Assembly (NCBI GenBank): GCA_913052635.1
Contig: CAJXDE010000009.1
Location: 1 to 38,935, forward strand
Source: an uncultured Halieaceae bacterium
GTDB taxonomy: Bacteria; Pseudomonadota; Gammaproteobacteria; Pseudomonadales; Halieaceae
Direction of reading: 5' to 3'
Length of the DNA: 38,935 nt
Shown piece by piece: positions 1 to 38,935 of this stretch. A program made the translations under genes and the position numbers. Under the pieces are notes generated by a model that was not told the origin of the DNA, ran no database searches, and was given only the letters and a program-made list of their open reading frames with translations. Positions within the stretch are counted from its first letter, which is position 1, and every line of letters starts with the position of its first letter.

Positions 1-2
1 TG

Positions 3-182
3 CAAACAGCCGTGATCAGCCGGGACATGGTCGCGGTATTTCTCACGACTCTGGTTCTTGCCCTTGGAGCGCTGTGGCGTTGGAATGGGGAGACCGAATC
101 CGGCACGTTGGGGCGAGGAACAGGGTTGCTGCTGCTGTCTCTCTACATCGCTTATTACGGCTGGCTCTTTTTAGCGCCTTGA
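3..182 (+). CDS. C-terminal fragment of a membrane protein, probably YrbG-type Ca2+/Na+ antiporter (truncated by window edge)
   Basis: Frame 3 open to TGA at 180-182: ...TLVLALGALWRWNGETESGTLGRGTGLLLLSLYIAYYGWLFLAP*; hydrophobic helix, and position directly upstream of kdsD matches yrbG-kdsD synteny. Confidence 0.5.
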   Translation, partial: QTAVISRDMVAVFLTTLVLALGALWRWNGETESGTLGRGTGLLLLSLYIAYYGWLFLAP

Positions 183-204
183 CTGAGTCCTGAAACTACA
201 AAAC

Positions 205-1185
205 ATGGCCAACCACACCGATCAATTTTTCGTCGACTCTGCGCAGAGAACCATCTCAATGGAGGCGGACGCGGTGTCTGCGCTGAGCAGCGCACTGGGC
301 CCACCCTTTGCAGCCGCCTGTCAGTGCGTCCTCGGCACGACTGGCCGCGTGGTGGTGACGGGCATGGGCAAAAGCGGACATATCGCTGGCAAAATTGCGG
401 CCACACTGGCCAGCACTGGCACGCCGGCTTTTTTTGTGCACCCCGGTGAAGCGTCCCATGGCGACATGGGCATGATCACCGCGAGCGACTGTGTGATCGC
501 GCTGTCCAATAGCGGCAGCACGCACGAGATCCTAACGCTTTTGCCTCTGATCAAGCGCCTCGGTGTCCCGCTGATCAGCATGACTGGGAGTGATAGCTCC
601 GAACTCGCACAGGCCGCCGACGTGCATCTACTGGCCTCGGTGGAAACAGAAGCCTGCCCATTGAATCTGGCACCGACGTCCAGCACGACCGTTGCACTGG
701 TCATGGGCGACGCGCTGGCGATCGCTATTCTGGAGGCGCGGGGTTTCACAGCAGAGGAATTCGCCTTCTCCCACCCCGGTGGTGCACTGGGCAAGCGATT
801 GCTGCTTCGCGTTGCCGATGTCATGGTCAGCGGCAGCGACATTCCGGCAATCACACCCAACGCGATGCTGTCCGATGCGATTGTAGAGATGACCCAGAAA
901 GGCCTGGGCATGACCACCATCGCTACAGCCGACCAGCGACTGCTGGGCATCTTTACAGACGGCGATCTACGCCGAGCGGTCGAAACTGGCACCGATTTGC
1001 GCGCCACACCTCTCACTGAGGCGATGACCGCCGACGCCCGCACCATTCATCAGGAGTTGTTGGCCGCCGAGGCGATGGCCCTGATGGAAAGGCATCAAAT
1101 CAGCGCCTTGGTGGTGGTTGATGATCAGGACACGATTCTCGGCATCGTCACGCTGCTAGCGCTGCTGCAGGCGGGACTCTCATGA
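205..1185 (+). CDS. kdsD: D-arabinose 5-phosphate isomerase (SIS domain plus two CBS domains)
   Basis: 326 aa; SIS motifs GMGKSGHIAGKIAATLASTGTPAFFVHPGEASHGDMGMI, CBS pair at C-terminus; followed by kdsC. Confidence 0.95.
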   Translation: MANHTDQFFVDSAQRTISMEADAVSALSSALGPPFAAACQCVLGTTGRVVVTGMGKSGHIAGKIAATLASTGTPAFFVHPGEASHGDMGMITASDCVIALSNSGSTHEILTLLPLIKRLGVPLISMTGSDSSELAQAADVHLLASVETEACPLNLAPTSSTTVALVMGDALAIAILEARGFTAEEFAFSHPGGALGKRLLLRVADVMVSGSDIPAITPNAMLSDAIVEMTQKGLGMTTIATADQRLLGIFTDGDLRRAVETGTDLRATPLTEAMTADARTIHQELLAAEAMALMERHQISALVVVDDQDTILGIVTLLALLQAGLS

Positions 1186-1706
1186 CAGGTCGCGCGGCAC
1201 AGAAGGCGGAGTCAATCAAGCTGGTCGCGCTGGATGTCGACGGCGTGATGACCGACGGCACGCTGTTTTACCGGGCCATGTCAGAGCCCGAGACCAAGTC
1301 CTTCAACATTAAGGATGGACTAGGCATCAAGCTGCTGCAGCGCTGTGATATCGATGTGGCGATCATCACGGGCAGATCTTCAGAGGCGCTGGAAAGGCGC
1401 GTTGGCGAACTGGGGATCGCTACAGTGATTCAGGGCCGTGAAGACAAGGGTCCAGCGCTCAAAGAGTTACTGAGAGCAAAGGAGCTCAGCGCCGCTGAGG
1501 TGGCCTATATGGGGGACGACCTGCCTGATCTGGGCGCTCTCCGTCTGGCGGGGCTGGCCACCTGCCCCAATGACGCGGTTGTAGCTGTTCGTGAGTATGC
1601 AGATTGGATCGCGCCGTTGCCGGGAGGGGCAGGTGCCGTTCGGGCACTGGCCGATTTTATTTTGCAATCTCAGGGTCGCCTGTCTGATGTGATCAGGACT
1701 TTCTGA
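1182..1706 (+). CDS. kdsC: 3-deoxy-D-manno-octulosonate 8-phosphate phosphatase (HAD family)
   Basis: 174 aa; LDVDGVMTDGTL HAD motif, GRSSEALERR, YMGDDLPDL; ATGA overlap with kdsD. Confidence 0.95.
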   Translation: MTGRAAQKAESIKLVALDVDGVMTDGTLFYRAMSEPETKSFNIKDGLGIKLLQRCDIDVAIITGRSSEALERRVGELGIATVIQGREDKGPALKELLRAKELSAAEVAYMGDDLPDLGALRLAGLATCPNDAVVAVREYADWIAPLPGGAGAVRALADFILQSQGRLSDVIRTF

Positions 1707-2242
1707 TGAAAGGCGCTGTGATCACCGTGGGCATGGTCGCGCTGGGCATCGCACTCTGGCAGTCATTCGCTCCCGAATCCTCGCCCGTCCAGCAAATTGA
1801 TCTGGAGGAAGAGCTGATCGCGAGCTATCTGCGCGAAGGGACGCGACGGCATTTTTCTCAGCACGGCGTCGCCGCGGATGTTCTGGAAATCGGTGAGGCG
1901 ACCCGATGGCAGAGCAGCGAGGAGACCACTCTCAGGGACATTCGTTATCAAACGCAGGCAGAACACGGCGCGGTTTGGGATATCGACGCAGCGGCAGGGA
2001 TTTTCTTTGAGGATCTCAATGAACTTGAACTCAAAAATGGAGTCACAATACTTGAGCTGACCCGAGACGCGACGATGCAGACACAGTCTATGCATCTTTA
2101 CATGAACCAAAAGCGTGCCCAGGGGGAGCAAGAAGTGGTAATAACAGGCCGAGGCAGTCGCACGTCAGGCTCGGCATTTGAGCTGGATTTGCAAAGCAGC
2201 ATGGCGACCCTGAAGGGCGACGTCAGAACAGAATATGAATAA
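1706..2242 (+). CDS. lptC: LPS export protein LptC (single N-terminal TM)
   Basis: 178 aa, N-terminal TM, DUF1239-like body, position between kdsC and lptA. Confidence 0.85.
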   Translation: MKGAVITVGMVALGIALWQSFAPESSPVQQIDLEEELIASYLREGTRRHFSQHGVAADVLEIGEATRWQSSEETTLRDIRYQTQAEHGAVWDIDAAAGIFFEDLNELELKNGVTILELTRDATMQTQSMHLYMNQKRAQGEQEVVITGRGSRTSGSAFELDLQSSMATLKGDVRTEYE

Positions 2243-2257
2243 CGACCATGCCGAAAG

Positions 2258-2815
2258 ATGCCTAGCAACATGCCTGACGTGCCTCGCTTGAAGCGCTCAT
2301 TGCTCACATTGCTACTCACGCTGATGGGCCTGCCTTTCTCTCACGGGGCCGTGGCGTTGGACTCGGATCGGGAGCAACCCATCCAGATTGTTGCGGACGT
2401 TGCGGTCAGGGATGAACTGGCAGGCGAAACCCGCTACGAAGGCAATGTGGTCCTCACCCAAGGGTCGCTGGTGATCACTGCGGATACGCTCTCTATCAGC
2501 CATAACATCGACGAAGCCGATAAAATCGTCGCTACCGGGAAGCCTGCGACGCTGGTGCAACAACCGACACCCGACCAGACGCCCGTCGACGCCTCGGCAC
2601 TACGCATTGAATATGTCAGGTCTCAGGATCTTGTTCGGTTACTGAAAAATGCACGGATCGCACAGGACGGCTCTACGCTGTCTGGTAGTCAAATAGATTA
2701 TCTCGTTAGTCAGCGTACTGTTAGGGCGGCAGGCACACCGGGCGCTGAAGGGACCGGTCGGGTAGAGGTTGTGATCCCACCAGAAAATCTGCGCGGTGAT
2801 GCTTCCGATGGCTAG
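2258..2815 (+). CDS. lptA: LPS transport periplasmic protein LptA
   Basis: 185 aa; signal peptide, [40 protein letters not shown] OstA-like fold; position before lptB. Confidence 0.9.
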
Positions 2816-3536
2816 CACCCTCAGCGCACATCATCTCGCCAAGGCCTATGGCGGTCGGCCCGTCGTGAAGGACGTGTCGCTGCAAGTCAGCGCGGGGGAA
2901 ATCGTCGGTTTGCTGGGCCCGAATGGCGCCGGCAAAACCACCTGCTTTTACATGATCGTGGGTCTTGTGGAGGCAGATGCCGGTGATATCCGCCTCGATG
3001 ACGAATCGCTGATGGCCATGCCAATGCACCGCAGGGCCCGCGCAGGCATCGGCTATCTGCCGCAGGAAGCATCAGTTTTTCGACAGCTCTCGGTGCGAGA
3101 TAACCTGTTGGCGATTCTTGAGACACGCTCCGAACTGACGCGAGCGACGCGCCATACATTGGCCGAGTCACTACTCGAGGAATTTAATGTCGGCCATTTG
3201 GCTGATTCCTTGGGGCAGGCCCTGTCTGGCGGCGAACGCCGGCGGGTCGAAATCGCTCGTGCGCTCGCCACTGAGCCCACTGTGATTCTCCTCGATGAAC
3301 CCTTTGCGGGCGTCGATCCGATCTCCATTTCCGATATCAAAGACATCATCTCTCATCTCAAAGCCCGCGACATTGGCGTGCTGATCACGGACCACAATGT
3401 CCGTGAAACCCTGGATATTTGCGAACGCGCCTACATCGTGGGCGAAGGGCACGTCATCGCATCCGGTACGCCGATCGAGGTGCTGGCCAATGACAGGGTT
3501 CGGGAAACCTACCTTGGAGAGCACTTCTCCCTCTGA
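2808..3536 (+). CDS. lptB: LPS export ABC transporter ATP-binding protein
   Basis: [16 protein letters not shown] Walker [16 protein letters not shown] signature, [12 protein letters not shown] Walker B; start chosen at ATG 2808 ([16 protein letters not shown]), overlapping lptA stop. Confidence 0.95.
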
Positions 3537-3624
3537 ATGCAAACCGACACGGCAGAAGCCCTGCCGCCTGCAGCACTCATTTACCGCATTCTCGAGCGCG
3601 CCACTGAAAAAAAACGGTGGGTTT

Positions 3625-3651
3625 GACTCATTCGACTCATTTAACTCATTT
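3625..3651 (+). repeat. Three tandem 9-bp copies (G/A)ACTCATT(C/T)
   Basis: gactcattc-gactcattt-aactcattt in the lptB-rpoN intergenic region. Confidence 0.8.
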
Positions 3652-3679
3652 GATTAAGGCAATTTCCTTGCCAACTTCT

Positions 3680-3707
3680 TTGCACGACCACGTTGGAGCG
3701 ATACACT
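3680..3707 (+). promoter_or_regulatory. Putative sigma70 promoter for rpoN
   Basis: TTGCAC (3680-3685), 16-bp spacer, TACACT (3702-3707), 28 bp upstream of the rpoN ATG. Confidence 0.4.
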
Positions 3708-3735
3708 GACTCCCCAGCGAGCGATTACCCGTGGT

Positions 3736-5136
3736 ATGAAACAAGCGCTTCAGCTCAAGCTAGGGCAGCAACTGGCCCTGACGCCGCAACTGCAGCAGGC
3801 CATCAAATTGCTGCAGTTGAGTACCGTCGATCTGCAACAAATCATTGAAGAGACGCTGGAAAGCAATGCGCTGCTCGAGCGTGAGAATGAACAGCCTGAG
3901 GAGATTGACCTCGATTTTGCTGAGGCAACCGCGTCAGAGGACGGCACCGAAGATCTGGCCGTAGACACCGTTTGGGAAGACGTACTCCCCTCCTCGGCAC
4001 CGCCGATACCCGGCCCTGCTGCCGAGGCCGATTTCTCCGAACAGGATTCAGAAGAGGAATCTCTGCGGGACCATTTGCTTTGGCAGCTGAACCTGACGCG
4101 TTTTTCAGACACCGACCGTCTGATCGCGATGGCGCTGATTGATGCTATCGACAGCGATGGCCGTCTGACGCAAACCGCAGAGGACATTCACGCCGATCTC
4201 GGCCTGGACGATGTTGAGCTCGACGAGGTGCTCGCTGTTCTGCATCGCTTACAGCACTTCGAGCCGCCGGGCATATTCGCGGCAGATTTGCGCGAGTGTC
4301 TGCTCATCCAGCTCAGGCAGCTACCCACCGATACACCTTGTCGAGATATTGCGGGGGCGCTCGTCAGCCGCCACCTTGCGCAGCTCCCCACAGCGCCTCC
4401 CCGCCAACTGGCCAGAAAACTCCGTGCAAGCGAGCGCGAACTTGACGGGGCGATCCAATTGATTCGCTCGCTTGATCCAACGCCCGGCGCCTCAATCGGC
4501 AGTGAGCAAACGGAGTACGTCACACCAGACGTTTTTGTCCGGCTGAGCGACAGCCGCTGGCAGGTGGAACTGAACCCTGAAGTCGCCCCGCGACTGCGAG
4601 TGAATGAACACTATGTTGCCATGCTGAGCGACGGATCGGCTGCCGACAGGGGGTATGTCAAAGAGCAGTTGCAGGAAGCTCGCTGGTTCATGAAGAGCTT
4701 GCAAAGCCGGAGTGAGACATTGCTCAAAGTCGCAGCCAAGATCGTCGAGCACCAAAAAGCCTTTCTGGAGGTCGGTGAAATCGGTATGAAACCATTGGTG
4801 CTCGCAGATATCGCCGCGGAGGTAGATCTCCACGAGTCCACTGTATCCCGCGCGACGACCAGAAAATACATGCACACACCGAGGGGCACTTTCGAACTGA
4901 AGTACTTCTTCTCCAGCCGAGTGACGGGCGATGAAGGCGACGACATTGCCTCAACCGCCATCAAGGCTGTGATCAAACAATTGGTCGCCGAGGAGGATGT
5001 CCGCAAACCGCTCAGCGATTCCAAATTGTGTGCGCTGCTCAAGGAACGGGATATGACAGTGGCTCGCAGAACGATCGCCAAGTATCGCGAACAGCTTGCA
5101 ATCCCTCCCTCAAATGAACGCAAACGTCTAAACTGA
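3736..5136 (+). CDS. rpoN: RNA polymerase sigma-54 factor
   Basis: 466 aa; MKQALQLKLGQQLALTPQLQQAIKLLQLS region I; RpoN box ARRTIAKYREQLAIPPSNERKR. Confidence 0.97.
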   Translation: MKQALQLKLGQQLALTPQLQQAIKLLQLSTVDLQQIIEETLESNALLERENEQPEEIDLDFAEATASEDGTEDLAVDTVWEDVLPSSAPPIPGPAAEADFSEQDSEEESLRDHLLWQLNLTRFSDTDRLIAMALIDAIDSDGRLTQTAEDIHADLGLDDVELDEVLAVLHRLQHFEPPGIFAADLRECLLIQLRQLPTDTPCRDIAGALVSRHLAQLPTAPPRQLARKLRASERELDGAIQLIRSLDPTPGASIGSEQTEYVTPDVFVRLSDSRWQVELNPEVAPRLRVNEHYVAMLSDGSAADRGYVKEQLQEARWFMKSLQSRSETLLKVAAKIVEHQKAFLEVGEIGMKPLVLADIAAEVDLHESTVSRATTRKYMHTPRGTFELKYFFSSRVTGDEGDDIASTAIKAVIKQLVAEEDVRKPLSDSKLCALLKERDMTVARRTIAKYREQLAIPPSNERKRLN

Positions 5137-5165
5137 ATTGGCAAGATTCGGCCAAGGAGTGAGCA

Positions 5166-5453
5166 ATGAACCTGACTATTAGTGGACACCACATGGATGT
5201 GACGCCAGCTATCCGACAGCACGTCGAGGAGAAACTAGTCCCGATTGAACGTCATGGTGATCACATCACCCGCATAGAGGTGACGTTGGTTGTCGAGAAG
5301 CACTTACACAAGGCAGAGGCCAACTTGCACGTCGCAGGCGCGGATCTCTTCGCCTCATCGGAATCGGATGATATGTATGCCGCTATCGACTCACTCGCCT
5401 ACAAGCTGGATCGACAGGTCATCAAACACAAGGAAAAACATCGAGGCCATTGA
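5166..5453 (+). CDS. hpf: Ribosome hibernation-promoting factor (short HPF)
   Basis: 95 aa; MNLTISGHHMDVTPAIRQHVEEKL...DDMYAAIDSLAYKLDRQVIKHKEK; rpoN-hpf-ptsN synteny. Confidence 0.93.
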   Translation: MNLTISGHHMDVTPAIRQHVEEKLVPIERHGDHITRIEVTLVVEKHLHKAEANLHVAGADLFASSESDDMYAAIDSLAYKLDRQVIKHKEKHRGH

Positions 5454-5456
5454 TCG

Positions 5457-5918
5457 ATGTCTGACCCAAGCGCAGTGACACTAGGTCACTTTCAGCTGCT
5501 GAGCGAGCAGTCTCTTCTTAGCAAAAAGCGCGTGTTTGAGCGTGCGGCTGAGGCGATGGGCGCCGCGCTAAATCTCAGCAGCGAAAACATTTATCGCGCA
5601 CTGCTGGCACGAGAGAAGCTTGGCAGCACGGCCATCGGAGAAGGTATCGCCATCCCCCATTGCCGCATCGATGAATGCGCTGAGGCGGTCGGGTGTCTCG
5701 TAACCTTGCAGGAGCCTATCGACTTCGGATCCACAGACGGCCGAGACGTCGATGTCATTTTCGTGCTGCTGGTGCCCGAAGAGGCGACACAGGCTCATTT
5801 GAATTTACTGGCCGCCCTGGCACGAAGTTTCTCAAACGCCGACCTACGCAACCGCGTGCGCCAGACGCTTGACCCGGAAGAATTGAGACAACTCCTGTTG
5901 AACGGTGAGGCGACATGA
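5457..5918 (+). CDS. ptsN: PTS IIA-like nitrogen-regulatory protein
   Basis: 153 aa; GEGIAIPHCRIDE active-site His motif. Confidence 0.93.
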   Translation: MSDPSAVTLGHFQLLSEQSLLSKKRVFERAAEAMGAALNLSSENIYRALLAREKLGSTAIGEGIAIPHCRIDECAEAVGCLVTLQEPIDFGSTDGRDVDVIFVLLVPEEATQAHLNLLAALARSFSNADLRNRVRQTLDPEELRQLLLNGEAT

Positions 5919-6787
5919 CGCCCAAACTCATCATCATCAGCGGCAGCTCAGGCGCAGGTAAGAGTAGCGCGCTGAGACTCCTTGAGGACGAGGGATACTA
6001 CTGCGTGGACAATCTCCCCCCGAGGCTATTACCCGAGTTCTCGGGGGAGATAGTGGGTCACCAGGAATATGAACGTTTCCGGGGCGTTGCCGTCTGCGTC
6101 GATGCGCGCGCTGTTAAAAGCGGGATCCAGAATAATTCCGAATTGATGTCACATCTGGCAGCGCTACCGGATCGGCTGATCATCTTTTTGGATGCGCAAC
6201 CTCATGTGCTATTAAAACGGTTCAGCGAGACCCGGCGCAGACACCCGCTCGCGGGACCCAACAACTCTCTACCCGAGGCGATTTCACGCGAAAGGAAACA
6301 TCTTGAGCCGATTGCGGCGAATGCGGATCTGCTCATCGATACCACTGATCTCACGCCGCGAGCACTGCGGGATATGATCACCAGTCGACTCGTTCAGCAA
6401 CGAGATGGGCTCTCAGTACTGTTCGAGTCTTTTGCTTTCAAACGCGGTGTCCCAACCGATGCCGACTTTGTCTTTGATGCCCGAGCTTTGCCTAACCCCT
6501 ATTGGCAGGACGAACTTCGCTCTCAGACCGGCCTCGACACAGAGGTCATCCAGTTTCTGGAAAAAGACGTACGCTGCCTGGCTTTTTTCGCCAAGCTGAA
6601 AGACTTCATCGCCAGTGTTTTACGTGACTTCGATCAGTCAGATCGGAGCTATATGACAATTGCTATCGGTTGCACTGGCGGTCAGCATCGCTCCGTTTAT
6701 CTGACCGAGAAGTTACATCGAGACCTGATCACGCAGTTTCCTGCGGCGCAAATTCGGCATCGCGATCTGCAGGAGCCCGGCAGCTGA
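5915..6787 (+). CDS. rapZ: RNase adapter protein RapZ (YvcJ family P-loop)
   Basis: 290 aa; GSSGAGKSSALRLLEDEGYYCVDNLP; GCTGGQHRSVYLTEKL. Confidence 0.95.
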   Translation: MTPKLIIISGSSGAGKSSALRLLEDEGYYCVDNLPPRLLPEFSGEIVGHQEYERFRGVAVCVDARAVKSGIQNNSELMSHLAALPDRLIIFLDAQPHVLLKRFSETRRRHPLAGPNNSLPEAISRERKHLEPIAANADLLIDTTDLTPRALRDMITSRLVQQRDGLSVLFESFAFKRGVPTDADFVFDARALPNPYWQDELRSQTGLDTEVIQFLEKDVRCLAFFAKLKDFIASVLRDFDQSDRSYMTIAIGCTGGQHRSVYLTEKLHRDLITQFPAAQIRHRDLQEPGS

Positions 6788-6789
6788 AA

Positions 6790-7056
6790 ATGGAAAAGAT
6801 GATCAAGGTCATTAATCCGCTTGGCCTACATGCCCGCCCCGCCGCCAAAGTAGTGGACTGTGCGGCCAGATTTAACAGCGCTATCCGTATCAGCTACCAG
6901 AATCAGGAGATCGACGCGAAAAGCATCATGTCAGTGCTCATGCTGGCTGCACCTTTTGATGCTGAGCTGAGCGTGGCGATCACTGGTGATGACGAAAACG
7001 ACGCAATGACGGCGCTGGAAACGCTTTTTGCCAACGGGTTTGACGAGCTGGAATAA
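6790..7056 (+). CDS. ptsO: HPr-like phosphocarrier NPr
   Basis: 88 aa from ATG 6790; NPLGLHARPAAKVV phospho-His site; follows rapZ. Confidence 0.93.
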   Translation: MEKMIKVINPLGLHARPAAKVVDCAARFNSAIRISYQNQEIDAKSIMSVLMLAAPFDAELSVAITGDDENDAMTALETLFANGFDELE

Positions 7057-7130
7057 GTCACAAAGGCATTTTCGCGGGTAGATCTTCAGAGTCGGTAGCG
7101 GATAATGGCGGCCTCAAAGGAGGTCCCGCG

Positions 7131-8477
7131 TTGAACTCACCCGCCAACTTCCCCACCAAGACAGAGCGTCTTGAATTTGCCCTCCGCTCGGGCACGCTGG
7201 GCGATGTCGCGGGTATTTTGGCTGAGATGTCACCCGGTGACGTCGCTTATTTGATCAGCTCCTCACCCCCCGACTATCGCGCGGTGCTGCTGGGCCTTCT
7301 CGAACCGGAGCAGGAATTACTGGTCGTCAATGAATTGCCAGATGAGCTCCGCAATGCCGTGTTGGCGGACCGGGAGCCCGAGGCACTGGCCGAAATTGTC
7401 GGGCAGTTGGATGACGACGATGTCGCCGACATCCTCCATGAGTTGCCCGATGAGGTGACCGGTCAAGTGTTGGCGATCATGGACGAGCAGTACCGTCAGC
7501 GCCTTCAGAAGGTATTGAGCTTTTCTGATGACGTTGCAGGTGGTTTGATGAGCACCGACACCATCACCATTCGCGCAGATCTGACGCTGGATGTGGTGCT
7601 GCGCTACCTCCGCCGGCATAAGGAGCTCCCGCCCAACACGGACAGTCTGATCGTGGTGACCCGCAACGATCGGTTTGTGGGACTGCTGGCCATCAGCACC
7701 GTACTCGTGTCCGACCCCGCCGTCTCGGTGCGGGAGATGATGATCACCGACCAGGAGGCCATTGCCGCCGATACATCCGCGACCGAGGTAGCGCGGCGAT
7801 TTGAGCGAAATGACTGGATTTCGGCACCGGTGGTCGATGATGACGGCAAGCTGCTCGGACGGATTACGATCGACGACGTGGTGGATGTCATTATGGAGGA
7901 GGCGGATCACTCCCTGACCTCGCTCGCCGGTCTGGCGGAAGAGGATACCTTTGCGACGGTATGGCAGTCAGCGCCGCGGCGCGCGATGTGGCTGGGTGTC
8001 AATCTAGGTACCGCTTTACTGGCCTCCTCGGTGATCAACCTGTTTCAGGACACCATTGAGAAAGTGGTCGCGCTGGCGGTGCTGATGCCTATTGTGGCCT
8101 CAATGGGAGGGATCGCCGGCACTCAGAGTCTGACGATCCTGATTCGTGCCATGGCGATGGGTCAAATCAATCATCGCAATGAGTTGTGGCTTATCGGCCG
8201 GGAATCGCTGGTAGGGCTCCTCAATGGACTGCTCTGGGCCGCGGTGATTGCCACCACCGCGTCGCTGTGGTTTGGCGACCCGATGCTGGGCGTCATTATT
8301 GCCTGCGCCATGTTGATCAACCTGGTCACGGCGGGCGTGACAGGCGCAGGTCTCCCTGTCGTGCTGCGTAAACTACACATTGATCCTGCGTTGGCAGGTG
8401 GCGTACTGGTCACCACCGTTACCGATGTGATGGGTTTTCTGGCTTTCCTTGGACTAGCCACCGCATTTTATGCGTGA
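7131..8477 (+). CDS. mgtE: Magnesium transporter MgtE
   Basis: 448 aa; MgtE N domain, CBS pair, five-TM C domain (MPIVASMGGIAGTQSLTILIRAMAMG); TTG start with AAAGGAGG Shine-Dalgarno. Confidence 0.93.
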   Translation: MNSPANFPTKTERLEFALRSGTLGDVAGILAEMSPGDVAYLISSSPPDYRAVLLGLLEPEQELLVVNELPDELRNAVLADREPEALAEIVGQLDDDDVADILHELPDEVTGQVLAIMDEQYRQRLQKVLSFSDDVAGGLMSTDTITIRADLTLDVVLRYLRRHKELPPNTDSLIVVTRNDRFVGLLAISTVLVSDPAVSVREMMITDQEAIAADTSATEVARRFERNDWISAPVVDDDGKLLGRITIDDVVDVIMEEADHSLTSLAGLAEEDTFATVWQSAPRRAMWLGVNLGTALLASSVINLFQDTIEKVVALAVLMPIVASMGGIAGTQSLTILIRAMAMGQINHRNELWLIGRESLVGLLNGLLWAAVIATTASLWFGDPMLGVIIACAMLINLVTAGVTGAGLPVVLRKLHIDPALAGGVLVTTVTDVMGFLAFLGLATAFYA

Positions 8478-8489
8478 TGGCCCCAGATC

Positions 8490-9017
8490 ATGACCGACTC
8501 AGATACCGGCGAGACAGATGACCTACGACCCAGCAAGAGTGAGCGCAAGCGTCAGATGCTTGCGCTGCAGGAAATGGGTGAGCGGCTGGTTTCGCTGTCA
8601 CGTTCGGACCTCGATCGAATCAACATTCCAGATGAGCGGCTCAAAGAAGCGGTAGAGACTGCACGCGGCATTACCGCCCGCGGCGGTCTAAAAAGGCAAT
8701 TGCAGTTTATCGGCAAACTGATGCGTTCAACGGATACAGCGCCGATTGAAGCGGGTCTGGCGATGCTGGATCAGCAACATGCGTTATCCACCGCAAATTT
8801 TCATCGCGTCGAGGCGGCTCGGGATCGCTTGCGGGATGGGGGCGACGCGGCACTTGGGGAAATCCTCGCCATCTGGCCCGCCGCTGAGGCGTCCCTGCTT
8901 CGCCAATGGATTCGCCAACACCCCAAAGAAATCCAGCGCGGCAATGAGAAAGCACACGCCAGAAAGCTGTTTCGCTATCTATCAGAGCTCGATGCCGCGG
9001 CGTCTGTCGGCGATTGA
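8490..9017 (+). CDS. darP: Ribosome-associated protein DarP/YjgA
   Basis: 175 aa; SKSERKRQMLALQEMGERLVSLSRSDLDRI...LKRQLQFIGKLMR. Confidence 0.9.
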   Translation: MTDSDTGETDDLRPSKSERKRQMLALQEMGERLVSLSRSDLDRINIPDERLKEAVETARGITARGGLKRQLQFIGKLMRSTDTAPIEAGLAMLDQQHALSTANFHRVEAARDRLRDGGDAALGEILAIWPAAEASLLRQWIRQHPKEIQRGNEKAHARKLFRYLSELDAAASVGD

Positions 9018-12000
9018 TCTTTGGCCGCCTGATCGTCCACCTCGAGAAGCCGTGAAGTCGCATCAAACACACGCTCAAACGCTACCTCAGGGTTATCAAG
9101 GTCGCCGCTCACGGCATAAACACCGCTCGATAACTGATTAACCTGATCCTCAAAGACTTTACTGACTAAATAAGTACCGGCAGCAACGGGTAATCCGCCT
9201 GCAAGCGCTGCCACCCAGGGGATGTTTTCGACCAGCGGCAGCGTCACCACCAATTCACCGTTCAGCGTCTCGGTAACAAGATCGATATCGCTGCTAAAGG
9301 TAAAGTATCCTCCAGACCCCTCGATGGAAAAGTCAGGGATGCGCAGGTCGCCCTGCGAAAAACTGAAGCTGCCCCCTGCGCTATCGAATGTCACGCCCGG
9401 ATCAAATAGCTGATTCATGTTGGCACGACGAAACAAACCCGACAGATTCAGCAAACTCAGCAAACGCAGCGCCCCGGTTGCCTCAGCATTGGCCGTGACG
9501 AACGATCCGGCCTCCACCTCCAGTTCCATATCACCGCTTATCGCGGTCAACTCAAAATCGGTGGGACTGCCCGGCCATTGCCACTCAGCGTCCAACCTGC
9601 CGCGCTCGGTTTCTACCAACGGGGCGACGCCGACCAAAGCGAGAGATGTGGCCACATCTTGAAGCTCTGCTGAGAGGGACAGCGTAGTCGACTCACCCTC
9701 CTCGCTGGACTGCCAGATCATCCGAGTTTTTGGCAACCAATTGATGCCCAAAAAATTACCCGTAACCTCTTTGAACTGCCAACCCTCATCCTCCACGTAG
9801 TCGATTGTCAGATCCAGATCACCCAATTCGGTATCGGCCCGATGGATACCCTCGACAGACAGACGCAGTTGTCGCATCCAGGCGCCCAACGCGCCTTGCG
9901 GGTCGGGCGGCGCGGCGCGCTCAGCCCACCGTTCGCTCACCTGCGGCAAGCCCTGAAGATCCAGATACTCAATGCGCAACTCACGCTCCAGACTGGCCTG
10001 CAATGCCGCCGCCGAGTCCGATACCGGCGCACTGGTGACCTGCTGAAGTTGCCCGCGAAGCCAAGGCAGCTCAAAATCAGCAGACCACGTTTCACCCTCC
10101 AGATTGGCGTTGAGTGACAGGGCGCCCAGCTCTTCACCGCGCCACAATAGACGCCCGATCTTCAGTGCATCAACCCGCACAATCGGACCAGACGGTGCTG
10201 CCTCTGCCGAGAACGGTGCGAGCGTGTCCTGCCAGTCTGAAGGATCGAGTGACGGTAAAAACCCGGTCACGCGCAAGCCGGGGTCGGGTGCCAAAAGCGG
10301 CCATTGCAGCGGTCGAGTTCTGGGGGTCACGTCGAGAATGGCAGAAATCGATCCAGCCTCCGGGGTATCGGTAATGGCAGATGCCCTGCCAAACCAGAAC
10401 ATCTCCCATGCGGCCCATTCACGATCCCGCCAGCTGACTTTCAACGGCGCCCTGGCCTCGGCGGATTTGCCCCAGGGAAGAGGCAGATCCACCGAAACGC
10501 CCTTGAGGTCTGATTCGACATCAACCGCCACCTCGCTAGCCACATTAATACCCACGGTGACGGCAGTCACGCCTTCGGCGGGAAGCGGGTAGTTGATTCC
10601 TCGCCAGGACAAGACGTCTGACACAGCCGCTTCAAAATCAAGCTGCGCCGCCAACAATGTGCCGGGTGCCGTAGCAAGCTGGGGACCCATCGCAACAGCA
10701 ACTTGCCTATCGAAAACGCGGGCAGTGATGCCCATGCTCTCGAATCCGGTCTGCGTGCGATACCGCAAATCACCACTCAATGACACCGCCTGCAGATCAA
10801 GCAGCGCAGAGGCCACTGTGGCGTTGGTCATTGCCATTTCAACGTTCACATCCAGTGACGGGGCCACATTGCGCAGGTCAAATCTGATGTGGGCACTGGT
10901 TGCAGTGGGCTCATCACCACCAACGGTCAGATCACGCATGACCGGGTACGCGACAGAAAGCGCGGGTAATTGCTTCAATGCCGACAAGATTTCACCCGGC
11001 TTACCCTTGGACCGCGTCTGCAGATTCAGCCAGATGGCATTGCTGTCCACCTGCAGGCCGGCTGCCGTCTCAACGAGCGCTAGCTCTGCCAACTGACCCT
11101 GTGCAGACCACAAATCAATTCGCGTGTCATCAAGGCGCAGCTGGCTCTCAGTCAGCAAGGCGGCTGGCCAACCGGGCTGGTAGTCGAGCGTCACCCCAGA
11201 TAGATGGGCTGCCAGCTGCATAGTTTGACCGGCGTGGCCGTAGGGTTTGAACCCGCCGTGCCATAAGAAAATTCCGCGCTCAATCTTGCCGGCCGGCAGT
11301 GCCTGTTGCAGCCATGCATAGGCCGGCGCCGGCATTCGGTATGGCATATAAGCATCGCGGATGCCCACCGGCGCATCCAGCACCGAGGCCGACAGCCTCA
11401 TTTTTAGTGGCACCGAGGACTGTTTGGAAAACGGGATATCAATCTCGAACTGCACCGCGGCATCATGCTCAGGGGCACTCCCTAACAGCAAACCATGCTC
11501 TAGGAATAGAGCATCTCGCTGCCAACGCCCCTCCAGTGTCCCCAGCACAGACGTCAGGCGAATGGGCTCCCGATAAACATTAGGCAGCACCAGCTCAAAG
11601 TCCCGGGCATCTATCCAGGCGGTCGCACCCTCCTCATTGGCGGTAATCGAGGCATCGATACCGACCAGACCGGGCACCTTTCTGAAAGGGTCTGTTGTTG
11701 CATCGGTGACAGTGGCCGCCAACTCCCAACGGTGCAGTGGCTGGTCCAATGCTTCCACGGTTAGCGCCAGACGATCGACGGTTCCGGCAGGGCTTAGCGT
11801 TTCGAGAATCTCGTTCACCTTATCGGGAAGAAATTCGCTCCCACGCAGTGCCGCAATCAGAGGCGACACCTCAAAGCGATTGGTCAGCATCTTCCAGCTC
11901 CGCCCAAGACTATGCAGGTGTATCCGGGGAAGCAAGAATGTCTGGTCATCAGCCGTCAACGACGCGTCATCGATCCAGATTCTCGCCTGATCAAATGGGC

Positions 12001-12859
12001 CCTCAACAACACTGTCAACGCGCAGTTGTTCCAAATTAAGGGGTGTTTGGCCTGTCACCGCAATCTGCGTCAGGTTGACCTGCATGACCGCGGTAGGCCG
12101 CCCCCCATTAACCGCAAACCAAAAATCTGCTTGCCCCTCGGCTGTGAGGTCCCATCGCAGCCACTGCGCCAGATAAGACACGCCTGCGCCGCTGAGGCTA
12201 CCCTGTAACTCGCCGGAAAACTGGTTGAGCTCAAAGGGATTACCCGTCCCGGACCCCTCTGCAGACAACAGACGTTCATCGGGAGAATCAATCGACACCC
12301 TGAGGGTCCGGCGGCTTCTGTCACGCGCCAGATCAATATCAACCGTCAATGATTCGAGGGTCATCGGCACGCCATCCCGATCCACCTCACCGATCAGGTG
12401 AGCATCGCGAACCTGCAAACGCGCAAAACTGCTCAGGAAGTCGCCCAGTCCCGCGGGGATGGCTATCGAGTCGGTGCCCGACTCGCCAGTCCACTCGACA
12501 CGGGGCCCGATCAGCGTGAGTTCATCAAAGCGAGGGGCGCCGCTTAGCAGACTCTCCCATGGGTTCAACCTGATGCTGGCCTCGGGTAGCGAGATAGCTG
12601 CGCCCGTCTGACTATCCAGCACCACGAAATCAGTCAAATCCAACCGTGGCGAAAATCCCTCCATAGCGCCACTCATCTGCCCGATGCGAATGTCACCCGA
12701 AAATCGCTGGGACAGCAGCTGCTCTATATCCTGCTGCACCCGCGGGAGCGCCCCCAGAAGCACACGACCACCGCTGACATAAATGGCGAGACTTACCAGC
12801 GCCATCACCATCAGCGGCCAGACGGTTCGCCCCAGATTTTTGGGTATCATGCTAACCAT
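8975..12859 (-). CDS. yhdP: YhdP family AsmA-like envelope protein
   Basis: 1294 aa; N-terminal TM, DUF3971/AsmA-like C-terminus (FSQGDLRIPDFSIEGSGGYFTFSSDIDLVTETLNGELVVTLPL); adjacent to maf/mre cluster. Confidence 0.9.
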   Translation of the reverse strand: MVSMIPKNLGRTVWPLMVMALVSLAIYVSGGRVLLGALPRVQQDIEQLLSQRFSGDIRIGQMSGAMEGFSPRLDLTDFVVLDSQTGAAISLPEASIRLNPWESLLSGAPRFDELTLIGPRVEWTGESGTDSIAIPAGLGDFLSSFARLQVRDAHLIGEVDRDGVPMTLESLTVDIDLARDRSRRTLRVSIDSPDERLLSAEGSGTGNPFELNQFSGELQGSLSGAGVSYLAQWLRWDLTAEGQADFWFAVNGGRPTAVMQVNLTQIAVTGQTPLNLEQLRVDSVVEGPFDQARIWIDDASLTADDQTFLLPRIHLHSLGRSWKMLTNRFEVSPLIAALRGSEFLPDKVNEILETLSPAGTVDRLALTVEALDQPLHRWELAATVTDATTDPFRKVPGLVGIDASITANEEGATAWIDARDFELVLPNVYREPIRLTSVLGTLEGRWQRDALFLEHGLLLGSAPEHDAAVQFEIDIPFSKQSSVPLKMRLSASVLDAPVGIRDAYMPYRMPAPAYAWLQQALPAGKIERGIFLWHGGFKPYGHAGQTMQLAAHLSGVTLDYQPGWPAALLTESQLRLDDTRIDLWSAQGQLAELALVETAAGLQVDSNAIWLNLQTRSKGKPGEILSALKQLPALSVAYPVMRDLTVGGDEPTATSAHIRFDLRNVAPSLDVNVEMAMTNATVASALLDLQAVSLSGDLRYRTQTGFESMGITARVFDRQVAVAMGPQLATAPGTLLAAQLDFEAAVSDVLSWRGINYPLPAEGVTAVTVGINVASEVAVDVESDLKGVSVDLPLPWGKSAEARAPLKVSWRDREWAAWEMFWFGRASAITDTPEAGSISAILDVTPRTRPLQWPLLAPDPGLRVTGFLPSLDPSDWQDTLAPFSAEAAPSGPIVRVDALKIGRLLWRGEELGALSLNANLEGETWSADFELPWLRGQLQQVTSAPVSDSAAALQASLERELRIEYLDLQGLPQVSERWAERAAPPDPQGALGAWMRQLRLSVEGIHRADTELGDLDLTIDYVEDEGWQFKEVTGNFLGINWLPKTRMIWQSSEEGESTTLSLSAELQDVATSLALVGVAPLVETERGRLDAEWQWPGSPTDFELTAISGDMELEVEAGSFVTANAEATGALRLLSLLNLSGLFRRANMNQLFDPGVTFDSAGGSFSFSQGDLRIPDFSIEGSGGYFTFSSDIDLVTETLNGELVVTLPLVENIPWVAALAGGLPVAAGTYLVSKVFEDQVNQLSSGVYAVSGDLDNPEVAFERVFDATSRLLEVDDQAAKDQSPTDAAASSSDR

Positions 12860-13418
12860 GGCGGACCGGCACCCCCGCCTCGATCAACAGCGCCCGGGTT
12901 TCGCACAACGGCAGCCCGACCACGGCACTGTAACTGCCTCTGATTTGACTCACGAAGGCCCCTGCATACCCCTGTATGGCGTAAGCACCGGCTTTATCCC
13001 ACGGCTCGTCAGTCAACAGGTACTGCTGTATCGTCGCCTCTGAGAGCTCCGTAAACAGTACCGATGTTGTGCAGGTGACCGTCTCGATACCACCGCCATA
13101 GGCTATAGCAACCGCTGTGTGCACCTCGTGGGTATTCCCGGATAGCGCGCGGAGAATGGCCGCGGCATCCTGACTGTCGCGGGGCTTACTCAATATATCG
13201 TTGCCCATCGCCACTGTGGTATCGGAACCCAGACTCACCCATTGGTCCACGGCACCCGTTTTGGCCTTTTCACTGGCAAGCCTAACAACGTAATCAGCAG
13301 GAGGCTCCAATGTCCGGGGGCGTTCGTCAATATCAGGCGCCGAGGACTCGAAGTCAGAAACGAGCAAAGAGAGCAGGGCCCGCCTTCGCGGGCTTGACGA
13401 TGCGAGCAGCAGCCGCAT
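12852..13418 (-). CDS. maf: Maf family nucleotide pyrophosphatase
   Basis: MRLLLASSSPRRRALLSLL ... SDTTVAMGNDILSKPRD; start set at 13418 (TGATG overlap with mreD stop) rather than the longer ORF to 13550. Confidence 0.93.
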   Translation of the reverse strand: MRLLLASSSPRRRALLSLLVSDFESSAPDIDERPRTLEPPADYVVRLASEKAKTGAVDQWVSLGSDTTVAMGNDILSKPRDSQDAAAILRALSGNTHEVHTAVAIAYGGGIETVTCTTSVLFTELSEATIQQYLLTDEPWDKAGAYAIQGYAGAFVSQIRGSYSAVVGLPLCETRALLIEAGVPVRHG

Positions 13419-13900
13419 CAGTGCACCTCGTAGTAGCGTCTGGAGTGACGAAGTACTGTGCGAATGGGCACCCAAAAGAGCATGGAACAGATCATGCCAG
13501 CCACTCCGGCCCACGGTACCGTAGGGACATCGATGCCGTTTCTCAGCCACTGCTCGATCCCGGCGCTGAGCAACAACAATACCAGTACCGCGAGCGACTG
13601 CTGCAACAGGTCAAACTGGCGAAGGCGTTGATAGTTGTAGAGCAACAACAGCGTGGCCAACATGAGCCCGGGAGAAGAAAGACCCAGTGGCGCGCCCTCG
13701 ATCAGGTCCTGTGTGACTCCCACCGTGAAAGCGGTCGCCACCCCCACTCTGTGCGGCAAAGCCAATACCCAATAAAACAGGGCTAAAGCCGCCACATCAG
13801 GCCGAAAGCCGCGCCAATCCATAGGGAGCGGCAGCAACGTTAATAGCAGGGCCGCCGCGAGCGAGACGTAGATTACCCAGACCGCATGCGCACGCGTCAA
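13418..13900 (-). CDS. mreD: Rod shape-determining protein MreD
   Basis: 160 aa polytopic protein between mreC and maf. Confidence 0.9.
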   Translation of the reverse strand: MTRAHAVWVIYVSLAAALLLTLLPLPMDWRGFRPDVAALALFYWVLALPHRVGVATAFTVGVTQDLIEGAPLGLSSPGLMLATLLLLYNYQRLRQFDLLQQSLAVLVLLLLSAGIEQWLRNGIDVPTVPWAGVAGMICSMLFWVPIRTVLRHSRRYYEVH

Positions 13901-14742
13901 GGGGCAACCGCCGCTTCAAACCGAGACGACTGCGCCACCACCAACACGTGACGGCCACGATCCAGGGCCGATGCAGGCGCTGCGCTCACCACTGCGAAAG
14001 CATCGCCTGCCGCTATTTCAACGTTAGTCACTCTCGCCACCGGGTAGCCGTGAGGAAAACGGCCACCAAGACCGGATGTCACCAATAAATCACCCGCTCT
14101 AATATCAGTGGTCGCAGCGAGATGCCGAATCACCAGCCGATCGATATCGCCGCTACCTTCTGCGATCGCTCGCAGTCCTGATCGATTCACCTGCACGGGC
14201 AACGCGTGGGCACTGTCAGTGATGAGTAACGCGCGACTGTTGTATTCGTCGACCAGCACAATCTGACCGATCAAACCTTCAGCGCCCAGCACCGGCTGCC
14301 CCTCTTCGACCCCGTCCGCTGCTCCCTTGTCCAGCATGACCAAATGTCTCGCGGGATCTGGTGACACCGAGCTTATCTGAGCCGCGATGAGCTCATCCTC
14401 AATATCCCGAGCCGATTTCAGCAACGCCTTGTAGCGGGCGTTCTCCGACAGCAAGGAAGCCAGTCTTTGTGCCTTTCCCTTCAACACCCTGTTCTCTTGC
14501 TGCAGCCTCAGCAGCTCATCCTGTAATGCATTCCTCGATCGCACTGATTCGAGCAACCGGTCCCAAGCATCGAAAGGGGCCAGCACAATATTGCTCGTGA
14601 ACGCGACCACATCGACCGCTCCACGTTGAACGGCAGTCACTCGGGGGTGTTCACGAAAAATAAACAGGATCGACAAACACAGCAGGGTCAGCACGATAAA
14701 TCGCGCGCTGATCAGGTTCTGTTTAAGGAAAAGCGGTTTAAT
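13897..14742 (-). CDS. mreC: Rod shape-determining protein MreC; 5' end atypical (ATT at 14742 or truncated GTG at 14694)
   Basis: Coiled coil plus MreC beta domain (VMLDKGAADGVEEGQPVLGAEGLIGQIV); in-frame (I)KPLFLKQNLISARFIVLTLLCLSILFIF upstream of the GTG matches usual MreC N-terminus. Confidence 0.88.
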   Translation of the reverse strand: MKPLFLKQNLISARFIVLTLLCLSILFIFREHPRVTAVQRGAVDVVAFTSNIVLAPFDAWDRLLESVRSRNALQDELLRLQQENRVLKGKAQRLASLLSENARYKALLKSARDIEDELIAAQISSVSPDPARHLVMLDKGAADGVEEGQPVLGAEGLIGQIVLVDEYNSRALLITDSAHALPVQVNRSGLRAIAEGSGDIDRLVIRHLAATTDIRAGDLLVTSGLGGRFPHGYPVARVTNVEIAAGDAFAVVSAAPASALDRGRHVLVVAQSSRFEAAVAP

Positions 14743-14764
14743 GACGCTGCCCCAGTCGCCGGTT

Positions 14765-15826
<1,062 letters not shown>

Positions 15827-16018
15827 TCATTCGGTTTGCTGCGGATATCGTCGGCTTACCGGCCGCTGTGTCGCATCACTGGCTTCTGCGACGGGCTTAA
15901 AAACGCCCCCAGATCCAGCGTTTGCAGCGCCAAATGCCAATCGAATGTAGCAACGCGGGGGTTTTTGGGCAAGCCACAAGTGTGTTAGTTTTCGCGGCCT
16001 TCGACGAGGATACGTCTT

Positions 16019-16306
16019 ATGTCTGTCTCACCCCAGGACGTCGAGAAGGTCGCCCTTCTCGCACGGCTCGCTATATCTGAATCTGACCTACCTGAGGTCA
16101 CAGAGCGGTTTGGCCGTGTCCTCGGGTTGGTGGATGAACTCAATACCATCGACACCGAGACGGTGGTACCCATGTCGAACCCCCACGATATGCACCAGCG
16201 ACTGCGACCGGACGCGGTCACACGACAAAATGACCGAGAGAACTTGATGGCCTCTGCTCCCGCACAGGATCAGGGCTATTTTCTGGTGCCCAAGGTCATC
16301 GACTGA
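16019..16306 (+). CDS. gatC: Asp/Glu-tRNA amidotransferase subunit C
   Basis: 95 aa; [36 protein letters not shown]; precedes gatA. Confidence 0.95.
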
Positions 16307-17784
16307 TGACCGATAGCGCCCTACTCTCTGGTTCTGTCAGTTCGCTCAGACAGCAGCTACGCGACCGAGTGGTATCCAGTGAGGAAGTCACTCGCGCCTG
16401 CCTAGAGCGAATTGAAGCCTGTAACGGTGCGCTGAACGCCGTCATCACCGTGTGCGCGGAGCAAGCCATTGACAGCGCCCGCAAGGCGGACAAAGCCATC
16501 GCCAGAGGTAATGTTGCCTCGCTCACCGGCATTCCCGTGCTCCACAAGGATATTTTCTGTACCAGTGGTGTCAGAACGACCTGCGGCTCGCGCATGCTGG
16601 AACAGTTCGTTCCCGCATACGATGCGACGGTTGTCTCCAAGATGCAGGCCGAAGGTGCCGTAATGCTGGGCAAATGCAACATGGATGAGTTTGCGATGGG
16701 CTCCTCCAATGAAACAAGCTTTTTCGGCGTAGTCAAAAACCCCTGGGATCTCAATTGCGTGCCGGGCGGCAGTTCCGGTGGTTCCGCTGCGGCACTCGCC
16801 GCGGGCATGGCGCCGTTGGTGACCGGCACCGACACGGGCGGCTCGATCAGGCAGCCCGCCTCCCTCTGTGGCGTGACGGGCCTTAAACCCACTTACGGCC
16901 GGGTCTCCCGCTTGGGCATCATTGCCTTTGCGTCTTCGCTGGATCAGGCAGGCCCCATGGCCCGCACTGCTGAAGACTGCGCGATCGCGTTGACCGCCAT
17001 GTCAGGCATTGATGCGGGAGACTCGACGTCTGCCGACTTGCCTGTGCCTGACTTTCATGCGGGACTGAATCACGATGTTCAGGGGCTTAGGATCGGGCTG
17101 CCGCGAGAGTACTTCAACGATGATCTCGAGCAGAATGTGCGCGAGCGGGTGATGGCAGCGCTGTCTGTGCTGGAGCAGGCGGGGGCAACGCTGGTGGACA
17201 TTGAGCTACCTCACAGTCACTACGCGATTGCCACCTACTACGTCATCGCGCCCGCGGAGGCTTCGGCAAATCTGGCTCGCTACGACGGCGTGCGCTTTGG
17301 CTATCGCTGCAAAGAGCCAGTAGATCTCGAAGACCTCTACCTGCGCTCGCGCAGCGAGGGTTTTGGTGAGGAAGTGCAGCGGCGGATTCTGGTGGGCACC
17401 TACGCGTTGTCAGCCGGGTTTTACGATGCTTATTTCAACAAGGCGCAACAGGTCAGACGCGTGATTACAGAAGATTTCACGCGAGCCTTTGATAACGTGG
17501 ACATGATCGCCGGTCCCTCTGCGCCCGGCGTCGCCTTTCAGTTCGGGGCGAAACAGCAGGATCCCGTCGCCATGTATATGGAAGACGTCTACACGCTGGC
17601 AGTGAATCTGGCAGGCCTACCCGGCTTATCCACCCCCGCGGGTTTGATCAACGGCATGCCCGTTGGATTGCAACTGATTGGCAAGCCGTTTGACGAGCAG
17701 ACGATTCTCAACGCGGCACATCGCCTGCAGACCGACACGGACTGGCACATGGCCAGGCCACAACTTGAGACGGTGACGCCATGA
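16306..17784 (+). CDS. gatA: Asp/Glu-tRNA amidotransferase subunit A
   Basis: 492 aa amidase; [34 protein letters not shown]. Confidence 0.97.
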
Positions 17785-19232
17785 GTTGGGAGACGGTGAT
17801 GGGTCTCGAGGTGCATTTGCAACTCGCGACGCAATCGAAAATTTTTTCGGGTTCGGCGACGACATTTGGTGCAGCGCCGAATGAGCAGGCAGATGCGGTA
17901 GATCTGGGCATGCCCGGCATGCTGCCTGTGTTGAACGAGGAGGCTGTCCGCTACGCAGTCAAGTTTGGTTTGGGCATCGGCGCCCGTATTGGAGAACGCT
18001 CCGTCTTCGATCGCAAAAATTATTTTTACCCGGATCTGCCCAAGGGATACCAGGTCAGTCAGTTTTTTGCGCCCATCGTCTGCGAGGGTGTTTTCGAGGT
18101 GCCATTGGAAGACGGGACGCTTTTCCCGATTCGCATCACGCGCGCGCATTTAGAGGAAGATGCTGGCAAATCTGTCCACGATGCCTTCAGCCAGGAAACA
18201 GGGATCGATCTCAACCGCGCCGGCACGCCACTTCTCGAGATCGTGACCGAGCCCGACTTCCGCTCGGCGGAACAGGCGGTGGCGTACCTCAAGGCGCTCC
18301 ACTCGCTGGTGACGTATTTGGGGATCTCTGACGGCAACATGGCAGAGGGCTCTATGCGCTGCGATATCAACATCTCGCTGCGTGAAAAAGGGGCCGATGC
18401 CCTGGGCACACGCACCGAAATTAAGAACGTGAATTCTTTCCGCTTCGTCGAGCGGGCGATTCACAGTGAATACGAGAGACAGGCAGACATTCTCGAGAGC
18501 GGCGGTTCGATCACGCAAGAAACGCGGCTTTACGACGCTGAACAAAATGTCACGCGCTCGATGCGCTCAAAAGAAGTGGCCAATGACTATCGGTATTTCC
18601 CTGAGCCCGATTTGCTGCCGATCGTCATCGACGCAGAGTACATCGAGGCAGTCAGAGCCACGCTACCCGAGTTGCCCGGTGCCAAAAGAGCGCGCTTCAT
18701 CGCGGATTATGGGCTCAATGATTACGACGCTGCACTGCTCGTTCCCAATCATGCGCTGGCGGATTATTTCGAGTCCGTCGTCACAGCCGGAGGCGCTGCG
18801 AAACCGGCCGCGAATTGGATTCTGGGCGACTTGGCAGCGGCCCTTAATCGCAACGAGACAGACATCACTGACAGTCTGATATCAGCGGCGCAGTTAGCGG
18901 GCCTGATCGTGCGTATTGAGGATGGCACGCTGTCCAGCAAACTGGCAAAGCAGGTATTCGACGGGCTGTGGGCGGGCGAGGGTGACGCCGATCAGATCAT
19001 TGAAGCGCGGGGACTCAAGCAAGTCAGCGACTCGGGCGCCCTGGAATCGATGGTGGACGCAGTCATTGCCGAAAACCCGGATCAAGTCGCCCAGTATCTG
19101 GCAGCCGACGAAGCCAAACAGAAGAAGTTGAGCGGTTTCTTTGTCGGCCAGATCATGAAGGCGTCCAAAGGGCAGGCCAATCCCCAGATGGTCAATGAGT
19201 TATTGCTCAAGAAGCTGAACGATCAGTCTTGA
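17781..19232 (+). CDS. gatB: Asp/Glu-tRNA amidotransferase subunit B
   Basis: 483 aa; [13 protein letters not shown], GatB Yqey tail. Confidence 0.97.
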
Positions 19233-19861
19233 ACCCGACCCTTTAAATATTTCAGCCGATTTTCCCGCTTCTGCTCGGCGCTTTTACGCAGCAACACATA
19301 GATTGCGCCGGTGCCGCCATGCGCTGGCTGTGCCGAGTGAAAAGCCTGAACCGCTTCCAATTCTCGCAGCCAATGATTGAGGTAGCCTTTCAGGACCGCT
19401 TTCCGCTCGCCCTGGTTTTTCGATTGCCCCTTGCCATGAACAATCAGCAATGTTCGCAAGCCCAGCTCTGTCGCCTCACGAATAAAGGAAAACACCTCAT
19501 CTCGCGCCTGCTGCACCAACATGCGATGCAGGTCCAAACGCGCGTCGATCTGGTACTGACCCAATCGTAGCTTGCGATACACCCCGTGCTGAATCCCCGG
19601 CCGCTTGAATTCCAGTACTTGCCAAGCATCGAGCGGCATCACGCCATCATCAACGAGTGGATTCATAACTTGCTCTTCACCCACTGCAGCCTGCTGTCGG
19701 CCTTTCTGTTGGTCTTCAGAGAGACGGTCCTTGACCAAGCGGACGCGCGCCTCTCGGCCCAAGGGCTTAACCCCGGACATTTCCTCGGCAAAAAGATCCT
19801 CGTCGCTCACCCGTAGTTGCACTCTGATCTGCGGTTTGGACAGTATAATCGTCGCATTCAT
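19223..19861 (-). CDS. Smr/MutS2-type endonuclease domain protein
   Basis: 212 aa; [37 protein letters not shown] ... [13 protein letters not shown] Smr domain. Confidence 0.9.
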
Positions 19862-19875
19862 CGCCGGGGGACCTC

Positions 19876-20613
19876 ATGAACGGCAATTTCGTGACGGGCG
19901 CGGGATATTTCCTGCGCGGCCTGGCCATGACCTTTCAACCGGACCTGCGTCGCTTCGTAGTGATACCGCTAATTGCCAATGTGGTGCTGTTCAGCCTGAT
20001 GGGTTGGCTGCTTTACGAGGTCATTACAGACTTTTACGACGCCGCGATGCTCACTGTGCCGGAGTGGCTGCAATTTCTGTCCTGGATCATCACGCCGTTG
20101 CTGTGGTTAGTTGGAGGGCTGATGACGGGCTATGTCTCGACCCTGCTGGTACTGATGCTGACCTCACCCTTTCACGCCTTGCTGGCGGAGAAGGTCGAAG
20201 AATCAATTACGGGAGAGCCCGTGCCGGCATTGGAGGGTATCGCCACGGCGCTCCTCGAAGTCCCGCGAGCCCTGTTTCGGGAGATCAGGAAGCTTCTCTA
20301 CTACGTCCCGATGGCACTGGCGGTGCTGATACTGACCATCATTCCGGTGTTCAACGCTTTCGCCCCGCTGGGCTGGTTTTTGCTGGGGGCTTGGATGATG
20401 AGTCTGCAATTTGTCGACTATCCAATGGATAACCACAGATTGACGTTTCGGGAAGTGCGCGACGCGTGCGCAGAGCGAAGATTATCGACGATTGGCTTTG
20501 GCGGCACGGTAGCCTTTTTCACCGGCATCCCGCTCTTGAACCTGGTCGTGATTCCTGCGGCGGTGATTGGCGCAACGCTACTCTGGTGCGAAGAGCTGAG
20601 ATCCCAACATTAG
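19876..20613 (+). CDS. cysZ: CysZ/EI24-type membrane protein (sulfate transport associated)
   Basis: 245 aa; four TM; FQPDLRRFVVIPLIANVVLF, DYPMDNHRLTFREVRDA. Confidence 0.85.
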   Translation: MNGNFVTGAGYFLRGLAMTFQPDLRRFVVIPLIANVVLFSLMGWLLYEVITDFYDAAMLTVPEWLQFLSWIITPLLWLVGGLMTGYVSTLLVLMLTSPFHALLAEKVEESITGEPVPALEGIATALLEVPRALFREIRKLLYYVPMALAVLILTIIPVFNAFAPLGWFLLGAWMMSLQFVDYPMDNHRLTFREVRDACAERRLSTIGFGGTVAFFTGIPLLNLVVIPAAVIGATLLWCEELRSQH

Positions 20614-21854
20614 GCGTTTTCGCCGGGAGCCGGCGGCGCCACACAAGCCAGAGAGTGACCGAGTAAGGCCTCTATGTCGGGCAACAGAAAGGCATCATCT
20701 TCGCTGGCGAAGCTGATCGATACACCCGTGGCCCCCGCACGGCCAGTACGACCAATGCGGTGGACGTAATCCTCCGGGTCCTCTGGCAGGTTGTAGTTCA
20801 CTACGTGGGAGATGCCTTCGACGTGGATCCCGCGCCCCGCAACATCCGTGGCGACCATGACTTTCGAGCGCCCTGATTTGAAGTTCTCGAGCGTTTTGGT
20901 GCGTTTAGCCTGAGTGATTTCCCCGGAGAGCATGCCGCATTGGACACCTTCCTTGCGCAGCTTCTCATAGAGCCTTCTCACCTGATCGCGCCGGTTGGCA
21001 AAAATAATAACGCTCTCCACGGCAGGATCATTGAGCAGATCCATGAGTACGGTGAATCGCTCCCGGCTGGAAACCAAATAGACCTTTTGATCTACCGATG
21101 CCGTCGCCACCCGCTCGGGCTCAATCTCAACGGTGATGGGCTCGAAGGTCCACTGCCTTGCCAGATTCATGATGTCCTGAGTAAAGGTGGCCGAAAAAAG
21201 CAGGGTTTGTCGATCTTCCTTACGGGGCGTGGCGCGCACAATGCGCTTCACCTGCGGAATAAACCCCATATCCAACATACGATCCGCTTCGTCCAGCACA
21301 AGCGTTTCCACCCGGTCTAATGCCAGGTCACGCCGTTCCATAAAGTCGATCAGGCGGCCGGGTGTCGCAACTATGAGATCAACGGGTGCGTGGTTCACCT
21401 TGTTCAACTGCTTTTGGTAATCCGCACCGCCAATGAGGGTGACCGTTTTCAAACCGGTAAAACGCCCAAGTTCGGCTGCATCGGCGGCGATTTGCATGAC
21501 CAGTTCACGAGTCGGCGCAATGATCACCGCGCGCGGCTCACCCAGGTACCGCTCCCCGTCAATGGGATGGTTTAGCAGATCGTTAAAGATTGTAATCAGG
21601 AAGGCAGCGGTTTTACCGGTGCCCGTCTGTGCCTTACCGATGGCATCATTACCCGCAAGGGTATGAGGCAGGATGCGACCCTGAATGGGTGAACAAAACT
21701 CAAAACCTAGCGCATCTATGCCCCGTTGCACAGAGGCGTCGAGATCCAGCGTCTCAAATTTTACTTGTTCACTGGGCGCGGGAGCAGCGGACTCAAGCGG
21801 TTCTCTCTGCGCGGCGGCGTTTTCTTGCACGCTTTCTTGCACGCTTTCTTGCAC
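20610..21854 (-). CDS. rhlB: DEAD-box ATP-dependent RNA helicase, RhlB-like
   Basis: 414 aa; AQTGTGKTAAF, PTRELVMQI, VLDEADRMLDMGF, SATFT, HRIGRTGRAG; GTG start inside 12-bp repeat. Confidence 0.87.
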   Translation of the reverse strand: MQESVQESVQENAAAQREPLESAAPAPSEQVKFETLDLDASVQRGIDALGFEFCSPIQGRILPHTLAGNDAIGKAQTGTGKTAAFLITIFNDLLNHPIDGERYLGEPRAVIIAPTRELVMQIAADAAELGRFTGLKTVTLIGGADYQKQLNKVNHAPVDLIVATPGRLIDFMERRDLALDRVETLVLDEADRMLDMGFIPQVKRIVRATPRKEDRQTLLFSATFTQDIMNLARQWTFEPITVEIEPERVATASVDQKVYLVSSRERFTVLMDLLNDPAVESVIIFANRRDQVRRLYEKLRKEGVQCGMLSGEITQAKRTKTLENFKSGRSKVMVATDVAGRGIHVEGISHVVNYNLPEDPEDYVHRIGRTGRAGATGVSISFASEDDAFLLPDIEALLGHSLACVAPPAPGENA

Positions 21855-21856
21855 GA
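21821..21856. repeat. 12-bp tandem repeat, three copies (tttcttgcacg[c/a])
   Basis: tttcttgcacgc tttcttgcacgc tttcttgcacga; on minus strand encodes VQES-VQES-VQEN at the helicase N-terminus. Confidence 0.9.
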
Positions 21857-21948
21857 CGGTAGCCGAAAAAAATGAGCGCGAAGTCTAGCACAGAGAACGG
21901 GTTAGAATGCGCGTGCTTTTGGACTCGGCAACGCCCTAACTATCGACC

Positions 21949-23319
21949 ATGAACAACGCTGATTCATCCCGGTTCGCTTCGCAGATGCTGGCAGAGCTGC
22001 GCCCACTGTGGCGAATTGCTTGGCCGCTACTGATTGCGCAGACCGCCCAAATTGGCACCGGAGTCGTCGACACATTGATGGCGGGCAATTACGGCGATAT
22101 CGACCTGGCCGCCATCGCGGTGGGCTTCAATATCTGGCTGCCGCTCTACCTGATTATACTGGGTACGCTGTTCGCCTGCTCGGCCATCGTGGCGCAGGAT
22201 TTTGGCGCAGGGCGCACAGAGCGGGTTCGCAGTTTTCTTCCGCAGGGCCTTTGGGTGGCGGTGGCGCTCAGCGCGGTGATGACCCCGCTTTGCCTGAATA
22301 GTGATATTGCGATCGCATTACTGGGGCTCCCCGCGGAGACGGCGGCCAAAACCAGCGCCTATGTGAGTCGCGTGGGCCTTGGCTTCCCCGCCCTCGGCAT
22401 CTTTATGGCGCTTCGTTACCACACCCAGGGCTTGGGCATCACCGCGCCCTTTGCATTTGCGAGCGTGGTGGGCTTCATCGCCAACGTGCCGCTGAACTAC
22501 ATGCTGATATTCGGCGCATGGGGCGCGCCCGAGCTTGGCGCAGAAGGCTGCGGCCTCGCCACCGCGGCATCCATGTGGATCAGCACGCTCATCATTTTGC
22601 TGTATGTCCTTACGGCGCGCTCCCTGCAGCCATACCTACCGAACCGTTGGTTCGAGGGGCCTGATTGGGGCCGTATCAGTGAAATTCTTGTCGTGGGCTT
22701 CCCAGTTGGGCTGACCTTCTTCTTGGAGACGGGTGTCTTTTCCGCCATCACGCTACTGATCGCGACACTCGGCGACGCCGCGGTTGCCGCGCATCAAATC
22801 GCAATCAATGTGTGGGACGTTTTCTACATTCCCATGATCAGCGTTGGCAGTGCCATGGCAACTCGCATGGGCCATGCTATCGGCGCGCGGAACGCTCATG
22901 GGGTGCGCATGGCGCTTCGGGTCGGTGCCGCCCTCTCCACGCTGATTGGCCTGCTGGCTATGTCGCTGTTGTTACTATTTCCGGATGCCATTATCGGGGC
23001 GTATACCCAGTCCCAGGACATTCGGGATCTTGCGCTCAGGCTACTGCGACTGGCAGCGCTATTCATCATGATCGACGTCGTTCAGATTGTCGGTTCATTT
23101 GTACTGCGCGCTTATAAGGAGACCCGCTTTCCGTTCATCGTCGTCACGCTCTCTTACTGGGCCCTGGCGCTGCCGCTGGGTTATCTGCTGGCCATCCACT
23201 GGGGAGGTGGCTCGCCCGACGGCACAGTAGAATTCTGGTATACCACCATTCTGGGTATTGCGGTTGCAGCTGCGCTGATTACCTGGCGCGTCAGGCGGAT
23301 TCTGAGCACGCTGGAGTGA
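21949..23319 (+). CDS. MATE family multidrug efflux transporter (NorM-like)
   Basis: 456 aa, about 12 TM; WPLLIAQTAQIGTGVVDTLMAGNYGDIDLAAIAVG. Confidence 0.92.
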   Translation: MNNADSSRFASQMLAELRPLWRIAWPLLIAQTAQIGTGVVDTLMAGNYGDIDLAAIAVGFNIWLPLYLIILGTLFACSAIVAQDFGAGRTERVRSFLPQGLWVAVALSAVMTPLCLNSDIAIALLGLPAETAAKTSAYVSRVGLGFPALGIFMALRYHTQGLGITAPFAFASVVGFIANVPLNYMLIFGAWGAPELGAEGCGLATAASMWISTLIILLYVLTARSLQPYLPNRWFEGPDWGRISEILVVGFPVGLTFFLETGVFSAITLLIATLGDAAVAAHQIAINVWDVFYIPMISVGSAMATRMGHAIGARNAHGVRMALRVGAALSTLIGLLAMSLLLLFPDAIIGAYTQSQDIRDLALRLLRLAALFIMIDVVQIVGSFVLRAYKETRFPFIVVTLSYWALALPLGYLLAIHWGGGSPDGTVEFWYTTILGIAVAAALITWRVRRILSTLE

Positions 23320-23326
23320 TGGATCG

Positions 23327-24085
23327 CTATGTATGCGGCGCCTGACACAGCTCGCAGTCTTTGCAGACAGCGAGCCCTAGTTGACGGGTCTCTCCCGTCC
23401 AGGCGTCCAACATATGCAAGTAACCAGACGGGAGCGCCGCGCCCACTAGATACCGGATCACCAACAGAGTCTGATGCAACGCCACCAGACCGACCACTGG
23501 TCCAAGGATGCCGAGCTCCGCGCAACCCCGGTTTTCCGAGGAATCAGGCTCTCTCATCAGACAGTGGTAGCAGCCCTCGCGGCGCGTCTCATCAAATGCT
23601 GCCCACTGACCCGATGTCCCCACCGCTGCACCCATAACCCAGGGCAGCCTGGCGGCATATGTTGCCCGGTCTATGTCCTGTCGCGCTTGCAGGGAATCAG
23701 TGGCATCCAACACGATATCGACCCCCTCAAGGAGCGCCGGGCCAGTATCACCGCTAAATCGCGCGCAGTGGGCATCAACCACAATTTCTCCGTTGGCATC
23801 CCTCAGCCGTCGCGCGAGCACCTCCACCTTTAATTGCCCAAGGTCGTCCTCGGTGTACGCCAACTGGCGCGGCAGATTACTCAGCGCTATTCGGTCATCA
23901 TCCGCAAGGCGAATAGATCCGACTCCGGCGCCTGCAAGATACTGGGCTGCGGGGGTGCCTAGTCCACCAGCACCAATAATCAGCACGCGACTCTGTTTCA
24001 GCCTCGCCTGCCCCTCCAGATCGACCTCTGGCAGGATCAACTGACGTGCATACCGCGCCAGCTCATTGTCGCTCAATGCAGCCAT
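23327..24085 (-). CDS. moeB: HesA/MoeB/ThiF family adenylyltransferase without rhodanese domain
   Basis: [56 protein letters not shown]; paired CxxC (CYHC / CKDCELC); start set at 24085. Confidence 0.88.
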   Translation of the reverse strand: MAALSDNELARYARQLILPEVDLEGQARLKQSRVLIIGAGGLGTPAAQYLAGAGVGSIRLADDDRIALSNLPRQLAYTEDDLGQLKVEVLARRLRDANGEIVVDAHCARFSGDTGPALLEGVDIVLDATDSLQARQDIDRATYAARLPWVMGAAVGTSGQWAAFDETRREGCYHCLMREPDSSENRGCAELGILGPVVGLVALHQTLLVIRYLVGAALPSGYLHMLDAWTGETRQLGLAVCKDCELCQAPHT

Positions 24086-24882
24086 TGTCCCCCCGTCATG
24101 CGCGGCTGGCCGGACCAATCCCGTCGGGAGCTGATGTGCTGAAAACCTCGATACTGCATACACGCCGTGACGGCATCGGCCTGATCAAAGCCATGTTCGA
24201 ATAACAGCCACCCGCCAGAGACCAAATATTCTGGGGCGTGTTCAACAATATGCTCGATCGATTCTAGACCCGTCTGACCGCCAATCAACGCGCTATCCGG
24301 CTCAGCGGGCAGATCACCCTGTTTAAGGTGCGCATCCGATGCGCTGATATAGGGTGGGTTGGAAACCACCAGATCCCACTGGGCGCCACCCAGTTGCTCA
24401 AACCACTGACTTTTAAGCCACTCCACCTGCACGCCCAGTGAACGCGCATTGCCCACGGCACAGGCCAGCGCCTCCGCGCTGCAATCGATCGCCGTTAACA
24501 TCGCATCAGGTCGCTCGGACTTGCAGGCCAGCGCAATCGCGCCGCTGCCGGTCCCCAAGTCGAGTACACGCCTCGCGCCCGCATCAATACGCTCGATCGC
24601 CCACTCGACCAAATGCTCTGTCTCCCGCCGCGGAATCAACACGTGACAATTCACGCCTAGCCGCAGTGACCGAAAATCTCGATACCCCAGCACGTACGCC
24701 AAAGGCTCACCGTTCTGACGCGCCTCGGCATGATCAATAAAAAGTGCCAGCGCCGGCTCTGCCACTGAATCCTCGCCATGGGCGAATAGCCAGGCGCGCT
24801 CTACTTCGAGTATGTCGGCAAGCAGTATTTCAGCCTCGAATCGATCGATGCGCGCCTGCTGGATCAGCTCACGAACCGTCAT
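24073..24882 (-). CDS. prmC: Peptide chain release factor N5-glutamine methyltransferase
   Basis: 269 aa; [22 protein letters not shown]; adjacent to prfA. Confidence 0.95.
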
Positions 24883-25964
24883 TCCTCTGCCATCGCAGCC
24901 AACAGATCGGCTTGGTGCTCTTGCCGGAGCGGCAGAATGAGCGGATCCAAGTCACCGCTGACCACCTCATCTAATTTGTAGAGTGTGAGATTGATTCGGT
25001 GATCCGTAATCCGGCCCTGCGGAAAATTGTAAGTGCGGATCCGCTCCGAGCGATCTCCTGAACCCACCAATGAGCGCCGCTCGGAAGCCTGTGAAGCGCG
25101 CTTACTCTCCTGCTCTGCCGAGAGCAGTTTTGCCTGTAGCAGAGACATCGCTCTGGCGCGATTTTTATGCTGTGAGCGCTCATCCTGACACTCGACGACA
25201 ATGCCCGTCGGCAGATGAGTCAGGCGCACCGCCGAATCTGTGGTGTTTACGTGCTGGCCACCGGCCCCGGACGACCTGAAGGTATCGACGCGGAGATCCT
25301 CTTTGCGGATATCGATGCTATCGACCTCTTCCAGCTCAGGCAGCACTGCCACCGTGCAGGCTGAAGTGTGAATCCGGCCTTGAGATTCGGTTTCGGGAAC
25401 GCGTTGCACCCGGTGAGCGCCCGATTCGAATTTTAGGTGACTGTAGACATCCTGTCCGGCCACTCTGCTGATCAATTCCTTGTAACCGCCGTGCTCACCA
25501 GACCGCTCTGACAGGATTTCCACCGACCAACCCTTCTGTTCGGCATAACGGTGATACATCCTGAACAGATCTCCGGAAAAGATCGCCGCCTCATCGCCAC
25601 CGGTGCCCGCTCGGATCTCAAGGAAAACGTTACTACCGTCATTAGGGTCCCTCGGCAACAGCAACACTTGGAGTGCCGACTCAATCGCCTCTAAGGCGGC
25701 TGAAGCCTCTCCGACCTCCTCGGTGGCGAGGGCTTTGATTTCGAGATCCGAGTCCTCAAGCAGTTGTCTAGCGCCCTTCAGTTCGACCTGTAGTTGCTGC
25801 CACCGCTGATACTGCGCCACCACGTCATTTAAGTGAGCAAACTCAACCGAGAGATGGCGAAATCGATTCTGATCGTTGATCACATCGGCATCACCCAGCA
25901 GGGCCTCAACCTCCTGATGGCGGTCAGCCAGTGTCTCAAGCTTAGTCAGTAGAGATGCTTTCAC
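24879..25964 (-). CDS. prfA: Peptide chain release factor 1
   Basis: 361 aa; [25 protein letters not shown] (GGQ), [23 protein letters not shown]. Confidence 0.98.
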
Positions 25965-25985
25965 TGCGAGGATACCGGGGCAGTT

Positions 25986-27296
25986 TTATTGGAGGGTCGC
26001 GCCCTCGTCCCGCTCTTCATCGAAGTCTGTGAGCCCCAACATGGCGGCCATTTTAGAAACATCGCGCTTACCGCCTTCCTTCGCGAGTTGACGAAGGCCC
26101 GCGGTAGGGGCGTGAATCAATTTGTTGGTCAAATCCCTCGCAAGGCGTCCCAGCACCTCCTCCGGGTCAGCGCCTTTTTCCAGCATTTTGAGCGCTTTAT
26201 CGAGCTCGGCTTGCTGCAGGGCCAGCGCGGAGTCGCGGTAGGTTTTCACCACATCGGCTGATTGCCGTTCAAGTAGCCCGTCTTTCAGCGCCTCGATGCC
26301 CGAGGCGACAATTTCATCAGCCTTGCTCGCCTCTGACGCACGCAGACGCAAGTTTTCCTCGATGACCTCACGCATGTCATCAACGGTGTAGAGATAGATA
26401 TCGGGAATTTCAGCCACCTGCGGCTCAATATCCCGCGGCACCGCCAAATCGATCATGAGCATGGGCCGCCACCGCCGGGCTTTGACCGCCTCTTCTGCCG
26501 CACCTTTACCCAGAATGGGCAACTGGCTACCCGTCGAACTGATGACAATGTCGGCGTCGGGCAACCGCTGTGTGACATCAGCCAGAAGAATCGCTTCTGC
26601 ATCAAACTGCGCGGCCAACTGCTCAGCGCGCTCCAGTGTCCGGTTGGCAATGATCAACTTGGAAACACCTGCGTCCCGTAAATGTCGGGCCACTAGCTCG
26701 ATAGTTTCGCCAGCACCCAAAAGGAGTGCGGTGCTGCGTTCCATATCACTAAAGATCTGGCGCGCCAGATCAACCGCCGCATAGGCCACCGAGACCGGGT
26801 TTTCACCAATAGCGGTATCCGTGCGCACCTTTTTCGCGATCCGGAAGGCTTCCGGGAAAATCAGGTTGAGGTGAAAGCCGACCGCTCCCGCCTCCTGCGC
26901 CACGGCAAAGGCGGACTTCATCTGCCCGAAGATCTGCGGTTCACCGAGCACCATGGAGTTCAGACCGGCGGCCACTCTGACCAAGTGCGAGGCTGCCGCC
27001 ACCCCGTAATTACGATAAACAGAAGGAGATAACTGATTGATGTCCAGTCCATGGTGGGCGGCAAGCCACTGCGCCACCTCATCGCTGGCGCTAACGCCGT
27101 CCACATTGTCGGGCAATACGCCGTAGAGCTCCGTCCGGTTACAGGTGGACAGGATCACCGACTCGCTGAGCTGGGTATCGCGAATCAGGGCACTCAGCGA
27201 CTCGTGCACTTTTTCCGGGGCAAAAGCAATGCGCTCGCGCAGCTCTACGGAGGCCGAGTCATGATTTACGCCAACTACTACCAGCTTTTTCAACAT
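25986..27296 (-). CDS. hemA: Glutamyl-tRNA reductase
   Basis: MLKKLVVVGVNHDSASVELRERIAF, STCNRTELYG, SSTGSQ; start set at 27296. Confidence 0.97.
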   Translation of the reverse strand: MLKKLVVVGVNHDSASVELRERIAFAPEKVHESLSALIRDTQLSESVILSTCNRTELYGVLPDNVDGVSASDEVAQWLAAHHGLDINQLSPSVYRNYGVAAASHLVRVAAGLNSMVLGEPQIFGQMKSAFAVAQEAGAVGFHLNLIFPEAFRIAKKVRTDTAIGENPVSVAYAAVDLARQIFSDMERSTALLLGAGETIELVARHLRDAGVSKLIIANRTLERAEQLAAQFDAEAILLADVTQRLPDADIVISSTGSQLPILGKGAAEEAVKARRWRPMLMIDLAVPRDIEPQVAEIPDIYLYTVDDMREVIEENLRLRASEASKADEIVASGIEALKDGLLERQSADVVKTYRDSALALQQAELDKALKMLEKGADPEEVLGRLARDLTNKLIHAPTAGLRQLAKEGGKRDVSKMAAMLGLTDFDEERDEGATLQ

Positions 27297-27335
27297 GGCT
27301 TTGGTCAAGACCCTCGCCATTCATCCCAGCTTGCT

Positions 27336-27344
27336 ATCATAGCA
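27336..27344 (-). promoter_or_regulatory. Putative extended -10 promoter for hemA
   Basis: Minus strand TGCTATGAT (TGn-TATGAT) about 40 nt upstream of hemA ATG; weak -35. Confidence 0.35.
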
Positions 27345-27402
27345 TTTACTGCTCACTAACACGCCGCAGGGGCTCAGCGCCTTTGTGGCACTATGACGGC
27401 CC

Positions 27403-29127
27403 ATGATTGTCCTTCGCTCCGCCTCCATCTCGCTCGCACTGCTTCTCGCAGGGTGCGCCACCTGGGCACCCGACCTGAGCGTCGAGGCGCCGGTGGCGCT
27501 CGACGAGATGGAGATCGCTGAGACACCTTTAGCCCAACCTGAGACGCCGATTCCGGATGAGAGCCTGCTACCACTGTTGCAGGCCGAATTCGCCTTACGC
27601 CAGCGCAATTTTGATCAGGGTCTCGCGTTGCTGGCCGAGCAGGCAGTCTTACTGGAAGACCCGGCGCTGGCGCGGCGCGCACTGCGACTGGCTGAGTTCG
27701 TCAACGACACAGATCAGGCCGCAATGATGGCGGTGCGATTGGTTGAACTCGAACCCGATGATGGCGCTGCCGCCGCCGCTGCCTCGGGTTGGCTCTCGAG
27801 AGCGGGACGTCATGTCGATGCCGTATATTACGCCAAGCTCGCCTTTGAGCTCGGGCATCCGGTCAACGTCGCGACCAATCTTGGCACCTACGACACGCTG
27901 GATGAGGGCAGTCAAGTAGCGATTGCCGAGGCGATCCGCGCTATCGCCGCGCAGTGGCCAGAGGATGATCAGGCAGCGATCGCAGCCTGCCTGTTGGCCC
28001 GACTTGAGAGCGATTTAAAACGGGCAGAGGCATTCATTTTGCCTGTGCTTGAGCGCTCACCAGAGGATGTTCGCGCTGTCATGCTCTGGACCCAACTCAT
28101 GCTGGACCAAGACGTCGACGATCCTTTTCAATTGCTCGCGACCACTGTATCGCGTTATCCCGACAATCAGGAACTGCGCCTGCAGTACGCCCGACTGCTC
28201 GGTTCAGAGGGGAACTACGCGGCTGCCCAAGCGCAGTTTGTGCGACTGCTCGAGCGCGATCCGGAAAACACCGAACTCCTGTCGACTGCTGCGCTACTCG
28301 ACTTTGAACTTGAGTATTTCGAGGAGGCGCTGAGTAAATTTCAGGAGCTGATCGCTCTGGGTGAGCGGCTTGATGAGGCCCACTACTATGTCGGCCGAAT
28401 CGAAATGGCGAACGACCGTTACCCCGAGGCCATCGCTGCTTTCGCGGCGGTGGGCCCCTCGCGGGAGTTTCGGGATGCCAAAGCTCTCGCCGTCCAGTTA
28501 CTTATCGACACTGCTTTCGCCAGCGATATCAAAACGTTCTTCGACGATCAGCGGCGCGCTTACCCGAGTGCCGCGGAGCAGCTGTTTTTGCTCGAAGCCG
28601 ACTCACTGCGAGACTGGTCTGGCGAATCCCTCAAAGCCTATGACCGTGGCCTGATCGCTTTTCCGCAGTCATTCTCTCTCCTGTATGGCCGTGCGATGGT
28701 GCACGAATCCGAAGGCCAACTGGGCGAGATGGAAAACGACCTACGCAGCATTCTCGCGCAGGACCCCAACCACGCAGCCACGCTAAATGCCCTGGGCTAC
28801 ACGCTGACCAACCACACACAGCGTTATGAAGAAGCCGCTGATCTGATTGAGCGCGCGCTCGCGCTGTCACCCGGTGATCCCGCCATCCTCGACAGTCTGG
28901 GGTGGGTGTATTACAAGCTAGGTCAGTACAGCGAGTCCGAGGCGCTGCTACGCGAGGCACACAACGCCTTCCCAGACCCGGAAGTCGCGGCTCACCTCGG
29001 AGAGCTATTGTGGGTCCAGGGGAGGCAATTCGAGGCGCGAGACGTGTGGCGCGACGGATTGAGTCGGGTGCCCAACCATCCCATCATCGTCGAGACGGTG
29101 AAACGGCTGGGCGCTGAACTACCGTGA
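27403..29127 (+). CDS. TPR-repeat lipoprotein
   Basis: 574 aa; lipobox LLLAGC; multiple TPRs (NALGYTLTNHTQRYEEAADLIERALALSPGDPAILDSLGWVYYKLGQYSEAEALL-like); upstream of lolB. Confidence 0.9.
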   Translation: MIVLRSASISLALLLAGCATWAPDLSVEAPVALDEMEIAETPLAQPETPIPDESLLPLLQAEFALRQRNFDQGLALLAEQAVLLEDPALARRALRLAEFVNDTDQAAMMAVRLVELEPDDGAAAAAASGWLSRAGRHVDAVYYAKLAFELGHPVNVATNLGTYDTLDEGSQVAIAEAIRAIAAQWPEDDQAAIAACLLARLESDLKRAEAFILPVLERSPEDVRAVMLWTQLMLDQDVDDPFQLLATTVSRYPDNQELRLQYARLLGSEGNYAAAQAQFVRLLERDPENTELLSTAALLDFELEYFEEALSKFQELIALGERLDEAHYYVGRIEMANDRYPEAIAAFAAVGPSREFRDAKALAVQLLIDTAFASDIKTFFDDQRRAYPSAAEQLFLLEADSLRDWSGESLKAYDRGLIAFPQSFSLLYGRAMVHESEGQLGEMENDLRSILAQDPNHAATLNALGYTLTNHTQRYEEAADLIERALALSPGDPAILDSLGWVYYKLGQYSESEALLREAHNAFPDPEVAAHLGELLWVQGRQFEARDVWRDGLSRVPNHPIIVETVKRLGAELP

Positions 29128-29702
29128 TCCAACGTCTGAGCTCAACAGGTCGAGGCCGCTACGTCACGGCTTGGCTCTGGATTGGTTTGACCGCGCTAAT
29201 TTCCACAGGCTGCGCAAGATTCGACCCGAAGAGCGAGGAGCCTGTTGAGGCGCTTTCAAGGGCGCCCAATGATCTTGTCGATTGGACAGCAAAAGGGAAA
29301 GCCTCTTTTACCTACCAAGGCGTCACGGAGGCCGCGCGCTTTTATTGGGCCCGGAACACGCTACAGGATGATGCCATCACCTTGTCGGGCCCGTTCTCGA
29401 TGAACCGCCAGACAATAGAACGCCGGGATGACCAACTCATATGGCGCGACGGGGACCAGATTCGACCACTGTCTGACTTGGGCCCTGATTCACCCGCCCT
29501 CACCGCCCTGACCGCCATCCCGCCAGAAGCGCTGGGGCGTTGGTTACTGGGTGATCAATCTGACTCATTGGCATGGGAAGTCGACGTGAGTGAATGGCGG
29601 GCAGCTCCTCCCTGGCAAGCGCCCTCGCGGGTTACAATTAGCGGCAGCGGCATCGAAATTAAGGTCATTATCTCGCGATGGGAATTCAGTCCGGCACCAT
29701 AA
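29124..29702 (+). CDS. lolB: Outer-membrane lipoprotein insertion protein LolB
   Basis: 192 aa; ISTGC lipobox, WTAKGKASFTYQGVTEAARFYW; GTG start overlapping TPR gene; ispE follows. Confidence 0.85.
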   Translation: MIQRLSSTGRGRYVTAWLWIGLTALISTGCARFDPKSEEPVEALSRAPNDLVDWTAKGKASFTYQGVTEAARFYWARNTLQDDAITLSGPFSMNRQTIERRDDQLIWRDGDQIRPLSDLGPDSPALTALTAIPPEALGRWLLGDQSDSLAWEVDVSEWRAAPPWQAPSRVTISGSGIEIKVIISRWEFSPAP

Positions 29703-30529
29703 CTGCGATTGAGGCCTGCTCTCCCGCGAAGCTCAATTTATTTCTCCACGTGACCGGGCGCCGCCCCGACGGTTATCACTCGCTTCAGACGGTCTTTCAG
29801 TTACTCAACTGGGGTGACGACATGCGTTTTGAGGTCCGCACCGAGCCGGGCGTGACGCTGTCGGGTGATACGGACGATATTGCGCCCGAGCAAAACCTGA
29901 TTCTTCAGGCAGCCCAAGCCCTCGGGCAAACCGACCGCGGCGCTCATATCCATATTCGCAAACGCATTCCAAGAGGCGGTGGGTTGGGCGGGGGCAGCTC
30001 CAACGCGGCGACCACCTTGCTGGCCCTCAATCAAGTGTGGGACCTGGGGTTCGAGCAGGATGCTTTGCAACGTTTGGCAACACCGCTGGGCGCCGACGTC
30101 CCGGTCTTTGTGATGGGCCAGAGTGCTTGGGCAGAAGGGATTGGTGGGGTGCTTTCCGCCCTCGCTTTACCCAAGCGATGGTTTGTCATTGCGCAGCCGG
30201 ATTGCATCGTAAGTACTGCCGAAATCTTCGACGATCCCGCGTTGACACGTCACACCCCGCCCATTACAGTGCAGGCCTTTTTTTCAGGGGCGGGCCACAA
30301 TGATCTGCAGGGCGTGGTGTTGCCGCGTTACCCTAAGGTTCAGCAAGCGTGGGAATGGCTCAATCAGCACTCCCCGACGGCAAGAATGACTGGCAGCGGC
30401 GCCTGCGTTTTTGCCGCGCTGGAGACAGAGGAATCAGCACGCCAAATTGCGGCCGAGGCCCCGGACGGGCTGACTGTTGTGGTGGCCGAGGGCGTGGACC
30501 GACTCCCCGAAATGCGGGTAGTTGGATAA
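29678..30529 (+). CDS. ispE: 4-diphosphocytidyl-2-C-methyl-D-erythritol kinase
   Basis: 283 aa; SPAKLNLFLHVTGRRPDGYHSLQTVFQLL, PRGGGLGGGSSNAATTLLALN, MTGSGACVFA. Confidence 0.96.
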   Translation: MGIQSGTITAIEACSPAKLNLFLHVTGRRPDGYHSLQTVFQLLNWGDDMRFEVRTEPGVTLSGDTDDIAPEQNLILQAAQALGQTDRGAHIHIRKRIPRGGGLGGGSSNAATTLLALNQVWDLGFEQDALQRLATPLGADVPVFVMGQSAWAEGIGGVLSALALPKRWFVIAQPDCIVSTAEIFDDPALTRHTPPITVQAFFSGAGHNDLQGVVLPRYPKVQQAWEWLNQHSPTARMTGSGACVFAALETEESARQIAAEAPDGLTVVVAEGVDRLPEMRVVG

Positions 30530-30538
30530 AGGGTTTGT

Positions 30539-30613
30539 TGGGGCGTCGCCAAGTGGCAAGGCAGCGGGTTTTGATCCCGCCATTCGGAGGTTCGAATCCT
30601 CCCGCCCCAGCCA
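30539..30613 (+). tRNA. tRNA-Gln (anticodon TTG)
   Basis: Cloverleaf: TGGGGCG...CGCCCCA-G-CCA acceptor; GCGGG-TTTTGAT-CCCGC anticodon arm; GGAGG-TTCGAAT-CCTCC T arm. Confidence 0.96.
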
Positions 30614-30637
30614 TCTTTCATAGGGTGAGGGAAAAGA

Positions 30638-31591
30638 ATGTCATCAAAAATGATGGTGTTTACAGGCAACGCCAACCCTGCGCTCGCGCGCAAGGTTGCG
30701 GACCGGCTTTACCTTGCGATAGGCAGCGCGGCGGTTAGCAAATTCTCTGATGGTGAGATCACCGTTGAGCTGAACGAGAACGTGCGCGGCAAAGACGTGT
30801 TCGTATTGCAAAGCACCTGTCACCCCACCAACGACAATATCATCGAGCTATTGCTCATCATCGACGCCCTGCGCCGCGCCTCAGCGGGTCGCATCACGGC
30901 TGTTGTACCTTACTTTGGCTATGCCCGTCAGGACCGACGCGTCCGCTCTGCTCGAGTGCCAATTTCCGCCAAAGTGGTCGCGGATACCATGGTGGGCGTG
31001 GGTGTAGACCGGGTACTCACCGTCGACCTGCACGCCGAGCAGATTCAGGGCTTCTTTACCGTACCGGTAGACAACGTCTACGCCTCATCGATTCTCAACG
31101 CCGATATTGTGCGCTGCGATTACGAGAACCTCATCGTCGTGTCGCCTGATATTGGCGGCGTGGTGAGAGCTCGGGCGATCGCAAAACAGTTGGACGATGC
31201 CGACCTGGCCATCATCGACAAGCGGCGTCCGCGCGCCAACGAAGCGGAAGTCATGAATCTGATTGGAGACGTAGAAGGCCGAACTGCCATTCTGGTCGAC
31301 GACATGGTCGACACAGCAGGCACCTTATGCACTGCGGCCAACGCGCTCAAAGAACGTGGGGCATTAAAGGTGGTGTCTTATTGCACCCATGCCGTTTTAT
31401 CGGGCAAGGCCCTGGAGAACATCAGGAATTCGCAGCTCGACGAATTGGTCGTCACAGACACAATCCCACTGTCGAGTGAGGCGCAGGCCGTTGGCAAGAT
31501 CCGGCAGCTGACGATCGCTGATTTACTGGCGGAGTCAATTCGTCGAGTCAGCAACGAAGAATCCATTAGCGCACTGTTTGATTTGTCTTAA
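30638..31591 (+). CDS. prs: Ribose-phosphate pyrophosphokinase
   Basis: 317 aa; [47 protein letters not shown]. Confidence 0.97.
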
Positions 31592-31658
31592 GCAGTGTTT
31601 TACCCACCCACCACCACGTCGGTCGCAGACAAGGTGGTGCTAAAAAAGGAGCCAGACC

Positions 31659-32351
31659 ATGGCTGACTTTATTGTTGTTGCAGAGGCGCGAGCCGACGCG
31701 GGGAAAGGTGCGAGCCGCCGCCTGCGTCGTCTCGAGGGGAAACTGCCCGCCGTCATTTATGGGGCGAATAAGCCCGCGCAGAGCTTGACGCTGATCCGCA
31801 AGGATTTCGAGCATATGTTGGAAAACGAAGCCTGCTTCAGTTCCATTCTCGAAGTTCAGGTCGGTGGTGAATCTGAAAACGCCATCATTAAGGATATCCA
31901 GCGTCACCCCGCAAAAGGCTTTCCCATGCACGCCGACTTCCTTCGCATCCGCATGGATCAGGCGATTAAGGTGAATGTGCCCCTGCACTTTATTAACGAA
32001 GAGCAGTGCGCTGGCGTCAAACTTGAAGGTGGCATGATTCAGAAGCAGGCAACGGATATCGAAATTCAGTGTCTGCCCAAGGATCTTCCGGAATATCTCG
32101 AAGTCGATATGCTCGAGGTCGAAATGGGTCAGATCGTCCACTTGTCTGACATCACGCTTCCCGAAGGCGTCACCTCTACCGCGCTGGAACAAGGTGAAGA
32201 GTATGACCTCACTATTGCCTCTGTTGTTGCGCCAAGAGCCGCGAAAGAGGTCGAAGATGTTGAAGCGGATGGCGAGACCGGTGGTGAAGCGGAAGGTGAT
32301 GGCGTTGAGGCGGCATCCTCTGATGACACCGGAGACGGCAGCGAGGACTGA
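31659..32351 (+). CDS. rplY: 50S ribosomal protein bL25 (CTC family, C-terminal extension)
   Basis: 230 aa; GKGASRRLRRLEGKLPAVIYGANKPAQSLTL; acidic C-terminal tail; prs-rplY-pth synteny. Confidence 0.95.
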   Translation: MADFIVVAEARADAGKGASRRLRRLEGKLPAVIYGANKPAQSLTLIRKDFEHMLENEACFSSILEVQVGGESENAIIKDIQRHPAKGFPMHADFLRIRMDQAIKVNVPLHFINEEQCAGVKLEGGMIQKQATDIEIQCLPKDLPEYLEVDMLEVEMGQIVHLSDITLPEGVTSTALEQGEEYDLTIASVVAPRAAKEVEDVEADGETGGEAEGDGVEAASSDDTGDGSED

Positions 32352-32358
32352 TTAAGCC

Positions 32359-32967
32359 TTGTCTGCCATCCGACTCATCGTCGGGCTCGGCAATCCCGGC
32401 ACGCAATACGAAGGCACTCGGCATAATGCCGGCGCCTTTTTTGTGCGCCGTCTTGCCACACAATTCGGGTTAACGCTAGCCGCGGACCGCAACGCAGTGG
32501 GCGAGTCAGCGCGAGGCACTGTCGCTGGACACGACCTGCGGCTGCTGATTCCCGAAACCTTTATGAACGAAAGTGGCCGATCGGTAGCCGCCATGGCGCG
32601 CTACTACCGCATCGAGACCGATGCAATTCTGATCGCCCACGACGAGCTCGATATTCCGCCTGGTGAGTCCCGATTCAAGTACGACGGCGGCCACGGTGGG
32701 CATAACGGTCTCAGGGATATCATCCCTGCACTGGGAGGTCACCGTGACTTCTGGCGATTGCGCATTGGCATCGGCCACCCGGGCTCAGCCAAAAAAGTGT
32801 CTGACTGGGTACTGAGCAAGGCCTCCACCGCTGATCAGGCCGCCATTGAGGCCAGCACTGAAGCAGCCATCAGTGCACTACCAATGTTGCTAGACGGTGA
32901 AGACGTAAAAGCCATGACAGCGCTGCACAGCGAGAGCTATGCCGCCCAGCCATCTCAAGAGGAATAA
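32359..32967 (+). CDS. pth: Peptidyl-tRNA hydrolase
   Basis: 202 aa; [50 protein letters not shown] start. Confidence 0.97.
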
Positions 32968-32972
32968 TTGGC

Positions 32973-34067
32973 ATGGGAATTCAATGTGGCATCGTCGGTT
33001 TACCCAACGTGGGTAAATCCACTTTGTTTAATGCGCTCACGCAAGCGGGTATCGACGCGGAGAATTTCCCGTTTTGCACCATCGAACCCAACACAGGCGT
33101 TGTGCCCATCCCGGACTCAAGGCAGGGGCAAATTGCTGAACTGGTATCTCCCGAGCGGAACATTCCCGCCACCATGGAATTTGTGGATATCGCCGGATTG
33201 GTAGCGGGCGCCTCGAAGGGCGAAGGTCTCGGCAATCAATTTCTGGCAAATATTCGGGAAACCGATGCGATCGCCCATGTCGTGCGCTGCTTCGAGGATC
33301 CCAACGTCATTCATGTAGCCAACAAAATTGACCCGCTGGCGGACATTGAGACGATCAACACAGAGCTTGCTCTGGCAGATTTGGAGTCCTGTGAGAAGCA
33401 GCTCTCCAAAGTGGTGCGCACAGCCAAGAGCGGCGACAAGGAAGCGGTCGCACTGAAGGCACTCCTTGAGGACAAGCTGTTACCCCAGTTGAACGAAGCG
33501 CAGCCGGCTCGCGCGCTGACGCTCGATGACAATGACTGGGCTCGCGTAAAAACCTTGCACTTATTAACCACCAAGCCGACGATGTATATCGCCAACGTGG
33601 CGGAGGATGGCTTCGAGGGTAACCCTCACCTGGAAGCTGTCAGGGCTCACGCCGCCGCAGAGAATGCAGGCGTCGTAGTGATCTGTAACAAGCTCGAATC
33701 CGAGATCATCGAGCTGGATGATGAAGAAAAAATCGACTTCCTCGCCGAGATGGGCATGGAAGAACCGGGGCTCAATCGGGTCATTCGTGCTGGCTACGAG
33801 TTACTCAACCTACAAACCTACTTCACCGCAGGACCCAATGAAGTTCGCGCCTGGACTATCCGCGTGGGCTTCACCGCGCCGGAGGCCGCCGCGGTCATTC
33901 ATACCGACTTTCAGAAAGGCTTTATTCGCGCTGAGGTGATTAGCTTCGAGGACTACGTGACGCATCGGGGCGAACAGGGCGCCAAGGATGCCGGTCGCTG
34001 GAGACTGGAAGGCAAGGAATATGTCGTTGCGGATGGCGACGTTATCCACTTCCGCTTCAATGTCTGA
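32973..34067 (+). CDS. ychF: Redox-regulated ATPase YchF (Obg family)
   Basis: 364 aa; [41 protein letters not shown]. Confidence 0.98.
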
Positions 34068-34068
34068 C

Positions 34069-35589
34069 CTAGCTTGCGACAAGCGCGCGGCTAATCGCCG
34101 CCCGCGTCTCCTCGGGCTGAATCACCGCGTCAATCTCGAGATAACTGGCGGCCTCAACTGCACGCCCTTTGTCATACATCTCGGCGAGTAACTTGTCATA
34201 TAAGGCCTGGCGCGCTCCCTCATCAGGCGCCCCGGCAAGTTCCTGACGAAAGCCCAGATGAACGGCCCCCTCTAAACCCATGGCACCAAACTCACCCTGC
34301 GGCCAGCTCACGGCATAGCGCGGTACCTCGAAGGATCCGCCGGTCATCGCCATGGCGCCGAGCCCATAAGCACGGCGCAAAAAGATCGCGACAATAGGTT
34401 GGGTGAGCGTGGCGCCTGCAATAAAGAGATCCGACATCAACCTCGGTGCACCCCCGGCCTCGCTTTCAGGGCCAACCATAAATCCGGGCGTATCAATCAG
34501 AGACACCACTGGCAGGCGCCATCTTTCCGCCAGCTGGTAAAGGGCCGCCGCCTTGGTGGCAGACTCACCATCAATCGCGCCACCCAGATGACGACAGTCA
34601 CTCGCTAGTACTGCAACGGCACGACCCTCGACCCGGGAGAGACCTGTGATAATCGCGCGCCCCATGTCCGGTCGCGTCTCGATGAAAGACTCCGTATCGA
34701 AGAGATGTCGGATAATCTTGCGGACGTCGAAGGCATAGCGGCGATTAGTGGGCATCAGTGCGGCCAACTCTGACTGATCAGCTGCTTGCCAGTCCGCCAC
34801 TGAGCCCTGTACACAGGCGAGCACACGTTTCGCCATCAGTGTCGCCTCGGCCTCGTCGACGACCACAATATCCACCACCCCGTTTTCGCGATGCACTGAG
34901 ACCGGGCCAATGTCCTGCGGCTTCCAGCTACCGAGGCCACCGCCCTCGATCATTGCCGGCCCCGCCATACCAATACAGCTCGCCTCGGTGGCAATGCGAA
35001 GATCCGCAGCACCGAACAGCGCCGCGTTGCCGGCAAAGCAGTAGCCATGATTCACAGCTATGCGGGGTACCCGCCCTGCCAATGCCGCCCAACGATGAAA
35101 GGTGGGTACATTTAGCCCCGCCATCGACACCCACACATCGGTATCACCCGGTCGACCACCGCCGCCCTCGGTGTAAATCACGATGGGCAAGTCATCCTGC
35201 TCGGAGATCTCCAGCAGCCGATCAATTTTGCGATGATGGAAGTATCCCTGAGTGCCCGCTAGCACCGTGTAATCATTAATGATCAGCGCCGTTTGGCTCT
35301 GCTCAATGGGAAACAGCTCAGCGTTGACGGCGCCGACCGCCGTGATCACGGCATCCGCGGCGGTCTCTGCGTACAGCGCGTCACCCTCGCGCCGCGTCCG
35401 CTGGGCCGCAACCGCCAACTGACCGTACTCCGACACGGCGCCGCCATCGGTGAGATCAGCGAGGTTCTCCCGCGCAGTGCGCCCCCCACGGGCATGCCGC
35501 TTATCGACCGCCGCGGCGCGCGCCTCGTCAGTCGTCTTCGCAAGCCTGTTCTGTAACCCAGCGTAGGGGTCGTTTTGTTGGTCACTCAT
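34069..35589 (-). CDS. Acyl-CoA carboxylase carboxyltransferase subunit (PccB/AccD-like), no biotin carboxylase partner in window
   Basis: 506 aa; ARGGRTARENLADLTDGG, ALIINDYTVLAGTQGYFHHRKIDRLLEISEQDDLPIVIYTEGGGGRPGD, LPVVSLIDTPGFMVGPESEAGG. Confidence 0.88.
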   Translation of the reverse strand: MSDQQNDPYAGLQNRLAKTTDEARAAAVDKRHARGGRTARENLADLTDGGAVSEYGQLAVAAQRTRREGDALYAETAADAVITAVGAVNAELFPIEQSQTALIINDYTVLAGTQGYFHHRKIDRLLEISEQDDLPIVIYTEGGGGRPGDTDVWVSMAGLNVPTFHRWAALAGRVPRIAVNHGYCFAGNAALFGAADLRIATEASCIGMAGPAMIEGGGLGSWKPQDIGPVSVHRENGVVDIVVVDEAEATLMAKRVLACVQGSVADWQAADQSELAALMPTNRRYAFDVRKIIRHLFDTESFIETRPDMGRAIITGLSRVEGRAVAVLASDCRHLGGAIDGESATKAAALYQLAERWRLPVVSLIDTPGFMVGPESEAGGAPRLMSDLFIAGATLTQPIVAIFLRRAYGLGAMAMTGGSFEVPRYAVSWPQGEFGAMGLEGAVHLGFRQELAGAPDEGARQALYDKLLAEMYDKGRAVEAASYLEIDAVIQPEETRAAISRALVAS

Positions 35590-35620
35590 GGGGGGCTTTC
35601 TGTCCGGTTAGCGAGCGGCT

Positions 35621-35655
35621 CCAGTCAGCACGGGTGAGCTGAAAGGGCTGACTGG
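35621..35655. promoter_or_regulatory. Perfect 9-bp inverted repeat CCAGTCAGC-N17-GCTGACTGG; candidate operator or leader hairpin
   Basis: Arms 35621-35629 and 35647-35655, directly abutting the -35 of the putative tRNA-Met promoter and 32 bp upstream of the carboxyltransferase ATG. Confidence 0.6.
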
Positions 35656-35684
35656 TTGACTTCAATCACGGAGTTTTGCAGAAT
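35656..35684 (+). promoter_or_regulatory. Putative sigma70 promoter of tRNA-Met with GC-rich discriminator
   Basis: TTGACT (35656-35661), 17-bp spacer, CAGAAT (35679-35684), followed by CGCGCGCC, as in stringently controlled stable-RNA promoters. Confidence 0.6.
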
Positions 35685-35710
35685 CGCGCGCCTCACAGAT
35701 TTCCTTATGT

Positions 35711-35787
35711 GGCTACGTAGCTCAGCTGGTTAGAGCACAGCATTCATAATGCTGGGGTCGGTGGTTCAAGTCCACCCGTAGCTACCA
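35711..35787 (+). tRNA. tRNA-Met, elongator (anticodon CAT)
   Basis: Cloverleaf: GGCTACG...CGTAGCT-A-CCA (G1:U72); CAGCA-TTCATAA-TGCTG anticodon arm; GGTGG-TTCAAGT-CCACC T arm. Confidence 0.95.
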
Positions 35788-35806
35788 TCCCTCCTCACTT
35801 TACCCG

Positions 35807-35986
35807 TTACGATTTGCCGTTAGACGTATCGTCTAGAGTTGCCTTGCGTTTATTGGGTAACAAGATTCGCTTCACGAGGCCATCCACTCCCGTTTCACGA
35901 CAAGTGAACAGCTTCGACGCCAGCCAGCCGAATAACTGAGCTTTGGTCTCCAGATAACGTTGTTTTAACTCTGAACGTTGAGTCAC
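35807..35986 (-). CDS. Uncharacterised 59-aa small ORF immediately downstream of the molybdopterin enzyme
   Basis: GTG at 35986 directly after the TAG stop (35989-35987) of the upstream gene, GGAG 8 nt upstream; MTQRSELKQRYLETKAQLFGWLASKLFTCRETGVDGLVKRILLPNKRKATLDDTSNGKS*; absent from the supplied track because it is just under 60 aa. Confidence 0.5.
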   Translation of the reverse strand: MTQRSELKQRYLETKAQLFGWLASKLFTCRETGVDGLVKRILLPNKRKATLDDTSNGKS

Positions 35987-38173
35987 CTACGCCGCTCCGA
36001 TGGCATCGGGTTTTGCGGCTTTCACGACCCTCCCCGGAAAACCTTTGAAATGGGGGATGCCCTGCTCGTGATCCAGAAGCTCGTCGTCGTCCGAGCACAG
36101 CACCGCATCGCTCGACAAAAACGCGCCGGCCAGCGTTTCGGTATCTGTCGCCTCCGGGTACCACCAACCATGTGGCACCCGCAGATGCCCCGTTTTCATA
36201 TTGGGCTGCACTGAAAGCTCCGCGCTCACTGCACCGTAAGCGGTTTGCAGCTCAATCCACTCACCGTCTGTGAGGGCTTCTCGTTTCGCATCATCAGGGT
36301 GCATATAGATCCTGGGCACCGGACACCGGTCTCTGAGCTCTTTAATGTTGCGTTGCCCAGTCTGAAAAAACGGATCCTCGCGCACACCGTTGAATACCAA
36401 GTAGGGGAACTCCTCTGACGTCGCCGGTCCCGGGCGGAAGTAAGGCAAGGGATCGAAACCCAGATCCCCCAGCACCGAGGAGGACAGCTCGACTTTGCCT
36501 GAAGGTGTGGCAAAGCCGGTCTTGCGATACTTGCGATAGCGCACGGGTGGAATCTCCATGAAACCCTGCGCCTCGAAATTTGAGAAGCTGCGGCCGGAAC
36601 GCGACAAACGGTAGTCGAGCACCTCGTCATGGGTGGACCAGGGGAACCACTCTTCGAAGCCAAAACGCACGGCGAGATCCCGCCAGAATTGGTAGCTGTT
36701 ACTGGCCTGCTCGGGCGGTTCTGCAACCTTCTGGGAGAGCCCGAGTCGCGTGGTCCAGCTCCAGGTGTCTGCAATGTGATTGCGTTCCGAGAAGGCATCG
36801 CCGGGTAGCACATAGTCCGCCATCATGGCGGTCGGCGTCATAAATAGCTCATGGGCAACGATCAGGTCCTGGTTCAACATCGCCTTATGAATCTGGTGTT
36901 GATTGGGATAGCTCATGAGTGCGTTGTTACCGAGCGCAAAAAACGCTTTGATCGGATACGGATCCTCATAGGCCATAGCACGAAACACCTCGCTCGGGTT
37001 CGCCATATGGCAGCCCATCACGATATCGGCGTAGGGATATCCCCAGACTTTTTCCGTAGGCGCCTTGAGCATCTCGGCGACCCGATACGTATAGGCGGGG
37101 TGCTTTTCATATCCCAGCTGTTTGGCCTTTTGATCATCAGAGAGCACATCGTGAAGTGCCAGTTCGGACTCAGGAATCATGTCTGGATTGAAGCCGCCCA
37201 GCGTTTCCCCCCCCACGACATCCAAATTGCCGGTCACCGCACGCAAAATCGAGTGCAAGCGGATCGCAGACGTCGACGAAATTTGCATATCGGTGATGGG
37301 CGTCCAGGGAATGATGGCCCCGTCGGCCGTCGCATAGAGGCGCGCGGCCTCTGCAATTAGCGCCTGATCGACGCCTGTGATTGCTGACACCCTCTCAAGT
37401 GGATACTCGTCGACACGTGCCTTGAGTTCATCGAATCCCGTGCACCACTTGGCCACAAATTTCTTATCGTGAAGTCCCTCGTCGAAAATCACTTTCAGCC
37501 AGCCCAGGCACATCGCTGCGTCGGTGCCCGAACGCAGTCTCAGATGCACATCGGCCACCTCTGCCTGTTCCGATACACGGGGATCAAGCACGATGACCTT
37601 GGCACCCCGTGCCCGTGCGGCTTCGATCATGTTGTAGATCGGCGTCCAGGAATGCTTCTTAGGATTGTGGCCGAACAACACGATGCAGTTGGTGTTCTGG
37701 AAGTCGCCCATGGGGAACCAACCATAGGTGAGGCGGTTGATAGCGGCCGTGTTACCCGCGCAGAGCGAGACGCCGCTGATCCAGTTTGGCGCGCCCAACA
37801 GATTCATAAAGCGCCGATCTGCGGCTTGCGTCGTCTGGGTATTCCATCCCGACGTCGACACCGCCATCCCTTCAGGTCCGCACTCGTTGACCACTTTCTT
37901 CAGACGCTCGGCGATCTCGTCCATCGCCTGCTCATAGCTGATCTCTTGCCAGCGATTCTTGCCGCGTTCACCGACTCGCTTCAGGGGCACGCGCAATCGA
38001 TCGGGCGCATTATGTATGCTCGGCGCTGCGACTCCTTTGAAGCAGATATTCTTGGCCAACAGGGGGTTGTCGTGCGCAATGACGCGGGTCACACGGCCAT
38101 CTTCTGACTCGGTTCTGACTTGGCAGCCGATGTCACAGATCGAGCAGATCGAGTAACCGGTTTTTGTGGTCAT
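35987..38173 (-). CDS. Molybdo/tungstopterin bis-MGD enzyme of the DMSO reductase superfamily, acetylene-hydratase-like
   Basis: 728 aa; N-terminal CSICDIGC...ICFKG [4Fe-4S] motif, RRFMNLLGAPNW.SGVSLCAGNTAAINR with putative Cys metal ligand, FMTPTAMMADYVLPGDAFSERN, C-terminal molydopterin dinucleotide-binding domain; no Tat signal. Confidence 0.9.
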   Translation of the reverse strand: MTTKTGYSICSICDIGCQVRTESEDGRVTRVIAHDNPLLAKNICFKGVAAPSIHNAPDRLRVPLKRVGERGKNRWQEISYEQAMDEIAERLKKVVNECGPEGMAVSTSGWNTQTTQAADRRFMNLLGAPNWISGVSLCAGNTAAINRLTYGWFPMGDFQNTNCIVLFGHNPKKHSWTPIYNMIEAARARGAKVIVLDPRVSEQAEVADVHLRLRSGTDAAMCLGWLKVIFDEGLHDKKFVAKWCTGFDELKARVDEYPLERVSAITGVDQALIAEAARLYATADGAIIPWTPITDMQISSTSAIRLHSILRAVTGNLDVVGGETLGGFNPDMIPESELALHDVLSDDQKAKQLGYEKHPAYTYRVAEMLKAPTEKVWGYPYADIVMGCHMANPSEVFRAMAYEDPYPIKAFFALGNNALMSYPNQHQIHKAMLNQDLIVAHELFMTPTAMMADYVLPGDAFSERNHIADTWSWTTRLGLSQKVAEPPEQASNSYQFWRDLAVRFGFEEWFPWSTHDEVLDYRLSRSGRSFSNFEAQGFMEIPPVRYRKYRKTGFATPSGKVELSSSVLGDLGFDPLPYFRPGPATSEEFPYLVFNGVREDPFFQTGQRNIKELRDRCPVPRIYMHPDDAKREALTDGEWIELQTAYGAVSAELSVQPNMKTGHLRVPHGWWYPEATDTETLAGAFLSSDAVLCSDDDELLDHEQGIPHFKGFPGRVVKAAKPDAIGAA

Positions 38174-38322
38174 ATTCAGCCGACAGTTTTAGTTTAAGGT
38201 GGCAACTTACCCGATCAGTATGTGTAGCTTGGATGTCGATCAGGCCTTACAAACCATACCCGCTGACACCTACCAGAATCAATGGTGGGCCGCATCAGGC
38301 AAGGCATGACAGGGAGAAACTC

Positions 38323-38935
38323 ATGACCGACTACGATCCCCTCGCCGCGTTGAGCGATATCCATACAAAGCGGGGATATCTGCTGCCCCACCACGGCCTG
38401 ATGGCGATTTCGACACCGCATCTGCTGGAGCGTTACGACTCACTCTACTCCGCGCTTGCGCTTGAGGAGAGACATCTCAGCCGTCACGCCCACGAGTTTG
38501 TGTGGCTAGGTGTGTTGATCAGTTGTCAGGAGTCCCTAGGAAGCCATCACGTTAAACGTTTCGTGGATGCGGGGGGCGATGCCGCGCATCTTGGCCTCGC
38601 CACCGCAATCAGCGCCATGGCTAAAGGCAGCGAGGGCTATCTGTTTGTTGAAGATCATTGGGTGCCCCATCTCCCCACTGCCAACCCACGCGAGCAGTAT
38701 CTCGCCGCGTTTACACAGCTGATCGGCCCCGTGCCGCCCGCATTGGCACACATGACAGCCTGTGCGGTGCATACCTGTTCAGGTAACTGGCGAGCTCTCA
38801 AGTGGCAAATTGAAGCGGCCTATCAGGTTGGGGTAAACGAATTGGAATTGGCTGAAGCACTCTCGCTCGCCATGTTCCCCGGCAGCGTGCCTTACTATGT
38901 GCGCGCCGCGGAGGTCTGGCGACAGCTGATCGTTG
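38323..38935 (+). CDS. Carboxymuconolactone decarboxylase/AhpD-like protein (3' truncated by window edge)
   Basis: ATG 38323 after AGGGAG; MTDYDPLAALSDIHTKRGYLLPHHGLMAIST...ACAVHTCSGNWRALKWQIEAAYQVGVNELELAEALSLAMFPGSVPYYVRAAEVWRQLIV; open to end of window. Confidence 0.65.
   Translation, partial: MTDYDPLAALSDIHTKRGYLLPHHGLMAISTPHLLERYDSLYSALALEERHLSRHAHEFVWLGVLISCQESLGSHHVKRFVDAGGDAAHLGLATAISAMAKGSEGYLFVEDHWVPHLPTANPREQYLAAFTQLIGPVPPALAHMTACAVHTCSGNWRALKWQIEAAYQVGVNELELAEALSLAMFPGSVPYYVRAAEVWRQLIV

Follow-up and report, generated by a model that had tools for sequence, protein, structure and literature searches.

Does a lone molybdopterin gene in an uncultured Halieaceae bacterium encode a hydratase akin to acetylene hydratase (AH), as an earlier note had proposed from the letters, or an oxidoreductase? 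Most enzymes of the DMSO reductase family are redox enzymes, which counts against a hydratase. Within the 38,935-nt stretch of DNA analysed here (the window), the gene occupies 38173 to 35987 of the minus strand and is an intact ORF with an ATG start, encoding a protein of 728 aa (P0001). The earlier note had the ORF right, as real and intact, but did not give its strand. A full-length gene 97% identical to it is present in an independent genome (L007), and relatives are encoded in 307 candidate stretches of the genome collection. Going by the closest relative (AG-894-J17), whose copy of P0001 is 97% identical, we judged the host, a MAG, to be marine.

Family and fold of P0001

Three Pfam domains, Molybdopterin (PF00384), Molydop_binding (PF01568) and Molybdop_Fe4S4 (PF04879), scored above their cut-offs in P0001. 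With its molybdopterin, MGD-binding and Fe4S4 domains, P0001 is a member of the DMSO reductase (MopB) superfamily. Within this superfamily it fell far under every NCBIfam cut-off listed, including those for formate dehydrogenase (TIGR01591; 279 bits against a curated cut-off of 666), PhsA (275 against 694) and NasC (192 against 1100). In a phmmer search of all PDB chains, the best match was AH (2E7Z; E = 1.7e-195, residues 8–711, ∼46% identity), 130 orders of magnitude ahead of the second-best, the Psr/Phs structure 2vpw (E = 1e-64). In agreement, an AlphaFold model of P0001 (built from 34 homologues; mean pLDDT 90) superimposed on 2E7Z in Foldseek with TM scores of 0.94/0.95 and an rmsd of 1.9 Å, whereas other folds, redox members included, reached a TM of at most 0.81 among the matches listed. 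The predicted overall fold of P0001 is that of AH.

To place P0001 among its relatives, we used a quick tree and a careful tree of 41 rows, in which the root position and long branches are unsure. In the careful tree, a clade of 21 rows with 100/100 support contained P0001 and its homologues together with 2E7Z, the actinobacterial sequence L107 and a gene from a Rhodococcus opacus plasmid. Inside this subfamily, AH and L107 were sister to the P0001 clade and the R. opacus gene fell outside both. Tat-type Coriobacteriia-like sequences (L115–L119 and L124), which stand in for the catechol dehydroxylases they resemble, lay outside the AH clade; formate dehydrogenases and Psr/Phs were outside the subfamily in the quick tree, in agreement with the careful one. 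The alignment and tree that the earlier note had called for therefore do not group P0001 with formate dehydrogenases, nitrate reductases or Psr/Phs, and its position within the AH subfamily is strongly supported by sequence. As AH-like sequences are already known to be widespread (PMC10100899), the family itself is no news; the P0001 clade is a separate, uncharacterised branch of it.

Active site and substrate pocket

Active-site residues were compared across 82 homologues, comprising 66 close ones (t1; >62% identity, P0001 counted in) and 16 more distant ones (t2; ∼55%). AH residues follow the literature numbering (PDB chain numbering + 3). Cys9, Cys12, Asp13, Ile14, Cys16, Cys46 and Lys48 were invariant in 82/82 homologues, as were Cys141, Gly143, Asn144, Trp179 and Trp293. 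In the alignment of P0001 with 2E7Z, the motif CSICDIGC (38123..38146; minus strand, as for all residues here) provides the [4Fe-4S] ligands Cys10, Cys13 and Cys17 (AH Cys9, Cys12 and Cys16), the catalytic-type Asp14 (Asp13) and Ile15 (Ile14), and is followed by Cys44-Phe45-Lys46 (38036..38044; AH Cys46, Met47 and Lys48). The metal ligand of AH, Cys141, corresponds to Cys138 in the block Cys138-Ala139-Gly140-Asn141-Thr142 (37748..37762). Trp176 (37646..37648), Trp290 (37304..37306) and Trp471 (36761..36763) match Trp179, Trp293 and Trp472, the last being Trp in t1 and mostly Phe in t2. Arg598 (36380..36382; AH Arg606) is Arg in all 65 t1 sequences with a residue there (one has a gap) and in 16/16 of t2. 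Like the Pelobacter (Syntrophotalea) acetylenicus enzyme (2E7Z), P0001 is one soluble subunit of ∼730 aa, and the two have in common the [4Fe-4S] Cys motif, Asp13, Ile14, Lys48, Cys141, Trp179, Trp293, Trp472 and Arg606. These alignments bear out much of the earlier note: CSICDIGC, ICFK and SLCAGNTAAINR are all present, Asp14 and Lys46 pair with Asp13 and Lys48, Cys138 sits at the ligand position and the pocket Trp residues are retained.

Asp13 and Cys141 are described as subfamily-specific and strictly conserved, with Cys141 as the metal ligand, and Asp13 is essential in AH, where D13A is inactive and D13E is tolerated (PMC12096430). Outside the AH subfamily, position 13 is His, Arg, Tyr or another residue in most relatives. 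One such relative (L098) also carries Asp there, so this residue by itself is no proof of a hydratase. A distant AH relative on a plasmid of Rhizobium sp. CB3090 (L091, 6266-10181) lacks Asp13, lies beside genes for a ferredoxin, an FAD/NAD(P)-binding protein, an aldehyde dehydrogenase and MoaA, and is likely a redox enzyme just beyond the subfamily.

The pocket is where P0001 and AH part. We take the hydrophobic ring of the AH pocket to be Ile14, Ile113, Ile142, Trp179, Trp293 and Trp472; of this ring P0001 retains four members and replaces Ile113 with Trp110 (37844..37846) and Ile142 with Ala139. Both replacements occur in 82/82 homologues (Trp in 66/66 of t1 and 16/16 of t2), and Met140 of AH is Leu in the P0001 clade. 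At positions 113/142, AH has Ile/Ile and L107 has Tyr/Met, while the R. opacus protein has Leu at 142. An I142A variant of AH reportedly lost most of its activity in a mutagenesis study. Since two of the six pocket residues have changed throughout the clade, the substrate is predicted to be something other than acetylene. The earlier note had noticed the change to Ala, but overlooked the change to Trp, and had suggested a hydratase with a different or larger substrate. The placement with AH and both replacements fit a different substrate; 'larger' is too strong because Trp at position 113 adds bulk, and 'reshaped' is the safer word for the pocket. Whether the enzyme is of hydratase or redox type is read only from kinship and residues, and as two pocket residues differ from AH, the chemistry could differ too.

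On balance, P0001 is probably a hydratase-type member of the AH subfamily: cytoplasmic, stand-alone, equipped with bis-MGD (Mo or W) and a [4Fe-4S] cluster, and acting on an unsaturated substrate other than acetylene. Two pterin dithiolenes and Cys138 would ligate its metal, and Asp14 would activate a metal-bound water. The reaction would be the redox-neutral hydration of a multiple bond, or the reverse dehydration, in a small unsaturated and probably hydrophobic molecule that is not acetylene, for which Trp110 and Ala139 may reshape the pocket. With regard to the metal, the molybdate binder ModA was found in the genome of P0001; of 14 other carriers, 12 also had it (one under cut-off), and a WtpA-type tungstate binder reached its cut-off in 0/15 carrier genomes. 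ModA can also carry tungstate. The presence of ModA without WtpA leans towards Mo in P0001.

The retention of every AH catalytic residue would also suit a true acetylene hydratase, with which an aerobic marine bacterium uses or detoxifies trace acetylene. R. opacus DSM 44186, which we take to be an acetylene isolate (a soil strain from Tuebingen), bears an AH-subfamily gene (WP_120661552.1) on plasmid pRop44186_a (NZ_CP082159.1; L090, 8998-11358). Its product is 39% identical to P0001 and differs in having Leu at 142, but shares the subfamily, Asp13, Lys48, Cys141-x-Gly-Asn, Trp179 and Trp293. The gene adjoins those for the ferredoxin FdxA, an AurF-like protein and MoeZ, with insertion sequences either side. 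Acetylenotrophs that live aerobically are known, a Mo-dependent acetylene hydratase has been reported for R. opacus, and the enzymes with which aerobes convert acetylene have yet to be characterised (PMC7858054); the plasmid gene is a candidate for the R. opacus enzyme. Nevertheless, the invariant Trp and Ala in the pocket and the lack of an acetaldehyde-handling gene beside the P0001 gene make acetylene hydration by P0001 improbable. As one test of residues and one of context went against AH, we classed P0001 as an AH-subfamily enzyme and not as AH itself.

Genomic context and redox alternatives

The earlier note had found the window to lack a Tat signal, an FeS or membrane partner subunit and a maturation chaperone. 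This held, within a window that stops 762 bases past the start of the P0001 gene and so limits the search for partners there. We therefore turned to 79 homologous loci, and again no recurrent partner gene was found among neighbours within ∼1.8 kb. The genes that did recur encode regulators, namely TetR (seven members, one t1 set), MarR and HxlR (eight members, t2 set); other neighbours were of scattered families, with MobB near three t2 loci. A ferredoxin-motif ORF lay within 3 kb at 1/79 loci only, and a Tat signal or twin-Arg motif preceded the cluster motif at 0/79. In this the P0001 clade is unlike the AH genes published so far, most of which adjoin a gene for an FeS protein (PMC7858054).

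Two genes flank P0001 in the window, and both were considered as functional partners. On one side is a carboxyltransferase-domain gene (34069..35589, minus strand), and on the other a divergent CMD-family gene (38323..38935, plus strand; Pfam CMD, E = 8.9e-6) that runs off the window and whose ATG is inferred from homologues, the start being set by a conserved match in the congener G1023. Both were rejected, since the two are also adjacent to each other where a congener has no AH-like gene; the carboxyltransferase gene is probably no functional partner, as it occupies the same site in those congeners. The CMD gene is patchy within the genus. In L007, an antibiotic-biosynthesis-monooxygenase-domain gene (8087-8443) follows the CMD gene, beyond the point at which the window ends.

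These contexts bear on a second reading, in which P0001 keeps the AH-like fold and Asp while its Mo centre exchanges electrons with ferredoxin or another free carrier in the cytoplasm. An aromatic or hydrophobic compound might, for instance, be hydroxylated or reductively dehydroxylated. Beyond AH, the nearest characterised relatives are the catechol dehydroxylases of Eggerthella and Gordonibacter, AH-related bis-MGD enzymes with a Cys metal ligand and redox activity (PMC7028382), and sulfur is transferred by an AH-related module elsewhere (PMC9516567), so redox chemistry with a free carrier is possible. The ferredoxin and FAD/NAD(P)-binding protein genes beside the more distant Rhizobium relatives, the FdxA gene of R. 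opacus, and the P450 and Rieske oxygenase genes and hydrophobic-compound-type regulators among the neighbours of AH-like genes point the same way. However, no redox partner gene recurred at the 79 loci, and the P0001 clade is nested within AH-type sequences. Furthermore, the Tat-type look-alikes of the dehydroxylases have twin-Arg-type signals, Arg or Lys at position 13 and neither Trp179 nor Trp293, whereas P0001 has no twin-Arg motif or partner, falls outside that group and keeps Asp13, Trp179 and Trp293 as in the non-redox AH. We consider a redox function unlikely on this evidence, though it is the strongest competitor to hydration.

A third reading, some other non-redox or group-transfer reaction (a vinyl halide might be hydrolytically dehalogenated, an alcohol dehydrated or sulfur transferred), draws on the metallopterin-dependent ergothioneine synthase of Caldithrix abyssi, which shows that an AH-like fold can be adapted to group transfer. 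The N-terminal module of that enzyme is AH-related, as P0001 is, but it is fused to a cysteine desulfurase and found in strictly anaerobic hosts; the enzyme's reported identity to AH is 27% (PMC9516567). The invariant difference between the P0001 pocket and that of AH also speaks for such a reaction; yet neither a cysteine desulfurase domain (Pfam) nor another partner was found for P0001, and this reading is very unlikely.

One genome departs from the solitary pattern as a single case. G926 encodes two AH-subfamily paralogues 10 kb apart (L134, 5870-8308 and 15933-18158) in what looks like a catabolic cluster, where the other genes code for an SSADH-like aldehyde dehydrogenase, ActP-like symporter, acyl-CoA ligase and enoyl-CoA hydratase. 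One of the two (L133) has Gly at AH Ile14 and no equivalent of Trp472.

Occurrence and implications of the P0001 clade

The P0001 gene is accessory. An AH-like gene was found in 4/57 congeneric genomes, a lower bound since many of these genomes are incomplete. In the congener G034, the site between the carboxyltransferase and CMD genes is empty (G034:C15:62543-62954, L139, compared with 35936-38150 in the window) and retains the first eight codons (MTIQTGYA against MTTKTGYS in P0001). The deletion end points fall on an 8-bp CGAATAAC (35929..35936) and its near-repeat CGAGTAAC (38150-38157). Because first codons remain and the junction lies on this near-repeat, the gene was most likely lost by a microhomology deletion in the G034 lineage; original absence was rejected, as part of the gene was left behind. 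No remnant was found in the congeners G036 and G1023, which fits acquisition by the ancestor of a few species and later loss. Just downstream of the P0001 gene is a tRNA-Met(CAU) (35711..35787, plus strand), past which the flank in L007 differs and contains a restriction-modification-like stretch. Elsewhere, the Pseudomonadales MAG JALZVT01 has one member of each clade, t1 and t2 (L064 and L079), which suggests that the two clades differ in function. A t2 gene (L070) is also carried by a cultured strain, Zhongshania antarctica DSM 25701.

AH has been described as the only known non-redox Mo- or W-dependent enzyme, and is reported to be highly O2-sensitive and active only as W(IV) (PMC12096430). 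Such sensitivity sits oddly with the carriers of the P0001 clade, which are mostly marine and, going by record titles, apparently aerobic. We tentatively suggest, at lower confidence than for P0001 itself, that the whole clade may comprise oxygen-compatible Mo/W hydratases that use the Trp/Ala-reshaped pocket on alkynes, allenes or unactivated alkenes (not acetylene), in aerobic marine Gammaproteobacteria, Alphaproteobacteria, Acidimicrobiales and Myxococcota. As the catalytic residues of AH are kept while the pocket carries a fixed change, the clade offers a natural experiment on the role of those residues. Some of its hosts are culturable, and the clade would allow a test of whether hydratases of this type can handle other substrates and oxygen.
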